A DNA stretch of 64,000 nucleotides. It comes from Tropheryma whipplei str. Twist (GTDB taxonomy: Bacteria; Actinomycetota; Actinomycetes; Actinomycetales; Microbacteriaceae). The stretch spans positions 744,001 through 808,000 of the forward strand of contig NC_004572.3 in the NCBI RefSeq assembly GCF_000007485.1. Direction: 5' to 3'. The notes under the pieces were generated by a model. It was not told the DNA's origin. It did not search any database and saw nothing but the letters and a program-made list of their open reading frames with translations. Below, in pieces: positions 1 to 64,000 of the stretch; the stretch's first letter is position 1, and each line of letters opens with the position of its first letter. The position numbers were made by a program, and so were the translations under genes.

Positions 1-267
1 GGCATTTCGCCCAGGTTGCAACCTCTTGGCATTATTGTCAACCGTGTTTACCCAAAGGTGTCTGAGCATCAATTCCGCCTCCGAGAGCTCAAAGATATGT
101 TCGGTGTTTTGGCTTTGAGTCCGTATTTACCAGAGAGAAGTACCGTTCAGCAGGCACAGGGTGCCTGTCTCCCGATACATTCATGGCCTAATGAGCATGC
201 AGAGGATTTTGCTAAGAGGTTCGATCAATTACTTGATAAGACCCTAAAGGGTGCACCTGTCGGTTAG
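1..267 (+). CDS. ParA/Soj-type ATPase, C-terminal fragment
   Basis: The reading frame is open from the window edge, so the start and the Walker A motif lie upstream. What remains matches the C-terminal third of ParA/MinD-fold ATPases: the strand ending in IVNR, an EHQ-containing helix, then the LPERSTVQQAQG segment, which is typical of actinobacterial ParA proteins that act in chromosome or pole positioning. The stop is TAG at 265-267. The next gene is convergent on the other strand. The family call is good; whether this is the main chromosomal ParA or a stand-alone paralogue cannot be told from this piece. Confidence 0.8.
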   Translation, partial: GISPRLQPLGIIVNRVYPKVSEHQFRLRELKDMFGVLALSPYLPERSTVQQAQGACLPIHSWPNEHAEDFAKRFDQLLDKTLKGAPVG

Positions 268-289
268 TTATGCAGTACATAACTAAAGC

Positions 290-1033
290 TTATGTAGTTA
301 CCTGTGGATATATCTCATAGGCTTGGGTAACTATATCTGTTAGTTCCTTTGGTATTGGTCCATGTCTTCTTATATGTAGGTTATAGAGGAGTTTGCGGAT
401 AGGGGGAGAATTGTAACCAAATAGCCAAAGGCAGTAGATAAGAATAACTAATAATAGAAAAACCGTACTCTGAGTGTAAAAGACGGTAGAGAATCCGGGT
501 AAAAAGGTCGAGTTAAGCCAGAGTAAAAAAAACATCACAGGCAGTAAAGCAAGCATAAGTAGGTCACCTTTAGTCCACCGTGTTCCATATCTTGTAACAG
601 TGTCAAGCAGGAGGATTTGTCTGCGTTTGGTTGGGTTTTGGAAAGAGGGGGTTTGTGAGTAATAGGAGTAGCGGAGGAGGAAGGATCGTTTATCACCATA
701 AAACCCACTCGCATATGGAAATAGAATCGCGAAAGACAAAATAGACGAATACAAGAAAAAGGGGAACATGATGCCAGACGATTCATCTATGGTGTAGTAG
801 CGCCGGTCTACGCCAAATAGGAAAAATATAGAAAACAAGAGTATAAACAATAAAAATACTGCCGCAGAAGCGACGCAAAATACAGCTGCATAGACGGCTC
901 TGGGTGGATTATTGTGCTTCCTAACTAATCCTGCCATGAACAGTCTTCTCTTATGTGGTCTTGTAAGGAGAAAGAGATAGGTGAAAAGGGTAAAGACAGG
1001 TGGGGTTGACTGTTTGATTGCATCCTCAGTCAT
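290..1033 (-). CDS. Mosaic membrane protein, copy 1 (paralogue of 22752-23513)
   Basis: A membrane protein of 247 residues of unknown function with about four hydrophobic segments. I chose the ATG at 1033 because a good ribosome site (AAAGGAGAT) lies just upstream; the open frame runs on to 1096. It is a paralogue of the gene at 22752-23513. Three blocks are almost identical at the DNA level: the basic N-terminal motif (RPHKRRLFMAGLVRK), a central SFQNPTKRRQILLLD region and the C-terminal NSPPIRKLLYNLHIRRHGPIPKE region. The hydrophobic segments between them differ strongly. This alternation points to gene conversion or selection for variation. The blocks are cytosol-like and basic, the variable parts membrane or surface. 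Function unknown; possibly linked to WiSP surface proteins. Confidence 0.75.
   Translation of the reverse strand: MTEDAIKQSTPPVFTLFTYLFLLTRPHKRRLFMAGLVRKHNNPPRAVYAAVFCVASAAVFLLFILLFSIFFLFGVDRRYYTIDESSGIMFPFFLYSSILSFAILFPYASGFYGDKRSFLLRYSYYSQTPSFQNPTKRRQILLLDTVTRYGTRWTKGDLLMLALLPVMFFLLWLNSTFLPGFSTVFYTQSTVFLLLVILIYCLWLFGYNSPPIRKLLYNLHIRRHGPIPKELTDIVTQAYEIYPQVTT
309..438. repeat. Direct repeat block A, copy 1 (partner 22780-22909)
   Basis: 130 bp with two mismatches against 22780-22909 by eye. It encodes the conserved C-terminal cytosolic region of the two mosaic membrane proteins. The match stops abruptly on both sides. Confidence 0.85.
602..691. repeat. Direct repeat block B, copy 1 (partner 23070-23159)
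   Basis: 90 bp with one mismatch against 23070-23159. It encodes the central conserved loop and is bordered on both sides by divergent sequence that codes for membrane segments. Confidence 0.85.
906..985. repeat. Direct repeat block C, copy 1 (partner 23365-23444)
   Basis: 80 bp with two mismatches against 23365-23444. It encodes the conserved basic N-terminal region of the mosaic membrane proteins. Confidence 0.85.
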
Positions 1034-1035
1034 TG

Positions 1036-1187
1036 TTATCTCCTTTGACCTGTTACGGGTTGATTGTAACACGGGGGTTAGATGGGTGTATATCACTGTG
1101 GTGTATTAGGTGATATACATGATTGTGTTTGAGTTAGTCTGGGGGAGATTCCTGGGTGGCACGACGGACAGGGTCGACCTTTGCAAT
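1036..1187. repeat. Direct repeat block D, copy 1 (partner 24117-24268)
   Basis: 152 bp with about five mismatches against 24117-24268. In the partner copy it covers the ribosome site of the secreted-protein gene, the intergenic stretch and the last 54 bases of rplY. Here the same stretch precedes mosaic membrane gene copy 1 and supplies its ribosome site. Confidence 0.85.
1134..1187 (-). pseudogene. Duplicated 3' end of rplY
   Basis: These 54 bases match the last 17 codons and stop of the ribosomal protein L25 gene (24215-24268), ending in the same ESPPD-stop sequence with a few base changes. No other part of rplY is present. It is a passenger of the duplication described as block D and cannot encode a working protein. 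Confidence 0.8.
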
Positions 1188-1303
1188 CTGGGCCAGACTG
1201 CGTTACAGCACTGGTTGCATGCTTGACTGACAGACAGTTAGTGCCACGCCAGTATTCAGGGTAATCTGCAAACCAACTGAAGGGGTCAGGGCACTCGGCA
1301 GCA

Positions 1304-2818
1304 TTAGATTGTACTTCTCGTCAATTGCCCAAATGGGATGCTCAGGGTGACCGTTGTTCCTCGAGCTGGCAGTAAATCAGACACCTCAGGTATATCAGAA
1401 GTGTACGGATTTCTATGCCATGAGATCCGCCCAGAAAATTCAGCATCAACTATGGAATTTACAATTCTAGTCCCCAGGCCCTTACCGAGACGGGATAGAT
1501 CTATTCCAACCCCATTATCTGACACAAGCACATGCATAGCATCATCTGTCCGCTGCCCGTAGATAACGAGCTGATCATGTGTGCCAGAAAAGCCGTGCTC
1601 TACAGCGTTTGCCACCAATTCCGTCAGGACAAGCATAAGTGGAACAGCATACTTGCTGTCAAGAAAGCCGAACCTCCCTTTTATTCTGAGGTCTATACCA
1701 TTTTTGTCTAGTTCTGCCAGGCTTATTATTAGCTTGACAAGCTTCGGGAAAAAATCGTCAAAATTTAGATTCTCACTAAGATCCCTTGAAAGAGCATCAT
1801 GTACTTCAGAAACGCCGAGGATCCTGCGTACCGCATCGGCAAATTCGGCACGGACAATTTCTGAATCACTCCGCCTGGATTGTAAGCGAAGGATTGAAGC
1901 AACTGTTTGGAGGCTGTTTTTGATTCTGTGATGAATTTCGCGGATTGTGGCATCGCGGGTCATCAATTGGGTGTGCTGAAACCTCTGAGCGGTTACATCT
2001 CTACAAAGGACAATTGCGCCATTTCTTCGATTTCCATCACGGATTGGCACTGACCGGAAAACAACATTTGCTCCACTTACCTGGATCTCAGAAATCCAAT
2101 CTGCTCTTCCTGAAACAACAAGTGGAAGCGCCTCATCTGTTTTGAAATTATCCTCAACAAGACTCAGAACCAACTTTGATAGATTCTCACCTTCAATCTC
2201 ATTCAGAATGCCAAGTGTTTTGAAGACCGACACAGCCTTAGGGCTGGCGTGTATAACATCGCCATCCTGATTGAGTCGTATAAGCCCGTCATTGGGCCTT
2301 GGAAGGCCAAAGTGAGAACCGATCGGAAAGTCTGATCTGGGAAAATCGCCGCGGGTAAGCATTCCAAACAATTCCTGTGCACATTCCGTGTAAACATACT
2401 GAATACTCTGATTAAAATCACTTATAACACCATGGCTTGTCACCACAAAGGGAACTATCTTTTTTTCTCTGCCTAAGTAATTCATTTTTACAGGGGTAAC
2501 AACAATTTTTACAGGGCCATAGTCTGTGCTTTCAACAAGATCAATCATTTTGCAAGAACTATAGGCTTTCTTCAGGGCACCTGCCCATGTCTCTGGACAG
2601 GTTTTTCCGACGAAATCTCTGTGAAATAAGGTAAATACACCCTGAGGTCTTATATGCTCGACTGAAATAAATTGACCATTAGGTTTGTAGAGCCAAAAGA
2701 TCACATCAGAATTTGCAAGGCCGGCAAGGAGATTACCCTCGTTCAGGATAAGACCTATCCACTCAGCCTCGAGCTTACCTAGCTTGCACTCCTTGGACAA
2801 ATTATCAGGAAGTGGCAT
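1304..2818 (-). CDS. pdtaS: Sensor histidine kinase PdtaS
   Basis: A cytosolic sensor histidine kinase of 504 residues. The N-terminal 150 residues form the GAF-like sensor domain seen in actinobacterial PdtaS. A PAS-like domain follows (about 175-280), then a HisKA_2 dimerisation and phosphoacceptor helix with EIHHRIKN (His 296/297) and an HATPase domain with the N box (ELVANAVEHGF), DNGVGID and GLGTRIV. In mycobacteria PdtaS phosphorylates PdtaR, an ANTAR regulator that acts on RNA; no pdtaR is in this window. There are no membrane segments. Start is ATG 2818. A -10-like TACACT ends only 7 bases upstream, so the transcript is probably leaderless. Same promoter core as folD and rsmD. Confidence 0.88.
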   Translation of the reverse strand: MPLPDNLSKECKLGKLEAEWIGLILNEGNLLAGLANSDVIFWLYKPNGQFISVEHIRPQGVFTLFHRDFVGKTCPETWAGALKKAYSSCKMIDLVESTDYGPVKIVVTPVKMNYLGREKKIVPFVVTSHGVISDFNQSIQYVYTECAQELFGMLTRGDFPRSDFPIGSHFGLPRPNDGLIRLNQDGDVIHASPKAVSVFKTLGILNEIEGENLSKLVLSLVEDNFKTDEALPLVVSGRADWISEIQVSGANVVFRSVPIRDGNRRNGAIVLCRDVTAQRFQHTQLMTRDATIREIHHRIKNSLQTVASILRLQSRRSDSEIVRAEFADAVRRILGVSEVHDALSRDLSENLNFDDFFPKLVKLIISLAELDKNGIDLRIKGRFGFLDSKYAVPLMLVLTELVANAVEHGFSGTHDQLVIYGQRTDDAMHVLVSDNGVGIDLSRLGKGLGTRIVNSIVDAEFSGRISWHRNPYTSDIPEVSDLLPARGTTVTLSIPFGQLTRSTI

Positions 2819-2821
2819 ACA

Positions 2822-2965
2822 CCTCAGTGTATCGTGTTGAGGCAGTTGAATATGATCCTTACTGCGTGGGTAAGCAAAGTTGCGCAGATGTTACGTGTGG
2901 GGTATAACCTGAGTCACGCCGCGCGCATCATACATCATTAGTACATCGGTTGGGTGTGTCAAGAG
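2822..2965. repeat. Dispersed intergenic element, copy 1 (partner 7700-7830)
   Basis: The region upstream of pdtaS aligns with the region upstream of rsmD. Shared parts are TCAGTGTATCGTG, a CAGTTG, GTAAGCAAAGTTGCGCAGATGTTAC (GTAAACCAAGTTGTGCAGATGTTAC in the partner), GTATAACC and a CATCATTAGTACAT-like end, with small gaps. The genes themselves are unrelated, so this is a dispersed repeat that carries a promoter. The rest of the gap, up to 3410, holds a 17-bp tandem pair and no convincing gene. Confidence 0.6.
2826..2831 (-). promoter_or_regulatory. -10 element of pdtaS, probably leaderless
   Basis: On the minus strand the sequence reads CAACACGATACACTGA and then 7 bases to the ATG of pdtaS. 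TACACT fits a -10 box and leaves no room for a ribosome site. The same CACGATACACTGA core sits directly upstream of folD and rsmD. Confidence 0.55.
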
Positions 2966-3278
2966 CGCTGGCATTTATAGTCACAGCATTAAAGCTTGGT
3001 GGTGTCACTTGCCGTCATGTCGCTTGGTACGCATATTGGATATAAGAATGTGACGATACCCTGGGCATAAGCATATTACCGAGCATAGGCATATTATGAC
3101 CGTGTATGTGTTACCTAACACATGTGCTATTGGTAGTGTTTCATTGCCATTTGGGCCAGGCGTGCTCGGGCCATGCCACACCACTGGTACATACACAGGC
3201 CGCTTTGGTGGAAAGTATGTACATAAGATGAGTATGCCACACAGGGCATTGGAGTAGCTGGGTGATAGCTATCTCATA

Positions 3279-3312
3279 ACACAGAGGGTACCGTGACACA
3301 GAGGGTACCGCG
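3279..3312. repeat. 17-bp tandem repeat, two units
   Basis: ACACAGAGGGTACCGTG is followed at once by a second copy differing at one base. It lies in the gap between pdtaS and gabT. No role is evident. Confidence 0.7.
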
Positions 3313-3410
3313 CATTCTTCGGCGCGTGTTACCGGAAGCGTTCTTTTTCATAGCAAACACGAAAGTCTTGCCAGGGATATATCTAATTGGAGTACTTATA
3401 CTTCGGAGCA

Positions 3411-4709
3411 CTAAACAACACTTGAGATTGCTGAATCAAGGACACCGATCGCCTCTTCAATCGTTTCTTTATCCATAAAAACATTAGGAAGAAACCTCAC
3501 AACATTCCCCTCGACGCCGGAGGATAAAAAAATTACGCCAAGCTCCGCAGCACGAGTTATAACACGTGAGACCATTTCCCCAGCGTGGTTTCCCGAAAAC
3601 TCGGCACCAAACATGGCGCCACGACCTCTTACCTCGGCAATTTGAGGGTGCTTTGACTGAAGATTCAATAAAAGCTCCTTTAGGATGTCACCAAGACGCG
3701 AAGCAGAATCCAGAGGTGCATTGTCCTTATATTGCTCAAAAACCTCTAGTGCAGCAGCGCATGACACATGATTTCCTGTGAAAGTACCCCCAAGAGTACC
3801 GGGGCGCGCGGCATCAACGATATCACTGCGTCCCGTCACAGCCGAAAGAGGCAGGCCGTTTGCAATACCCTTAGCCGAACACACAATATCTGGTTCAAGT
3901 CCGTCCGTCTCTGATGCAAAAAAACAACCCGTTCTGCCAAAACCCGACTGGATCTCGTCAGCGACAAATACAATATCGTTTTCGCGGCACCAATCCTGTA
4001 GCGCTGGTAAGAATCCATCAGCCGGGACGATAACCCCACCTTCACCCTGTATCGGCTCGTAGAATAAGCAAGCAATATTCCTTGCGGCAACCCGTGTTTC
4101 CAGATATGAAATGGTCCTTGCGGCGGCCTCTTTTCCTGAAAGCCTGTCATGCAACGGGTACGAATTCGGGGCGCTTACTATATTGCTCGCTGTAGGGCCA
4201 AAGTCAGATGAATACAGAGAGCCTCTATAAGTCATTGACGAAGTTAGATTAGTCCGACCATGAAATGATCTATCCAAGACAGCAACGGTTGGACGACCTG
4301 TGTATGCCCTGGAAATTTTGACAGCATTTTCCACCGCCTCAGCTCCCGAATTCAACAGCAAACTCTTTTTTGGGAAATCACCCGGGGTGTTTTTAGCAAG
4401 TAATTTACAAACCTCTACATACGACTCGTAAGGCGTGATAGAAAACAGAGTGTGCCAGACACTATTTATTTGAGCACGCGCGGCATCCACAACGGCGGGA
4501 TGGCTGTGACCCAGCGTGGTTACACCAATCCCACATCCCATATCTATCAGGTGATTTCCGTCTTCATCAATGAGGATTGAGCCGTGTGACTCCTTGATAT
4601 ATATCGGGAAAGTGGACGACACACCCCTTGCAACAGTGGCCTGCCTCATCCTGTGTAGCCTCTCTGATTCAGGGCCGGGTATCGCGGTTACAAGCTTTAT
4701 CTTACTCAC
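3411..4709 (-). CDS. gabT: 4-aminobutyrate aminotransferase (class III)
   Basis: A PLP-dependent class III aminotransferase of 432 residues, the usual length. It shows the glycine-rich GCGIGV region, LLNSGAEAVENAVK, SFHGRT, the FVADEIQSGFGRTG aspartate motif and the lysine in SAKGIANGLP that holds PLP. The best family match is GabT, which moves the amino group of 4-aminobutyrate to 2-oxoglutarate; succinic semialdehyde dehydrogenase is not in the window, so the physiological substrate is open. Start is GTG 4709, immediately after the folD stop codon (TAG-GTG), so the two genes are translationally linked and co-transcribed. Confidence 0.85.
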   Translation of the reverse strand: MSKIKLVTAIPGPESERLHRMRQATVARGVSSTFPIYIKESHGSILIDEDGNHLIDMGCGIGVTTLGHSHPAVVDAARAQINSVWHTLFSITPYESYVEVCKLLAKNTPGDFPKKSLLLNSGAEAVENAVKISRAYTGRPTVAVLDRSFHGRTNLTSSMTYRGSLYSSDFGPTASNIVSAPNSYPLHDRLSGKEAAARTISYLETRVAARNIACLFYEPIQGEGGVIVPADGFLPALQDWCRENDIVFVADEIQSGFGRTGCFFASETDGLEPDIVCSAKGIANGLPLSAVTGRSDIVDAARPGTLGGTFTGNHVSCAAALEVFEQYKDNAPLDSASRLGDILKELLLNLQSKHPQIAEVRGRGAMFGAEFSGNHAGEMVSRVITRAAELGVIFLSSGVEGNVVRFLPNVFMDKETIEEAIGVLDSAISSVV

Positions 4710-5597
4710 CTATGAAGCATACAACCTTTTTCTGAAATCTCTCTCTGAGAGGTTTATAACATTTGACATAAGCATTGCACGGGTCATTGGCCCAACCCCA
4801 CCTACTACGGGTGAGATATAGCTTGCAATATTCTTTGTGAGCGGATGGACGTCGCCGGTTAGTATCATTTTCCCCGAGCTGCTCACTCCTGACTGATTTA
4901 TTCCAACATCCACAACCACCGCACCGGGTTTTATCCATGATGGTTCGACAATATGCTTGACCCCTGCACAAGCGACCACCACATCGGCAATCCTTGATAA
5001 ACCCGAAATATTCCTGCTGCGGGAATGGATATTTATAACTGTTGCATTTACCCCTTTTCCTGAAAGTAAAATGCCAAGTGGCCTACCGACGGTTGTTCCC
5101 CGTCCTATAACAGCAATTGTTTTTCCCTCAAGGGTTATTCTGTGAGCTTCGAGTAGTTTTACAATACCCGCAGGAGTGCAGGGCACAATACCCTGTTTGC
5201 CTGTAACAAGATACCCCAAATTGAGTGGATGTAACCCGTCAGCATCCTTATCGGGATTAATTGCTTCTATGACTTTATTTTGATCTATACTCTCCGGCAG
5301 GGGCAGTTGGACTATTATCCCTGATACATCGCTTGATGCGTTTAAAATTTCTACTTTTGATATAAGTTCCTTTTCAGACGTATTTGCAGGAAGCTCAATG
5401 AGTGTTGATTGGATTCCTATATTTTTACAATCCCTATGCTTACTGAGCACATATGAGCGTGATGCCGGGTTATTGCCAACCAAGACAGTTGCAAGTTTTG
5501 GACAAACCCCATTATTCTCCAGCTCGCAACACGCTCTGTGTAGCCGCTCAAATATACCGGCCGACACTGCGAGTCCATCAAGCACTTTTGCTACCAC
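4710..5597 (-). CDS. folD: Methylenetetrahydrofolate dehydrogenase/cyclohydrolase
   Basis: A bifunctional cytosolic FolD of 295 residues that interconverts 5,10-methylene-, methenyl- and 10-formyl-tetrahydrofolate. It shows the SYVLSKHRDCKNIGI helix with the catalytic lysine, VQLPLP, the PCTPAGIVKLLE motif, the GRGTTVGRPLGILL NADP site and the PVVGGVGPMTRAMLM end. Start is GTG 5597. A TACACT -10 box lies 8 bases upstream, so the mRNA is probably leaderless. The gene heads a unit with gabT and lies next to glyA; both fit one-carbon metabolism. Confidence 0.93.
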   Translation of the reverse strand: MVAKVLDGLAVSAGIFERLHRACCELENNGVCPKLATVLVGNNPASRSYVLSKHRDCKNIGIQSTLIELPANTSEKELISKVEILNASSDVSGIIVQLPLPESIDQNKVIEAINPDKDADGLHPLNLGYLVTGKQGIVPCTPAGIVKLLEAHRITLEGKTIAVIGRGTTVGRPLGILLSGKGVNATVINIHSRSRNISGLSRIADVVVACAGVKHIVEPSWIKPGAVVVDVGINQSGVSSSGKMILTGDVHPLTKNIASYISPVVGGVGPMTRAMLMSNVINLSERDFRKRLYAS

Positions 5598-5605
5598 TGT
5601 ATTTC

Positions 5606-5629
5606 AGTGTATCGTGTTGGGATTGTCAA
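5606..5629 (-). promoter_or_regulatory. folD promoter region, CACGATACACTGA core
   Basis: The minus strand shows TTGACA (5629-5624) and TACACT (5611-5606) with 12 bases between them, too short for a classical pair. The -10 with the conserved CAACACGA before it is shared with pdtaS and rsmD; the TTGACA may be chance. Confidence 0.45.
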
Positions 5630-5769
5630 GTTGGCTGAACAGCAAGGCCTACAGATAAAGAGATAATGCTACGGGATAATGCAAGTCTAGGGTGCGCATT
5701 TTTATCATCAGTGCATGAGACATGCGAGGCAGAAGCAAAACACTGCAGGTGTGTAAAGAAAATCAGAAG

Positions 5770-7056
5770 TCAATATTGCCTTAGGCCTTCGTAAACGGGA
5801 TGTGTCCGAGCTATCCTGAGCGCCCTCTGTTTTTGCTTCGGAAGATCAATCGTGAGCAAAGCATTAGAGATAATATCGGCAACCTCATCGAATTCATCCA
5901 GGGAAAGCCCACGTGTTACAAGGGCGGGTGTTCCTATCCTAATACCACTGGTTATTCTTGGTGGCCTTTTGTCATAAGGCATCGAATTCCGATTAACCGT
6001 TACACCAACCTCGTGAAGAAGGTTTTGTCCTGTCAGGCCATCCATGTCAGACTTTCTCATGTCAACAAGGACCATATGGACATCAGTTCCTCCTGTCAAA
6101 ATATCGATACCTCTATCTCGTAGCCTGTAATCCTCCCCTATTCGCTTGGCTACGGTTCGAGCAGCTTCAATAGTAATCCTTTGTCTCTCACGAAATCCTT
6201 CTGATGCGGCAACCTTGAAGGCAACTGCCTTTGCTGCGATAACATGCATTAATGGCCCACCTTGCTGCCCCGGAAAAACAGCCGTGTTGATCGCTTTACC
6301 AAACTCTTTTTTGGCGAGTATAAAGCCACCTCGGGGGCCGGCAAGGGTTTTGTGTGTAGTACTGGTAACAACATCCGCCCACGGTATGGGGGAAGGATAA
6401 AGTCCTGCCGCTACAAGGCCAGCAAAGTGTGCCATATCAACCCACAGCCTGGCACCAACTTCATCAGCTATGCTTCTGAAAGCTTCAAAATCAAGATGAC
6501 GTACATAGGCTGACCATCCGGCGATAATAACACTGGGCCTATGCCTCAGGGCAAGGTCGCGGACTGAGTCCATATCGATTAAACATGTTTTTGGGTCAAG
6601 CCTATAAGTCACGGCCTTGTAGTGTTTACCGGAGAAGCTCAAAGGCATGCCATGGGTTAAATGGCCCCCATGATCCAATTCAAGACCCATAATCGTGCTA
6701 CCAACTTCTGTAAGGGCCATCAGTGCGGCAGCATTTGCCGTAGATCCAGAGTGTGGCTGGACATTTGCAAACTCAGAACCAAATAGGTCGCGCACGCGAC
6801 TGATTGCCAGATCCTCAGCAAGGTCAACGCATTCGCATCCCCCATAATAGCGGTTTTGCGGATATCCTTCAGCGTATTTATTAGTTAGAACAGAGCCCTG
6901 TGCCTGCAGAATTGCGCGTGGAACAAAATTTTCACTCGCGATCATCTCCAGAAAATCCCTCTGTCGCCTGAGTTCGAGATCAAGCACTTCGGCGATTTGT
7001 GGATCAACAGAATCCAAAGAATCGATGAAAAGATTCTGATACACCCCGTGATTCAC
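5770..7056 (-). CDS. glyA: Serine hydroxymethyltransferase
   Basis: A PLP enzyme of 428 residues that converts serine and tetrahydrofolate to glycine and methylene-THF, the main one-carbon source. It shows the [12 protein letters not shown] start, [32 protein letters not shown] and the [13 protein letters not shown] motif with the PLP lysine. Start is GTG 7056, with a possible -10 (TAAACT) only 6 bases upstream and no clear ribosome site, again suggesting a leaderless message. Upstream of folD, same strand, 172 bases apart. Confidence 0.95.
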
Positions 7057-7128
7057 CTTGCAAGTTTATTACATCCGCTATGAAGTTACACACATGTTTT
7101 GTGAGCTTTTGTAATAAGTGATCAAGCC

Positions 7129-7692
7129 TCAGGGCTGTGACATCCACCAGACAACGCTGTGGCCGTATTGTTTTTGTTCGGTTACCTTTAGAGCATCTCC
7201 GACAGGTGGTGTGCCATTTGCCCGATCAGTCTCGAGTATTACAACTGTATCCTCGTTAATCCAATGCAAGAGATGAATAAACACCTCTTCCAATTTGTGT
7301 GGTGGATAGTCATACGGAGGGTCCAAAAACACCAAACTTGCGCGGGTAGTGTGCTGCAGAGATGATTTGAGAAATGTGGTGACATTTGCTTTGTGTACAT
7401 GTATTTGTGCATGCTCACAAAATGCCTTGACACGATCGGCGTTTTTCTTGCAAGCCTTGAAGGCTTTTGCGGATTTGTCAATTAAGTGTAAAACGCGTGC
7501 GCCACGGCTTACGGCTTCTAAACCAAGGGCACCAGTTCCAGCGAAGCAATCAATAACAACCGCGTCTTCAAGCAGCATTCTTGCCTGAAGGCTTGACATA
7601 AGTGACTCTCGCACCCTCTCGGTTGTAGGGCGTATTCCACGGGTTGGCGCCTCAAGCTTAATCGATTTTGCAAACCCCGCAATAATTCTCAT
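7129..7692 (-). CDS. rsmD: 16S rRNA (guanine-N2-) methyltransferase RsmD
   Basis: A protein of 187 residues with the class I methyltransferase fold. MRIIAGFAKSIKL and RPTTERVRESLM mark the RsmD N-terminus, DCFAGTGALGLEAVSRGA is the SAM site, and FLDPPYDY is the catalytic motif for guanine N2 methylation (G966 in E. coli numbering). Start is ATG 7692. A TACACT -10 ends 11 bases upstream, so there is no room for a full Shine-Dalgarno leader. Confidence 0.9.
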   Translation of the reverse strand: MRIIAGFAKSIKLEAPTRGIRPTTERVRESLMSSLQARMLLEDAVVIDCFAGTGALGLEAVSRGARVLHLIDKSAKAFKACKKNADRVKAFCEHAQIHVHKANVTTFLKSSLQHTTRASLVFLDPPYDYPPHKLEEVFIHLLHWINEDTVVILETDRANGTPPVGDALKVTEQKQYGHSVVWWMSQP

Positions 7693-7699
7693 TACGGTA

Positions 7700-7830
7700 G
7701 TTCAGTGTATCGTGCTGGGCCAGTTGGAAACTGTAGTTAGGTAAACCAAGTTGTGCAGATGTTACATGTTATGTATAACCCGGTAAATGTGTACGTCATC
7801 CTTAGTGCATTGGGTATTGTTACCTACACA
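7700..7830. repeat. Dispersed intergenic element, copy 2 (partner 2822-2965)
   Basis: Aligns with the region upstream of pdtaS (see that entry). It includes the rsmD promoter core (-10 complement at 7704-7709) and the block with GCAGATGTTACATGT. Confidence 0.6.
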
Positions 7831-7858
7831 TCAGTGATGCTGTGGTACTGATCTGTGT

Positions 7859-7926
7859 CACAGTGTAATTCACAGCACAGTGTTATCCATGGCACAGTAT
7901 TATCCATGACACAGCGTCAGCATCTG
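7859..7926. repeat. 17-bp tandem array, about four units
   Basis: Units start with CACAG: 7859-7875, 7876-7892, 7893-7909 and 7910-7926. The middle two differ at two positions (CACAGTGTTATCCATGG against CACAGTATTATCCATGA); the outer ones are more decayed. Confidence 0.7.
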
Positions 7927-8042
7927 TGTTAGGTTATGGGATGCGTATGGCAAGGGTGAGAGTATAAGTAAAAGATGTACTGTATGGCTTGTATGTAAGG
8001 GTTACAGGTGGCACACCGGGGGTTACAGGTTGTGTGGGTGAC

Positions 8043-8079
8043 GGGTAACCTGTAACTCGCCATGCGTTACAGGTTACCC
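8043..8079. other. 14-bp perfect inverted repeat
   Basis: GGGTAACCTGTAAC, a 9-base loop, then GTTACAGGTTACCC. The arm sequence GTTACAGGT also occurs singly nearby (around 7989, 8021 and 8222). It could end the gcvTH transcript or bind a protein. The whole gap 7693-8320 holds repeats and no gene that I can support. Confidence 0.7.
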
Positions 8080-8141
8080 TGTTACTACAGTCCATGTCCG
8101 TTGGGTAGATGATGATGAGTTTTTATAGACAGTAATAGTTA

Positions 8142-8167
8142 GTGTGACAGTACAGTGTGACAGTGCC
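8142..8167. repeat. 13-bp direct repeat pair GTGTGACNGTNCA
   Basis: GTGTGACAGTACA followed directly by GTGTGACAGTGCC. The same 13-bp unit, again in adjacent copies, is found at 17359-17384 and 21856-21894. Confidence 0.6.
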
Positions 8168-8320
8168 CCCGCGTTGGGTTTGTATGGCCTGGTTTGGGTT
8201 ACCCCCCCATAACTCCATGTGTTACAGGTTGAGGGGGTTGGGCTAACGATGTATCAGAAAGAGGTGAAAAGCATCCAGCAAATCTGACATCTTCAAGTGC
8301 CCAGCCGAGACTGGAGGGGG

Positions 8321-8686
8321 CTATTCTTTCGTGTATTCGCTGTACTGGCCCCAGTCCATCAATTCTGGAATATTTTCACACTCAGCTTTGAAAAGCCACA
8401 CAGAGGAATCTGAGTTCAATAATCCGGGGGACGAAATAACATCCTCATTAACTGCTATAACCCTTCCGGAAACAGGCGAGTATATTTCGCTGACGGATTT
8501 AGTTGACTCAATTTCCCCAACACACTCACCCTGAACTATAAGAGCATCTTGCGATGGAAGGTCAATGTAGACAATATCGCCAAGTTTTTTCACGGCATAT
8601 TTTGTAATACCAACCCAGGCAATATCATCATCGATAAAAACCCACTCATGTTCCTTGCTGTAGACCAGGTCACTTTCATCGAACAC
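8321..8686 (-). CDS. gcvH: Glycine cleavage system H protein
   Basis: A lipoyl carrier protein of 121 residues that shuttles the aminomethyl group between the P, T and L proteins. GEIESTKSVSEIYSP contains the lipoylated lysine (ESTKS), followed by the VSGRVIAVNE strand. The GTG start at 8686 has a clear GGAGG site upstream. It follows gcvT by 55 bases on the same strand, so one operon is likely. gcvP is absent from this window. Confidence 0.93.
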   Translation of the reverse strand: MFDESDLVYSKEHEWVFIDDDIAWVGITKYAVKKLGDIVYIDLPSQDALIVQGECVGEIESTKSVSEIYSPVSGRVIAVNEDVISSPGLLNSDSSVWLFKAECENIPELMDWGQYSEYTKE

Positions 8687-8741
8687 TCTGCCTCCAAAAA
8701 TCCCGCCGTCTCTAAATTACACTCGAACTAGTACTTTACCT

Positions 8742-9812
8742 TCAACGTCTATAAAACGGCATGGGAACAACTTTACATGGCGTCATGGAGCCTCTAATAT
8801 CAATATAAAGTTGCGCACTGCGCGCTTTAGCTTTAACATAAGCCATAGCGATTGAGCAGCCCAAGGTTGGAGAGAAACATCCACTTGTAACAGTCCCAAC
8901 GGGGATATTAGAGCTGCTGTAAATGGTATATCCCTCACGGGCAGCACGGCGCCCGTCGATAGATAAGCCAACGAGTAAGGGAAAATCACCTGAATGATTT
9001 ATTCTGTCACAACCGATACACGGAGGCGAAATAAATCTCTCGAGTCCTGCCTGCACTGGATTTAAATCCGCCCGAAGTTCGTGGCCGTACAAAGGCATAC
9101 CCGCCTCTATTCGAAGGGTATTGCGAGCAGCGAGTCCGCAAGGAGTCGCACCTCGCTCTATGAGGGCTCGCCAAATAGATACCACGCTATCGTTTGGGGT
9201 AAAGATTTCAAAGCCATCTTCCCCTGTGTATCCCGTTCGGGCAACAATTGAACAACTTAATTTCTCGGAACGATCCGTTCCGCCGTGTGGATAACACCGG
9301 TGGGAGAAATAGCGTAAATTACCGGATTCATGAAATAGATCTCTTATTAGACTCTCAGATTCCGGGCCCTGCACAGCTACAAGAGATATCGAATCAGTCT
9401 CATCCTTGATATCTGATGTATGCACTCTATCTCGCAAGAGAGAAAACACCTTCTTGCGATTTATCCCATTTGCAACAACCATGTAATTTTTATCATCAAT
9501 TCGGTAGACAATCAGATCATCCTCTATGCCGCCCTGTTCATTCAAAATAAGCGTGTATTTTGCGCGCCCACAAGTCATATCAGAGAAGTGCCCTGTGAGA
9601 GCAATATCCAATTCCAGGCCTGCGTTCACACCTGAAACAAATATTTCTGCCATATGTGACAGATCAAATATTCCACAACCCTGGCGAACAGCAGTGTGTT
9701 CCGCAATATCAGACTTGTACCGCACTGGCAACTTATAGCCCGCGAAACAGGTGAAAATCGCGCCAAGCGCTTTATGCTCGTTATCAAGCGGAGATACCCT
9801 AGTCATGGCCAT
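8742..9812 (-). CDS. gcvT: Glycine cleavage system T protein (aminomethyltransferase)
   Basis: A folate-dependent aminomethyltransferase of 356 residues. It shows the HTAVRQGCGIFDLSHMAEI start, the GGIEDDLIVYR segment, RTGYTGEDGFEIF and GLAARNTLRIEAGMPLYGHEL, all classic for GcvT. The first ATG is 9812; a second in-frame ATG at 9806 gives a start closer to the family average. Both lie in a perfect hairpin (9795-9826), which may affect initiation. Forms an operon with gcvH. Confidence 0.93.
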   Translation of the reverse strand: MAMTRVSPLDNEHKALGAIFTCFAGYKLPVRYKSDIAEHTAVRQGCGIFDLSHMAEIFVSGVNAGLELDIALTGHFSDMTCGRAKYTLILNEQGGIEDDLIVYRIDDKNYMVVANGINRKKVFSLLRDRVHTSDIKDETDSISLVAVQGPESESLIRDLFHESGNLRYFSHRCYPHGGTDRSEKLSCSIVARTGYTGEDGFEIFTPNDSVVSIWRALIERGATPCGLAARNTLRIEAGMPLYGHELRADLNPVQAGLERFISPPCIGCDRINHSGDFPLLVGLSIDGRRAAREGYTIYSSSNIPVGTVTSGCFSPTLGCSIAMAYVKAKARSAQLYIDIRGSMTPCKVVPMPFYRR

Positions 9813-9826
9813 CCTTGACTAGGGTA
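9795..9826 (-). promoter_or_regulatory. Hairpin over the gcvT start codon
   Basis: TACCCTAGTCA and TGACTAGGGTA form an 11-bp perfect stem with a 10-base loop that contains the first ATG; the second ATG overlaps the loop edge. In the mRNA this would present or hide the start. The rest of the gap to 10098 shows short AT-rich repeats and no glycine riboswitch that I recognise. Confidence 0.6.
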
Positions 9827-10098
9827 CTACATGTCTGTTGAACTCCTGAAAGATACGGATAGACTGGGGTGCAAGTGTGAGACTGAAGAGTATCGTGAGA
9901 TTGAAGAGTAAGAATTAACCATTAAGAAAAATTAAGCACTGAGAAAAATAAACACTGAGAGTAGGTTCAAAGCGAGGACGGGTCACCGTGTTTACTTGGC
10001 GTATAAATAGTGTTTTAGACAGTGTTTTGTGCAACAAAAATGCTAGGCAGACAGACAGTTAATGCAAAAGCAGTCAAATACTTAGAATTTCACACAAA

Positions 10099-11133
10099 TC
10101 ACGCGGCGTGACGGAACTCAACAACATCACCATCATGCATGACGTAATCTCTTCCTTCAAGCCTGACCTTGCCGAGGGCACGCGCAGCATTCATTGAACC
10201 GCATTCAAACAGGTCGGTGCATGAAATAATTTCTGCCCTAATAAACTTCTTTTCAAAATCACTGTGTATAACACCCGCAGCCTGAGGGGCCTTTGTTAGC
10301 TGTTTTATGGTCCATGCCCTTGCTTCCTTCGGTCCAGCGGTAAAAAAGGTCTGAAGTTGCAGGGCAGAAAAACTCGCCGCAACAAATGTATCAAGACATG
10401 ACTCGTTACCTGAAAGTTCGCGCAACTCAAGTGCGGTTTTGTCATCAAGCTCCGCTAGGTCAGATTCAAATTTAGCATCAAGAAACACGCATGGACTAAA
10501 GGCAGACTCAATCTGCGCACGGGCTGCAGTATCCGACAGAACTTCCTGATCAGCGTTTATCACATAAATAACAGGTTTTGCCCTCAAAAGATTTAACCCG
10601 CTTATTTTCTCTGGTACAAGATTTGACGCTAGTGCATCATAAGCCTTTTGTAGCTGCACTCGGTCAGGCTGCGAGGAAGTTGGCTGTGGATGTTTTTTTG
10701 CAAGTACTTTCTCAAGGGTCTGCATATCAGCCAAGGCAAGTTCTGTATTCACTATGTCAACATCCGCAGCCGGACCGAGTGTGTCTTGTGCACGCACAAC
10801 TTGTGAATCAGAAAACACTCTCACGACATGTGCTATAGCGTCTACTTCACGTATATTCGCCAAAAACTTACTTCCAAGACCTTCACCCCTACTCGCGCCC
10901 TCAACAAGTCCTGCAATATCAACGAAACTAACTGTTGCAAAAATTATCTTTTCCGAAGCAAATATCGTTGATAATTTTTCCAGCCGGGCATCTGCAAGGG
11001 GGGCAATTCCAACATTTGGCTCTATCGTTGCAAAAGGATAGTTTGCTGCAAGAGCCTTTCCGCGCGTTAGTGCGTTAAATAGGGTGGACTTGCCAACATT
11101 AGGCAGACCCACAATTCCAACAGTAAGACCCAT
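10099..11133 (-). CDS. ychF: Redox-regulated ATPase YchF (Obg family)
   Basis: A protein of 344 residues, slightly short for YchF. The P-loop GLPNVGKSTLFNAL is at the N-terminus. The NKxD motif is replaced by NADQ, as in YchF, which prefers ATP over GTP. The DIAGLVEGASRGEGLG switch region, a coiled-coil insertion and the C-terminal TGS domain (FFTAGPKEARAWTI, VIHSDFEKKFIRAEI, GRDYVMHDGDVVEF) are present. It binds ribosomes and is linked to stress responses in other bacteria. The start is overlapped by nothing on its own strand; rmuC is divergent. Confidence 0.94.
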   Translation of the reverse strand: MGLTVGIVGLPNVGKSTLFNALTRGKALAANYPFATIEPNVGIAPLADARLEKLSTIFASEKIIFATVSFVDIAGLVEGASRGEGLGSKFLANIREVDAIAHVVRVFSDSQVVRAQDTLGPAADVDIVNTELALADMQTLEKVLAKKHPQPTSSQPDRVQLQKAYDALASNLVPEKISGLNLLRAKPVIYVINADQEVLSDTAARAQIESAFSPCVFLDAKFESDLAELDDKTALELRELSGNESCLDTFVAASFSALQLQTFFTAGPKEARAWTIKQLTKAPQAAGVIHSDFEKKFIRAEIISCTDLFECGSMNAARALGKVRLEGRDYVMHDGDVVEFRHAA

Positions 11134-11200
11134 CAGTAAAATACTAGAACGAAAGAGCGGTAATACAACCTTTCATGAAACCTTCTGGAAAAATACCTTT

Positions 11201-12532
11201 GTGGATATTTGGCTGTTTATCTTAACCGTCTTACTCGTCGCGTTAATTGGCGCAGTCTTAATTTCAGAACGTAAAACGTCGTCCTGCAACCGTCTTTTGA
11301 GTAAAAAGAATCAGGAGTTATCAGATCAAGTAATACAGCTCAAAACCGAGCTGCTTGCCGCGAGGGCGCACGGGATCCAGCTTGAAAAAGACAAAGAGTA
11401 CCTCCTAAAAGAGTTGAGCAAAACTGTGCACCTTCAAAATCAAAAAAATGAAGAAGAAAGCCTAATAAAGACCCAGCTGGCACCTGTAAAAGAAAGTGTG
11501 AAGCAACTTACTCAAACCCTCGATCTTTTGAAAAAGGAACAAACACAAACCATGGTTCGCCTGGAAAGTCAGATAAAAGAAACTCGCACTGAACTAGATG
11601 ACAATAGAAAGATAACACGGGAACTCAGCGTCGACACACGGGCCCTAACAGAAACTCTGCGAGGCACAAAACATGCCGGAATATGGGGTGAACAAAGATT
11701 GAGAGAACTTTTACAAAACTCTGGGATGATTCGCGGAAGGGATTATGACCTACAACCAATTCTTGACGACAGCAGGTACCGTCCCGACGCCATAATACAT
11801 GCACCGGGCGGACTGGAGATAGTAATCGACGCAAAAGCGCCGCTTGATGCGTTTTTGGCCTCTGTTGACTGCGAGTCAACATCTGAGACCCAAAAGCTTT
11901 TAAAAAAGCACGCGCAGTCCGTTAGGAAACATATTGCAGAATTGGGCAAACGTGCCTACCATAACAAAATTGACGGGCCAAAATTTACACTATTATTCTT
12001 ACCAACAGAGGGGCTTTTGCGCAGCGCTGTTGAAGAGGATAGTGATCTTCTCTCATACGCATTTAAAAGCAATATAGCGATTGTTTCACCGGTCAATCTC
12101 TGGGCAGTTGTGCAGACCATTACATATCTCTGTACGCAGCAGAATCTCGCGCACTCGGCAAAAGAGATAGTGAGACTCGGAGAAAGCCTAATAGCGAATG
12201 TGAAAAGTATTGCACAGCATATTTCCGAACTTGGAAAGAGTCTAGATAAATCAATCATGTATTTCAATAGAACTGTTGGTGCTGTTGAAAATAATTTAAT
12301 CCGCACACTGGGTAAGATAAACACGCTCGGTAATGAGATTGAGTTACAAGATTGCAAATTTGAGGCTGTGCGGCAATTTGCGAAACTGGATGCTAAAAAC
12401 GATGCCCGTAAAAACGATGCCCGTAAAAACGATGCCCGTAAAAACGATGCCCATAAATACACTGAGCAAAAGCCATACGTAGCACAACGAATGAGCTTAG
12501 GTGCAGAAGAAAGCCCCGCAAGCTTGATATAG
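11201..12532 (+). CDS. rmuC: DNA recombination protein RmuC homologue
   Basis: Membrane-anchored coiled-coil protein with a PD-(D/E)XK-like nuclease domain. An N-terminal membrane helix (IWLFILTVLLVALIGAVLI) is followed by a long coiled coil to about residue 150. The RmuC core then has GIWGEQRLRELLQNSGM, the PDAIIHAP...IVIDAKAPLDAF motif and FLPTEGLLRSA. I chose GTG 11201, just before the membrane helix; the open frame reaches back to 11084 but would overlap the ychF start antisense. Limits inversion of short repeats in E. coli. Near the C-terminus a 15-bp tandem repeat adds KNDAR units. Confidence 0.85.
   Translation: MDIWLFILTVLLVALIGAVLISERKTSSCNRLLSKKNQELSDQVIQLKTELLAARAHGIQLEKDKEYLLKELSKTVHLQNQKNEEESLIKTQLAPVKESVKQLTQTLDLLKKEQTQTMVRLESQIKETRTELDDNRKITRELSVDTRALTETLRGTKHAGIWGEQRLRELLQNSGMIRGRDYDLQPILDDSRYRPDAIIHAPGGLEIVIDAKAPLDAFLASVDCESTSETQKLLKKHAQSVRKHIAELGKRAYHNKIDGPKFTLLFLPTEGLLRSAVEEDSDLLSYAFKSNIAIVSPVNLWAVVQTITYLCTQQNLAHSAKEIVRLGESLIANVKSIAQHISELGKSLDKSIMYFNRTVGAVENNLIRTLGKINTLGNEIELQDCKFEAVRQFAKLDAKNDARKNDARKNDARKNDAHKYTEQKPYVAQRMSLGAEESPASLI
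12395..12454. repeat. 15-bp tandem repeat inside rmuC (4 units)
   Basis: Four consecutive copies of AAAAACGATGCCCGT; only the last differs (A for G). They encode KNDAR repeats. Because the unit is a multiple of three, gain or loss of copies would keep the frame. Confidence 0.9.
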
Positions 12533-12603
12533 CTACAATGGGGTAGTAAGATACCGGGAATACAAGACCGGTAAATCGAGTTAAACCGCAGGATATAAAG
12601 CAG

Positions 12604-13074
12604 CTACGTAAATATCCTGTTCACGAACACCAGGACAACAAAAAGCTGATATGCAAAAATTGACAAAAGCCCCAGAAGAGGCACCCAAAAACTGCTCTTA
12701 CGTTGCTTTATGCGGAAATACGATAACACTATGATGCCAACAACTATAACAAGTGTCCCAAAGCTCAGCCAGTAATCCAACGCCCTATAGTCAACCGTGT
12801 TAACATCAAGTGGCTTGTACCCACTGCTCTTCAGCGCGTAGGACAATCTTTCGAGAATGCGCTGTGCCGGGTGATCAGAAAAGGCAATAAGGTTGCTCAC
12901 AACAATATAAACAATCAGAGCAACTGTTATAACCCCACCACTTCTGGGTGGAGGAGGTGCTACTTCAGGACTTTTCTTCGGTAACTCCGTTGAAGTCTGT
13001 ATAAGCGCCTGCTGCTGCTCAAAAGTCGCGTATTCACCATATTTCGGAGCTTTCTTAAGATCGGCTTTGCTCAT
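12604..13074 (-). CDS. Small membrane protein of unknown function (DUF6264-like)
   Basis: 156 residues. A charged and proline-rich N-terminus (about 50 residues with PPPPR) precedes three hydrophobic segments ([58 protein letters not shown]). The layout matches small actinobacterial membrane proteins located beside ispH and xseA. The start overlaps the ispH stop (ATGA), so it is translated from the same message. No catalytic residues are visible; function unknown. Confidence 0.75.
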
Positions 13075-14039
13075 TTTCTACTTTCTCTAAGACCCTTGGG
13101 TAGGGAAAAGACCAAATCCTCGACCGCTGTCTGTACAGACTCTACCTTCGTATATCCTGCGCGTGCCAGGACTTCTAGCAAATCCCTAACCAAAATCTCC
13201 GGCACGGACGCGCCACTAGTGACACCAACAACATCAACCTTATCCAGCAAAGCCGGATCAAGCTCGTCGGCATAATCAAGGCGGACAGCAGCCTTGGCGC
13301 CATTTTCGAGCGCCACCTCAACAAGTCTAACTGAGTTTGACGAGTTAGCAGAACCAACAACAATCACCAAGTCAGACAGCGGTGCTATTTTTTTGACAGC
13401 CGCTTGCCTATTCTGTGTTGCATAGCATATATCATCACTCGGTGGGTCTTGTATGTGAGGGAAGCGTAGGCGCAAGCGCTTAACTGTCTCTAAGGTTTCG
13501 TCAACAGATAGGGTTGTTTGACTCAGCCAAACCAACTTATCCGTGTGCGGAACGTCGATTGTATCTGCCTCATCTGGGGAATTTACAATCAACACTCTAT
13601 CTGGGGCATGTCCGCTTGTGCCTTCAACCTCCTCGTGACCAGAATGACCTATGAGCAGGATGAAATAACCGGCCTTTGAAAAACGAATAACTTCACGATG
13701 AACCTTTGTTACAAGCGGGCACGTCGCATCAATAACTTGTAGCCCCCGCTCATTTGCAGAATGAACAACAGCAGGACTAACGCCATGCGCACTAAAGATT
13801 GTCACTGCACCGGGGGGAATCTGATCCACCTGATCAACAAAAATCGCACCTCTTTTTTCAAGACTTCCCACAACGTGCACGTTGTGAACAATCTGCTTGC
13901 GCACGTAAACCGGAGGGCCATGCCGCTCAAGGGCTTTTTCAACAGCTATAACCGCCCTGTCAACGCCAGCGCAGTAACCCCTGGGGGAGGCAAGCAAAAC
14001 CCGCTTAGCCACGCCGGAACCCAAACCTGTATGATGCAC
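13071..14039 (-). CDS. ispH: 4-hydroxy-3-methylbut-2-enyl diphosphate reductase
   Basis: IspH (LytB) of 322 residues, last step of the non-mevalonate isoprenoid route, with a 4Fe-4S cluster. The three cluster cysteines are at 23 (GYCAGVDRA), 107 (DATCPLV) and 205 (ICYATQNRQ). The catalytic HSGHEE and SNSVRL motifs are present. A start at an internal GTG near residue 10 is possible. It is followed by the small membrane protein gene with a 4-base overlap and is divergent from xseA. Confidence 0.95.
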
Positions 14040-14152
14040 AGAAACAAGTCAAGCAGCTAAACAATACAACCCGATTAAGATAGGACCCAGAGCACAAACA
14101 TATAGCAAACACGTACACTGGCAGTTTATTATATTTGACTGGAAAGAGTTAG

Positions 14153-15367
14153 ATGGATATGCAAGCCGACGAGATGTATAGACAAGATCCGCTAGGCTCG
14201 TGCGGTAATCCAAGGCAAGTCTCCCATATCACGGGCAGGTTATCATCATTGCTCGGCGAGCTACCGGCGACGTGGATAGAGGGTGAGGTAACCCAGTTAA
14301 GCCCGAGGAGAATAGGTGTTTTTCTAACCCTAAAAGATATGAACGAATCAAAGCACCTCGAATTTTTTCTCCCGTTTGACGCATTTAAAGACGAGGTAGA
14401 GGTTGGCAACAGGGTAAAAATACACGGAAAATTGGAGTTCTGGGCAACCAGTGGGCAGATCAAGGTAAAGGGTTTTGAGATCCAGTCGGTTGGAATAGGT
14501 GAACTGATTGAACGTATAGCCCGTCTTCGTGTGCAACTTGCCCTTGAAGGGCTTTATGAGCATAAAAGACCTCTTCCCTTTATTCCAAAACTAATAGGAC
14601 TTGTAACCGGCCAGAATTCAGATGCAGAAAAAGATGTTGTAACGAATGTGCTTCTCCGGTGGCCGGCAGCAAAATTCTGCACAATATATGCAAGCATGCA
14701 AGGCGCATCATGTGTTAGTGAAACCATTTCTGCAATACAGAAACTGGACGCTAATAATGATGTCGACGTAATAATTGTTGCCAGAGGTGGTGGTAGTTTT
14801 CACGACCTAATAGGGTTTAGCGACGAGCAAATGATCAGGGCGGTTTTTGCAATAAAAACACCTCTAATATCTGCAATAGGACATGAAGCTGACAGACCAA
14901 TATTGGATGAGGTTGCAGATCTTAGAGCATCAACCCCAACAGATGCGGCAAAAAGGGTTGTGCCAGATATTGCTGACGAGAAACGCCTCATTAAGAGCGC
15001 AATGTCTTTCCTTAAAAAGAGTTATGAGCCTGTAATTGACAAAATCAAGTGTGATACGTTAAGTTGGTCGCAGGCTTTCAGTAACCCATTCGAGACTTTT
15101 ATTGCGCCAAGACGGCGAGAAATAGATTTGTTCTATCAGCAGATGCTGACGGTTGTATGGGCAAATTTTTCTAAGACAGAAACTGAGATCGCTGCCATAA
15201 AAAAGCACCTTCTAGCCATATCCCCTCAAAATACCCTTGTGAGAGGATATGCAATGATCGAGGATGAAACTGGTCGGATAATAAGTAGCGCAGATAAACT
15301 GAGTGCTGGAGATACTGTTACCCTCAGGCTTCATGACGGTCTTGTTAGGGCGGAAATTACCCAGTGA
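14153..15367 (+). CDS. xseA: Exodeoxyribonuclease VII large subunit
   Basis: 404 residues. The N-terminal OB fold (ATWIEGEVTQLSPRRIGVFLTLKD, VKIHGKLEFWATSGQIKV) binds single-stranded DNA. The nuclease domain has LIGLVTGQNSDAEKDV, VDVIIVARGGGSFHDL and AIGHEADRPILDEVADLRASTPTDAA. The coiled-coil tail typical of XseA follows and ends with a short barrel. A purine-rich AAAGAG lies upstream of the ATG. xseB follows, so the two subunits are made together. Confidence 0.93.
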   Translation: MDMQADEMYRQDPLGSCGNPRQVSHITGRLSSLLGELPATWIEGEVTQLSPRRIGVFLTLKDMNESKHLEFFLPFDAFKDEVEVGNRVKIHGKLEFWATSGQIKVKGFEIQSVGIGELIERIARLRVQLALEGLYEHKRPLPFIPKLIGLVTGQNSDAEKDVVTNVLLRWPAAKFCTIYASMQGASCVSETISAIQKLDANNDVDVIIVARGGGSFHDLIGFSDEQMIRAVFAIKTPLISAIGHEADRPILDEVADLRASTPTDAAKRVVPDIADEKRLIKSAMSFLKKSYEPVIDKIKCDTLSWSQAFSNPFETFIAPRRREIDLFYQQMLTVVWANFSKTETEIAAIKKHLLAISPQNTLVRGYAMIEDETGRIISSADKLSAGDTVTLRLHDGLVRAEITQ

Positions 15368-15436
15368 GACTGTATATTTCGACAAGTTGTTTAGGTGCTG
15401 TTATAGGGCAGTATAGTGTTTGCACTGGGAGGAATT

Positions 15437-15781
15437 GTGTATCTGGAAAATAATGACAATGTAGGTGATGGGGTAAATGAGGAAAGTGTGCATTCCAACA
15501 ATACACAAACCAATAATAAACCTGTGCATACTAATGGAGAGGTTAGCGCAGTAACGGGTGGAAACTGTGCATCCTACGAGGAGGCCCGTGATAGACTTCA
15601 GGAAATACTACGCAAACTGCAAGAGCCGTCTCAAAGTCTTGAAGCGTCTCTAAAGCTCTGGGAAGAGGGAAGACTTCTTGTGGGTTATTGCGAAGAGGTA
15701 CTGCAAGACGCCATGAAAAGGCTTAACTACGGTGACACCACAAATCCAGAAGACGCCTCGCTCAAGGAATCCGAAGCCTAA
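15437..15781 (+). CDS. xseB: Exodeoxyribonuclease VII small subunit
   Basis: The conserved XseB core (YEEARDRLQEILRKLQEPSQSLE, then LWEEGRLLVGYCEEVL) is in the second half. The first 45 residues are Asn/Asp-rich and not conserved, making it longer than the usual 70-80 residues. I chose GTG 15437 because GGGAGG lies just before it; the open frame reaches back to 15416. Lies 69 bases behind xseA on the same strand. Confidence 0.88.
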   Translation: MYLENNDNVGDGVNEESVHSNNTQTNNKPVHTNGEVSAVTGGNCASYEEARDRLQEILRKLQEPSQSLEASLKLWEEGRLLVGYCEEVLQDAMKRLNYGDTTNPEDASLKESEA

Positions 15782-15815
15782 CGGCAGTAAGCAAATTGCG
15801 CTAAAGACACACCCG

Positions 15816-17135
15816 TCAGGCAGGATTTGTCTTTGTCTTTACGCGATCAGGAATTGACTCAACCTTGTCTATCACAAACACATAGGCTATAACACCAATA
15901 AGTGCAGCAATACCGAGATATGTGAAGACGGCACCATAGTTGTGCCCGGTGAACTGCAGTATAAACCCAACAACCAGCGGAGATGAGGCACCAAACAGAT
16001 TAACCCAGAACCCGTAAACACCGGTTGTAAGGCCGAGAAGCCGCGGAGTTGCAATCTCTGAAGCCAGAAGCCAGGCGGTATTTGCCATACCCGCGAAAAA
16101 GAAAACAACAATCACCAGAGAGAAAAGGACCCACCGCGGGGCACCACCCATAATAGGAATAAAGAGAAGGGGAATTGATCCGGTCAGGCCGACAGTTACA
16201 GTTACCTTACGGGCATTTCCCGGGGTAAAACCGGCCTTTACTAGGCGATCGGACAACCATCCAGCGAACAACATACCAAATATCCCGGCGATGTACGGTG
16301 CTGAAGAAAGGTATAACGCTCCACTCTTAAGATCAAAGCCAAGATTGCTCTTCAGGTAATTTGGAAACCAACTTATAAAGAAGAAAACAATTGTCGATGT
16401 AGAAAACGCACCTATATAAAGTCCGACAAGCCTGCGGTGTGTCAGGACGGCAACCCAATCTCTAAAGCTGGCGCGCGCCTTTACCTTATTGTCCTTTGCG
16501 TCAGGAGAATCACTCTGTATATACTCAAGCTCTTCCTTAGAAACAAAACGAGACTTGGATGGATCATCGGAGCGAATCGACAGAAACCAGATAATTGACA
16601 CAACAATACCGACAATACCGCCAAACACAAACACAGCGCGCCATGTAGCAAACACTCCGAGTATCCACGTAAGAACCGGAACGGCAAAGGCAAGGCCGGC
16701 AAAAGAGGCTGCCATATAGGCACTAACAGCTTTTGCGCGATCGCGCCGCGGAAACCATTTTCTTGCAAAAAATGAATTCACGGGGAATGTTGGTGCTTCA
16801 AAAGCACCGAGACCAAGGCGGAAAAACGCGAAGCTATAAAACCCTGTCGAAAATGGCGTGAAAAGCGTCATAAGCGAGAATCCCAACACGCCGTACCCGC
16901 CGACGGAACGCGCGCCAAACCTCTGGAGCAAATAGGCAATGAGAGGAATGACTATCACGATCCCCCAAACGAATTGAGACAGAAGAAAGCCCATCTGAAT
17001 ATCGTTCATATTAAATTCGGCTTTGATTTCATCAACCGCAACAGACACCGTTGCTCTATCAAGATAGTTTGTAAACGTTACCAATGACAGAACTATAAGA
17101 ACCCAGTATCGATAACACGTAGCCCGGCGTGCCAT
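15816..17135 (-). CDS. MFS transporter, anion:cation symporter (hexuronate/sugar acid) type
   Basis: 439 residues with twelve predicted membrane helices. TNYLDRATVSVAVDEIKAEF in the first helix and loop, GARSVGGYGVLG and FEAPTFPVNSFFARKWFPRRDRAKA are hallmarks of the ACS branch of the MFS (ExuT, GudP, GarP and phthalate carriers), which import sugar acids with protons. It lies downstream of five enzyme genes for sugar-phosphate metabolism, after a 307-base gap with its own repeat pair, so it may have a separate promoter. Likely the importer of the substrate of that pathway; the exact compound is not known. Confidence 0.85.
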   Translation of the reverse strand: MARRATCYRYWVLIVLSLVTFTNYLDRATVSVAVDEIKAEFNMNDIQMGFLLSQFVWGIVIVIPLIAYLLQRFGARSVGGYGVLGFSLMTLFTPFSTGFYSFAFFRLGLGAFEAPTFPVNSFFARKWFPRRDRAKAVSAYMAASFAGLAFAVPVLTWILGVFATWRAVFVFGGIVGIVVSIIWFLSIRSDDPSKSRFVSKEELEYIQSDSPDAKDNKVKARASFRDWVAVLTHRRLVGLYIGAFSTSTIVFFFISWFPNYLKSNLGFDLKSGALYLSSAPYIAGIFGMLFAGWLSDRLVKAGFTPGNARKVTVTVGLTGSIPLLFIPIMGGAPRWVLFSLVIVVFFFAGMANTAWLLASEIATPRLLGLTTGVYGFWVNLFGASSPLVVGFILQFTGHNYGAVFTYLGIAALIGVIAYVFVIDKVESIPDRVKTKTNPA

Positions 17136-17442
17136 AGAACCCCCAAGTCAAGACAGAAAGAAGAACAAAGTCGACACTGACCAAGTCCAGAACGCAGTCG
17201 AAAGACCGAACCCTCAAAGGGTATCACATAAATCCACCGTCAACAACCTGCGGCATTCACAAAAAATAATCTATGCATGTACGATAACCCCACGGCTAAT
17301 CCACGGACCATAGGCCAAAGACATATGAACCTCAGAACTACATCTCAAACGGGCTACAGTGTGACTGTACAGCGTGAGAGTCCCAAGAAGCGCAACCTAT
17401 CTCATCGATTGAGACAAGGGCAAGAAGATCACGAACAAGGAA
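17136..17442. other. Gap between importer and kinase genes
   Basis: 307 bases without a convincing gene. It holds the 13-bp direct repeat pair at 17359-17384 and a small hairpin near 17400 (TCTCATCGATTGAGA). Probably the promoter and leader of the MFS gene. Confidence 0.5.
17359..17384. promoter_or_regulatory. 13-bp direct repeat pair upstream of the MFS gene
   Basis: GTGTGACTGTACA followed by GCGTGAGAGTCCC. Same unit as in the gap upstream of the lactonase gene (21856) and at 8142. Candidate operator; inference only. Confidence 0.4.
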
Positions 17443-18387
17443 CTAACGAAGGATATCCGTGCTCGTATACTCACCAAAGGCACTGGTTGACACCAAATCA
17501 CCATAGTGACTGAGGGCATGTTGGGCAGCGAGCATCCCGGTTTTTATACCCATGCGCAAATCACCCGATAGATGACCATGAAGACTACCGCCGACGAAAG
17601 CATCACCCGCACCGGGGCGGTCAATAACCCGCACCGGGGTTACAGGAAAACTTTCCTCTCCAGTGGCACTAGACAGGTAAACACCCTGTGTGCCAGCAGT
17701 GGACACAACCGTAGGTACACCATAACGGGCGCGCAGGGTACGCGCAACATCATCCGGCTCACCTGTTATACCAAACACCCTATCTGCATCACCACGACTG
17801 CAGAAGAGAATCTTCACCTTATCCAGGAGCGGAACGATGACACCTCTTGCCTCCTTGCCACTCCAGAGACGGGCCCTGTGATTCACATCGAGGACAATAT
17901 CGACACCCCGTTCTGACGCGCAGGCAACACCATACTCAATCACCCGTCTTGTTTTTTCTGTTAAAGCCATGGTTATGCCAGTTATAAAAAGAATGCGCGT
18001 ATCAAGTAAGGATCCCCAATCAAATATCTCGGGTTCTATCTCCCTAAACGGCGTGTGTAGCCTGTCATACACAACCTCGGCGGGCATTGGGTCCGCGCCT
18101 GGCTGTAAGAAATAAAGAGCCACGCGTCCCGTGTCCGTCCGTACGATATGAGACACATCCGTACCAACGGCTCTGTACTCTCTGACTATGCGATCACCAA
18201 GCTCACCTTTCGGTATTACAGATGCCCACGCACAAGAATGACCCAGCTGAGACAGAAGCCCTGTTACATTTGCCTCCGAACCGGCTGCAGTCAAGTAAAG
18301 CTGCTTTGCCGTAAGAAGATTCTCTCCACGTGGAACGGTGAGACGTATCTGACCCTCGCCCAAAGAAACAACATCGTATCTAGGCAC
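17443..18387 (-). CDS. PfkB-family sugar kinase (KdgK-like)
   Basis: 314 residues of the ribokinase fold. The N-terminal GSEANVTGLLSQLGH motif binds the sugar, and DRPGAGDAFVGG holds the catalytic Asp and anion hole. The overall pattern (YFLQPGADPMPAEVVYDR) is closest to 2-keto-3-deoxygluconate kinases, which phosphorylate C5/C6 of open-chain sugar acids. It overlaps the aldolase/epimerase gene by 8 bases, so it belongs to the operon. In the related ula pathway a PTS phosphorylates the substrate, and in yia-sgb an FGGY kinase; a PfkB kinase in this place is unusual. Confidence 0.85.
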   Translation of the reverse strand: MPRYDVVSLGEGQIRLTVPRGENLLTAKQLYLTAAGSEANVTGLLSQLGHSCAWASVIPKGELGDRIVREYRAVGTDVSHIVRTDTGRVALYFLQPGADPMPAEVVYDRLHTPFREIEPEIFDWGSLLDTRILFITGITMALTEKTRRVIEYGVACASERGVDIVLDVNHRARLWSGKEARGVIVPLLDKVKILFCSRGDADRVFGITGEPDDVARTLRARYGVPTVVSTAGTQGVYLSSATGEESFPVTPVRVIDRPGAGDAFVGGSLHGHLSGDLRMGIKTGMLAAQHALSHYGDLVSTSAFGEYTSTDILR

Positions 18388-19051
18388 TTTTTACCCCATC
18401 ACTCGCGGACATAGTCCCGTATCTATTTTTATATCTCTCATAATTTCGCCTGATTTCGACCTCAGGCAAAGGCTCAATATCGCCTATCTGCATCGCAGCA
18501 AAGATTGTTCTTGCGACATCCTCGACCATAACCGCAGCTTTGAGCGCATCGTGTATGGTCGCGCCAACGGTAAAAACTCCATGCTGTTTCATGAGTATAG
18601 CCGGAGAGTGACCAATCTTTCTGACAATCTCTTCGCCAATCTCTTCGCCGCCAATGACCGCATAATCCCCACAAGGAATTGGACCACCAAATTCATCAGC
18701 GACTGCAGTTATACAGCATGGAATCTCTTTTCCAACCGCAGCAAATGCAGTAGCATACCTAGAATGAGTGTGCACAATACTGACAACATCATCCCGCTTG
18801 CGGTACACGCCCAAATGGGACGCGGTATCGGACGAAGGCGGCATAGAACCTTCAACAATTTCACCGTCGAGGGAAACAACAACCATATCCTCCGGAGTCA
18901 TATTCTCATACAGGACCCCAGAAGGTTTTATAACAACAAGCCCAGTATCAGGATCTCTCGCAGACAAGTTACCGGAGGTCCAAGTAACCAAGCCCTCTCT
19001 GGGAAGGCGCAGGTTACCCTCGCAAACGCGAGCCCTCAAATCCTCTAACAT
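18380..19051 (-). CDS. L-ribulose-5-phosphate 4-epimerase (UlaF/AraD-like)
   Basis: A class II aldolase/epimerase of 223 residues. It shows TSGNLSAR, IKPSGV, the SSDTASHLGVYR loop, zinc ligands His94 and His96 (VHTHSRYA) and His157 (KQHGVF), and Asp119 in the VADEF segment, the place of the AraD proton donor. The family includes L-fuculose aldolases, but the neighbouring UlaD- and UlaE-like genes favour the 4-epimerase, which makes D-xylulose 5-phosphate. It overlaps ulaE-like by 7 bases and the kinase by 8. Confidence 0.85.
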   Translation of the reverse strand: MLEDLRARVCEGNLRLPREGLVTWTSGNLSARDPDTGLVVIKPSGVLYENMTPEDMVVVSLDGEIVEGSMPPSSDTASHLGVYRKRDDVVSIVHTHSRYATAFAAVGKEIPCCITAVADEFGGPIPCGDYAVIGGEEIGEEIVRKIGHSPAILMKQHGVFTVGATIHDALKAAVMVEDVARTIFAAMQIGDIEPLPEVEIRRNYERYKNRYGTMSASDGVKSA

Positions 19052-19899
19052 GCCTTAGAGACAACAGCGATACCAGACTCACCGAGCCGTGCAGTTATGA
19101 ACTCCCGAGCGCGCGAGGCAATGCGCTCAGAGTCAGGACTGTCATCATTCCACATCTCTATCATCATTCGTCCGGACCAGTTTTGACGATGCAGCTCATC
19201 AAAGGCCTCTTTCCACGGAACATGCCCACAACCCATCGGGACACGACGAGGTTCACCGGGACGAGTATCCTTAGCATGTAAAGCAAACATAAATCCTCTA
19301 CCAGCTGCAAGTTCCTGCCGAGTACTCAATTGTCGCTCGGTCAAATTACCTATATCAGGATACAGCTTAAGCCAAGGAGATCCCACCTGTTCAACAGCCT
19401 CCCTGCCTGAAATAATCGAGGTTATCCCATTTGTATCCACATTCTCAACACCAAGAACGACCCCGTTCAAAGACGCATAGGCAGCAGAATAGTGTAAAAA
19501 ATCTATAAACAGCTTTCGCGAATCGGGATGCGGCATCCCATAGTAATCATAGTAACCAGCCAACTGCAGAATCGGGATACCAAGACTAGAGCACAAATCA
19601 ACACCTTGACGGAGAAACAGGCGGGCCCTATCGCGCACGGCAGCGTCTTGGCTGGCCGGGGCAATCTTCCTGTGAACAGAAAGGCATATACCGCCGAGGG
19701 CAATACCTTCACGGTTAGCAGCGGCCCTAAGTTCGCATCTTCTGGTATCAGGCCAAGTGAGGCGCTCTATTCTTTCATCACTTTCGTCGACAGACAGATC
19801 AACAAACGCAAATCCTGCAGCAGCAGCGGCTGCAAAAAACTCACTCCAGGTCTCACGCCGTCTAATCGCCTTCTCGTATATACCAATCTCTATTGACAC
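19045..19899 (-). CDS. L-ribulose-5-phosphate 3-epimerase (UlaE/SgbU-like)
   Basis: 284 residues of the AP-endonuclease-2/xylose-isomerase TIM-barrel family. IGIYEKAI, FAFVDLSVDESDERIERLTW, GGICLSVHRK, LQLAGYYDYY and GVENVDTNG match UlaE closely. The metal ligands would be Glu (GVENVD), Asp (LYPDIGN), His (FALHAKDT) and Glu (MIEMWN). It converts L-xylulose 5-phosphate to L-ribulose 5-phosphate in ascorbate breakdown. In the middle of the operon, 25 bases behind the UlaD-like gene. Confidence 0.88.
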   Translation of the reverse strand: MSIEIGIYEKAIRRRETWSEFFAAAAAAGFAFVDLSVDESDERIERLTWPDTRRCELRAAANREGIALGGICLSVHRKIAPASQDAAVRDRARLFLRQGVDLCSSLGIPILQLAGYYDYYGMPHPDSRKLFIDFLHYSAAYASLNGVVLGVENVDTNGITSIISGREAVEQVGSPWLKLYPDIGNLTERQLSTRQELAAGRGFMFALHAKDTRPGEPRRVPMGCGHVPWKEAFDELHRQNWSGRMMIEMWNDDSPDSERIASRAREFITARLGESGIAVVSKAC

Positions 19900-19924
19900 G
19901 GCAGAATCCGGAGTACCCCTCTGT

Positions 19925-20605
19925 TCAGCGCCACAATTCGCCTATCTCTTTTTGAAAACTGCTTGCAGCAGAAGACGGACAGTCTGCGCCAATGATGGCA
20001 CGCCCCGCAATAAATATCGAAACCGGAAGGCCTGAAAACTGAGCAAGGGTATCAACACGTATTCCCCCCGTGACTGTGACCATAAAACCAAGATCAGCCA
20101 GATACTTTATTTGCTCAAAGCTATCTTCCGTCCAGGCAGAGTCACCCGATGTTCCTTCCGCATCTCTTGAGCGCTTGACTATAACGTGGGAAACACCAAG
20201 ATCATGCCAAACTTTCGCGCGCTCATCTGAATAATACTGCCCTATCTCAACCTGAACCTGCCCACCAAATCTTTGCGCCACCGTACATACCTGTTTGACA
20301 GTCGTATCACTGGCACCAGAAACAACAGAAACCAAGCCTGCGCCCGATTCGAATGCCAAACTCGCAATTATCTTCCCAGCCTCAACAATTCTTACATCAG
20401 CCAAAACGGGCTTTCGCGGGTAAAGTGCACTTATTGCGCGCACGGCAGACATCCCTTCTGATAAACACAGAATGGTGCCAACCTCTATCACATCGACATG
20501 CTCAATAGATTTTTGCAGAGGCCCCAGGGCGCTTGAAAGGTCAAATGTATCGAGTGCAACCTGAAGAAGCGGCCGCGAGGGATGTTCTATAACAGCGCGA
20601 GTCAT
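19925..20605 (-). CDS. UlaD-like 3-keto-L-gulonate-6-phosphate decarboxylase homologue with altered active site
   Basis: 226 residues of the OMP-decarboxylase suprafamily. It aligns without gaps around the active site to E. coli UlaD (recalled sequence) with an offset of 8: Asp19, Glu41, Asp70, Glu120, Arg147 and the TVTGG phosphate site are kept. But Lys64 of UlaD is Arg72 here, Asp67 is Glu75 (LADVRIVEAG) and His136 is Lys144 (VKRSRDAE). In UlaD and hexulose-phosphate synthase these residues stabilise the enediolate and handle protons, so the substrate or reaction may differ. The start overlaps the lactonase stop by 1 base. Confidence 0.85.
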   Translation of the reverse strand: MTRAVIEHPSRPLLQVALDTFDLSSALGPLQKSIEHVDVIEVGTILCLSEGMSAVRAISALYPRKPVLADVRIVEAGKIIASLAFESGAGLVSVVSGASDTTVKQVCTVAQRFGGQVQVEIGQYYSDERAKVWHDLGVSHVIVKRSRDAEGTSGDSAWTEDSFEQIKYLADLGFMVTVTGGIRVDTLAQFSGLPVSIFIAGRAIIGADCPSSAASSFQKEIGELWR

Positions 20606-21597
20606 TACCGCCTGACCTGAAAGAAAGTTTGTGCATTGTACATAAGCAGATCATCAACATAATCAGGATCAAAACCTTCATCCAGCAGTCGAGGGGCGAA
20701 TACTGAAGGATCGTAATCAATGCCACTCACCGCACCGTAAGCCTTTTGATAACTCCGCTTTCCAGAATCGGTACCGAGCAAGAGTCGCTTGCCAAAACCC
20801 TGCTTGCCAAGTTCACGCACAAGCGTTACCCGTGCACTATCAGGGAGATATTTGATCCTATACGTCCCATCAAGCTCGAGATAAACGCCAAGTTTTAGTA
20901 TCTGTGCTAGATAGTACACATCAGCATTTCGCTGTATATGGCCTATAGCAACCTGATCTGGATCAACACCCAATTCAATAAACCGCTTTGCCTGTTCAAG
21001 ACCGGCTGTGCCAAAAGTTGTATGTGTGTTGATCGGTGCACCGGTAACCTTCGCAGCTATCGCCACAGCTTCCTGGGTCTTTTTCTCCCATTCAGTAATC
21101 TGGCCATAAGCAGAAGCAAACTTTATAACCCCAGCCTTATAAGGGGTTCTTTCTACAATTGGTCCAGAATAGTCATGGGCATCCACTCCCTCTTCAATAT
21201 CAGCTATAAGAAGATCAGCTATCTGGTTCACAGAATAGCGACTCACCCAGTGGCATTTTGTTTCTAGATAAACGTGTTCGCGGTGGAAGCCTGTTGCTAC
21301 AACTATATGAAGTCCCGGAATCCGATTGTTTACCTCGACAAGTTTTAGGACATCACGCCCACAATCGGCGGGACACATATCAATAATTGTTGCCGTCTGA
21401 GACCAACGCTTACTAGCCTGAACGAAATAACTCGCCTCTTCAACTGCCTTGTCGACACTGTCCAGCAAATGATCCTTGTCTAAATACACCTCACCGGCGC
21501 CGGTACGAATCAAATGATCGTGGCAATTAACACACCCAAGTAAATCGGGCGAAACGTCACCCTTTATCGTCCTTACAAATCCCAAAACAACCTCCAT
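20605..21597 (-). CDS. Phosphotriesterase-family hydrolase, probable sugar-phosphate lactonase
   Basis: 330 residues, amidohydrolase fold, COG1735 group. Binuclear metal ligands are His26 and His28 (NCHDHL), Lys159 (GVIKFAS, the carboxylated lysine), His192 (NTHTTF), His220 (IGHIQRN) and Asp277 (LLGTDSGK). Members of this group in Mycoplasma and Listeria were shown to hydrolyse phosphorylated sugar lactones, not organophosphates. As the first gene of an operon with UlaD-, UlaE- and UlaF-like genes it would replace UlaG, the L-ascorbate-6-phosphate lactonase. The exact substrate is an inference. Confidence 0.85.
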   Translation of the reverse strand: MEVVLGFVRTIKGDVSPDLLGCVNCHDHLIRTGAGEVYLDKDHLLDSVDKAVEEASYFVQASKRWSQTATIIDMCPADCGRDVLKLVEVNNRIPGLHIVVATGFHREHVYLETKCHWVSRYSVNQIADLLIADIEEGVDAHDYSGPIVERTPYKAGVIKFASAYGQITEWEKKTQEAVAIAAKVTGAPINTHTTFGTAGLEQAKRFIELGVDPDQVAIGHIQRNADVYYLAQILKLGVYLELDGTYRIKYLPDSARVTLVRELGKQGFGKRLLLGTDSGKRSYQKAYGAVSGIDYDPSVFAPRLLDEGFDPDYVDDLLMYNAQTFFQVRR

Positions 21598-21960
21598 GGG
21601 AAACTACGTAAAATCGAACCATTACGAAAAACCTGGCATGAAGTGCTGTGAAAGTATGCCGCACGCAGAAAATCCAGCAGGAACAGTCTATCGAAAAATA
21701 AAACTGTGCAACGACATGAATTAATGCAGCAATCCCATAAATTAATGCATGAGGCATCCGTCATGCGTTTCAGGTAAAGTCAAAAGCGCAAATTTTATGG
21801 TACAAATTTTATACTGCGTGGGAGTATTATAAACACGTTTGTAAACACGCCGACAGTGTGACCGTGCAGTGTGACCGTGCAGTTATACTGTACAGTGGGC
21901 TCCTTTTGGCAAGACCCCTCGAGTGTACAGTGCGCAAATAAAGACCGGTGGTTACGTTAT
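21598..21960. other. Gap between the lactonase gene and pth
   Basis: 363 bases, no supported gene. It holds two copies of an AATTAATGCA motif (around 21717-21750) and the 13-bp tandem units at 21856-21894. It should contain the operon promoter. Confidence 0.5.
21856..21894. promoter_or_regulatory. 13-bp tandem repeat units upstream of the sugar-acid operon
   Basis: GTGTGACCGTGCA twice in perfect tandem (21856-21881), then a third decayed unit ending in CTGTACA. The same unit lies before the MFS gene. Candidate operator for a regulator encoded elsewhere. Confidence 0.45.
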
Positions 21961-22521
21961 TTAAGTCCGAGAGGGCAATTTGGTTTGGGCTATGAATTGT
22001 TTTACGCCAACAAAGCCATTGTCTCTCAGATGCAAAACGGCCTCTGCGGCCAGCTGTATTGTTCTGCTGATAATGTCTGTCTGAACAGGAGAGAAGTTTG
22101 ACAAGACAAAGTCTTCGATGCTTTGGTTATTTTCTGGCCTGCCTATACCAACCCTTAATCTTGCGTAATCAGAACCAAGGCAATCACTTATACTTCTAAG
22201 ACCTCTATGGCCGGCAGTACCCCCGCCTTGCTTGAATCGAAGCGTGCCGAGAGGAAGGTCAATATCGTCATGCAGAACAAGTAGGTCTGATACAGAATGA
22301 AATTTCATCAGGCTCGCAATAACGGGACCCGATAAATTCATATACGCATCCGGTTTGACGAGCAAGATATCACCGAGTGAAAGATAAAAATTATTCGTTT
22401 TGTGACGCCTGAAACGCGCACCTCCTGACAAGATATCAAGAACCATCTGGCCAACATTGTGCCGCGTCTTGTCATACGAAGGGCCAGGGTTACCAAGGCC
22501 AGCCACTATGTACACACACAA
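21961..22521 (-). CDS. pth: Peptidyl-tRNA hydrolase
   Basis: 186 residues. GLGNPGPSYDKTRHNVG contains the catalytic His, VKPDAYMNLSG the Asn/Met contact, LVLHDDIDLPLG the catalytic Asp, and GGGTAGHRGLRSI the substrate loop; all are kept. It frees stalled ribosomes of peptidyl-tRNA. Start could be TTG 22521 or the GTG two codons on; no clear ribosome site. Faces the sugar-acid operon on the same strand; upstream is a 230-base gap before the mosaic membrane gene. Confidence 0.94.
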   Translation of the reverse strand: MCVYIVAGLGNPGPSYDKTRHNVGQMVLDILSGGARFRRHKTNNFYLSLGDILLVKPDAYMNLSGPVIASLMKFHSVSDLLVLHDDIDLPLGTLRFKQGGGTAGHRGLRSISDCLGSDYARLRVGIGRPENNQSIEDFVLSNFSPVQTDIISRTIQLAAEAVLHLRDNGFVGVKQFIAQTKLPSRT

Positions 22522-22751
22522 GCATTACATATGCAGCGCCACAAACCTAAACCTCGGCCTGTAACTGCCGAGCATCGGCAACGTACTGTAGCGAACAGGG
22601 TAACTTGCTACCTTATAAGGGGTACGCCCTGCCAAGCACAGTTAACGGAAGAGATCCGTCCATAAACTGTCAGCGTCTACGAGGCGCAAACAGAGTGCAA
22701 AACAACAATCACGGCGGCGGCCAATACCCTAGAGCGGCATATGTCCTTGTT

Positions 22752-23513
22752 TTATTTATTACCCTTTATCTGTTCTGGGTATATCTCATAGGCTTGGGTA
22801 ACTATATCTGTTAGTTCCTTTGGTATTGGTCCATGTCTTCTTATATGTAGGTTATAGAGGAGTTTGCGGATAGGGGGAGAATTGTAACTAAATAGCCAAA
22901 GGTAGTAGACAGCGGCGATAGAGGCTAAGAGGAGCAGGCTCTGGGTATAAAAGAGCGGCAGTCCAGGAGAGTCCGGCAAGAGCAATAGCCAGATAAATAG
23001 AAACACAGCAAGCGAGGCAATAAAATTCAAAACATCATCAGAGGTCCAGCGAGTGCCTTTTTGTTGCACGTCAAGCAGGAGGATTTGTCTGCGTTTGGTT
23101 GGGTTTTGGAAAGAGGGGGTTTGTGAGTAATAGGAGTAGCGGAGGAAGAAGGATCGTTTTGTGCGATCCAGGTATGGAAAGACTACTAACTGATAGAAAA
23201 AGAGCACGAAAATTAAGAAAAAGAACGAGCCGCCGCTTGAACCGCTTGTCATGTAATAGCCCCGATCCACACCAAGTAACGAGAAGAGGTATGTAAGAGA
23301 CATGATAAATAAAATCACAGGTATGGCGGTAAGCACATACGAGACGAAATGAACACCCCACGGCGGATTATTGTATTTCCTAACTAATCCTGCCATGAAC
23401 AGTCTTCTCTTATGTGGTCTTGTAAGGAGAAAGAGATAGGTGAAGAAACCTGTTAGGAGGGGAAAGAAGGATGATTGTCTGGGTTGTGTTACAGATGTTG
23501 TTGTCTTAGGCAC
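22752..23513 (-). CDS. Mosaic membrane protein, copy 2 (paralogue of 290-1033)
   Basis: A membrane protein of 253 residues. GTG 23513 follows AAGGAGATAAA. Conserved blocks (RPHKRRLFMAGLVRK near residue 30; SFQNPTKRRQILLLD; NSPPIRKLLYNLHIRRHGPIPKE near the end) are nearly identical in DNA to copy 1, while the hydrophobic stretches between them are different. It lies 23 bases behind a small secreted-protein gene and shares that gene's leader and first codons (MPKT). Unknown function; the pattern fits a surface or membrane component that varies by recombination. Confidence 0.75.
   Translation of the reverse strand: MPKTTTSVTQPRQSSFFPLLTGFFTYLFLLTRPHKRRLFMAGLVRKYNNPPWGVHFVSYVLTAIPVILFIMSLTYLFSLLGVDRGYYMTSGSSGGSFFFLIFVLFFYQLVVFPYLDRTKRSFFLRYSYYSQTPSFQNPTKRRQILLLDVQQKGTRWTSDDVLNFIASLAVFLFIWLLLLPDSPGLPLFYTQSLLLLASIAAVYYLWLFSYNSPPIRKLLYNLHIRRHGPIPKELTDIVTQAYEIYPEQIKGNK
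22780..22909. repeat. Direct repeat block A, copy 2
   Basis: Partner of 309-438. Confidence 0.85.
23070..23159. repeat. Direct repeat block B, copy 2
   Basis: Partner of 602-691. Confidence 0.85.
23365..23444. repeat. Direct repeat block C, copy 2
   Basis: Partner of 906-985. Confidence 0.85.
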
Positions 23514-23536
23514 TTTATCTCCTTATCTGTTACAGA

Positions 23537-24115
23537 TTAGCCACACTTGGTTCTGAAGGGATCAAAGCGGATGTAGCGGGGTTGGAAGGGAGGGCAGGGC
23601 CAAGACAGCATGTCGTTTACATCCTTAACCACACCGTCAAGTGAGCCTGCAAATTTCACAGCCCCTTTGAGGAGGGCGGGAAGAATGACCCTCAGGGCAG
23701 CCTTCAGTGGAACACCACTAGGCACAACCGAGGTTACCGCAACCAACGCAGCTTGTAACGACCAGCCGGCCTTAAGGTAGAAGCCCCAGGCATCAGTTCC
23801 ATAGTAGAGATCAGTAACACCTATGACCCATCTGTCTGTGCTGTTGCGGGTCTGTTGTGTTACATGTGTAAGGGTTACAGTTACACCATCCTTGGTTAGG
23901 GTTATTGTTTCTTGTCTCTTGTTACCTGTTACTTGTTTGGTGAATCCTGCTTGTTCTAGTTCTTTGATTATTTGGTTGGCTTTTGGTTCTGTGGTTGTTG
24001 CTACTGCTTTATCTGTTGTTACAGATGTTGTTGCGTATGTGGGTGTTGCTATGAATATTAGAGAGAAGATTACAGAGAGGGTTGTTATTAGGAACTTCAT
24101 GTTTGTCTTAGGCAT
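23537..24115 (-). CDS. Small secreted or membrane-associated protein, unknown
   Basis: 192 residues. A signal peptide is clear (MKFLITTLSVIFSLIFIATPTYAT, cleavage probably after TYA). The mature part is Thr-rich, then a hydrophobic region around residues 115-155 (GWSLQAALVAVTSVVPSGVPLKAALRV) and a C-terminal tail with two cysteines separated by aromatic residues and prolines. I chose ATG 24115, which follows AAAGGAGAT; ATG 24100 is an alternative with the signal peptide starting at once. It lies between rplY and mosaic membrane gene copy 2. No family recognised. Confidence 0.7.
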   Translation of the reverse strand: MPKTNMKFLITTLSVIFSLIFIATPTYATTSVTTDKAVATTTEPKANQIIKELEQAGFTKQVTGNKRQETITLTKDGVTVTLTHVTQQTRNSTDRWVIGVTDLYYGTDAWGFYLKAGWSLQAALVAVTSVVPSGVPLKAALRVILPALLKGAVKFAGSLDGVVKDVNDMLSWPCPPFQPRYIRFDPFRTKCG

Positions 24116-24116
24116 T

Positions 24117-24268
24117 TTATCTCCTTTGACCTGTTATGGGTTGATTATAACATGGGGGTTAGATGGGTGTATATCACTGTGGTGTATTAGGTGATATACA
24201 TGATTGTGTTTGGGTTAGTCTGGGGGAGATTCCTGGGTGGCACGGCGGACAGGGTCGACCTTTGCAAT
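24117..24268. repeat. Direct repeat block D, copy 2
   Basis: Partner of 1036-1187. Spans the end of rplY and the ribosome site of the secreted-protein gene; the complete rplY shows that this is the parental copy. Confidence 0.85.
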
Positions 24269-24778
24269 GAGCAAGCGTGGCGGGCTGACAAGTAAAGCAC
24301 CATCAGGAAGCGCAATATCAGATGCAAAAATACGCCTGCCGGCCTGCAAGCCTGACACATCAACAACAAGAGCTTCGGGGATTTGAGACACCTGCAGGGT
24401 TACAGCAACCGAATAATTCTCGACAGAAGTCACGGTGCCCGCATAGCTTTGACCAACAAAGCGCAGCGGAACACGAATGGTCACTGCATCATCTTCATTT
24501 ACAAACAGCATATCCAAATGCTCAATGATGTTCCTGATGCGATCTCTCTGAACCTGCTTTATAAGAACCAAAGATTCGCGGGCATCAATCTTGAGTTGCA
24601 GAAGGGCATTGGCTCTACGCATAATGAGAGACATCTGCGCTGCCGGCAGCAAAACATGCTCAGGTGCCCTTTTAAGGCCATACGCAACAGCAGGTATCTT
24701 GCCGGCGGCGCGTGCACGGCGCGCAAACCCTTTACCAAAACCAACCCTGCTCTCGGCCTCTACAACCGGATACACCAT
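24215..24778 (-). CDS. rplY: Ribosomal protein L25/TL5 (Ctc type)
   Basis: 187 residues. The N-terminal 5S-rRNA-binding domain (RRARAAGKIPAVAYG) is followed by the C-terminal TL5/Ctc domain. I chose ATG 24778 (MVYPVVEAES), which has GGGGG 4 bases upstream; the frame is open to 24841. L25 binds 5S rRNA in the central protuberance. It is located next to pth, as often seen (ctc-pth). The last 54 bases are duplicated at 1134-1187. Confidence 0.9.
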   Translation of the reverse strand: MVYPVVEAESRVGFGKGFARRARAAGKIPAVAYGLKRAPEHVLLPAAQMSLIMRRANALLQLKIDARESLVLIKQVQRDRIRNIIEHLDMLFVNEDDAVTIRVPLRFVGQSYAGTVTSVENYSVAVTLQVSQIPEALVVDVSGLQAGRRIFASDIALPDGALLVSPPRLLIAKVDPVRRATQESPPD

Positions 24779-24914
24779 AGAACCCCCGAATAACACACGC
24801 GTGGCGCGCAGACCAAGCGCAAATACAAACAGCACACCCACTTGCGCACCAGCGACAAAAAGCCTAGCAAAAAATTATATACATCAGAAACCCTGCCCAA
24901 GGGGGCGGAGACTG

Positions 24915-25580
24915 CTAGGGCAAATATCTACCGGGATGTGTTGCACAACCCGAAGGGTCAATAGAATACACAAGGGGTATGCCAGTCGGAATATTGAGCT
25001 GACACACGTCTGTATCCGATATGCACTCGAGGTGTTTCACAAGGGCACGCAAAGAATTTCCGTGAGCAACCACAAGAACAACCTTTCCGGCAACAAGATG
25101 CGGAAGAATCACACCCTGCCAATAAGGCAGAAGTCTATTCTGTACGTCCTTCAGTGACTCTGAAAGGGGTGGTGGCTCCTCATAGCGGGGGTCATCAGCT
25201 TGGCTGTGCAGCGGTGGCGGGGGTGTATCGTAACCACGGCGCCAGGAATTGAACTGCTCTTCACCAAACTCCTCCAGTACCTGGGCTTTATTTTTACCCT
25301 GTAAGCTTCCGTAATGTCTCTCGTTCAATCGCCAACTACGAAAAGTTGGCAGCCAAACACGATCGATCTCCATGAGTGCTATATGAGCCGTTTGAATAGA
25401 ACGGGTTAGCAGAGAGGTGAACAAGACATCAGGGTATCTGTTGGCTTCACGCAAGAGTTGCCCGGCAGTTTTCGCCTCTTTCTCGCCAAGTTCACTCAGG
25501 CGAACATCAACCCAGCCAGTAAAAAGATTCTCTTGATTCCATAGGCTATTCCCGTGACGTAGCAAAACTAGATTATCCAT
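24915..25580 (-). CDS. gpmA: 2,3-bisphosphoglycerate-dependent phosphoglycerate mutase
   Basis: 221 residues, a little short for Gpm[11 protein letters not shown] holds the phosphorylated His, [13 protein letters not shown], the [11 protein letters not shown] loop, [11 protein letters not shown] and the second catalytic His in [16 protein letters not shown] are all present. Interconverts 3- and 2-phosphoglycerate in glycolysis. The C-terminal tail is truncated compared with E. coli. Start ATG 25580. Confidence 0.92.
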
Positions 25581-25625
25581 ACCCCACCAAGTCTAGTGAC
25601 AATTTGCTTACTCGGGTCACACAAG

Positions 25626-26591
25626 TTATGTTAGCCTTTTCATGCGCGGCACAGATGCAACAGACCCGGAATCTGGAGACACCAAGGTCTCAACCAGAGC
25701 AGAGATTGGGCCCTGTTCAGAGTCAACAAGCAATACCTTGCCCTCAGGAACAGAGCGTTTTACAACCCCAAGAGCGATTGGGCCAAGCTCCCAATGATTA
25801 GCAACAGATGTAACACGGCCAACCCGTTTACCATCACACAGTATTACCGCATCGGGCATGGGAAGCTGGCCATCCAGCATAAGCCGCACCATACGGCGTG
25901 GCGGGCGACCGAGATTGTGCAGCTTAGCGACAAGTTCCTGACCCCGGTAACAGCCTTTAGTCAGATGAACCGCAGTGCGCAACCAACCGAGCTCGTGAGG
26001 CAGGCTTAACTCATCAACTTCTCGCATGCTGGGGCGGCCTGCGGCAATCAAACCTGCCAGTAGTGCGTGAGTGCCCGAAAAAGGCCCCGAAAGTTGTGTT
26101 CTGCACAGAAAAAACTTAATCCCCCACGGGGGTTGCTCAAGATCTGTGGGGGCGTACGAATAACCGCCCGGGCAGATATTGGGCCATGGATCCTGCCATT
26201 CAGCAAGACGCTCTGGTGGATCGCAAAACCCGGCATAGAAAAAAAGCTCCTTTACCGGTTCAATATCAAATTTCAGTGTAAACCGCATGCTAAGAAGGTA
26301 TTCGGCAAGCTGTCCCGCGAGCTTGCCAGAATCACAAAACAGCCACGCGCATTCTTGGGCAGCTACAACGCAGGCTCTATTGATAACCCTGCCCTGAGAG
26401 TTCAAAAAAAGTGTTTCGGTCGAAATCATGGGTTGGGTATAGTCCTGAGTGCTGATTGCGTGGAGGATTTTAAACCTGTCCTCGCCAAAGAGGCGAAGCA
26501 CTCGCGCAGGGTCAAGCGGAACAACAGACTTACCGGCATACAAATCACGTTGCTCGTGAAAAATGGACCCGTAGTGATCTTTTTCAACCAT
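25626..26591 (-). CDS. ygfZ: Folate-binding protein YgfZ (iron-sulfur cluster related)
   Basis: GcvT-like fold. The family signature KGCYRGQE is present, as is the domain that binds tetrahydrofolate (LRLFGEDRFKILHAISTQD, FLNSQGRVINRACVV). YgfZ helps build or repair certain 4Fe-4S proteins in a folate-dependent way. The open frame goes to 26660; I prefer ATG 26591 (MVEKDHYGS), closer to homologues, but the ribosome site is weak for both. Lies 45 bases upstream of gpmA, same strand. Confidence 0.85.
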   Translation of the reverse strand: MVEKDHYGSIFHEQRDLYAGKSVVPLDPARVLRLFGEDRFKILHAISTQDYTQPMISTETLFLNSQGRVINRACVVAAQECAWLFCDSGKLAGQLAEYLLSMRFTLKFDIEPVKELFFYAGFCDPPERLAEWQDPWPNICPGGYSYAPTDLEQPPWGIKFFLCRTQLSGPFSGTHALLAGLIAAGRPSMREVDELSLPHELGWLRTAVHLTKGCYRGQELVAKLHNLGRPPRRMVRLMLDGQLPMPDAVILCDGKRVGRVTSVANHWELGPIALGVVKRSVPEGKVLLVDSEQGPISALVETLVSPDSGSVASVPRMKRLT

Positions 26592-26722
26592 TTTCGATTT
26601 ACCCACGATACTACTGCTCCACCGTTGCAACAAGGGTAACAGCCAATACTCTCCGTGCAATCCGAAACGGAACTGCTGTATCCAGATTCAAGAACATCAA
26701 GAGTCAGCTAAACATCGACCTT

Positions 26723-26968
26723 TTACCTAAAGAGTCTTACCAAGACAGAAATGGCAGCATATGCAATGGCAAGAGTAATAAGTACCAGGATGCCCACACA
26801 CAGCATTTCAAGGGATACAAGCGACATGCCGTTCACACGGTCTAATGTACACCAAATGCAAAGCATTGATTGGTCAAGCCAGTCCACCACAACAGTACGG
26901 AATAATTCGACAACAATTGTTATAGAAAGACGCCGAAGATCAGAACAGATGCAAAGTAAATAATGCAA
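26723..26968 (-). other. Open frame overlapping the VKOR 3' end, possible frameshifted tail
   Basis: An 81-codon frame that overlaps the last 49 bases of the VKOR gene in another frame. Its part beyond the VKOR stop reads SITIVVELFRTVVVDWLDQ, which resembles the end of the last membrane helix of actinobacterial VKORs (which end in F-W-x-Y-W-like sequences), then a further hydrophobic helix (LCVGILVLITLAIAYAAISVLV). Either a frameshift split the VKOR gene near 26922, or this is an unrelated small membrane peptide, or chance. Confidence 0.3.
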
Positions 26969-27474
26969 CTACCAAAGGCCAATGGTCCATAACCGCAAAG
27001 AATCGCGAACCTTGTATTGTGTAAAGTCGGCGAAAGGCCAAGTGCAAAACCCAGGCTGCTGACAACCCACACGCCAACACAATACAAACACACAGCTCCA
27101 ATCAGAAATGACGAAACATACGATAAGAAAATGCAGAACAACGTCGCGGAAAGCATACCAACGGTGAAGCAAGTCCAGAGCCATTGGGGAAAGGTGCCAA
27201 ATGCGATCCCAAAAACGCCAAAACTGGTAACAACAGAAAAGCCAATAAGTCCAATTAGTGAATTCGGAATACCGAAGAATAAGGAAGCCTCGGGAGAATC
27301 CAAAACGGAAAGACAATTGACGAGCTTGCTCAAAGAACAGGCGGGCACATGGTGGGGATCGCCCAGAACAGCTATCTTTTCAAGCGTGACGAGTAAGCTA
27401 AGGGCGACACCTACTATCCCACAAGCTGTAATCGCGATGAACCTAACGGCACCCTTCTGCAGTGCAACCCCCAA
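26920..27474 (-). CDS. Vitamin K epoxide reductase-type thiol oxidase
   Basis: 184 residues, five hydrophobic segments. The VKOR cysteine pairs are present: Cys46 and Cys54 in the loop and the CLYC pair Cys129/Cys132 in a membrane helix, with the serine of SLFFGIPNS. VKOR reoxidises DsbA-like proteins with quinone and so drives disulfide formation outside the membrane in actinobacteria. No DsbA partner is in the window. Starts with TTG 27474. The end is shorter than in homologues (see the open frame at 26723). Confidence 0.82.
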   Translation of the reverse strand: MGVALQKGAVRFIAITACGIVGVALSLLVTLEKIAVLGDPHHVPACSLSKLVNCLSVLDSPEASLFFGIPNSLIGLIGFSVVTSFGVFGIAFGTFPQWLWTCFTVGMLSATLFCIFLSYVSSFLIGAVCLYCVGVWVVSSLGFALGLSPTLHNTRFAILCGYGPLAFGSCIIYFASVLIFGVFL

Positions 27475-27547
27475 CCAAGATCGCCTACCAGATGATTCTA
27501 ATACGAGACTCTAAACACGGAACAATATCGAATACCATTGATGTTAA

Positions 27548-28558
27548 ATGTCATTGTCTGAAAAACTGCTTGTCAGAGAGGTGCCATTCGACGAAAGTCG
27601 ATTGCGGAAAGTTGCCGCTGTCTGCCAGCAATTTGACTCACACCCTCCTTTTTCTGACTATACGCTTTTGGGCAAGCCAAGCGTATTATGTCTTATGTCT
27701 GACAAAACCCTGCATAACTCGACTGGAAGTGATTTTTTCTGTCCAAATCCCCTTGATATAGAGTGGCAAATTACATTAGGTATAGCCCTCGTAAACGGCA
27801 ATGAGGCAGAAATGGTGATAATTCCAGGGCACAGGAAAAACGGTTACGGGACATACTTCCTCAATGAAATACGTAAGCGTATCCCGGGCGATGTAAAATT
27901 CTGGGCACACGGAGCCCATCCAGCCGCGCTGGCCCTTGCAAAAAGATATGGGGCTACAGAGGAACGTGTTGTGTGCATAATGCATCTCAAAAACCCCAGA
28001 GCGCGAGTAAAATCCTTGTTGCAATCCCTTAGTCGAATGCGGTGGATTGAATATGCAAAGCGAGTTTTGCAAAAAGTGGCGTTCTTATCACGCAGAGGAG
28101 CGGTAGAGTCAGTTACCTATAGGTGTTTTAGGACAGGTAGGGGCACGAAAGCAACTCGTGATGAGATTGAATGGCTAGCCCTCAATGCAGAAATTTTTAA
28201 AGATCATCCGGAGTATGGGAAGCTGACGATAAATGACCTCAGGCTTTGCTACTCGCAACCTTGGTTTAGCAGGAAAAGATTCATACTTGCGATAAAGAAT
28301 GGGAAGGTTGCGGGTTATGTTTGGATAAAACTCAATAAGCACAGCCGTAAAGGGGAAATTTACTCTCTGGGAAGCACCGGTGGTGGATTGGGTAGCAAAT
28401 TATTGGAGCGAGCGCTTGACATAATGTACAGAAGGGGTGTTGAACTCATTTTTTTATATGTCGATGAGACAAACAAAAAAGCAATAAACCTCTATAGAAA
28501 ATTTAATTTCGCAGAAGTTGAAAGAGACATTTTGTTCAATGTACGGGGAGGAAGATGA
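27548..28558 (+). CDS. mshD: Mycothiol synthase (MshD-like)
   Basis: 336 residues with two GNAT domains in tandem, as in MshD. The first is degenerate (HGAHPAALALAKRYGA); the second has LALNAEIFKDHPEYGKLT, the PWFSRKRFILAI strand and LIFLYVDETNKKAINLYRKFNF. MshD adds an acetyl group to Cys-GlcN-Ins, the last step of mycothiol synthesis. In the second domain the acetyl-CoA loop region reads SLGSTGGGLGSKLL, with several residues missing before the glycines compared with what I recall for the family. Divergent from VKOR; the mutT1-like gene follows after 47 bases. Confidence 0.82.
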   Translation: MSLSEKLLVREVPFDESRLRKVAAVCQQFDSHPPFSDYTLLGKPSVLCLMSDKTLHNSTGSDFFCPNPLDIEWQITLGIALVNGNEAEMVIIPGHRKNGYGTYFLNEIRKRIPGDVKFWAHGAHPAALALAKRYGATEERVVCIMHLKNPRARVKSLLQSLSRMRWIEYAKRVLQKVAFLSRRGAVESVTYRCFRTGRGTKATRDEIEWLALNAEIFKDHPEYGKLTINDLRLCYSQPWFSRKRFILAIKNGKVAGYVWIKLNKHSRKGEIYSLGSTGGGLGSKLLERALDIMYRRGVELIFLYVDETNKKAINLYRKFNFAEVERDILFNVRGGR

Positions 28559-28605
28559 AGCAGAAGGTCTGTGAAGAATTCTCACAAATAGTTAGGGTTG
28601 TGTAG

Positions 28606-29505
28606 ATGAGCGAGGCGCAAAATGGATCAATCCCAAACGACAAGTGGGTGATACAAATTGCTGCTGGCACCATATGTTGGCGACAGCGAGATGATGCAGA
28701 AGTGGAAATTCTGACCATAAGTCGTCGCGGATACGGCGGCGTATCCTTTCCAAAAGGAAAGAGAGAGCCAGGCGAAAGTCTCCATTTGACAGCGTTTCGG
28801 GAAACTCTGGAAGAGACGAATGTAACAGTTAGGTTGGGGCAGTTTATTGGGGAAAGCTCCTACTCATTTTTAGGTTCTGCAGACTATCCAAATAGAAGTG
28901 GTCACGCCATGAGGAATGCAAATACCAGGCAGGGCAGAAAACAGCTAATCAAGAAACAGGTTCATTACTGGGCCGCAAAGCCAAGGGTTATAGAGAAATT
29001 TTTATCAAATGACGAAGTTCAGAAAATACACTGGATAAAAGCTTCGGATATTAAAAGGGCTCAGCTACACAAGAGCGATATGGAAATCGCAAATAAATTT
29101 CTTGATCTATACAAAAGAAGAGCAGAGCTGTTTCATGGAAAAACTGTTATTCTTCTGAGGCATGCACACACACACGGAGAGGATGCTCTGTCACCGTTAG
29201 GCATGCAGCGTTCACAAACACTTCCCGTTGAACTATCGCCCTGGGCGCCGGAAAAAATATACTGCTCACCAAAACAGAGATGCATACAGACCGTCCATCC
29301 GCTATCCAAAACAGGAATAGATGTACTCAACGATCCAGCACTTGGCGGTGAGAGCGGTGACAATATCTTGGAGAATATAAGGGAATATCCGGGGGAATGT
29401 ATCTTGATCTGTACCCATGCGCCGCTTATAGCATCAACACTCAGCGCCTTAGGTGTTGAGCAAACAAATATCGCACCGGGAGAATACAGGGTTGTAACCC
29501 TGTAG
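28606..29505 (+). CDS. Nudix hydrolase/histidine phosphatase fusion, MutT1-like
   Basis: 299 residues. The N-terminal Nudix domain has GKREPGESLHLTAFRETLEE (the final Gly of the box is Asn). The C-terminal half is a histidine phosphatase with LLRHAHTHGED (residues 181 onward) and CTHAPL. This two-domain layout is that of mycobacterial MutT1, which cleans oxidised guanine nucleotides (8-oxo-GTP/dGTP) and diadenosine polyphosphates. Compared with Mtb the RHG motif reads RHA, as in MutT1. Downstream of mshD on the same strand, consistent with a thiol/oxidation-defence pair. Confidence 0.85.
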   Translation: MSEAQNGSIPNDKWVIQIAAGTICWRQRDDAEVEILTISRRGYGGVSFPKGKREPGESLHLTAFRETLEETNVTVRLGQFIGESSYSFLGSADYPNRSGHAMRNANTRQGRKQLIKKQVHYWAAKPRVIEKFLSNDEVQKIHWIKASDIKRAQLHKSDMEIANKFLDLYKRRAELFHGKTVILLRHAHTHGEDALSPLGMQRSQTLPVELSPWAPEKIYCSPKQRCIQTVHPLSKTGIDVLNDPALGGESGDNILENIREYPGECILICTHAPLIASTLSALGVEQTNIAPGEYRVVTL

Positions 29506-29513
29506 GGTCAGAG

Positions 29514-29586
29514 TGGGCCCGGTGGGGCTCGAACCCACGACCAGCGGATTAAAAGTCCGATGCTCTTCCAGCTGAGCTACAGGCCC
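29514..29586 (-). tRNA. tRNA-Lys (UUU anticodon)
   Basis: 73 bases. Acceptor stem GGGCCTG with CGGGCCC and discriminator A; D-stem GCTC; anticodon stem CGGA-CTTTTAA-TCCG with anticodon TTT; T-arm GTGGGTTCGAGCCCCAC. CCA is not encoded. It lies right behind the mutT1-like gene on the opposite strand. Confidence 0.95.
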
Positions 29587-29877
29587 CACGGAGAACCGAG
29601 ATTTTCAAAGAAGGCTCGCACGCGGGACACGGGCGACAAAGACTAATATACAGCAATGATAGAATTCCCCTGCCGGATCGCGTAACCCCGGGCGCCAAAG
29701 TAAAACAGCCGCTTCGAGTGTGCGTTAGGCCGTGAGGCGATTATCGCGGTTCGGTGCCTTGATTGTTGGTTCTGGTGATTGTTGGTTCTGGATTGTACAG
29801 TTGTGTGTATCCTTTTGTATTTACCTGTACCTGTCACCGGGTTGCACCGGTGCAGACAGTAATGTTTGGGCGCTTGT

Positions 29878-30489
29878 ATGTTTGCTGGATTCCGTGATTT
29901 TATAGCACGCAGGAACGTTGTCGATCTCTCGGCTGCGGTTGTAATCGGTGCAGCTTCAACCGCTGTTATAAACGCAATTGTGGATGACATCTTCAGTCCC
30001 CTTATAAGCGCAGCACTAAGCTCTAGCAAAATCGAAAACAGTCTCGTGCTGACAATACCAACCCTATCCCACGGACATGTACAACTGAAGTTCGGCACTG
30101 TTCTTCTAGCGCTAATAAAATTTGTTCTTGTTTCAGCGGTTGTGTACTTTGTGATAATCCTGCCTCTGAACCACCTCAAAGACATCAGGCGGACCCTCGG
30201 AAACAGTTTGCCAGGGCCTTTGGGGGCATTATCGGCGATTATATCTGGGGGTAAAAACACAAAAGATGAGGATCCTGATAAAGACGAACTAGCTGATGGT
30301 CAATCGTCCGCAGAAACTAAGGTTGGTAATGATGGCACGGGCTCGGAAGAGTTGAGTGATACGCGACCCTCGGGTTCCCTCGAGGGTGATACGGTAACAA
30401 AACTGTTGATGGAGATTCGTGATCTGTTACTCCTGATGGGCGAAATGGATAATAAGAAGAGTAAAGACCATTCCGAAAGAGGACTCTAA
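29878..30489 (+). CDS. mscL: Large-conductance mechanosensitive channel
   Basis: The N-terminus MFAGFRDFIARRNVVDLSAAVVIGAA is the MscL signature and TM1; TM2 is around residues 75-95 (LLALIKFVLVSAVVYFVIILPL). I chose ATG 29878 on this basis; the frame starts at 29866. The protein is 203 residues, longer than the usual 130-150, with an acidic low-complexity stretch (about 125-180) before the C-terminal helix TKLLMEIRDLLLLM, which forms the pentameric bundle. It relieves osmotic downshock. Confidence 0.88.
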   Translation: MFAGFRDFIARRNVVDLSAAVVIGAASTAVINAIVDDIFSPLISAALSSSKIENSLVLTIPTLSHGHVQLKFGTVLLALIKFVLVSAVVYFVIILPLNHLKDIRRTLGNSLPGPLGALSAIISGGKNTKDEDPDKDELADGQSSAETKVGNDGTGSEELSDTRPSGSLEGDTVTKLLMEIRDLLLLMGEMDNKKSKDHSERGL

Positions 30490-30519
30490 GCGCGTTATTC
30501 CAAGGCGCGTTATTCCAAG
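30490..30519. repeat. 15-bp perfect tandem duplication behind mscL
   Basis: GCGCGTTATTCCAAG twice in a row, beginning at the last base of the mscL stop vicinity. No role evident. Confidence 0.85.
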
Positions 30520-30537
30520 AAATGTACCCTAAATAAG

Positions 30538-30581
30538 ACGCTCTTGACAGGGCGATTTGCGTATGGTATACCTAGGAGCGT
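30538..30581 (+). promoter_or_regulatory. Strong promoter of the metal ABC operon with flanking inverted repeat
   Basis: TTGACA (30544-30549), 17-base spacer, TATACC (30567-30572). ACGCTC (30538-30543) and GAGCGT (30576-30581) flank it as an inverted repeat, which could be the operator of a metal regulator. The leader that follows up to the GTG at 30675 can fold (GCC-GCAA-GGC inside CCCAG/CTGGG). Confidence 0.6.
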
Positions 30582-30674
30582 CACGGCGATTTGGTGTGGC
30601 CCAGATGCCGCAAGGCCGGGGGTTTTTGCTGGGCGCATACATCCCTTGGGTGGGTGTGCCTGTAGGAGGTTTAT

Positions 30675-31721
30675 GTGTCTGTAGGGGGTTTAATCGTGCA
30701 GTTCTTGAGCAATCGTTCGGCTGGGTTGTGTGAGTCTATTACCGGAGGGGTTTTGTCAAACGAAGGCGCCTCTTCATCCGGAAGTCTGGTCCGGCGATCG
30801 GTTTTACGGCGTCTGGTCTTTTGGGCTGCTGCATTCGTGTCTGTGTCTCTGTTTACTACTGCCTGTCTTGCCAAAAGCGAGGATAAAACAGTTAAGCCAG
30901 TCGTGTACACCTCGTTCGGGGTATTGGAAAGCATAACCAAGAGTATTGCCGGCGATAAACTGACGGTGCGCAGCATAGTGCCACAGGGCGGGTCTGTGCA
31001 CGAATATGAGCCAAAGCCAATTGATGTAAAAGATCTTGCAAACGCAAAGATGTTAATCGTAAATGGCCTTCATCTGGAGGATGAGTGGCTCGATAAGGTC
31101 CTGGTTGACTTCAAGGGCGTAAAGGTCACTGCCTCGAAGGGTATTGCGCTAATTCTAATCGCCGAAGACAGATCTTCCGGTACCCCCAATCCGCATGCAT
31201 GGGTCTCTCCAAAGGATGGTGCGATATACGCAAAAAACATAACAGAGTTCCTGAGTGAGCTTGACCCGAAGAATAAGGCCTATTACCAAGAACATGGCGG
31301 GGCGTTGGAAAAGAGGTTGCAGAGTCTGTCAGAAGAATTTGAGAAATCCATTGCAAAGATTCCTGCCGCGTACAGGGCTCTAGTCACCTGCGAGGGGGCT
31401 TTTAGTTACGTGGCGCAGGCGGGAGGTCTGGAGGAAAGGTATCTATGGCCCGTCAATAGCGAAAATGCCGAGACATCCAAAAAAGTTGGCGAGCTTGTTG
31501 ACTTTGTGAAGGGGCGCAAGCTTCCGTATGTGTTCTGCGAATACGGAGTAAATACGAAATTTATCGAGCAGGTAATTCATGATTCTGGCGGCATCGCAAA
31601 ATTGGGTGGCCTGTTTTACGTAGACGGGTTGGTTGACAAAGATGGTCACGCCATTACGTACGAGCAAGCCATAGAGCAGAATATAAAGGTGATTTCTGAA
31701 ACCCTTGGGTCAAGCAGATAG
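30675..31721 (+). CDS. Metal-binding lipoprotein of an Mn-type ABC importer (cluster A-I)
   Basis: 348 residues. Signal sequence with lipobox LFTTAC, preceded by an unusually long basic N-terminus of about 40 residues. GTG 30675 has AGGAGG upstream. Metal ligands by comparison with PsaA/TroA: His in GGSVHEYEP, His in NPHAWVSP, Glu in TCEGAFSY and Asp in YVDGLVDKDG. Zinc-type proteins (ZnuA, AdcA) carry a third His and an acidic His-rich loop; here there is Glu and no such loop, so manganese (or ferrous iron) is more likely. First gene of a three-gene operon. Confidence 0.88.
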   Translation: MSVGGLIVQFLSNRSAGLCESITGGVLSNEGASSSGSLVRRSVLRRLVFWAAAFVSVSLFTTACLAKSEDKTVKPVVYTSFGVLESITKSIAGDKLTVRSIVPQGGSVHEYEPKPIDVKDLANAKMLIVNGLHLEDEWLDKVLVDFKGVKVTASKGIALILIAEDRSSGTPNPHAWVSPKDGAIYAKNITEFLSELDPKNKAYYQEHGGALEKRLQSLSEEFEKSIAKIPAAYRALVTCEGAFSYVAQAGGLEERYLWPVNSENAETSKKVGELVDFVKGRKLPYVFCEYGVNTKFIEQVIHDSGGIAKLGGLFYVDGLVDKDGHAITYEQAIEQNIKVISETLGSSR

Positions 31722-31742
31722 AGTAGTGAACGGTTTTCGCTG

Positions 31743-32573
31743 GTGAACCGGCAAGGTTGTGATGTGCTGAGAGGCTCCGTCCTGTCTGTCAGTGACTTGT
31801 CAGTGGTTTATGGCGACGTTGTTGCTATGAGGGATGCAACATTTGAGGTTGCTTCAGGGGTTGTTTGTGGCATCATAGGGATGAACGGCTCGGGTAAGTC
31901 GAGCCTATTCAACTCGATTGTTGGCAACGTAAGGCCAGCACGTGGTAGCATCTCGATATTTGGTCTTTCCCCCGTTGCCGCAATGAAACGGGGGATGGTA
32001 GCTTATGCCCCACAACGCGAATCAATTGACTGGAACTTTCCGATAAGTGTGCGTGAGGTGGTTATGATGGGGCGATATGGTTTTATGTCATTGTCCCGAA
32101 GGGCGAGTCAAACTGATCGCGATAAGGTCACACAGGCCCTCGAAATGACTGAACTTGTGGAGCTTGCAGATAGGCAAATTGGGCAACTCTCTGGAGGGCA
32201 GAAGAAAAGGGCATTTGTCGCGAGGGCAATAGCACAGGGCGCCAAGCTGCTTCTCCTTGACGAGCCATTTGCCGGAGTTGATAAAAAGAGCGAGGGAATG
32301 ATTGTGCAGCTTATTCGCCAGCTCTGTGAGAAGGGGTGCTGTGTTCTTGTTTCAACCCATGATCTAAACACTCTTCACGGGCTGTGCAATGAGGCGATTC
32401 TTGTTAAAAACCGTATCTTGATGCACAACACGTGTGAGGTTGTTTTGCGTCCGAATAATCTCGCCATGGCGTTTGGACTAGATCCGGGTTATGGAACAAG
32501 TAAGAATAACAACGATTTAAATACGTTTATATCCGCAACGAGCGCAAATGGAGTCGCGGATGGTAGCAACTGA
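31743..32573 (+). CDS. ATPase of the Mn-type ABC importer
   Basis: 276 residues. Walker A is GMNGSGKSSLFN, signature LSGGQKKRAFVARA, Walker B LLLLDEPFAGVD, and the switch His lies in VSTHDLN. The PQRESIDWNFPISV Q-loop region is typical of MntB/TroB ATPases. Located 21 bases behind the lipoprotein gene. A Ser/Asn-rich tail of about 30 residues follows the core. Confidence 0.92.
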   Translation: MNRQGCDVLRGSVLSVSDLSVVYGDVVAMRDATFEVASGVVCGIIGMNGSGKSSLFNSIVGNVRPARGSISIFGLSPVAAMKRGMVAYAPQRESIDWNFPISVREVVMMGRYGFMSLSRRASQTDRDKVTQALEMTELVELADRQIGQLSGGQKKRAFVARAIAQGAKLLLLDEPFAGVDKKSEGMIVQLIRQLCEKGCCVLVSTHDLNTLHGLCNEAILVKNRILMHNTCEVVLRPNNLAMAFGLDPGYGTSKNNNDLNTFISATSANGVADGSN

Positions 32574-32653
32574 CGGGATGTGTTGCGCTGTTGTGACCCT
32601 GTTGCGTGCGATATGCCCGTCCCGTGTCTCTCTGACCTTTCGGCGGGGTATCT

Positions 32654-33508
32654 GTGATTGATTATCTACTTGCTCCTTTCGAGTACGGGTTCATGCTGCG
32701 TGCCTTTATTGTTGTCATTGTGTCAGCAACCCTGTGCGGCCTCATATCGTGTTGGGTGGTTCTTCTTGGCTGGTCGATGCTCGGTGAGGCAATTTCACAC
32801 GCGATATTTCCCGGAGTTGTCCTAAGCTTCCTCCTTGGCGTGCCATTTGCCATTGGCGCTTTTGTATCCGGCCTTGTGGCAGTGTATCTAATCGGCCACC
32901 TGAGAAGTAACCCTAGGATCAAAGAGGATGCTGCGATGGGTGTTGTGTTCATAACCATGTTCTCGCTTGGCCTAATCTTAGTTTTCTTTATTCCAGGCAA
33001 AGGTCATCTTATGCATATATTGTTCGGCAACTTGCTAAGTGTTACATATCTGGATCTGTATCAGGTAATAATCCTTGGTGTGCTTGGGATATCGATCCTA
33101 ACTTATAGGCGAAGGGATTTTACCCTGTACGCATTCGACCCCGGACACGCGAATGTCATTGGTATATCCACCAGATCACTTCACAATATATTTCTTATAA
33201 CCCTAGCGTTCACAATTGTTGTCTCGGTACAGCAAGTCGGTGTGGTTCTTGTTGTTGCTATGTTGGTCATACCGGGCGTCTCGGCAAGTCTGCTTAGCAG
33301 AAAAATATCAAGAATGTTTATCATATCTCCCGTCATGGCTGTTACAACTTCTGTAGCTGGTGTTTACATAAGCTACACATTTGACTTACCACCGGGATCG
33401 GTGATTGTCTTGGTTATGGGATCAGTGTTCGTTCTCACATACACTGTAACGAGTATCATGTCAATGATTGTGAGCAATAGAACTCTGTTGAGGACAAGAC
33501 ACGGGTAA
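32654..33508 (+). CDS. Permease of the Mn-type ABC importer
   Basis: 284 residues with about eight membrane helices, ABC-3 family. GWSMLGEAISHAIFPGVVLSFLLG and AFDPGHANVIGISTRSLH are family signatures. GTG 32654 is the start. It completes the operon with 80 bases between it and the ATPase gene. A single permease gene, as in MntABC and TroABC-like systems. Confidence 0.92.
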   Translation: MIDYLLAPFEYGFMLRAFIVVIVSATLCGLISCWVVLLGWSMLGEAISHAIFPGVVLSFLLGVPFAIGAFVSGLVAVYLIGHLRSNPRIKEDAAMGVVFITMFSLGLILVFFIPGKGHLMHILFGNLLSVTYLDLYQVIILGVLGISILTYRRRDFTLYAFDPGHANVIGISTRSLHNIFLITLAFTIVVSVQQVGVVLVVAMLVIPGVSASLLSRKISRMFIISPVMAVTTSVAGVYISYTFDLPPGSVIVLVMGSVFVLTYTVTSIMSMIVSNRTLLRTRHG

Positions 33509-33605
33509 CACTGGTGTTCTAGTATTTATGGATTGCGTCATGCAATGAGGTTTGCTATGCTTGTCACCGGTTATTTAAGAGGGAATGGGGTGATTAGTTA
33601 AATTG

Positions 33606-35894
33606 ATGAATGGAAAGATACTAGGCTCGGTGACACCTTGTCGCGTTTTGGCCCGCGTGGCCCTTCTTCTCCTCCTATCATCCCTACAATATGAAACAGC
33701 CTTTGCCAGACAGACACCTCCTGCTCTATCCCTCCTATCATCTGTTTCATCTACATCTGTTTCATCTAATACCAAATACACAAGAGTAAGTAATACAAAT
33801 ACACAAGAAGTATGTGTAACAACTAACACAAATGTATCTCTCCTAATAGATCCTGTTACAAGCAGTACAAAACAAACCCTGTCCTGCACCCCATCTCTCT
33901 TACCCCAACCACAGACACATATATATGTCCCATACACAGATACATCCTCATACCTATATGTCCCATATATAACCAACACACATATATCTCTCTATTACAC
34001 AGATAAGAAAGCAGATCCATCATCTTTCCTAACCTTCCCTCATACAGACATAGCAACCCCATACGGAGATGAGAAAGTAATCTCCATAACAAAGACAACA
34101 ACCAATCTCATAGCTCTCCTAACAACCCGTAACATCTTCTTCTTTGACATACATGTAACAGAGAAACCAAAGATAACTGTTCCCATACACAAACAGATAG
34201 ATAACACATATCTCTCAGACATACCATCACTCAGAAACTCCAGATACACCTTCTCTCTAACACACCCAAACAAAGACATAACCATAGATAGATACACCGG
34301 ACAGATACATCTCTCATCCCTACCAACATCTCCCATAACAGCCATAGCCATAAACAGAGACACAACCACCCATATCACCTATGCAATAGATACACAATAT
34401 AGACAAATTCATCTTGATCCTCCTAAGAAGCCCCGCAAGAGAGATGTGACACCTGTGACTAATACTGGTGTCTGTGCTGCTCAGACCTATTCCCCTACCT
34501 ATGCAACAGAATCTCTAGAGGATATGGCCATTCGTGTGACAAATCCAAGCTGGAAGGCTTCCTCTTATATATCATCCTCATACACCTGGTCTGTTCCTCC
34601 TGACACCACAGCACCCATTCCTCCCTCTCCATGTGGTCCAACCAAGAAATGGTCACCGGGTGACTGGACACCTACCTGGGTTACCCATCCAACTCCTGTT
34701 GACTCCTACGCAACAGAGTCTCTGGAAGATATGATACGTAAGTTTAAGTCACAGTTAGAGAGTCCAACAAAGAAATCCTTTAGTGCTATAACAGGAAAAA
34801 CCTTTGACACAAAACCTCTCCTGCGTGGTGGTGCATACTTCCCAACATCATCCAAGACAGTTGGGTTCTCCACTACGGTTTGGATAACAGCACCTTTGTC
34901 TTCCATTGACCTTAATGTGCCTCTTACCAATGGTATTCAGACGGATGTATTTGTATATCTTGTATCTGGCACATTCACCTATACCTTCCCCACCATCGGT
35001 GCATTCTTTACAACAACCCCAAGCAAGGGAACCATACGGATTGCCTGGGTCCTTCCTGCCTATGACCCAACCTGGCATGTGCCATTTACAACAGGTGGTA
35101 TGTATGCCATATTTGACGGGTCCTCAGCAACATTTCGTGATCTTCTGAATGCATATTCATCTCTATCGGCATCCTTTACGACCGATACAACCTTCTATGC
35201 CTCTAACTCTGGGGATATAACTGTTACAGTGCCTCTTACCAATGGTATTCAGACGAATGTATTTGTGCATCTCTCCTCTGGAGGATTATCGACAGTTGTT
35301 CCGCTCATGACTGCATACCTTACTGCTTCCTCTGAAATCAGTAAGGGAACTATCGCAGCTGCATGGGCCGCTCCTGCCTATGACCCAACCTGGCATGTGC
35401 CATTTACAACAGCTGATCTGTATGCCACTTATGACGGACCAACAGGTGAACTGGTTGGTGTGTTTTACACCCCATATACCATAAATAGGACAGTATCGCG
35501 TGGTCAAACTGTAAGTCTTAGTCCTCTTCCTACCGGAACCTATTCATTTCCAACATATGTGTCTTATGCAACAAAGCCTGGAACTAATCGAGTGCCTGCC
35601 TATTTATTCATGAATCCTACCAATGGTGCGCTGGTTGGTTCTGTGTATCCCTATGTTGCCCAGGGTCAGTATCAGTTCCCCGTTGCTGGTGCTGTATATA
35701 ACCTGCATGTTACAGGTAAGAATAAGCGTCCTAAGAGGGAAGCTGCTGCTCCATGTAGTCCAACCAAGAAATGGTCACCGGGTGACTGGACACCTACCTG
35801 GGTTACCCATCCAGCTCCTGTTAACTCCTATGCAACAGAGTCTCTGGAAGATATGATACGTAAGTTCAAGGAGAGTCTCAAGGCTGCTTCATAG
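33606..35894 (+). CDS. WiSP-family surface protein (secreted, no membrane anchor seen)
   Basis: 762 residues. Signal peptide (LARVALLLLLSSLQYETAFA). Residues 30-270 are Thr/Ser/Tyr-rich beta-type sequence coded by very G-poor DNA. A basic PRKRD site (about 276-280) precedes a first Cys/YATESLEDM unit. Then a CGPTKKWSPGDWTPTWV-type module at about 342 recurs near the C-terminus, where RPKRE precedes it. Between them two tandem beta domains start VPLTNGIQT and end AYDPTWHVPFTT. The layout and the nucleotide-level conservation fit the WiSP family of T. whipplei. It lacks a C-terminal membrane helix. I chose ATG 33606, with GGGGTGATTAG before it. Confidence 0.8.
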   Translation: MNGKILGSVTPCRVLARVALLLLLSSLQYETAFARQTPPALSLLSSVSSTSVSSNTKYTRVSNTNTQEVCVTTNTNVSLLIDPVTSSTKQTLSCTPSLLPQPQTHIYVPYTDTSSYLYVPYITNTHISLYYTDKKADPSSFLTFPHTDIATPYGDEKVISITKTTTNLIALLTTRNIFFFDIHVTEKPKITVPIHKQIDNTYLSDIPSLRNSRYTFSLTHPNKDITIDRYTGQIHLSSLPTSPITAIAINRDTTTHITYAIDTQYRQIHLDPPKKPRKRDVTPVTNTGVCAAQTYSPTYATESLEDMAIRVTNPSWKASSYISSSYTWSVPPDTTAPIPPSPCGPTKKWSPGDWTPTWVTHPTPVDSYATESLEDMIRKFKSQLESPTKKSFSAITGKTFDTKPLLRGGAYFPTSSKTVGFSTTVWITAPLSSIDLNVPLTNGIQTDVFVYLVSGTFTYTFPTIGAFFTTTPSKGTIRIAWVLPAYDPTWHVPFTTGGMYAIFDGSSATFRDLLNAYSSLSASFTTDTTFYASNSGDITVTVPLTNGIQTNVFVHLSSGGLSTVVPLMTAYLTASSEISKGTIAAAWAAPAYDPTWHVPFTTADLYATYDGPTGELVGVFYTPYTINRTVSRGQTVSLSPLPTGTYSFPTYVSYATKPGTNRVPAYLFMNPTNGALVGSVYPYVAQGQYQFPVAGAVYNLHVTGKNKRPKREAAAPCSPTKKWSPGDWTPTWVTHPAPVNSYATESLEDMIRKFKESLKAAS
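34629..34748 (+). repeat. WiSP 120-bp cassette, copy 1 (partner 35751-35870)
   Basis: 120 bp, gap-free with five mismatches to 35751-35870. Codes for the CxPTKKWSPGDWTPTWVTHP and YATESLEDM modules. Confidence 0.9.
34917..35119 (+). repeat. WiSP internal domain repeat, copy 1 (partner 35229-35437)
   Basis: Both copies begin GTGCCTCTTACCAATGG and contain an almost identical stretch for PAYDPTWHVPFTT, with divergent sequence between them. Confidence 0.8.
35229..35437 (+). repeat. WiSP internal domain repeat, copy 2
   Basis: Partner of 34917-35119. Confidence 0.8.
35751..35870 (+). repeat. WiSP 120-bp cassette, copy 2
   Basis: Partner of 34629-34748; it forms the end of the protein. Confidence 0.9.
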
Positions 35895-36104
35895 GCCAGA
35901 GTAGCTGTGTAATCCAGAGAAGAACACATTCACGATTGTAAAGTTGAATATAATCGTTGTAAATCCTATCAAGGAGAGCACAGAGGAACGAGTTCCCCTC
36001 CATCCTGCCGTTGCCCTGGCGTGTATGTAGGCCGCGTAAAGAATCCAGATAGCGCCGATCAAGACACGCGTGTTGCGCAGCGGTCCCTGAAAACAGCATG
36101 GGGA
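35889..36104 (-). pseudogene. Remnant of ccsB (cytochrome c biogenesis), C-terminus only
   Basis: In a frame without a start, after a TGA at 36107-36105, the minus strand reads ILYAAYIHARATAGWRG, then SVLSLIGFTTIIFNFTIVN and FFSGLHSYSGL-stop. This is the C-terminal end of CcsB/ResC, the haem-handling membrane protein of system II cytochrome c maturation, where YAAYLHARATxGWRG and GLHSYAG are typical. Only about 60 residues remain. The upstream part is missing; the membrane-protein gene at 36059 overlaps its start, and the WiSP stop overlaps its end. Confidence 0.75.
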
Positions 36105-36844
36105 TCAATCTTTTTCCTTCCTGCAAGGCCTTCAAGATCTGAAGAACTTGCAATGTGCAGACTGCTCATCCCATTAGAAATTGCGGCATTCCGTATACGC
36201 TCAGAAAACTCATCCTGCATTTGTTTCTTTATCTCATCAATGCGGTGTTGTTGATACTCACGATAGGTAGTCGTTGTTTTCCCAAGCAAATAAATTGGCT
36301 TTGGCAGCTTAGATGGCCGCCAGGCCTTTTGGAAAGATGGTTCTTCAGAGGAAATCGGCAGCGCCCGGGTGGGGCGTTCCGGCTTCTGTTGCGCAGAGCG
36401 CATTCTGGCTTTCGCGGCAATATATACGATTCGCAAAGCCAGCAGAGTTGATACTAATAGTACAAACAAAAATGTAGTGAATAAAACCCAGTTTCCCATT
36501 GCTATACCAAGCACAATGGGCAAGCATGAGAAACACAAGGTTATAAACACAGCCCGCCGAAAAAAGAATTTTTTTGAATTAAGTTGGCCGGTAAACTGAT
36601 GTCCGGAAAACTCAGCTCTGCAATTAACAAACTTCCTATAAGCTTCTTTTTCCCTCGCGCGCAAAAGCTTTAATTCATTCTTCGCCGCTCTCACATTAAT
36701 CGGGGCAACATCTCGTTCTATAAAGGAGGGAGATGAAAAAACATCATTCCTTCGGGGAGCCCACGGGACAAAATATGCAATCCACAGCAATACCGCAAAA
36801 ACAACAATAAGTCCCCCGCCCCAGGCTTCCATATGCATACTCAT
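36059..36844 (-). CDS. Membrane protein of unknown function
   Basis: 261 residues. An N-terminal membrane helix (GGLIVVFAVLLWIAYFVPW, followed by PRR) and two more around residues 95-150; the rest is charged and cytosolic. The pattern with a start helix ending in P-W-x-x-R-R is common in actinobacterial proteins encoded beside the 5-FTHF cyclo-ligase gene. It is divergent from that gene (62 bases). The last 15 or so codons overlap the ccsB remnant, so the natural C-terminus may have been changed by the rearrangement there. Confidence 0.7.
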   Translation of the reverse strand: MSMHMEAWGGGLIVVFAVLLWIAYFVPWAPRRNDVFSSPSFIERDVAPINVRAAKNELKLLRAREKEAYRKFVNCRAEFSGHQFTGQLNSKKFFFRRAVFITLCFSCLPIVLGIAMGNWVLFTTFLFVLLVSTLLALRIVYIAAKARMRSAQQKPERPTRALPISSEEPSFQKAWRPSKLPKPIYLLGKTTTTYREYQQHRIDEIKKQMQDEFSERIRNAAISNGMSSLHIASSSDLEGLAGRKKIDPHAVFRDRCATRVS

Positions 36845-36906
36845 AGCCTAGGCTAAAATGCAGCCTTTCCTGGAATTCAGGAGCGCGTGTCCGGTAGCAT
36901 TTCTCT

Positions 36907-37518
36907 ATGTTCACAAAACACGCTATAAGACAACTTATTCGTGCCCGGCGGATTTCTCGCGTAAATTTACAAAACAGTTATATCTGCAATAAGGAACATT
37001 TAGGGCGAAGTCTGACCCTGGCAAGAAATTTACAGATCGTGACAGAAAAGGCAAAATGTATTACCTGTTATTTACCGATAAAAGGCGAACCGGACACGAG
37101 ATACTTTATGACAAGCAATAAACACCTCAAAGTGCTGTTGCCCGTCATTATTGACCGTCAGCTGTATTGGAGAATATGGCGTAATGCAAAGGAGCATCAA
37201 GGGCCATTTGGCACATTCCATCCAGCTGGTAAAAATCTGAGTAAGCATTTCCTTGACAAGACGGACGTTATGCTGATTCCAGCCGCTGCGGTTGATAAAA
37301 GAGGGTATCGATTGGGCTGGGGGAAGGGATATTATGACAGATATCTTGCTAGGGTGAAACGCAGCATTCCAGTATTTGCCGTTGTTTTTGACAACGAGAT
37401 ATTCGACGAAATACCAATAAACGATTGGGACAAGAAACTAACAGGTGTTGTTACAGAAAAAAGGATATTGTATTTTTCTAGGACACATAAACCTCAGGTT
37501 CGCACACGCTCAAAGTAA
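36907..37518 (+). CDS. 5-formyltetrahydrofolate cyclo-ligase
   Basis: 203 residues. The family motif GYRLGWGKGYYDRYL and the substrate region YLPIKGEPDTRYF are clear. Converts 5-formyl-THF with ATP to 5,10-methenyl-THF, rescuing a side product of GlyA. N-terminal K-x-x-IRQLIRARR is typical. Complements glyA, folD and gcvT elsewhere in the window. The downstream 198 bases show no supported gene. Confidence 0.9.
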   Translation: MFTKHAIRQLIRARRISRVNLQNSYICNKEHLGRSLTLARNLQIVTEKAKCITCYLPIKGEPDTRYFMTSNKHLKVLLPVIIDRQLYWRIWRNAKEHQGPFGTFHPAGKNLSKHFLDKTDVMLIPAAAVDKRGYRLGWGKGYYDRYLARVKRSIPVFAVVFDNEIFDEIPINDWDKKLTGVVTEKRILYFSRTHKPQVRTRSK

Positions 37519-37716
37519 AAAAAGTCTGCCCCTTTATCGCGGATAACAATATGTTTTGGATCCGCGATGTTTGTGCCGAAACCGCATAGCGCTCACGAAT
37601 AGTATTGTGCAATACACCTGTGTTGAACATTGTCAGTTCTGCAATACATACCGTTGTGCAAAGCAAAACATAAAGCAAAATAAGTGTTGCATCCTCGGTT
37701 GGCGTAACCGGCGATA

Positions 37717-40700
37717 TCAAACGCCAAGGGCGTGTTTTATGCGCCCAGCAACCTCGTCGGGAGAGGTGAAAAGCTCAAAACTATGTACTTTCATATAAAT
37801 CCAACCCAGCTCCTCAAGAGTTCTCGGGCGTAACGACAACGCATCATGTAGATCATCAAATGTGTTATCAATATCAACAGCAACTGCACGGTTGGCGTAA
37901 CCGGCGGCAAGTGGTAACACGGCGCAGTAGTTCACTCTCACCTTGATCCCAACCAGCTCAAGTCTCCTTGCCAAATCATCAAGCATAGACCCGGCAGTTT
38001 CAAATGATGAATCTGTATTGAGGGGATTGTAGCTTGATAAGAGCTTCATAAGCAAAGCTGGACCCTTTTTTAGGCGCTTGGTGTCGATCTTCTCAGGTTG
38101 AAAACATCCAACTATGTCAAGACATCTTCTGGCACGGGTAAGGGCAATAGCAATGAGCTTTTCACCATCGTCACCGTCAAGAGGGCCAAAACCCGACATG
38201 ACTCCACCTATAGGAGTTAGACCATACCCCAAGGTAAAGATAACACGATCGCGAGTGTACGAAAGTGCCTGCCTGGGATCGACAACGATAAACGGTTCAG
38301 AAGACTTTTTGGCAAGCAGCTGATCGTCATATTTTTTTAGCTCTTGACGGATACGCGTTGCCATTTTAAGGCTGGGTGTAACTACCATACAAGACTCATC
38401 TGCAATATGCTTAGCGACAAGACTTGTGACAAAATTAACCTCGGCATCAACCGCCTCTACAAGACTTGTGACACGATCAGGCAACCCTGTTCCGTCGGGT
38501 ACATAGTGGAAAGTTACACTTTGCTGACCAAGAAAATTACCCGCCCACGGAAGGCCGGTTATCTTGTTCTTATAGAATCCGGAGTTAGCAATACCAATTA
38601 GCCCATAAGGGCGATGACTATTATTCATCTCCAAGCTTGGCAGAATCTCAGATAGTTTAGAGAATAAAGATTCTTCCTGAGTATCACGCGAGGTAAAGTA
38701 CGAAGTTTTTCTCGGGTAGATCTCTTCATTAGCTCCAAAACTAGCTATATCAAAATGCTCCGGAAATTCAGTAATCGGGTCTCCGAAGGCAACAATTTGC
38801 TTGCCCCTTGACACGATGCCGAGACTTTCAGCGATAGACAGCTCGCCGGCACCTAAGACTATAACCGTATCAAAATCACAACTCAGCTGATGTACAGAGT
38901 ACGGGGAAGCAAACCAAACCGGTGACAGAACCTTTGCAAGGTTAGGAGCCTTGCCAAATAATTTCTCCGGCACCAAATGCCCTTTGAGCAAAAGATCCTT
39001 TAGTTCAATGGCTTCATCGGGATAATCAACCAGGGCAACTTTCCAACTTTCGGCCATATTCCAAGCCAGAAGAGTGCCCGCGGCAGCCATACTTGCCCTG
39101 TAAACTAATTTGAAATCTTGCTCAAGTCGCTCTATAACAGACGTATTACCACCGAGAAGGGCGGACCGGTTTTTGAGAAAAAACTCAAGCACTGACTGCC
39201 ACCACGCCAAATCAAGTTCGTCAGATACACGAGATGGTGGCACATGACGGATTGACAGATCTTCAAGTAGATCCCCGATACCTATTTCGCGCAGCTGATC
39301 CCTAATATCAGTGCGTTGTTTTATATGTTTTATAGATTCGGAGTCGGCAGCCAGGCTTTCGAATATTTTCATCAGTTCGATGCGTGGCACGTTCATTAAG
39401 TGTAGGTTTGCAAACAGTTTATTCAATGACGCGATATCGCTCTTAACTTTTTCGAACATGACCTTTACATCTGCCACGCCAACGGGAATCTTGGGTGTTG
39501 TACCGGCCGGAGAGTAGCGATCCCACAGAAGCCGTAATTGACGTATCTTTACGAGATTGTCGTGCAACCCTTGTACCCTCACTCCGGGCAGGAGGTATTC
39601 CCTAACGAGTTTCTTAAGTTGTCGCCTTTTACCTGAGGATAACCCAGGCGACCTGCGCCTTGGGGAAGTTGCTTCAATTAACTCTTCGAGTGACAAGCCG
39701 AATATTTCCGGGCGGAAAATCTCCAATATATCTCTGCTGTCTTGAAAGCACTCTAGGATTGCCCTTAGTTCATCCAGTGTCTTAAAGCTACGCATGTTTG
39801 TTTGGGAAATCAAAGCATCCGATTTATCAAACAAAATTGGCAGACCGATTGCGAATAAGTGTTTTGCAAGGTTATGAGCAGCAAGTGCATCTTCGTTGGT
39901 TGCAAAGCTTATGCCATACCAGAGTGAATCACCAGGCCCACATTCAAACTCGCCTAATTCGGCTGTTTTTCTCAAAAGATCAGCAGCCTCCCCCTTGCGG
40001 CGGGATAGCTTCTCTAAGCTACCTTTATCAAAGCGAACGGCACTTGATGGCGGGTGTTCTAGAAGAGACAAATATGCAAGCTTTTCAATAGCGTCAAGCG
40101 GAGAAACACCAATAGCATCGTCTTTACCATGTAAAGCTCTGCGATAATCAAGCAGAACTCTACGTAGCCTCACCAGGGCATCGTTTACCTCAAGCATGTG
40201 CAGAGGCCTTGCGCCTTCATTACGCCTTATGGAATCAATAAGGTCATGCCTTATCCTGGGGATAGAGACCCCAAGACCGGCAAGGCCAAGACGTCTCAGA
40301 TGGTTACGTATGTCATTAAAGTGGGCTTGCCGCGCAGAAACAACCAACACTCTTTTGTTGTTAGCCAGCATTCCACCAATCACGTTTACGACCGCTTGTG
40401 TTACCTGTGCCCCAGGAGTTGTACGAATAGCAAGAGATCTTCCTTCTAAGATTGCAGAAACAACTAGTTTTTGCTCGTCATCTGCCTCTAACAGAAGTTG
40501 GTTACTTGCATCTGGTAGTTTGAGTGATTTGTCTGTCCTTATCAGGTCTAACTCTTCGCGCCGACCGATTAGCGCAGAGACGAATGGATTGTCAGTTACC
40601 TTCTGAAAATCAATAAGCATAGATCTAGCCGGATGAAAGAAACAGGATACGACAAGACGTGGGAAAACCTTGAAATCATCAATGCTGGATGTCATCAAAC

Positions 40701-41235
40701 GCAGATGCTCAATAACAGGCTGTGGTTTAAAATTTCCTGACTCTGTTGCAAGCGTTACGAAGCTCTCAGGGTCAAGCGAAATGCCATACTGTTCTAACAG
40801 CGCCACCGACAGTTCTGCATTGAAAACAGGATATCCCATTAGTTTCATCTGAAAATCATTTCTGTAAACTCGCATAGCCACGGGCTGCAGAAGAACAGGT
40901 GCACAGTAGCCAACTGACTTGAATGTCCACTTCGTCAAACCAATTGCGAGATGTATGGAGTGAATACCACGAAAACTGAGTAAATTATTACCCTTTGCAA
41001 CAAGATTTGATGCGGCCTGCCGAGCCTCTTTGAGGGCAATTTCGTCTCTCACGAGATGAGAAAGTAAAACCGTTTTACCTGTTACGAATTGGGGTATACC
41101 GCCGGGATGGGCTTTTGATAATTCTATTCCGCTAAGACCAGAGTCATGGTAGTGCAGAAGCGGATTTATGCCACCGAGTGACGCAATTTTTCCTTCCAAA
41201 AAGCCGTTTAGGGTGAGGATGCCGTCAGTATGCAC
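37717..41235 (-). CDS. Very large SF1-helicase-like protein (DUF4011 type) with degenerate ATP site
   Basis: 1172 residues. Features of actinobacterial DUF4011/AAA helicase-like proteins: an N-terminal domain (KEARQAASNLVAKG), then ADDEQKLVVSAILEGRSLAIRTTPG (residues 251-275), where SF1 enzymes have the P-loop. Here it reads TTPGAQVTQ, without GK[ST]. The Walker B position has VIVLGAGELSIAE in place of a DEA(S/G) motif, while QIVAFGDP and the ALTRAR motif VI are kept. The last 100 residues resemble a Vsr-like nuclease-fold end with the GWIYMKVHSFELF strand. Probably binds DNA but may not hydrolyse ATP. Some actinobacterial relatives may share this loss. Confidence 0.7.
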   Translation of the reverse strand: MHTDGILTLNGFLEGKIASLGGINPLLHYHDSGLSGIELSKAHPGGIPQFVTGKTVLLSHLVRDEIALKEARQAASNLVAKGNNLLSFRGIHSIHLAIGLTKWTFKSVGYCAPVLLQPVAMRVYRNDFQMKLMGYPVFNAELSVALLEQYGISLDPESFVTLATESGNFKPQPVIEHLRLMTSSIDDFKVFPRLVVSCFFHPARSMLIDFQKVTDNPFVSALIGRREELDLIRTDKSLKLPDASNQLLLEADDEQKLVVSAILEGRSLAIRTTPGAQVTQAVVNVIGGMLANNKRVLVVSARQAHFNDIRNHLRRLGLAGLGVSIPRIRHDLIDSIRRNEGARPLHMLEVNDALVRLRRVLLDYRRALHGKDDAIGVSPLDAIEKLAYLSLLEHPPSSAVRFDKGSLEKLSRRKGEAADLLRKTAELGEFECGPGDSLWYGISFATNEDALAAHNLAKHLFAIGLPILFDKSDALISQTNMRSFKTLDELRAILECFQDSRDILEIFRPEIFGLSLEELIEATSPRRRSPGLSSGKRRQLKKLVREYLLPGVRVQGLHDNLVKIRQLRLLWDRYSPAGTTPKIPVGVADVKVMFEKVKSDIASLNKLFANLHLMNVPRIELMKIFESLAADSESIKHIKQRTDIRDQLREIGIGDLLEDLSIRHVPPSRVSDELDLAWWQSVLEFFLKNRSALLGGNTSVIERLEQDFKLVYRASMAAAGTLLAWNMAESWKVALVDYPDEAIELKDLLLKGHLVPEKLFGKAPNLAKVLSPVWFASPYSVHQLSCDFDTVIVLGAGELSIAESLGIVSRGKQIVAFGDPITEFPEHFDIASFGANEEIYPRKTSYFTSRDTQEESLFSKLSEILPSLEMNNSHRPYGLIGIANSGFYKNKITGLPWAGNFLGQQSVTFHYVPDGTGLPDRVTSLVEAVDAEVNFVTSLVAKHIADESCMVVTPSLKMATRIRQELKKYDDQLLAKKSSEPFIVVDPRQALSYTRDRVIFTLGYGLTPIGGVMSGFGPLDGDDGEKLIAIALTRARRCLDIVGCFQPEKIDTKRLKKGPALLMKLLSSYNPLNTDSSFETAGSMLDDLARRLELVGIKVRVNYCAVLPLAAGYANRAVAVDIDNTFDDLHDALSLRPRTLEELGWIYMKVHSFELFTSPDEVAGRIKHALGV

Positions 41236-41353
41236 AAGCCAATTTTAGACCCTACCCATCTTGTGTTCGGTAAATGCTTCCGCACTATTTTTCCAGATTG
41301 TAAAAATCACTTTCCTATTTACCTAAATCTGCGTGGTGTTATATACCTATACA

Positions 41354-41380
41354 AAATGTACATTTATAAAATGTACATTT
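41354..41380. promoter_or_regulatory. Two identical 12-bp palindromes in the divergent region
   Basis: AAATGTACATTT occurs at 41354-41365 and 41369-41380, 15 bases apart, between the divergent helicase-like and permease genes. A perfect palindrome in two copies looks like an operator of a dimeric regulator. Confidence 0.5.
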
Positions 41381-41460
41381 GCAATGGCGCACCTGAAGTG
41401 TGCTTACAAAGTGCTGCGCGAATTACGCCTGACGGTGTGATATATTGAGCTTCGCTTATC

Positions 41461-43479
41461 TTGTGTAGCGTGGCACCACAAGCAGTGAGAAAGTGTAACC
41501 AGTTGTTGACTCGGCGAAAAGTTGTCGAAAAGCTGAAGAATTGGCTGCTTTATAACAAGCCTTCTGTTAGACGTGGTGGATTTAAAGGTCCTTATGGGCA
41601 CGTAGACTGTGGAAGGCACCCTTGGTGGCAGATTATGTGCCTTTCGGGGGTTGACTATTTTTCTACCCTTGCGTATCAACCGGCAATCGCTGTTGCGGCG
41701 GCTGGTGCAGTTGCGCCGGTTGCGACTTTCTTTTTGGTGCTTGTAACACTTTTTTGTGCCTTGCCTATTTATCGAAGAGTTGCAAGAGAAAGCCCATTAG
41801 GGTCTGGGTCTGTTGCAATGCTTGAGAGGCTGATTCCCTGGTGGGGAGGCAAACTGCTTGTACTGATTCTACTTGGGTTTATCGCAACCGATTTTATTAT
41901 TACAATCACCCTATCTGCGTCTGATGCGGGTGAGCATGCTGTGCACAGTCCGTATATCCCATTTTTTAGAGACATTAACCCGCTTGTAATTCCGATTATT
42001 CTCATATCTCTTCTTGGCGGTGTGTTTTTGCTTGGATTCAACGAAGTGACGCATGTTGCGGTTGTATGTGTTTTTGTGTTTCTTGGACTTAATGCAATCT
42101 TAATCTCTGTTGCCATGACTCATTTGGAGCCATCTTCGTTTTCTGACTGGGGAAGTAAGTTGCTTGCCGGGGCTGGCGGGGACCCATTTATGGTTATTGT
42201 TGCTGCTCTAATTTTGTTTCCAAGCCTCGCATTAGGGCTCAGCGGGTTTGAAACAGGTGTAACCGTTATGCCGCATATCCGCAACTCAAGACAGAAAAAT
42301 ACCTGCAATGGATGCGTGAAATGCGGTCAAGTTCCTAACTATTCTGAGAGAATCAAGGGCGCGCGGCGGCTATTGGCTGCGGCAGCATTAATAATGAGTA
42401 CATTTCTCGTATTCTCCAATTTGGTAGTCACACTGCTTATTCCCTCACGGGAGTTTGAGGATGGTGGAATGGCCAGCGGTCGCGCGCTTGCGTATTTAAG
42501 TGAGAAGTATCTGGGGAGCGATTTTGCAACAGTCTATGACATGAGTACAATAGCGATTCTATGGTTCGCTGGTGCAAGTGCCATGGCAGGCATGCTCAAC
42601 ATAATACCCAGGTATCTAACAAGATATGGCATGGCCCCCGCGTGGATAAAACATGCAAAACCCCTGATTATTGTTATAACCGCAATCTCACTTTCAGTTC
42701 TGATAGCTTTTGACGCAAATGTGCACAAACAGGGTGCGGCGTATGCCACTGGGGTTATGGTTCTTATAACCTCGGCGTCTGTTGCTGTCACCCTGTCTGC
42801 TTTGCGTAAAAAACAAAAATTTGCTGCAACCGGTCTTGCGGTGGTTAGTATTGTCTTTATTTACACAACGATTTTAATAATTACTGAGCGCCCGAACGGC
42901 ATGCAGATTGCAATGACCTTTATTCTTGGCACAATATTGATTTCGATACTGTCCAGGCTGGTTAGGTCATTCAATATAAGGGCAACATCTATTACGTTCA
43001 ACGATTCCGCAAAAGCATTTGTCAGTCAGGATGCAGATGACTATGGGGTAATACATATTCTTGCAAAAAAACCAGATAAGCCAATTACAAAATCTGAATA
43101 TCATAACAGAGTTCAGGATGAGACACTGCACAATAGGCTTTTGCCCGGCTCGCCCGTAATTTTCATTGAAGTATTGCAGTCAGACTCAAGCGATTTTGAG
43201 GAAGACCTGATTGTCGAAGGGAAAATAGTCGGAGGACACCGCGTTTTGCGGACAAGCAGCTGTAACATACCAAGCGCTATTGCGGCGATTTTGTTAGAAA
43301 TACGCGATATAACCGGTGTTACACCGGATGTGTATTTCCATTGGACCGAACGCAATCCGGTAATGAACACTCTTAGATACCTAATAACAGGAGGTGGTGA
43401 GATCGCCGCAATTACGCGCGAAGTGCTACGTGAGGCCGAACGCAATAGTGAATGCAGGCCCGTTGTTCATGTGAGCTAA
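41461..43479 (+). CDS. APC-superfamily permease, KimA-like
   Basis: 672 residues, about twelve membrane helices and a long cytosolic C-terminal domain (from about 520). HPWWQIMCLSGVDYFSTLAYQPAIA and ESPLGSGSVAMLERLIPWWGGKLLVLILLGFIATDFIITITLSASDA are hallmarks of a group that includes B. subtilis KimA, a potassium-proton importer, and other APC permeases. Substrate not proven; potassium or an amino acid. Start codon uncertain: TTG 41461 or GTG 41470; both follow the helicase-divergent region with the palindromes. Confidence 0.75.
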   Translation: MCSVAPQAVRKCNQLLTRRKVVEKLKNWLLYNKPSVRRGGFKGPYGHVDCGRHPWWQIMCLSGVDYFSTLAYQPAIAVAAAGAVAPVATFFLVLVTLFCALPIYRRVARESPLGSGSVAMLERLIPWWGGKLLVLILLGFIATDFIITITLSASDAGEHAVHSPYIPFFRDINPLVIPIILISLLGGVFLLGFNEVTHVAVVCVFVFLGLNAILISVAMTHLEPSSFSDWGSKLLAGAGGDPFMVIVAALILFPSLALGLSGFETGVTVMPHIRNSRQKNTCNGCVKCGQVPNYSERIKGARRLLAAAALIMSTFLVFSNLVVTLLIPSREFEDGGMASGRALAYLSEKYLGSDFATVYDMSTIAILWFAGASAMAGMLNIIPRYLTRYGMAPAWIKHAKPLIIVITAISLSVLIAFDANVHKQGAAYATGVMVLITSASVAVTLSALRKKQKFAATGLAVVSIVFIYTTILIITERPNGMQIAMTFILGTILISILSRLVRSFNIRATSITFNDSAKAFVSQDADDYGVIHILAKKPDKPITKSEYHNRVQDETLHNRLLPGSPVIFIEVLQSDSSDFEEDLIVEGKIVGGHRVLRTSSCNIPSAIAAILLEIRDITGVTPDVYFHWTERNPVMNTLRYLITGGGEIAAITREVLREAERNSECRPVVHVS

Positions 43480-43819
43480 TTGCCACCCAGTAAACGGTTT
43501 ACTGGCAGCGACATTAACAAAGATGTATAAGCATTTCACCCATTAACCTGCCTCCACAAGGGTAGATATGGATTATCGACTTGACAGGTAATATATCGCA
43601 AAGCCTGTTCAAGGGCCGATTGCGCCTGAGCATTTAACTGTGATACACCCAGGATAATCACGATAATCCAGAGATACGACACAAATCCGTATCGTATTAC
43701 ACAAAACTCCGGCAAAATATAAACCCCACTCACGCATATTCCTTTTACGGGCACGGATACAGTGAGATATAATGAGATATGTTTATGCATTGCCTTGATA
43801 TCTGAAGGGGTAAGTAAAA
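43480..43819. other. Gap before the small peptide gene
   Basis: 340 bases. An 84-codon minus-strand frame (43536-43790) with one hydrophobic stretch is present, but nothing supports it as a gene. GGGG just before 43811 is the ribosome site for the peptide gene. Confidence 0.4.
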
Positions 43820-43984
43820 ATGAAAAGACCTGCTGCTGTATCTGTTGCCGGAGGTTTGACAGGCTTTGTCGGCGGCGCAGTGAGTGGTTGTGTTTTGGGC
43901 GGCAGGCTTGTTGATGATCTTGTCAATGGGTTTAATGCTGGATTTAACGCCGTTGGTGACTTTGTAGGAAAGCTATTCGGATAG
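43820..43984 (+). CDS. 54-residue glycine-zipper peptide
   Basis: ATG 43820 with GAAGGGG upstream; stop TAG 43982-43984. Residues 5-27 form a hydrophobic segment full of small residues with glycines spaced as in glycine zippers (GGLTGFVGGAVSGCVLGG), then an amphipathic C-terminal part (DDLVNGFNAGFNAVGDFVGKLFG). Such peptides insert in membranes; bacteriocins and toxin peptides look like this, but so do harmless small membrane proteins. The next gene starts 4 bases on, so they are co-translated. No family recognised. Confidence 0.65.
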   Translation: MKRPAAVSVAGGLTGFVGGAVSGCVLGGRLVDDLVNGFNAGFNAVGDFVGKLFG

Positions 43985-43988
43985 GCTT

Positions 43989-44429
43989 ATGTCGACCTTT
44001 GAAATAAAGATGCCGTCTAGATTACAAAGGCGGCTTATCATACTTTTCATGCTGTCGTTCCCTTTCATGTCGCTTTTGCCGATTTTGCGTGGTTTTGATT
44101 GGGCAACCTACAATCTCATTTTCTCGAGTATTGTCGCGGGCTCTGTCGGTATGCTCATTTTCTCGCTTATTCTAAGACTTCTTGGTTTCTCTAAATTCTT
44201 TGCTGTTAAGGGTCATTTGCCGCCATCCCTTAACCGGCAGTGTCGTATGTTCTTAATGTTTTTGGGGCTTCCTGTTGTTCTTTTTCTTGGGCTGAACCCC
44301 GTGTTATGGCATTTTTATGGCAACCCTTTTACGTCATACTTTACTTCCGTGATTTGGGTCATAGCGCTTGTTGGTTATGAGGCGGCCTCGCTAGTCAATC
44401 TGCTTCGCTGGCGCGAAACGGCACATTAG
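43989..44429 (+). CDS. Small membrane protein behind the peptide gene
   Basis: 146 residues, four hydrophobic helices (LIILFMLSFPFMSLLPIL; LIFSSIVAGSVGMLIFSLILRLL; MFLMFLGLPVVLFLGLNPVLW; TSVIWVIALVGYEAASLVNLL). Located 4 bases behind the 54-residue peptide gene. Such a pair could be peptide plus immunity or partner protein, but the sequence gives no family. A perfect hairpin follows the stop. Confidence 0.65.
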   Translation: MSTFEIKMPSRLQRRLIILFMLSFPFMSLLPILRGFDWATYNLIFSSIVAGSVGMLIFSLILRLLGFSKFFAVKGHLPPSLNRQCRMFLMFLGLPVVLFLGLNPVLWHFYGNPFTSYFTSVIWVIALVGYEAASLVNLLRWRETAH

Positions 44430-44452
44430 GCGCGGTCTTAAACGCGTGACTG

Positions 44453-44505
44453 CGCTGACTTAGCGAAAGCCCCCTGTTGCGCAAGAGGCTTTCGCTAAGT
44501 CAGCG
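44453..44505. terminator. 19-bp perfect inverted repeat, probable terminator
   Basis: CGCTGACTTAGCGAAAGCC, a 15-base loop, GGCTTTCGCTAAGTCAGCG. It lies between the convergent genes ending at 44429 and 44698 and has no T-run on either side. The stem is long enough to stop transcription from both directions. Confidence 0.6.
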
Positions 44506-44697
44506 TTACAAGTATTGTGTGTAAAGAGATGTTTCTTGCATAAGGTGTATGTCATACATTTATAATGTTGTAACGTCGAGCTCTCTAGTCGTCTCGACAT
44601 ATTATTCGAGTCGTCATTCTACAAATGCGCACTGACCGAATACAGACCAAAAATCTTACAGTCTATACAGACGCTTAGTGCACACGCTTCTTCAGGG

Positions 44698-46803
44698 TTA
44701 CTCTCCGCGGGCTTTGCGAACAACCTCTTCGGTAACAGACTTCGGGGCTTCCGCGTATCCATCGAATGTCATAGAATAAACAGCACGTCCAGAAGTTTTC
44801 GAACGCAAATCACCTATATAGCCGAACATTTCAGATAAGGGAACCCTAGCCTGAATAACCTTTATTCCAGAGGAGTCTTGCATAGACTGTATATGCCCCC
44901 GACGGGAATTCAGGTCGCCTATAACATCACCCATATACTCATCAGGTGTTCTGACCTCAACAGACATAATCGGTTCAAGTAAAGTGGGGTCAGCACGTCT
45001 AGAAGCCTCTTTGAAGGCTTGGGATCCAGCGATACGAAATGCCATTTCAGAAGAATCAACATCGTGATAAGCACCATCAACTAGAGTTGCCTTAATCCCA
45101 ACAGTTGGATATCCTGCCAGAACTCCAACCTGCATGGCATCTCTGATACCAGCATCAACGGAAGGTATATATTCTTTTGGAATCCTGCCACCTGTTACCG
45201 TATCAACAAAGTCATATGTTTTCTCACCTGTCACCTCGAGGGGTTCAAGGGTTATGATAACCCGCGCAAACTGCCCAGCGCCACCAGTTTGTTTCTTATG
45301 AGTATATTCATGCTTCTCAACCGTCCGGCGAATTGTCTCGCGATATGCAACCTGTGGGGTTCCGACATTCGCCTCAACATTAAACTCCCTGCGCATTCGA
45401 TCTACCAAAATATCTAGATGCAGCTCACCCATACCTTTTATTACGGTCTGACCTGTTTCGGGATTTTGTTCGGTTTTGAATGTCGGATCTTCTTCAGCAA
45501 GTCTTTGAATAGCCAGACTAAGCTTCTCCTGATCAGCCTTCGTTTTAGGCTCTATTGCAACTTCAATAACCGGGTCCGGGAATGTCATGGACTCAAGGAT
45601 TATCGGGTTATCTTGATCGCAAAGCGTATCTCCTGTGGTTGTATACTTCAGGCCTATTACAGCATAAATATGCCCAGCAGACATTTTCGGAACTGGATTT
45701 TCTTTGTTTGAATGCATTTGAAAAACTTTGCCAAAGCGTTCTTTTCTGGACTTTGTTGAATTAACAATTTGCGAGCCCGCCGGCAAAGTTCCTGAGTAAA
45801 CACGGATATAGGTCAAACGGCCAAAAAATGGATGCACGGCAACCTTGAACGCCAGTGCAGAAAATGGCTGACTTACGTCTGCCAAGCGCTCTTGCGGGTT
45901 ATCGGCATCGACACCAGTAACCGGAGGAACATCAAGAGGAGACGGAAGGTAATCAACAACCGCATCGAGCATCGGCTGAACTCCACGGTTTTTAAACGAA
46001 GAGCCACATAAAATAGGATAAAGGCTACCCGAGACTGTTAGTCTTCTAATAGCCGATTTTAGCTCCGCAACTGTTATTTCTTCGCCGGAAAAGAATTTCT
46101 CGAGAAGTGCCTCGTCATTCTCCGCAACTGTTTCAATAAGCTTTTGCCGGAACTCATCAGCTTGTTGTTTTAGATCCTCCGGGATGGGCTCGACAGCGTA
46201 TTCCGCACCCATCTTTACATCACCCTTTGCATCCCCGCGCCATGTTAGAGCACGCATTTCAACAAGATCAATTACGCCTTCAAAAGTCGATTCGCTACCA
46301 ATCGGAAGTTGTATAACAAGTGGCGTTGCGCCAAGGCGGTCCACCACGGTTTTAACCGTAAAATGAAAATCGGCGCCAATTTTGTCCATCTTATTGACAA
46401 AGCAAATCCGGGGCACCTTGTATTTATCGGCCTGCCGCCAAACAGTTTCCGACTGTGGCTCGACACCTTCCTTACCGTCAAACACGGCGACCGCGCCATC
46501 AAGGACACGCAACGACCTCTCCACCTCAACGGTGAAATCAACATGCCCGGGGGTATCAATAATGTTTATCTGATTCCCACCCCAAAAGCATGTTGTGGCA
46601 GCTGAAGTAATTGTTATCCCTCGCTCTTGCTCTTGTGCCATCCAGTCCATAGCTGCGGCACCATCATGGACCTCACCAATCTTGTGGGTGATTCCGGTGT
46701 AAAACAAAATGCGCTCTGTGGTCGTCGTTTTACCGGCATCTATATGCGCCATAATGCCGATATTCCTGACCTTGGCGAGATCCTCTAAAACTTCCTGTGA
46801 CAT
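44698..46803 (-). CDS. fusA: Elongation factor G
   Basis: 701 residues. G1 [15 protein letters not shown], the [10 protein letters not shown] switch, [13 protein letters not shown] and the domain [15 protein letters not shown] and SQAFKEA regions are intact. Translocase of the ribosome. Third gene of the rpsL-rpsG-fusA string; tuf does not follow, unlike the usual str operon. Confidence 0.97.
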
Positions 46804-46838
46804 CTCACCTCGATCCTGGCGTTATAAACCAAATGCGC

Positions 46839-47309
46839 CTACCAACGATAATGCGCAAATGCCCTGTTAGACTCGGCCATACGGTGAGTATCTTCCTTAC
46901 ACTTGACTGTGGCACCAACACCATTCGATGCGTCGAGAATCTCAGAAGCTAAACGGTCGACCATACTCTTTTCTCTGCGCGCGCGAGAATAAACCGTGAG
47001 CCACCTTATCGCTAAGGCATCGGCACGATGTGAGCGCACGGGAACCGGCACTTGGTAGGTTGACCCACCAACACGACGACTCCGAACCTCAAGGCTCGGG
47101 CGAACATTATCGAGGGCTTTCCTCAAAACAGAAACAGGATCTTCACTAGCTTTCATAGAAACCTTGTCCAGCGCCGAATAAACAATTCTCTGCGCCAGAG
47201 ATTTTTTGCCAGAAAGCAAAACCCTACCTATCAACTGGCTTACTACACGGGAGGAGTAAACGGGATCCTCCGGAATCTCCCGCCTTACAACAGGACCCTT
47301 CCTAGGCAC
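46839..47309 (-). CDS. rpsG: Ribosomal protein S7
   Basis: 156 residues, the standard length. [12 protein letters not shown] at the start, the [21 protein letters not shown] loop that binds 16S rRNA and the [14 protein letters not shown] end. GTG start shares one base with the rpsL stop (TAGTG), so both are translationally coupled. Confidence 0.97.
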
Positions 47310-47683
47310 TACTTCTTTTCCATCTTCGCGCCATAACGGCTACGTGCCTGCTTACGGTCCTTTACGGCCTGCGCATCCAGGGCGCCGCGGACAACCTTGT
47401 ACCTAACGCCAGGCAAGTCCTTCACCCGACCGCCACGGACCAGGACAATCGAATGCTCTTGCAGGTTATGACCCTCACCAGGTATGTAAACCGTAACCTC
47501 GGTCCCATTCGACAGCTTTACACGCGCAACCTTTCTGAGTGCAGAATTCGGCTTCTTAGGAGTTGTCGTATAAACGCGAGAGCAAACACCCCTCTGCTGA
47601 GGGTTACCGCGCAACGCAGGGGATTTTGTCTTATTGACCTTCGGCCTCCGACCTTTCCGGACCAACTGTTGTATCGTTGGCAA
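47309..47683 (-). CDS. rpsL: Ribosomal protein S12
   Basis: 124 residues. [10 protein letters not shown] start; [19 protein letters not shown] has the wild-type lysine of the streptomycin site; [14 protein letters not shown] end. Apparent TTG start at 47683 preceded by GAGGGG. First gene of the str operon. Confidence 0.96.
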
Positions 47684-47805
47684 AAATCCCCTCCAGAAAA
47701 CACACTAGATAAACACACAAGGAATGCTCAGCGAAGCTGATTGTAGCCTCTTTGAGCACTTTTGTCAAATACAGATTTGCCAAGGACACCCTGTGAATCT
47801 GGGAT

Positions 47806-48021
47806 CTAGGCGCTATCCGTTTTTGCAGATGGACCTGCCGAGCTGGTGGTCGATTTGGCACATGAAGCCCTATGCACGAGATTGCGAATGCGTCGAGACA
47901 TATTAACCCCCAACAGAATGAGCGCCAGTGCGAGCAGCAAAGTTACAAAAAACCCGACCGGTCCCGGTGTGACGATATCAGGGTCCAGTGCGAGCAGCAA
48001 ACCGCAATGCATACAGATCAA
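47806..48021 (-). CDS. Small membrane protein, actinobacterial hypothetical
   Basis: 71 residues. DPDIVTPGPVGFFVTLLLALALILLGVNMSRRIRNLV is a pattern known from short actinobacterial membrane proteins: an acidic start, TPGPxGF, one helix, then a basic end. Start is ATG 48021 or the ATG at 48012. The DNA contains a 17-bp direct repeat (47925 and 47985) that codes for LLLAL in both places; a partial third copy is at 48056 outside the gene. Function unknown. Confidence 0.55.
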   Translation of the reverse strand: MICMHCGLLLALDPDIVTPGPVGFFVTLLLALALILLGVNMSRRIRNLVHRASCAKSTTSSAGPSAKTDSA

Positions 48022-48356
48022 AACGAGAATATCCTACCAAAATACGGGTTTACACCCAGTGCGAGCTAAACTCAACATACGTTCCTTGATGAGAGATGTG
48101 TATCTCCTTGGGAAATAAAGCAAGTTTAGAATTATCTAACTTACCTGATATACCGAGAACAAAATGTCTCCGTGCAATTTGCGACCATGTAATTTGTAGC
48201 AGGGAATCATAAATAACGTAGACTCACCATGGTTTTTAATTGCCCTGGATGAATCGTGAAACAGGGATTATAAACACAATACATATGAGGTCGTAGTATC
48301 CTCGTCATCGTGTCAATTTGTAACACATCAACACAGAGTGTAAGTGCGCACTAAAG
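48022..48356. other. Gap upstream of the DUF4307 gene
   Basis: 335 bases without a gene that I can support. Short AT-rich imperfect repeats only; it should hold the promoters of the small membrane gene and of the DUF4307-greA unit. Confidence 0.4.
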
Positions 48357-48722
48357 GTGAATACAATTTCAAACAGATATAGCAAGCCACTATCAAGAGG
48401 CATAAAAATTGGTGCATCCGTAGTGGCGCTTTGTGTATCCGTTCTTCTGATTGCAATCTTCAGCCTGATGACTCGTCCAATTGGGAATGATTATCACACA
48501 ACTTCCTTTAAGGTCAAAAGTGATAATGAAGTTATCGTTGAGTTTAGTTTCACCGGCCATATCCCAACGGTTTGTGCCGTAAGGGTCCTCGGGCGTGATA
48601 TGTCGACCGTTGGATGGAAGGTTGTTCCTGTGCTGTCGCCACATATGGAGGTGGGGTTGAGAACCACTAAGGTGGCTCATCATGCAGAAATTGAGAGCTG
48701 TAGGAGGATATATGCCGAATGA
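48357..48722 (+). CDS. DUF4307 family membrane protein
   Basis: 121 residues. N-terminal RY motif region, one membrane helix (ASVVALCVSVLLIAIFSLM), then an external domain with FSFTGHIPTVCAVRVLGRDMSTVGWKVV, where the Cys-x-V-x-V-L pattern is typical. In actinobacteria it sits just before greA (as in Mycobacterium), which is also the case here with an 11-base overlap. GTG start 48357 after AAAGGT. Function unknown. Confidence 0.85.
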   Translation: MNTISNRYSKPLSRGIKIGASVVALCVSVLLIAIFSLMTRPIGNDYHTTSFKVKSDNEVIVEFSFTGHIPTVCAVRVLGRDMSTVGWKVVPVLSPHMEVGLRTTKVAHHAEIESCRRIYAE

Positions 48723-49200
48723 TTCTGAAACATGGCTCAGTAAGGAAGCGCATAGTGTGCTTGTTGTTGAACTCGAGGAATTGGTTACAACAGGGCGCAA
48801 GGAAATTGCAAAACGTATTGAGCAAGCAAGGTCTGAAGGTGACCTAAGGGAAAACGGGGGATATAGCGCTGCGAAAGAGGAGCAGGCTCGTATTGAGGGA
48901 AGAATTCAACAGCTACAGGACCTTCTGAGACACGCCCGTGTGGGTCAAGCTCCGAAGGCAAGGGGGGTAGTTGAGCCCGGCGTAGTCGTGACAGCCAGAA
49001 TCGGCGGCTCGGAAAGGCGGTTCCTGCTGGGGAACAGAGAAATAGCCCATACTTCGTCACTTGCAACCTACAGTGAATCCAGTGCCATCGGGCAAGCAAT
49101 ATTGGGCCTAAAAGAAGGCTCTGAAATTGAATGTAAGTCACCGACAGGAGCTCTTATAAAGGTAGCCATTTTGAAGGTTGAGACATATGAGGGTCAATGA
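48712..49200 (+). CDS. greA: Transcription elongation factor GreA
   Basis: 162 residues from ATG 48712, chosen for the AGGAGG just upstream; the frame starts at 48682. The N-terminal coiled coil has the DLRENGGYSAAKEEQ tip with the Asp and Glu that bring Mg into the RNA polymerase channel; the C-terminal FKBP-like domain follows. GreA rescues backtracked RNA polymerase by stimulating cleavage. It overlaps the DUF4307 gene. Confidence 0.94.
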   Translation: MPNDSETWLSKEAHSVLVVELEELVTTGRKEIAKRIEQARSEGDLRENGGYSAAKEEQARIEGRIQQLQDLLRHARVGQAPKARGVVEPGVVVTARIGGSERRFLLGNREIAHTSSLATYSESSAIGQAILGLKEGSEIECKSPTGALIKVAILKVETYEGQ

Positions 49201-49308
49201 CATATGAATCCCGTAAAAATCGGTAATTTTGCTGCACACTACTGTTGTCAAGTTGTAACTATTGTCAAGTTATACGGTACTGGTGTTTGTTAAAACATTA
49301 CTCAGGGG

Positions 49309-50592
49309 TTACAATCCCAGAACTTCAACTACAAACCCGGAATCTCGAAGGGCACGGACAATACTCTGAGAATGCTCGTGGCCACGGGTTTCAAGGTCGA
49401 TGTCCATAAAGACATCACCGAAGGAGATGCGACCATTGTCATCCGTGTAGTTACCACGTGAATGATTGACAGCAACAACATTAGCCTCGGCTTTTGCAAC
49501 AACTCTTGAAAATTCAGCCAGCTGCCCGGGCACATCTTTGAGTTGTGCCCGTAAGGTTAGCCTCCGAGACCTGAGTGATAGCCCCCGGAGAATTATCTGG
49601 CTCAAAGTCATTGGGTCGATATTACCGCCACTCAAAACAATCACTGTTGACCCTTTCAGATTTGTGATTTTTTTACTTAGAACAGCTGCGGCAGCACTGG
49701 CAGCGGCAGGTTCAACTATTATTTTTGAGTCTTCAAGCAGGGTGAGTATGGCGCCTGCAATTTCGTGATCACCAACTTCGACAAACCTGTCAACGAAACA
49801 TCTCGCGAGTTCGAATGTTATCTTTCCGGGTTTTGGAACCGCTATCCCATCTGCGAAATGTGAGGTTATATTTACCTTCACTGGCTTTCCTGCAACCATC
49901 GATTCTATAAAAGACGCCGATGTTTTTGCTTGAACGCCAACCACCCGTATGCCAGACTTGGCCGGCTGTTCTAAGCCACTTTTTGTGAAGATCGTTCCGC
50001 TGGGATTCTGCGCCAGGGTAACGGCAGAGGCAATACCAGCCACGAGTCCTCCGCCGCCAGTTGGCACAACTACCGTTCTTAGATCAGGAACCTGCTCTAA
50101 CAGTTCGAGGGCAATTGTGCCCTGGCCGACAACAATATCGCGGTGATCAAATGGCGGGATAAAAACGAACTTATGTTTTTTTGCATACCGTCTTGCCTTG
50201 AGTATGAGGGTTTGAATATCACCCTGATCTAGAATAATTTCCGCACCGTATTTTTTGGTTGCGTTGTACTTTGGCAGACTAACACTGCTTGGCATAAAAA
50301 TAACTGCCTTGATACCTATTTGTTTTGCAGCATAGGCCACGCTCTGTGCATGATTCCCAGCGCTTGCGGCAACGACAGCAGTCGATCTTTTTTTGAGGTT
50401 GTGAAGATAATTGAACACCCCTCTTATCTTGTAGGATCCTGTTATTTGCAGGTTTTCACACTTAAAATAAACGGGAGACCCGACAAGGTCTGACAGCATA
50501 ACAGACTGTATGACCGGAGTATGCACAACGAACTTGCTGTGCATTACTTTCGCGGCCGCGCGAAAATCCTCAAGAACGATACCGTGGCGCAC
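49309..50592 (-). CDS. ilvA: Threonine dehydratase with ACT domain
   Basis: 427 residues. Fold type II PLP enzyme: GSYKIRGVFNYL contains the PLP lysine; SAGNHAQSVAYAAKQ and the tetraglycine PTGGGGLVAGIA bind the cofactor. A C-terminal ACT domain follows (residues 345-427), as in TdcB-ACT-type enzymes. Makes 2-oxobutyrate from threonine. Other branched-chain genes are not seen here. Stands in front of nrdB on the same strand with 10 bases between the nrdB stop and its start. Confidence 0.9.
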   Translation of the reverse strand: MRHGIVLEDFRAAAKVMHSKFVVHTPVIQSVMLSDLVGSPVYFKCENLQITGSYKIRGVFNYLHNLKKRSTAVVAASAGNHAQSVAYAAKQIGIKAVIFMPSSVSLPKYNATKKYGAEIILDQGDIQTLILKARRYAKKHKFVFIPPFDHRDIVVGQGTIALELLEQVPDLRTVVVPTGGGGLVAGIASAVTLAQNPSGTIFTKSGLEQPAKSGIRVVGVQAKTSASFIESMVAGKPVKVNITSHFADGIAVPKPGKITFELARCFVDRFVEVGDHEIAGAILTLLEDSKIIVEPAAASAAAAVLSKKITNLKGSTVIVLSGGNIDPMTLSQIILRGLSLRSRRLTLRAQLKDVPGQLAEFSRVVAKAEANVVAVNHSRGNYTDDNGRISFGDVFMDIDLETRGHEHSQSIVRALRDSGFVVEVLGL

Positions 50593-50602
50593 GAATTAAT
50601 CT

Positions 50603-51586
50603 CTAGCTTAATGAGCGAGCGTTGGATTCATAAGAAGTATTGATCGCTTCAAAGAAATTTACAAGCTCAAACGTGTCATTTGCAGTTGCCATCCACTTTG
50701 CGGGGTTTGTGACATTATATTCGGGATCAAAACCAAGCTCCTCCAGGCGTCTATCAGCTAGATACTTGACATACTGATTGATGTAACCACTATTCAGCCC
50801 AAGGATTCCGTTTGGAAGAAGGTCATGGTTATACTCCTCTTCCATCTCTACACCAGCAATAATCATTCCTCTTATTTCATCAGCAAAGTCGGAGGTCTGT
50901 AAATCTGGGTTCTCCTCCAGTACGGTAAGAATCAAGTTTATGCCGAATTTAAGATGAAGAGATTCGTCGCGAACAATCCAGTCTATGAGTGATCCAAAAT
51001 TACGAAGAAGATTTCTTTGTCTAAAGTACAGAGCAGCCATAAACCCGGAGTAGAACCATATGCCCTCCAGAACTACGTTGTACGCAACAAGGTTACGGAT
51101 AAAATCTCTTTTACCCTCAGTTGTTGTTATATCCAAAGTCTCTTCGGTCATCCTTCTTATATATTCAACTTCAAATTCTTCTTTGCGAGCCATTGATGGA
51201 ACTTCAATATGCGATGAATATGCCTCTTCCCGATCAATCGGAAACGTTTCAAGGACATATTCAAAGCTCATGCAATGATTTGCCTCTTCCCACATTTGTT
51301 TTGCAAGGTATAAATGACATTCTGGGGCGTTTATGTACGGATATACACCAAATGCTAGAGCTTTATTTACCAGAAGCTCGTTCGGATTAAAGTAACTCAT
51401 CAGGAAGGTGACCGCGTGCTTTTCCTCATGTGTCATTTTCTTAAAATCTGCTATATCTTCCCCAAGCTGTATTTCGTTTGGAAACCATGTGTTGGCGACA
51501 GCCTGTTCGTACAAATCCATAGCCCATTGGTACCGCACTGGCTTTAGAAGTAAGCCATCTTGTATACCAGTTCCTAAAATTCCCAT
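50603..51586 (-). CDS. nrdB: Ribonucleotide reductase small subunit, class Ic type
   Basis: 327 residues. Metal ligands by alignment to the Chlamydia protein (recalled): Glu70 (NPNELLV) in place of the usual Asp, Glu101 and His104 (WEEANH), Glu174 (LEGIWFYSGF), Glu208 and His211 (RDESLHL). Position 108, where class Ia/b enzymes carry the radical tyrosine, is Phe. Glu as first ligand plus Phe is the signature of class Ic R2, which uses a Mn/Fe cofactor without a tyrosyl radical; T. whipplei is known for this type. Lies behind nrdA (95-base gap). Confidence 0.93.
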   Translation of the reverse strand: MGILGTGIQDGLLLKPVRYQWAMDLYEQAVANTWFPNEIQLGEDIADFKKMTHEEKHAVTFLMSYFNPNELLVNKALAFGVYPYINAPECHLYLAKQMWEEANHCMSFEYVLETFPIDREEAYSSHIEVPSMARKEEFEVEYIRRMTEETLDITTTEGKRDFIRNLVAYNVVLEGIWFYSGFMAALYFRQRNLLRNFGSLIDWIVRDESLHLKFGINLILTVLEENPDLQTSDFADEIRGMIIAGVEMEEEYNHDLLPNGILGLNSGYINQYVKYLADRRLEELGFDPEYNVTNPAKWMATANDTFELVNFFEAINTSYESNARSLS

Positions 51587-51681
51587 TCCTAACCTTCCAT
51601 CTGTTTAATTTACGTATAGAGATCTTTATTCTGTTCAGCCACGCAGTTTATGTGCGTAAAATCACCCATGCAAATGTGTTA

Positions 51682-54060
51682 CTACACATCTTTATTCTTT
51701 GAAAATCCAGCAAACCCTCTTCTGTTACCACCCTCAGTTCTCTTGTTCACCTTAACCGTTGACTGTTCTGCCTGATGTCTTGGCTTCATGTGCAAATAAT
51801 AGGTTGTTTTTAGGCCCATTTCCCAAGCTGTTGTATAGACTGACACCATGTCGCTTATATCTCTGCTTTCAAGGTACATATTTCTACTAATTGCCTGATC
51901 TACCCATTTTTGCGCCCGGGCAGCAACTTGCACAAACGCGTACGGAGAAAGCTGAAAACTCGTTTTGTAATTTGCCTTTATTTCGCCGGGTATAGCATCT
52001 ATCTGCTGGATATTCCCCTGGCTGCGCAGAATATCCTCTCTAACCCTCTCCCAGAGACCCCTACGCTTCAAGTCGAGAACTAGATTCTCATTTACTTCCA
52101 GAAATTTACCAAAAGAAGTGCTACGACTGAATATCTGCGAAAACTGCGGGTCTAATCCTGGAGTTGTACCTGCAACAAGGCCTATGGATGCCGTTGGTGC
52201 AATAGCCAAAAGGGTTGCGTTTCTTATACCATTCCTAACCCGTTTACGGAGGGAATCCCAGTCGAGCCTATATGATGTATTTACTGAAACCGGCACGCCC
52301 CTATTCTGCGACACAATCTTTATAGAATCTATCGGAAGCATTCCTTTTGACCATCGGGAGCCATGAAAATTTTTGTAAGGCCCCCTCTCTTCAGCTAAAT
52401 TACAAGACTCATCAATCGCCACAAAGGAAATTTGTTCCATTAGTCTATCTATCAGGTCAAACGCCTGTTCGGATTCATAGCTGTACCCCAAGCGCTCAAT
52501 AAGATTGGTGAACCCCATAATTCCCAGACCAATAGCTCTGTTTAGGTTGTTGGAATTATCAGACTCTTTTACGGATGAGCAAGTTATATCAATAAGATTG
52601 TCAAGCTGTCTCACGGCAAGCCTTGTACTCTCTTCAAGCAACTGCCAATCAATTTCCCCGTCGATCAAATGGCGCGATAGATTTATCGAGGCGAGATTGC
52701 AAACTGACACATTCTCCCTATCTTGCGGGAGACATATTTCGGTACATAAGTTGGAGAGGTGTATTGTGCCGGTGTTGTTATTGAGTGCCCTCAAGTTAAT
52801 CGTGTCCTTGAATGTAATCCAGGGATGACTTGTTGTCTGTAGACTCATAAGTATTGCGCGAAACTGCTCTCTAGCACCAAGTTTCTTGAACATACTTAGC
52901 CTGCCAGCTTCTGCCTGATTCACGTAATATTCATATCTTTTACTAAACTCCGCCCCGTACAGCTCGTTGAGATCTGGCGTCTCAAGGGGGTCAAACAAAT
53001 ACCATTCCCGATCGTTTATAACCCGCTTCATAAACTCATCGCTTATCCAAACGGCCGTATTTGCTGTACGGGTTCTTCTGTATGGATCACCCGAATTTTG
53101 CCTTAGGTCAATGAATTCGGGAAAATCCATATGCCAGTTCTCCATATAAAAGCACAATGCGCCGAATTTTTTACCACCACGAGAAACTGCGCGGAGAACA
53201 GAATCAATTGTATGCATAAACGGTATAGGTCCAGTTGAGCGAGTGTTATTGCTTCTTATTGGGGATCCCTGCGCTCTTAGCTTAGTTACACTAAGGCCTA
53301 TTCCGCCCGTGCCCTTTGTAAGCAACATAACATCTCGAGTGGTCTTCGCAATATGTTCTATGTCATCTTGCATTTCCATGACAAAACAGTTTGACAACTG
53401 AGGTGTGCAGGTACCGGCATTCACAAGAGTTGAACCCGCAGCCAAATACTCGAGTTTGCTCATTTTTTCATAGAACTTTAAGGCTGACCCTGTGGGGTCT
53501 TTCTCGAGCACAGAAAGGCCCATGCTAATTCTCATCCATAGATACTGTGGAACTTCAAGATTCTTTCCCGAACGTGCTCTTATTCCATATCGATTATTCA
53601 GAGTTACGAGGCCAATGTATTTGAACAGGGTATCCCTCTGTGGATCAAGCGCACGAGAAAGTCGATCATAGTCAAAACGCCCATCAAGGCGCCTGTCAAG
53701 GATTCCTTCCTCCACCCCTTTTTCAATAAATCCACGAAAGTGTTTCACATGCAGATCGCGCAACTGGCAGCAATTTTTGTACTCCCCGAGGACACTTCTG
53801 TATATGCTCTTTAGCAAGAGGCGTGTTGCCACTCTGTCGTACACTGGATCATCTTTTACGTTTTGCAGAGCAACTTGGATCAGTGATTCGTCCAGCTGAC
53901 TTGTTGTTATTCCGTCAAACAGGGTCAACTCAAGTTCTGATGAAAGCTGCTCGGTTATTGCATCACTCGACCCTGAGAGTGCCTCCTCTATGGCTGCGCA
54001 GACCTTCCTAGAATCATACTGCTGTTTTCGACCATCACGTTTTACAACTGTAAGTGACAT
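51682..54060 (-). CDS. nrdA: Ribonucleotide reductase large subunit, class I
   Basis: 792 residues. An N-terminal ATP-cone (VVKRDGRKQQYDSRKVCAAIEEAL, about 1-95) gives dATP control. Active site: Cys in LVNAGTCTPQLSNCF, NLCTEICLP (Asn, Cys, Glu) and VCNLASINLS, and the Tyr-Tyr pair in KTTYYLHMKPRH near the C-terminus. The tail (RRGFAGFSKNKDV) has no cysteine; most NrdA proteins end with a Cys pair that re-reduces the active site. Forms the operon nrdA-nrdB-ilvA, with two NrdR boxes upstream. Confidence 0.93.
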   Translation of the reverse strand: MSLTVVKRDGRKQQYDSRKVCAAIEEALSGSSDAITEQLSSELELTLFDGITTSQLDESLIQVALQNVKDDPVYDRVATRLLLKSIYRSVLGEYKNCCQLRDLHVKHFRGFIEKGVEEGILDRRLDGRFDYDRLSRALDPQRDTLFKYIGLVTLNNRYGIRARSGKNLEVPQYLWMRISMGLSVLEKDPTGSALKFYEKMSKLEYLAAGSTLVNAGTCTPQLSNCFVMEMQDDIEHIAKTTRDVMLLTKGTGGIGLSVTKLRAQGSPIRSNNTRSTGPIPFMHTIDSVLRAVSRGGKKFGALCFYMENWHMDFPEFIDLRQNSGDPYRRTRTANTAVWISDEFMKRVINDREWYLFDPLETPDLNELYGAEFSKRYEYYVNQAEAGRLSMFKKLGAREQFRAILMSLQTTSHPWITFKDTINLRALNNNTGTIHLSNLCTEICLPQDRENVSVCNLASINLSRHLIDGEIDWQLLEESTRLAVRQLDNLIDITCSSVKESDNSNNLNRAIGLGIMGFTNLIERLGYSYESEQAFDLIDRLMEQISFVAIDESCNLAEERGPYKNFHGSRWSKGMLPIDSIKIVSQNRGVPVSVNTSYRLDWDSLRKRVRNGIRNATLLAIAPTASIGLVAGTTPGLDPQFSQIFSRSTSFGKFLEVNENLVLDLKRRGLWERVREDILRSQGNIQQIDAIPGEIKANYKTSFQLSPYAFVQVAARAQKWVDQAISRNMYLESRDISDMVSVYTTAWEMGLKTTYYLHMKPRHQAEQSTVKVNKRTEGGNRRGFAGFSKNKDV

Positions 54061-54104
54061 CTATTATCCCTCTCTGAGAAACACTTTGCTAAGCGGAATA
54101 GATA

Positions 54105-54152
54105 CTACTATATATCGTGTTTAAATAGCAAACAAAACACGATATATAGTGT
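54105..54152. promoter_or_regulatory. Tandem NrdR boxes
   Basis: CTACTATATATCGTGT (54105-54120) and ACACGATATATAGTGT (54137-54152) match the NrdR consensus acaCwAtATaTwGtgt; their starts are 32 bases apart, about three helical turns, the usual spacing. They lie 45 bases upstream of nrdA and 22 before the divergent MFS gene. NrdR represses ribonucleotide reductase genes when dATP is high; the nrdR gene itself is not in the window. Confidence 0.9.
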
Positions 54153-54173
54153 TTTACTGCGCAAAAACCGGTA

Positions 54174-55400
54174 ATGTACCATGGTGATGTGGCAGGTTAT
54201 GTAGAGCTATTTCGCTGGAAAAGTGTTACAAAAGTTGTTGTTGTGCAACTCTTCGCACGCTTCCCGATAGTTATTTTCCCGATAGCACTGTTGCTGTTCG
54301 TCCAAAAGGTTGGCCATTCAATTTTTAGTGCGGGAATTGTTCTGGCGGTATTCAGTTTAGCGCAGGCGGTTTTTTCACCGGTTATTGCACGATTTACCAC
54401 CATTTGGCCTCACGGTAATGTTCTTATCACTTGCGCATGTATCTTTTCTGGGATTGCTATATCGGTTAGTGTCCTAAAGGTTCCGTTTTGGCTCATGACG
54501 ATTATGTTTGCATTGTGCGGTGTCGTTATGCCGCCGACCCAGTCCATTATGAGGACGTTGTACAGGCACCTGGTGCCGCTCAGGCTTAGAAGTGCACTCT
54601 TTAGTGTGGACACTCTTTTACAAGAGTTGATTTGGGTTGTAGGGCCTATTTTTGTCACGTCAGTTGCGGTGTCGCTTTCACCCGAAGTCAGCATGATTTT
54701 TCTTGGAGTAGTTCTGCTATTCTCATCTATTTGGCTTGCCTTTTGCAAGGAAATTAAAAACCTAAAAATACCACCTGCTAGAAATGTTTTTGGAAAGGTT
54801 TTGAAAAAACCTGTTGTCAGCGCAATAACCGTTGTGTCAATTCTGTTTATGGGTTCATGCACTGCGATTGAACTTGCGGTTGTTGCAACCTTCCGCGGTG
54901 GTGAAGGGGGTCATACTAGCGTTGCTCACCTAACAGGCGTTGTAATCGCCATCTGGTCCTTGGGGTCAATGCTCGGTGGGCTTGCCTTTGGTCACAAACC
55001 CATAGGTAGGTGGTCTATCCCCCTCCGGATGCTGCCATTTTTTGTGGGCGTTGTTGTGGCTTCGTTATCAAATAATGTCTTTTGGATTGCAATTTGGCTT
55101 TTTGTCTGTGGCCTAGGGCTTGCACCGGTTGTGTCGGCGTCATATTCATACGTGGCATCTGTAACGAACTCTGCGGAGTCACCCGAGGCTTTTGGGTGGA
55201 TAGCGAGCGGACAGCTCTTGGGGGGATCTGCATTCTCCGCCCTTGCTGGGGGCATAATAGACAGCAATGGTGCTGCATGGGGATTTATCTTAAGCGGCGC
55301 GGGGGCGGTCGCCGCAGCGCTCCTTGCTGTGGCGGTCAATAAACTACTGCCAGCTCTGCCAGATCGGGCACCAACAGCACCCATAGATTTGATTCTTTAG
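54174..55400 (+). CDS. MFS transporter, drug-efflux-like
   Basis: 408 residues, about twelve hydrophobic helices. FARFPIVIFPIALLLFVQKVG in helix 1, LAQAVFSPVIARF and GVVMPPTQSIMRTLYRHLVP, later GLAFGHKPIGRW; typical for an actinobacterial MFS group of unknown substrate. Its start is 22 bases from the NrdR box pair, so it may fall under NrdR together with nrdA. Start ATG 54174; a second ATG lies nearby, ribosome site weak. Confidence 0.78.
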   Translation: MYHGDVAGYVELFRWKSVTKVVVVQLFARFPIVIFPIALLLFVQKVGHSIFSAGIVLAVFSLAQAVFSPVIARFTTIWPHGNVLITCACIFSGIAISVSVLKVPFWLMTIMFALCGVVMPPTQSIMRTLYRHLVPLRLRSALFSVDTLLQELIWVVGPIFVTSVAVSLSPEVSMIFLGVVLLFSSIWLAFCKEIKNLKIPPARNVFGKVLKKPVVSAITVVSILFMGSCTAIELAVVATFRGGEGGHTSVAHLTGVVIAIWSLGSMLGGLAFGHKPIGRWSIPLRMLPFFVGVVVASLSNNVFWIAIWLFVCGLGLAPVVSASYSYVASVTNSAESPEAFGWIASGQLLGGSAFSALAGGIIDSNGAAWGFILSGAGAVAAALLAVAVNKLLPALPDRAPTAPIDLIL

Positions 55401-55584
55401 TCCTTACATTCGCCCCTGGCCTAACGTAGGTGTCACCTGATTGTTTGTATTTGACGAAGAGAAATGATATGTCACCTAATACGCGTCACGGGGGATAAAT
55501 TTGTGGGTTTCTTGCTTTAGTTCTGAGTAAAGCTGCAGATTGGTAAGAATCTCAAAGAAATGGTGTTTTGTGTAAAATCGAGAC

Positions 55585-56430
55585 ATGCTAGAAGTCGCCT
55601 CAGTAAATGTAAATGGGATAAGGGCGGCGCACCGTAAGGGAATGGACTTGTGGCTCAAGGAGAGAAATCCCGACATCCTAACAATCCAGGAAGTAAGGGC
55701 GCAGGAATCGGATCTACGTGGCATCCTGCCCAATTGGAATATATCCTTTGATCCATGTTCAATCCCCGGTAGGGCAGGCGTTGCGATAGCGAGCAAATTT
55801 CCCCCAATAGCTGTGAGGACAAAGCTCCGGGCAAATAAGATCCTGAACCCGGAAACTGCCAGCGAAGAGCCGCTCAATACGAGTGGTAGGTGGATTGAAG
55901 CTGATTATGATATCGCCGGAAAACTTGTTACCGTGGTGAGCTGTTATGTTTATGCTGGCGAGGCGAGAACAATAAAACAGGAGGAAAAAATGGCTTTTCT
56001 GCAAGCTGTGGAAAAGCGGATGAAATCCCTTGTAAAAGAGGAGTTCGCTCTTGTAACCGGGGATTTCAATGTTGGACATACAACCCTGGATATAAAGAAT
56101 TGGCGCGGAAATCTTGATAAGTCTGGGTTCTTACCGGAAGAAAGAGCGTATCTGGATGCTCTGGTTGGTAACGAGTCTGATAAAGAATACAATGCTGGCG
56201 CAGGGCAAGGGTGGATTGATGTTGTCAGAAAGATAAAAGGGGGGATCGATGGACCCTATACATGGTGGTCCATGCGTGGCAACGCTTTTGATAATGACAC
56301 TGGATGGCGCATAGACTACCAGTTCGCCACGCAGAGACTTAAAGCTCTTTGGGTGGCTATTGACAGGCAGAAAAGTTATGCACAAAGGTGGACTGATCAC
56401 GCACCCGTTGTTGTGAAATATGACTTCTAG
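55585..56430 (+). CDS. xthA: Exodeoxyribonuclease III
   Basis: 281 residues, exonuclease-endonuclease-phosphatase fold. ASVNVNGIRAAHRKG, TIQEVRA (catalytic Glu), YVYAGEA, VTGDFNVGHTTLDIKN (Asp/Asn), WRIDYQFAT and the final TDHAPVVV with the catalytic Asp-His. Acts on abasic sites in base-excision repair. trpS overlaps its end by 11 bases. Confidence 0.93.
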   Translation: MLEVASVNVNGIRAAHRKGMDLWLKERNPDILTIQEVRAQESDLRGILPNWNISFDPCSIPGRAGVAIASKFPPIAVRTKLRANKILNPETASEEPLNTSGRWIEADYDIAGKLVTVVSCYVYAGEARTIKQEEKMAFLQAVEKRMKSLVKEEFALVTGDFNVGHTTLDIKNWRGNLDKSGFLPEERAYLDALVGNESDKEYNAGAGQGWIDVVRKIKGGIDGPYTWWSMRGNAFDNDTGWRIDYQFATQRLKALWVAIDRQKSYAQRWTDHAPVVVKYDF

Positions 56431-57427
56431 CGCAATACGGATTAACAAGAAACCGGTTGTACTGAGTGGGATACAGCCATCCTCTGGGATGTTGCACCTT
56501 GGAAACTATCTCGGGGCGCTGAAGAGCTTCGGGCGTATGCAAGATGATTACACAACCTACTTTATGCTTGCAAATCTACACTCAATGACATTCCCACAAA
56601 ACCCAGAGGTCTTGCGGGAGAATACAATTAGAATTGCGGCTCAGTGTATTGCAGCCGGTATTGACCCAGCCAAGAGCATTGTGTTCTTACAATCCGATGT
56701 GTATCAGCACAATCAACTCGCATGGGTTCTGGGCAATGTGTGCATATTCGGCGAGGCGGCTCGGATGACACAGTTCAAAGATAAAAGCGGAAAGCAAGGC
56801 AATATCTCTACCGGCCTTTTTACCTACCCAATCCTGATGGCATCTGACATACTGCTGTATGACTCAGCGTTTGTCCCTGTTGGAGCTGACCAGAAGCAGC
56901 ATCTGGAGCTTACACGCACCCTGGCAAGACGGTTCAATGCACAATATGGTCAGACCTTCCTTGTGCCACAGCCATTTGAGTGCTCGATTAGAATATACGA
57001 TCTGCAAGATCCTGCTGTAAAAATGTCAAAATCCTCAGCAACCGAAAGTGGAACAATTTTTCTTTTAGATAGCCCGGATAAAATCGTGAAAAAGATAATG
57101 CGCTCTGTAACTGACAGTGAGGATGTTATCGGATACGACAGGGAAACCAAGCCGGGTGTTAGCAATCTTGTAGTGATGTACTCTTGCTTGACTGATTGTA
57201 CAATTGAGCAAACGGTTAACATATACTCTGGGAAAAAATATAGCGTCCTGAAAAAGGATCTATCGGATATTCTGGTCGAGGTGTGCACGACTATCGCAAC
57301 CAGAACAAATGAACTTCTCGATGATAAAAACTACATAAGGAAGATTCTCGTAACGGCTTCCGAGCAGGCAAGAGGAGTTGCGCAAAAAACAATAGATCGT
57401 GTATATGAGAAGCTCGGCGTGTACTGA
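56420..57427 (+). CDS. trpS: Tryptophan--tRNA ligase
   Basis: 335 residues, class I synthetase. PSSGMLHLGNYLGAL is the HIGH region, KMSKSSA the KMSKS loop, and DQKQHLELTR contacts tryptophan/ATP. Its start overlaps xthA and its end overlaps the possible ribD start, so xthA-trpS-rib are one transcript. Confidence 0.95.
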   Translation: MTSSAIRINKKPVVLSGIQPSSGMLHLGNYLGALKSFGRMQDDYTTYFMLANLHSMTFPQNPEVLRENTIRIAAQCIAAGIDPAKSIVFLQSDVYQHNQLAWVLGNVCIFGEAARMTQFKDKSGKQGNISTGLFTYPILMASDILLYDSAFVPVGADQKQHLELTRTLARRFNAQYGQTFLVPQPFECSIRIYDLQDPAVKMSKSSATESGTIFLLDSPDKIVKKIMRSVTDSEDVIGYDRETKPGVSNLVVMYSCLTDCTIEQTVNIYSGKKYSVLKKDLSDILVEVCTTIATRTNELLDDKNYIRKILVTASEQARGVAQKTIDRVYEKLGVY

Positions 57428-58514
57428 CCTCTTTGTGTTGGCGATGCATAGAGCCATCACTATTGCTCAGCATGGCCCCGTATTTGATAGGAATCCACAG
57501 GTTGGTTGTGTGATTTTGGATAGAGATTATCAACTAATCTCCCAAGGATGGCATATGGGATCTGGTAGCGAGCATGCTGAGATAATGGCCCTTCGTGGTG
57601 CGAAATCTATTTTGAGCGAGCCATATACTGCCGTTATTACCCTTGAACCATGTAGCAGCGCAGGACAGACAGGTCCATGCGTTAGGGCATTGCTTGATGC
57701 AGGTGTTAAGCATGTGGTATTTGGTGTACATGACCCGGAATCAAGTGGGGCAAAAGTCCTATCCGAAGCGGGGGTGAAAATTACATACGGGGTGCTTGAG
57801 CGCGAGGTATGGGGGTTATGTGCGAAACACATACTGCCAAAAGTAAGAAAAACTCCATGGGTAATTGCCAAACGAGCACAAGGTCTTGATGGAAGGATGT
57901 CCGCGCCAGATGGGTCAAGTAAGTGGATAACAGGCCCGTACGCGAGGGGTCACGCGCATGTCATACGCTCGCAAGTTGATGCAATTGCAATCGGTTCAAA
58001 TACCTTGTGTTGTGATAATCCGTCTCTACGCGCATTCCACCCGGCTGGCCATTTGTATGCAAAACAACCCAAGGTGGTAATTTTTTCTGGCAGGCCTCGT
58101 AGGTCAAATACGGCCGGCCGTGGGTCGTGCGAACTCGGTAGATGCGTTAGAGGGCATGAAGTTTTTGCGCGTGACCCAACCATCCTGTCTGGAAAAGATT
58201 TGAAAAAAGATATGCGCAGGCTATATGAATTAGGAGTACGATCTCTATTGCTTGAAGGCGGTCCGACACTTCTAAGTTCCTTTGTTAGGGAAGATCTTGT
58301 CGATGAGTTTTATATATACACCGCGCCTAAGCTTCTTGGAGGAGGTTACGGAGATATTAATATCGGGGTTGAATCAATTTCAGACAGCTTTGCCTTTCAA
58401 TTGAACAGCGTTACGCGTTTTGGTGATAACAACCTTTTAATAAGGGCGATTAAACCTATTCAATGCAACCCTGATACTCGCACATATCGTACTAAAAAAC
58501 ATCTCCAGGACTGA
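57399..58514 (+). CDS. ribD: Riboflavin biosynthesis protein RibD (deaminase/reductase)
   Basis: 371 residues. The N-terminal cytidine-deaminase-like domain has NPQVGCVILD, the zinc ligands His in GSEHAEIMAL and two Cys in EPCSSAGQTGPC (the usual His after Pro-Cys is Ser), and the C-terminal reductase domain has AKRAQGLDGRMS and LLLEGGPTLLSSF. Carries out the second and third steps from GTP. Start uncertain: the frame opens at 57399 and overlaps trpS by 29 bases; 57405 or 57435 are other options. Confidence 0.9.
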   Translation: MYMRSSACTDLFVLAMHRAITIAQHGPVFDRNPQVGCVILDRDYQLISQGWHMGSGSEHAEIMALRGAKSILSEPYTAVITLEPCSSAGQTGPCVRALLDAGVKHVVFGVHDPESSGAKVLSEAGVKITYGVLEREVWGLCAKHILPKVRKTPWVIAKRAQGLDGRMSAPDGSSKWITGPYARGHAHVIRSQVDAIAIGSNTLCCDNPSLRAFHPAGHLYAKQPKVVIFSGRPRRSNTAGRGSCELGRCVRGHEVFARDPTILSGKDLKKDMRRLYELGVRSLLLEGGPTLLSSFVREDLVDEFYIYTAPKLLGGGYGDINIGVESISDSFAFQLNSVTRFGDNNLLIRAIKPIQCNPDTRTYRTKKHLQD

Positions 58515-58517
58515 ATT

Positions 58518-59231
58518 GTGTTCACGGGTCTTATAAAGAACAGAGGCGTAGTAAAAGACATTGTGCGCATCCGCGGGCAAAAAAGCATGGGTGCGCATAA
58601 GAATGACATTGCAGGGCAAATTACTGAAACCGACAGCGTCAGAAAGATAGGGGTTGCAATACCTCGCCAGCATTTAGTGCAACAACCCAAAGTAGGAGAT
58701 TCAGTCAGTGTGAATGGTGTGTGCCTTACCGTTCGTGAGGGGCACGAAGATGTCTTTGTGTTCGATATCAGTCAGGTAACAGCCGATGCTACAACAATAA
58801 ACGTATGGGATGTGGGTCAATTTGTCAATATTGAAATGCCGCTTACTCCATCCGACCCAATTGGGGGACATATAGTCCAAGGGCATGTTGATGGGGTTGG
58901 CATGATAGAGCAAATAATCGACAATTGCTTACGAATAAAAATACCTGACAGTTTATCTTTGCTGGTTGTAAAGAGTGGCTCGATAGCCGTTGATGGCGTT
59001 TCGTTAACCGTTGTAAATGTCTCCGAACAATTGCCGAGCACAGCCAATGTATCGGGCAACCACGGAAAGCAGAATTGCGCAAATTCGTGGTTTGAAATAA
59101 ACTTGATCCCAGAGACTCTTGAGAGGACGACTCTCGGAGGTTTGCAAGTCGGCCAGTTTGTAAATCTTGAGACCGACGTCCTGGCAAGACATGTGCGCAG
59201 GTTCATGTCGCTTGTAAATTCATTTTCCTGA
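58518..59231 (+). CDS. ribE: Riboflavin synthase alpha chain
   Basis: 237 residues with two lumazine-binding barrels: MFTGLI at the N-terminus, the VSVNGVCLTV and PIGGHIVQGHVDG motifs, then ISVDG-like SIAVDGVSLTV and the second barrel. An insertion of about 20 residues (KSMGAHKNDIAG) near the start makes it longer than usual (about 200-215). GTG 58518 start, 3 bases behind ribD. Forms riboflavin from two dimethyl-ribityl-lumazine molecules. Confidence 0.92.
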   Translation: MFTGLIKNRGVVKDIVRIRGQKSMGAHKNDIAGQITETDSVRKIGVAIPRQHLVQQPKVGDSVSVNGVCLTVREGHEDVFVFDISQVTADATTINVWDVGQFVNIEMPLTPSDPIGGHIVQGHVDGVGMIEQIIDNCLRIKIPDSLSLLVVKSGSIAVDGVSLTVVNVSEQLPSTANVSGNHGKQNCANSWFEINLIPETLERTTLGGLQVGQFVNLETDVLARHVRRFMSLVNSFS

Positions 59232-59257
59232 GGTATTTTCGTAAGAATAGGCAGTTT

Positions 59258-59905
59258 GTGCGACATATCCCCGATGCCCTGAATGCCCTTAGGGCCGGCA
59301 GGCCGGTTGTCGTCTTAGACGATAAAAATCGAGAAAACGAAGCGGATGTTATTATGGCCGCTCAGTTCGCAACACAAGAATGGGTTGCGTGGATTATCCG
59401 ACATACAAGCGGGTTCCTATGCGTACCTCTGTCAAATCAGAGGGCGGATAAGCTCCAATTACCTAGTATGGTAGCCGCAAATGAGGACCGTTTCAAAACA
59501 GCATACACAATAAGTGTTGATGCCGCAGACGCAGCAATAACAACCGGAATTTCTGCTGCAGACCGAAGCCTTACTATCAGGACGCTTGCCGCTCGGGACT
59601 CTTCTGCAAAACATCTTGTAAGGCCCGGGCATATACTACCTTTGAGAGCCAGAGACGGTGGCCTTCTTGAGCGGCGCGGACACACCGAGGCGGCTATCGA
59701 ATTGATGCGGCAAGCTCAACTTGAGCCAGTCGCTGTAATTGCAGAACTCGTATCAGATACGGGTGAGCTTTTAAGAGGCCGCGCGCTCGACGAGTTTATT
59801 CGTAAAAATAATCTAGTTCTTGTAGAAATAAGTCAAATAATTGAATATATGAAAATGTCTGATCTAAAAGACATAAGTATGAATCTAAATCGCGACTGCC
59901 TCTGA
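59258..59905 (+). CDS. ribB: 3,4-dihydroxy-2-butanone-4-phosphate synthase
   Basis: 215 residues. LRAGRPVVVLDDKNRENEADV has the acidic DDxNREdE loop; FLCVPLS, the TTGISAADRS segment, RPGHILPLRARDGGL and RRGHTEAAIELM are the family motifs. Makes the four-carbon unit for lumazine from ribulose 5-phosphate. A separate protein here; in many actinobacteria it is fused to RibA. GTG 59258 start. Confidence 0.92.
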   Translation: MRHIPDALNALRAGRPVVVLDDKNRENEADVIMAAQFATQEWVAWIIRHTSGFLCVPLSNQRADKLQLPSMVAANEDRFKTAYTISVDAADAAITTGISAADRSLTIRTLAARDSSAKHLVRPGHILPLRARDGGLLERRGHTEAAIELMRQAQLEPVAVIAELVSDTGELLRGRALDEFIRKNNLVLVEISQIIEYMKMSDLKDISMNLNRDCL

Positions 59906-59921
59906 GCGAGGGCTAAAAAGT

Positions 59922-60557
59922 ATGATGGGGAATATGGATAAGGGTCTAGATTCGCAAAAACAAGAAACTGCTCGCAGCTGCAGATTTGAGGTTGAAACAA
60001 ATCTTCCAACAAAATTTGGAACCCTCAGGGTACGTGGCTATCGGGATATAAAAAATAACGAGCATATCGCACTGATTACAAAGCAAATTAAGAGTGAGGA
60101 TGTTTTGCTCAGAATTCACTCAGAATGTATAACGGGAGAAGTATTTATGTCTCTGAAGTGTGATTGTCATGGGCAATTGCACAAAGCCCTTGAGCGGATC
60201 AGTGCAGAAGGCGGACTTGTTATATATATGAGGGGGCACGAAGGTCGCGGTATAGGTATCTTGAATAAATTGCGAGCATACAGATTGCAAGAGCAGGGCC
60301 TTGATACATTCGACTCAAACGTGAAGCTGGGCCTTCCTGTTGATGCCAGGGATTATGGACCTGCTGCAGAAATACTGCACGATCTGGGTGTGCGCTCAGT
60401 AAGGCTTCTAAGTAATAATCCAGATAAACAGCTGCAACTTGAACAATCCGGGATACGCGTCACGGGGGTGCTGCCCTGGCAAGTTGGGCTTGGTAAATGC
60501 AATCATGAATACCTTAAAGTAAAACGCGACAAAATGGGTCATAAAATCGAGTTATAG
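59922..60557 (+). CDS. ribA: GTP cyclohydrolase II
   Basis: 211 residues. HSECITGEVFMSLKCDCHGQL contains the three zinc cysteines; MRGHEGRGIG and the LGVRSVRLLSNNP region form the GTP site. The first 25 residues are extra and not conserved. First step of riboflavin synthesis. Starts 17 bases behind ribB, so the RibBA fusion of other actinobacteria is split into two genes here. Confidence 0.92.
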   Translation: MMGNMDKGLDSQKQETARSCRFEVETNLPTKFGTLRVRGYRDIKNNEHIALITKQIKSEDVLLRIHSECITGEVFMSLKCDCHGQLHKALERISAEGGLVIYMRGHEGRGIGILNKLRAYRLQEQGLDTFDSNVKLGLPVDARDYGPAAEILHDLGVRSVRLLSNNPDKQLQLEQSGIRVTGVLPWQVGLGKCNHEYLKVKRDKMGHKIEL

Positions 60558-60580
60558 CATTCTGTGCAGAATGAGTAGAA

Positions 60581-61051
60581 ATGGGTAAAGACAGAAATCT
60601 CAGCCTAAATTCCCCAGAAAGTATACAGAGTGTGATTGGGGATACGGATATTAAAATAGCTGTTATTGCAGCAATGTGGCATGAGAAAATAGTTAGAGGT
60701 CTTATAGATGGTGCAACGAGAGAAATTGTTTCCAGTGGATCTCATGCAGAACTGTTTAGAGTGCCCGGCAGTGTTGAGCTTGTCCTTGCGTGTAAAAAAC
60801 TACTAAAAACATTTGATGCCGCAGTCGCGCTCGGTGTGATCTTGCGGGGAGAAACTGATCATAATACGCATATAGCGCGGTTAGTGTTGAGCGGTATAAC
60901 CGATGTTATGCTCGCCCTGGAGAAGCCTATTGGGATCGGAGTCTTGACAATCGATACCGAGCAGCAGGGTCTTGACAGGTCAAGTGGTGACTACAATGCG
61001 GGGGTCAATGCGGCAAGGGCTGTCATTAGGATGGTCAGGTTGTTTCGGTAG
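60581..61051 (+). CDS. ribH: 6,7-dimethyl-8-ribityllumazine synthase
   Basis: 156 residues. FRVPGSVELVLACK, GVILRGETDHNTHIAR (catalytic His) and the IGVLTIDTEQQGLDRSSGDYNAG end are the lumazine synthase motifs. The substrate loop GETDHNTH differs from the common GxTPHFDY. Last gene of the cluster. Confidence 0.92.
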   Translation: MGKDRNLSLNSPESIQSVIGDTDIKIAVIAAMWHEKIVRGLIDGATREIVSSGSHAELFRVPGSVELVLACKKLLKTFDAAVALGVILRGETDHNTHIARLVLSGITDVMLALEKPIGIGVLTIDTEQQGLDRSSGDYNAGVNAARAVIRMVRLFR

Positions 61052-61123
61052 TGCCATCGCGGTGTAACAATCTGCATTATTGCGGTCGCTGCGGGGCGTT
61101 TTCTGGCACGGGGTAGTGATATG

Positions 61124-61735
61124 TCATGTGTGATAACTATTGACAATGTGCACCCCGAGATCTTGTAACTGCACTATACATGCCTCGCTTCGTTCTTTGT
61201 TTATTTCAACACATAAATCAAGCAGAACACGGGTTATAAATCCGTTTTTTATGGAGTCAACTGCAGTTTTATATACACAGTAATCCGTTGCGATGCCCGC
61301 TATATCAATTTGCTGAATACCCGCCAGAATCTCTTCTAATGGCACTCCCTTTTTGTCAAAACCCTCAAAAGCAGAGTATGCAGCACTACCAAAGCCCTTG
61401 TAAATATGCTTATCAAACAAGTCGACAGGCAGGTCATCATGATAGGCAGATCCCGGAGTATTGGCAACGCAGTGAATCGGCCAGCTATTAGAGAAATCAG
61501 GGTTTTCTGAAAAATGCCCGTTATTACTCGAGTTTGGTGCATGCCAGTCCCTTGAGGCAATTTTTAAAGCATAGTCTAATTGCCTCTCAGATAAAAAGCA
61601 CGATATCCGCTTGGCAAGTGCATTACCTCCAAGGACCGCTAATGCTCCATCCTCACAGAAATCCTTTTGTATATCAACAACCAGAAGGGCTGAGGTTGGC
61701 CGGTTATTAACTGCCGTGGCATGTCGGGAGGGCAT
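61124..61735 (-). CDS. pncA: Nicotinamidase/pyrazinamidase
   Basis: Isochorismatase fold, about 203 residues from ATG 61735; the frame extends to TTG 61753. Catalytic triad: Asp in VVDIQKDF, Lys in IYKGFGSA, Cys in IATDYCVYKTA; metal ligands Asp and His in ASRDWHA and His in NNGHF. Hydrolyses nicotinamide to nicotinate for NAD salvage and would activate pyrazinamide. Convergent with ribH. Confidence 0.9.
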   Translation of the reverse strand: MPSRHATAVNNRPTSALLVVDIQKDFCEDGALAVLGGNALAKRISCFLSERQLDYALKIASRDWHAPNSSNNGHFSENPDFSNSWPIHCVANTPGSAYHDDLPVDLFDKHIYKGFGSAAYSAFEGFDKKGVPLEEILAGIQQIDIAGIATDYCVYKTAVDSIKNGFITRVLLDLCVEINKERSEACIVQLQDLGVHIVNSYHT

Positions 61736-61857
61736 TATAAATTCATGATACAAAAGTGAGTCTCATTTTAATGCGGGAAGTAATTATTTTTCGACTATTT
61801 TATGCCTCACATACACTGTTAGACAGCTAGGGCGCAACCGGATCCGACATAATACCG

Positions 61858-61931
61858 AGCCGCCCAGGGGAGTCGAACCCCTGACCTATTCATTACGAGT
61901 GAATCGCTCTGCCTAACTGAGCTAGGGCGGC
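61858..61931 (-). tRNA. tRNA-Thr (CGU anticodon)
   Basis: 74 bases. Acceptor GCCGCCC/GGGCGGC, D-stem GCTC, anticodon stem ATTCA-CTCGTAA-TGAAT with anticodon CGT, T-arm CAGGGGTTCGACTCCCCTG, discriminator T. CCA not encoded. Confidence 0.95.
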
Positions 61932-62080
61932 GCAAACCCAGTGTATTACGAAGTTTACAGGATTTTTATACCTGCAAATGGGCACAAGGTGCCGCTTTAA
62001 AGTTAGGAATGCGCGCCGGGCACCAAGAAAGCCAAGGACCGGTTATGCGCACATACCTTGTATTAACAGCGACCAAAACC

Positions 62081-63619
62081 CTACCCTTGCTTATTAGGCT
62101 GGCAGTCTGTCTCTGTTGGTATTTTTCCGTCAAGGAAGTATGTGTCAACAGCAGAATCAATACATTTGTTTCCACGCCTGTATGATCCGTGGCCCTGACC
62201 GTGTCTTGTGAGCATATGTGCCTTTCCAAGGTATGAAACAAATCTCTTCGCCCACTGATAGGGTGTTGCATTATCGCCACTTGCAGCCAGCACAAGAATT
62301 GTGTTATCAGCAGCACGCGCATTCAATTCTAGAACCTTGCCTGTACGCTTAACTGGCCATTTTTGGCATGAATCAAAACTGGGATCATACAGATTGGAAA
62401 AAACAGGTGCTATTTTTTTTACTTCCCCAGAAGTCGGTATGTGTACTTTCATATCGCCCCTGTTATCAAGACAGGAAATTGCAAGCTGTGCCTCCATGCT
62501 ATTGTCATAGCTACCGTCCTTCTTGCGACCGTAGTACTGTTTCACAAATCCGAACAGGCGCTTTGGGTCATTACCTTTGAAAAACTCTCTCAAAGCCGTA
62601 CGCAAAATACCCCACGAACTCCTGGAATACAAGGGTACTAAAATCCCTTCAAGGAAGACATCACCGTCAAAAACTAGGCCATCACCAAGAGGAATAGGCT
62701 TTAGATTTAACCTATTGGTCGTCTCGATAAGTTTTCTTTCTGCCAATGCTCTCGTTTTAGTAAAAGGACAAACCGCTTTCCAAGTGAGGCAGTCATCAAT
62801 AAAGGCGTGCAAAGATTTTTCAAATCCCTCAAGTTGCTTTGCGGTGATAACATCTGAGGGAAGGTCATTTGGAAACGGCGAATCCAAAACCATCCGCCCA
62901 ACCTTTTTTGGAAATAGCGTGGCATATATCCCGCCCAGGTAAGTCCCATACGATACGCCAAGATAGTTGAATTTTGGACTGCCAAGAACAGATCTGATCA
63001 CATCAAAATCCTTGGCCGTCTGCACGGTATCAACAAAACCAAGCAGATCGCCGGTGCCCCTCTTGCACGCATCAATAAATGCCGCAAAGTCCACATCACG
63101 CTCGTGCGCTCGTGCCCGACTCTTATAGGGGAACTTAGAGGCTCCGAAAAGGAATTTGTCCTTATCTCGCCCGGTGTAACACAAAACCTTTGATGATTCA
63201 CCAACACCCCTAGGGTCGACTGCTACAAGCGAATACTTCCCTGCAACTTTCGGGCGGGCAGGAATATGACCGCCCGAGAATATATCTATAACACCTGCGC
63301 CAGGGCCGCCTGGGTTGTAAAAAATGTAACCAATCGTGGTATCTCTAATCGGCTGTCGGGCAACCGCAATCTCAATATTTTTACCGGCCGGATTATCCCA
63401 ATTAAGCGGTACTTTTATTCTGGTGCACTCAAGCCCGACATAACATGCGCTCCATACAGGAGTTTGGTCATAATAGGACCGAAGCGCTTCTGGGACGTCT
63501 TTTTCATGAAGCGGACCTGACAAAACAGAAGAGGTGTTTTTCGCAGGTGTCCAAAAACACCCGGAGAGCAATAGAGCAGAGACAACAAGCCCAGCGGCTG
63601 TTTTATAAAAGGTAGACAA
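62081..63619 (-). CDS. Secreted alpha/beta-hydrolase lipoprotein, tripeptidyl-aminopeptidase type
   Basis: 512 residues. Signal with lipobox LLLSGC, so it is a membrane lipoprotein. Alpha/beta hydrolase core: YNPGGPGAGVID (oxyanion loop), DPRGVGESS, nucleophile in GVSYGTYLGGIYA, Asp in LAASGDNATPY and His in GQGHGSYRRG, with the TAP-like C-terminal domain. Such enzymes trim tripeptides or small peptides outside the cell, useful for an organism that takes amino acids from the host. A T8 tract near 62410 lies in the coding frame. Confidence 0.87.
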   Translation of the reverse strand: MSTFYKTAAGLVVSALLLSGCFWTPAKNTSSVLSGPLHEKDVPEALRSYYDQTPVWSACYVGLECTRIKVPLNWDNPAGKNIEIAVARQPIRDTTIGYIFYNPGGPGAGVIDIFSGGHIPARPKVAGKYSLVAVDPRGVGESSKVLCYTGRDKDKFLFGASKFPYKSRARAHERDVDFAAFIDACKRGTGDLLGFVDTVQTAKDFDVIRSVLGSPKFNYLGVSYGTYLGGIYATLFPKKVGRMVLDSPFPNDLPSDVITAKQLEGFEKSLHAFIDDCLTWKAVCPFTKTRALAERKLIETTNRLNLKPIPLGDGLVFDGDVFLEGILVPLYSRSSWGILRTALREFFKGNDPKRLFGFVKQYYGRKKDGSYDNSMEAQLAISCLDNRGDMKVHIPTSGEVKKIAPVFSNLYDPSFDSCQKWPVKRTGKVLELNARAADNTILVLAASGDNATPYQWAKRFVSYLGKAHMLTRHGQGHGSYRRGNKCIDSAVDTYFLDGKIPTETDCQPNKQG

Positions 63620-63759
63620 TCCTAACTCCCTAAAATTCCCGCTTTGTACTGAGATATTGGCAACGAGTTCGCAACGGAATGAGGCACAAGCCTTGTAAAC
63701 TACAGCGGACTCGTATTTTCTTTAAAGTGCCCGAAACCGTCTTATAAGACCCTAGTAAA

Positions 63760-64000
63760 TCACATCTCTACCATTTGCACCAAAATTGATTCAAGTAGAA
63801 GTAAAAGCATAACATTGCTCTTTAGGGCATCACGAGCATATTCTAGAGCTTTTACGTTGCGTAGAATCTTCTCTGGTGGCATGCTTGACAGTTTGTCAAG
63901 TATGCGTGATCCCGGGTTATACAAACAGTTTGTTGCGCCAGATTTTATGGCAAGCACGTCTCTACACACCGAGAGGCAGGATAGAAAAATCCCGTCCAAT
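63760..64000 (-). CDS. holB: DNA polymerase III delta' subunit, C-terminal fragment
   Basis: The frame is open to the window edge; only the C-terminal 80 residues are here. FLSCLSVCRDVLAIKSGATNCLYNP and the ALKSNVMLLLLLESILVQM end match the C-terminal domain of actinobacterial HolB-type clamp-loader subunits (CRDVLxxQxG, NVxxLLALE). The N-terminal AAA part lies outside, so the call rests on the weakly conserved end. Confidence 0.65.
   Translation of the reverse strand, partial: LDGIFLSCLSVCRDVLAIKSGATNCLYNPGSRILDKLSSMPPEKILRNVKALEYARDALKSNVMLLLLLESILVQMVEM

Follow-up and report, generated by a model that had tools for sequence, protein, structure and literature searches.

The UlaD homologue encoded in the window (the whole analysed stretch of 64,000 nucleotides of Tropheryma whipplei DNA) is probably a 3-keto-L-gulonate-6-phosphate decarboxylase (KGPDC) belonging to a distinct clade with a DxRxxE motif, and working in a PTS-independent operon for L-ascorbate or a very close enediol-lactone. 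With somewhat less confidence, we propose a PTS-independent pathway composed of a PfkB-type L-ascorbate 6-kinase, a PTE-family ascorbate-6-phosphate lactonase and an Arg/Glu-type KGPDC in which His136 is freely exchangeable with Lys. Through this operon, vitamin C can probably be used by T. whipplei, as by numerous other bacteria, with an ATP-dependent kinase in the place of the customary PTS transporter.

In KGPDC, as defined for E. coli UlaD, Glu33 and Asp62 are Mg2+ ligands, the enediolate is stabilised by Lys64, and proton return is managed by Glu112, His136 and Arg139. An earlier reading of the DNA from its letters only (the sequence-only reading) had claimed that the 226-residue homologue carries Arg, Glu and Lys in place of Lys64, Asp67 and His136, and that its gene is undamaged. 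The reading frame, on the minus strand, is indeed undamaged, and phmmer matched E. coli UlaD (1kv8) over residues 10-225 of the homologue (E=5e-57), placing R72, E75 and K144 opposite K64, D67 and H136, respectively. Because the Ala of the K64A mutant structure (1so4) falls exactly on R72 and that of the H136A structure (1so3) on K144, the residue mapping is secure. The equivalents of D11, E33, D62, E112 and R139 are retained in the alignment, as had also been claimed, together with those of T169 and R192. The ungapped alignment to UlaD assumed earlier holds through R139 and fails beyond it, where the homologue has a 2-residue insertion near residue 152.

The set E112/R139/T169/R192, which separates KGPDC from hexulose-phosphate synthase (HPS), is present in the homologue. 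An AlphaFold2 model shows a confident barrel (pLDDT 92) with K144 at the end of strand 6, and its top PDB matches are all KGPDC (TM 0.92, 46% identity). The homologue scores under the cut-offs of both NF009831 (UlaD; 192 versus 294 bits) and NF009832 (220 versus 250), and under that of TIGR03128 (HPS; 135 versus 200). HPS shares the same OMPDC suprafamily barrel, but HPS proteins of related genomes keep K64/D67/H136 and have D112, L/V139, A169 and G/S192, and the window protein differs at all of these positions; an HPS identity was rejected by residue set and scores. By sequence and fold, the homologue belongs to the KGPDC branch of the OMPDC suprafamily. However, the DxKxxD motif (K64, D67) and H136 are absent, and since DxRxxE and Lys stand there instead, it is classed as a KGPDC variant and not as a typical member. 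Since one side of the DxKxxD site is located across the dimer interface in OMPDC suprafamily members, a coupled, charge-preserving Arg/Glu swap is plausible, and loss of the motif Lys could weaken decarboxylation.

When the family alignment was run against 84,980 species genomes, 80 named loci came up, distributed over Actinomycetota, Chloroflexota, Pleomorphomonas/Hyphomicrobiales and Trueperaceae and over MAGs with the labels Acidobacteriaceae and Spirochaetes. Arg64 and Glu67 were found in 80/80 of them, a scan in which one of the two patterns included the motif, and the invariance of Arg/Glu rests instead on motif-free searches. One of these, within the same order, added 14 genomes whose relatives share 48% identity or more and are all Arg/Glu; another yielded 7 relatives from Chloroflexota (52% identity or more), and all six readable translations show Arg/Glu. 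At position 136, Lys is found in 44 loci and His in the other 36. In a tree of 114 rows (86 Arg/Glu, 23 K/D/H KGPDC and 5 HPS) with columns 64, 67 and 136 masked and loci L138 and L141 left out for misframed translations, all 86 Arg/Glu rows formed a single branch (SH-aLRT 99) apart from the K/D/H KGPDCs and HPS; as every row of the clade carries it, the Arg/Glu exchange is not a chance event. Residue 136 changes between Lys and His about five times on the tree, with at least two changes required by supported branches, and the Arg/Glu/Lys triplet as a clade was rejected by an AU test (p = 0.000266). These results indicate that Arg/Glu is the mark of the clade and Lys136 a recurrent swap, so that the idea of the whole triplet defining its own clade has to give way to Arg/Glu alone. 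No link was seen between residue 136 and lactonase type among these loci (PTE with Lys 38, PTE with His 21, UlaG with His 11, UlaG with Lys 4); Lys136 does not track pathway change. One Arg/Glu/Lys member, from Actinomyces timonensis (L108), has Cys at the otherwise invariant Arg139. An order-level search revealed no Arg/Glu-type UlaD in about two dozen genomes of the same family as T. whipplei, only HPS-like matches of about 34%; the operon may have been acquired horizontally by T. whipplei or widely lost in its family.

The homologue lies in a run of genes on one strand in the order PTE, UlaD, UlaE, UlaF, PfkB (Table 1), in which the PTE and UlaD genes overlap by 1 base, UlaE and UlaF by 7 and UlaF and PfkB by 8, with 25 bases between UlaD and UlaE. 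A PTE-type phospholactonase, a decarboxylase, a 3-epimerase and a 4-epimerase are thereby encoded together, and all operon genes are undamaged. The MFS gene, which starts 307 bases beyond the PfkB gene, is a putative member judged by strand and order. Its product best matches the D-galactonate transporter-like subfamily (TIGR00893) while most related operons have a Sugar_tr-type MFS, which suggests a separate recruitment of the transporter.

Table 1. Predicted genes of the UlaD operon in the window
Feature	Position	Strand	Basis
PTE-family phospho-sugar lactonase, predicted L-ascorbate-6-phosphate lactonase	20605..21597	minus	PF02126; nearest solved 3msr, 3pnz
UlaD/KGPDC homologue, Arg64/Glu67 clade (R72, E75, K144)	19925..20605	minus	sequence and structure matches
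UlaE-like L-ribulose/L-xylulose-5-P 3-epimerase	19045..19899	minus	NF009688, 365 bits (cut-off 317 exceeded)
UlaF-like L-ribulose-5-P 4-epimerase	18380..19051	minus	NF005123, 340 bits (cut-off 251 exceeded)
PfkB sugar kinase, candidate ATP-dependent L-ascorbate 6-kinase	17443..18387	minus	PF00294; nearest solved 2afb
MFS transporter (anion/sugar-acid type), candidate importer	15816..17135	minus	PF07690; TIGR00893, 249 bits (under cut-off)

Neighbouring genes of the 80 loci, a check that the sequence-only reading had proposed, were determined by codon scoring and tblastn, and a conserved operon emerged with a PTE-family phospholactonase, UlaD, UlaE, UlaF, PfkB and an MFS or ABC transporter. PfkB was detected by tblastn in 77/80 loci, and UlaE and UlaF in most; two of the three loci lacking PfkB end at contig edges, and the third (L069) has a complete downstream stretch. 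A divergent SorC/DeoR-type regulator is usual in related operons, and no SorC-type regulator was found in the T. whipplei genome. The window operon shares with the E. coli ula operon the decarboxylase, both epimerases and a lactonase step in equivalent position, but where E. coli uses the PTS UlaABC and UlaG, the window has neither, with a predicted ATP kinase, an MFS transporter and a PTE-family lactonase instead. At the protein level, UlaD/SgbH of E. coli (1KV8) and the window protein have in common the fold, the metal ligands E33/D62, the specificity residues and the UlaE and UlaF neighbours; they differ in that the window protein carries DxRxxE and Lys for DxKxxD and His136, and its operon PfkB and PTE for PTS and UlaG. 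The E. coli yia/sgb operon (LyxK, SgbH, SgbU, SgbE) resembles the window operon in placing a kinase-based, not PTS-based, phosphorylation upstream of KGPDC, but has an FGGY kinase, a TRAP transporter, no lactonase and an SgbH of K/D/H type.

Across the 80 loci, a PTE gene is present in 59 and UlaG in 16, never both, and most of the five loci with neither are explained by contig ends. Chloroflexota and Pleomorphomonas lack the PTE gene and have UlaG where it would stand, Chloroflexota having ABC sugar-transporter genes in addition. The swapped-in UlaG is genuine by score (618 bits versus a cut-off of 306) and about 66% identical to enterobacterial UlaG, which is an L-ascorbate-6-phosphate lactonase. 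The type changes only twice on the UlaD tree, where the UlaG-bearing Pleomorphomonas loci are nested among PTE-bearing Actinomycetota. The direct exchange of PTE and UlaG within one operon type argues strongly, at the level of genome context, for L-ascorbate-6-phosphate as the lactone that the PTE protein opens. Its closest solved relative is the mycoplasma phospho-furanose lactonase MS53_0025 (3MSR/3OVG), with phosphate-binding positions conserved in type, although the window protein reaches 238 bits against a cut-off of 630 for that family (NF045706). The phosphate ligands of MS53_0025 presumably correspond to R223, K249, Y250, K280 and Y283 of the window protein, a two-residue numbering offset being assumed. 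For the mycoplasma PTE lactonases that have been characterised, the reported assay substrates are pentonolactone phosphates. Independently of the present analysis, a metabolic model of swine mycoplasmas gave the missing UlaG step to a phosphotriesterase-like gene (PMC4866288).

The single-contig T. whipplei genome (927,303 bp) contains transketolase, and searches of it revealed no UlaG, no EIIC-GAT permease of the ascorbate PTS and no KDPG aldolase, which would give a KDG kinase a role. EIIC-GAT is likewise entirely missing from 13 of 20 genomes that carry the operon. PfkB was found at 0/10 K/D-type comparator loci (ula and yia-like), six of which had an ascorbate PTS permease and five an FGGY kinase, a contrast of small statistical weight as the association of Arg/Glu with PfkB represents a single evolutionary event. 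The window PfkB is KDG-kinase-like and far under equivalog cut-offs; since both PfkB and PTE fall under the NCBIfam equivalog cut-offs, homology does not fix their substrates. In UlaG-bearing operons, the order with the kinase first is implied because UlaG acts on ascorbate-6-phosphate. Most simply, ascorbate would enter without a phosphate and be converted to ascorbate-6-phosphate by PfkB at the expense of ATP. Neither an 'ascorbate kinase', nor this operon, nor UlaD and PfkB as one pathway was found in the open-access literature, and nothing was found there on ascorbate use by T. whipplei; the operon is apparently undescribed.

The proposed substrate, kinase activity, mechanism and direction of flux are as follows. 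Ascorbate would be imported by the MFS transporter, or by an ABC transporter in other phyla, and phosphorylated at O6 by the PfkB kinase with ATP, and the PTE-family lactonase (UlaG elsewhere) would convert L-ascorbate-6-phosphate to 3-keto-L-gulonate-6-phosphate. The UlaD homologue would then form L-xylulose-5-phosphate via a Mg-bound enediolate, with Arg72 serving for Lys64, Glu75 for Asp67, and Lys or His acting as an interchangeable basic residue at position 136. UlaE and UlaF would finally turn L-xylulose-5-phosphate into D-xylulose-5-phosphate for entry into the pentose phosphate pathway. We expect the homologue to be a 3-keto-L-gulonate-6-phosphate decarboxylase with possibly altered kinetics or protonation stereochemistry.

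The same architecture could serve another aldono- or keto-lactone (e.g. erythorbate or pentonolactone), so that a different 3-keto sugar-acid phosphate is decarboxylated. This would agree with the KDG-kinase-like PfkB, with the clade-specific alteration of the UlaD active site and with the mycoplasma PTE relatives, which we take to be pentonolactone-5-phosphate hydrolases. However, a genuine, L-ascorbate-6-phosphate-specific UlaG serves as the lactonase in 15-16 of this clade's operons, and UlaE and UlaF are the pentulose-5-phosphate epimerases of the ascorbate route, making another substrate unlikely. A retuned chemistry, as suggested by the sequence-only reading, with a change of reaction to an aldolase, an epimerase or another decarboxylation, could be read from the three exchanges at catalytic positions. 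In one version, Lys144 at the end of strand 6 would form a Schiff base and, together with a KDG kinase, provide a KDPG-aldolase-like activity, in line with the KDG-kinase-like PfkB and the T. whipplei genome lacking KDPG aldolase. By contrast, His136 is found in 36/80 relatives with the same operon, indicating that a Schiff-base lysine is inessential, and this role of Lys144 was rejected on that ground. Repeated Lys/His switching, the full KGPDC-specificity set and the absence of HPS signatures further argue against a new reaction, which we consider improbable. The view that the exchange marks a changed reaction has thus found no support: because Lys and His interchange in the same operon, which retains UlaE, UlaF and a lactonase equivalent to UlaG, the enzyme most likely still decarboxylates 3-keto-L-gulonate-6-phosphate.

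Neutral divergence or early decay of UlaD, carrying no functional meaning, might be suspected in a reduced genome of 0.93 Mb that has lost the SorC-type regulator, the more so given the long terminal branch of the window UlaD. Nevertheless, the exchanges are common to free-living relatives with large genomes across phyla, and the operon genes are undamaged with overlaps at three junctions among five genes, which renders such decay very improbable. The claim of the sequence-only reading that the exchange is maintained and not decaying stands, Arg/Glu being fixed in a clade that takes in Actinomycetota, Chloroflexota, some Alphaproteobacteria and further groups.

K64 and H136 of KGPDC have been mutated to define its mechanism, and structures of K64A and H136A exist; a natural clade living without K64 and H136 tests how far these residues are needed. 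If an operon for L-ascorbate is the correct reading, it would represent a full ATP-driven vitamin C route in bacteria without an ascorbate PTS, including Actinomycetota of skin, mouth, gut and bee gut, and probably a source of carbon for a host-associated bacterium with a 0.93-Mb genome. It also offers testable functions for three misnamed families (PTE-like, PfkB/KDG-kinase-like and hexulose-phosphate-synthase-like).

Some loci stood out within the wider collection. Closely similar operons are carried by MAG contigs labelled Spirochaetes (L061), Acidobacteriaceae (L112) and Chloroflexi (L060), and some of these labels may reflect binning errors or horizontal transfer. A class-level search of Chloroflexota found a more distant KGPDC-like family (L163-L168; 37-39% identity, ORFs of 361-393 aa) that keeps K64/D67/H136, has Trp at 139 and shows almost no operon markers nearby; it is no part of the Arg/Glu clade. 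Several Chloroflexota operons encode a solute-binding protein (SBP) as an ORF of 920-966 aa (966 aa in L074 and L092), relatives being about 455 aa long, and in L169:2806-5568 the single ORF contains two matched SBP stretches, apparently a tandem fusion.
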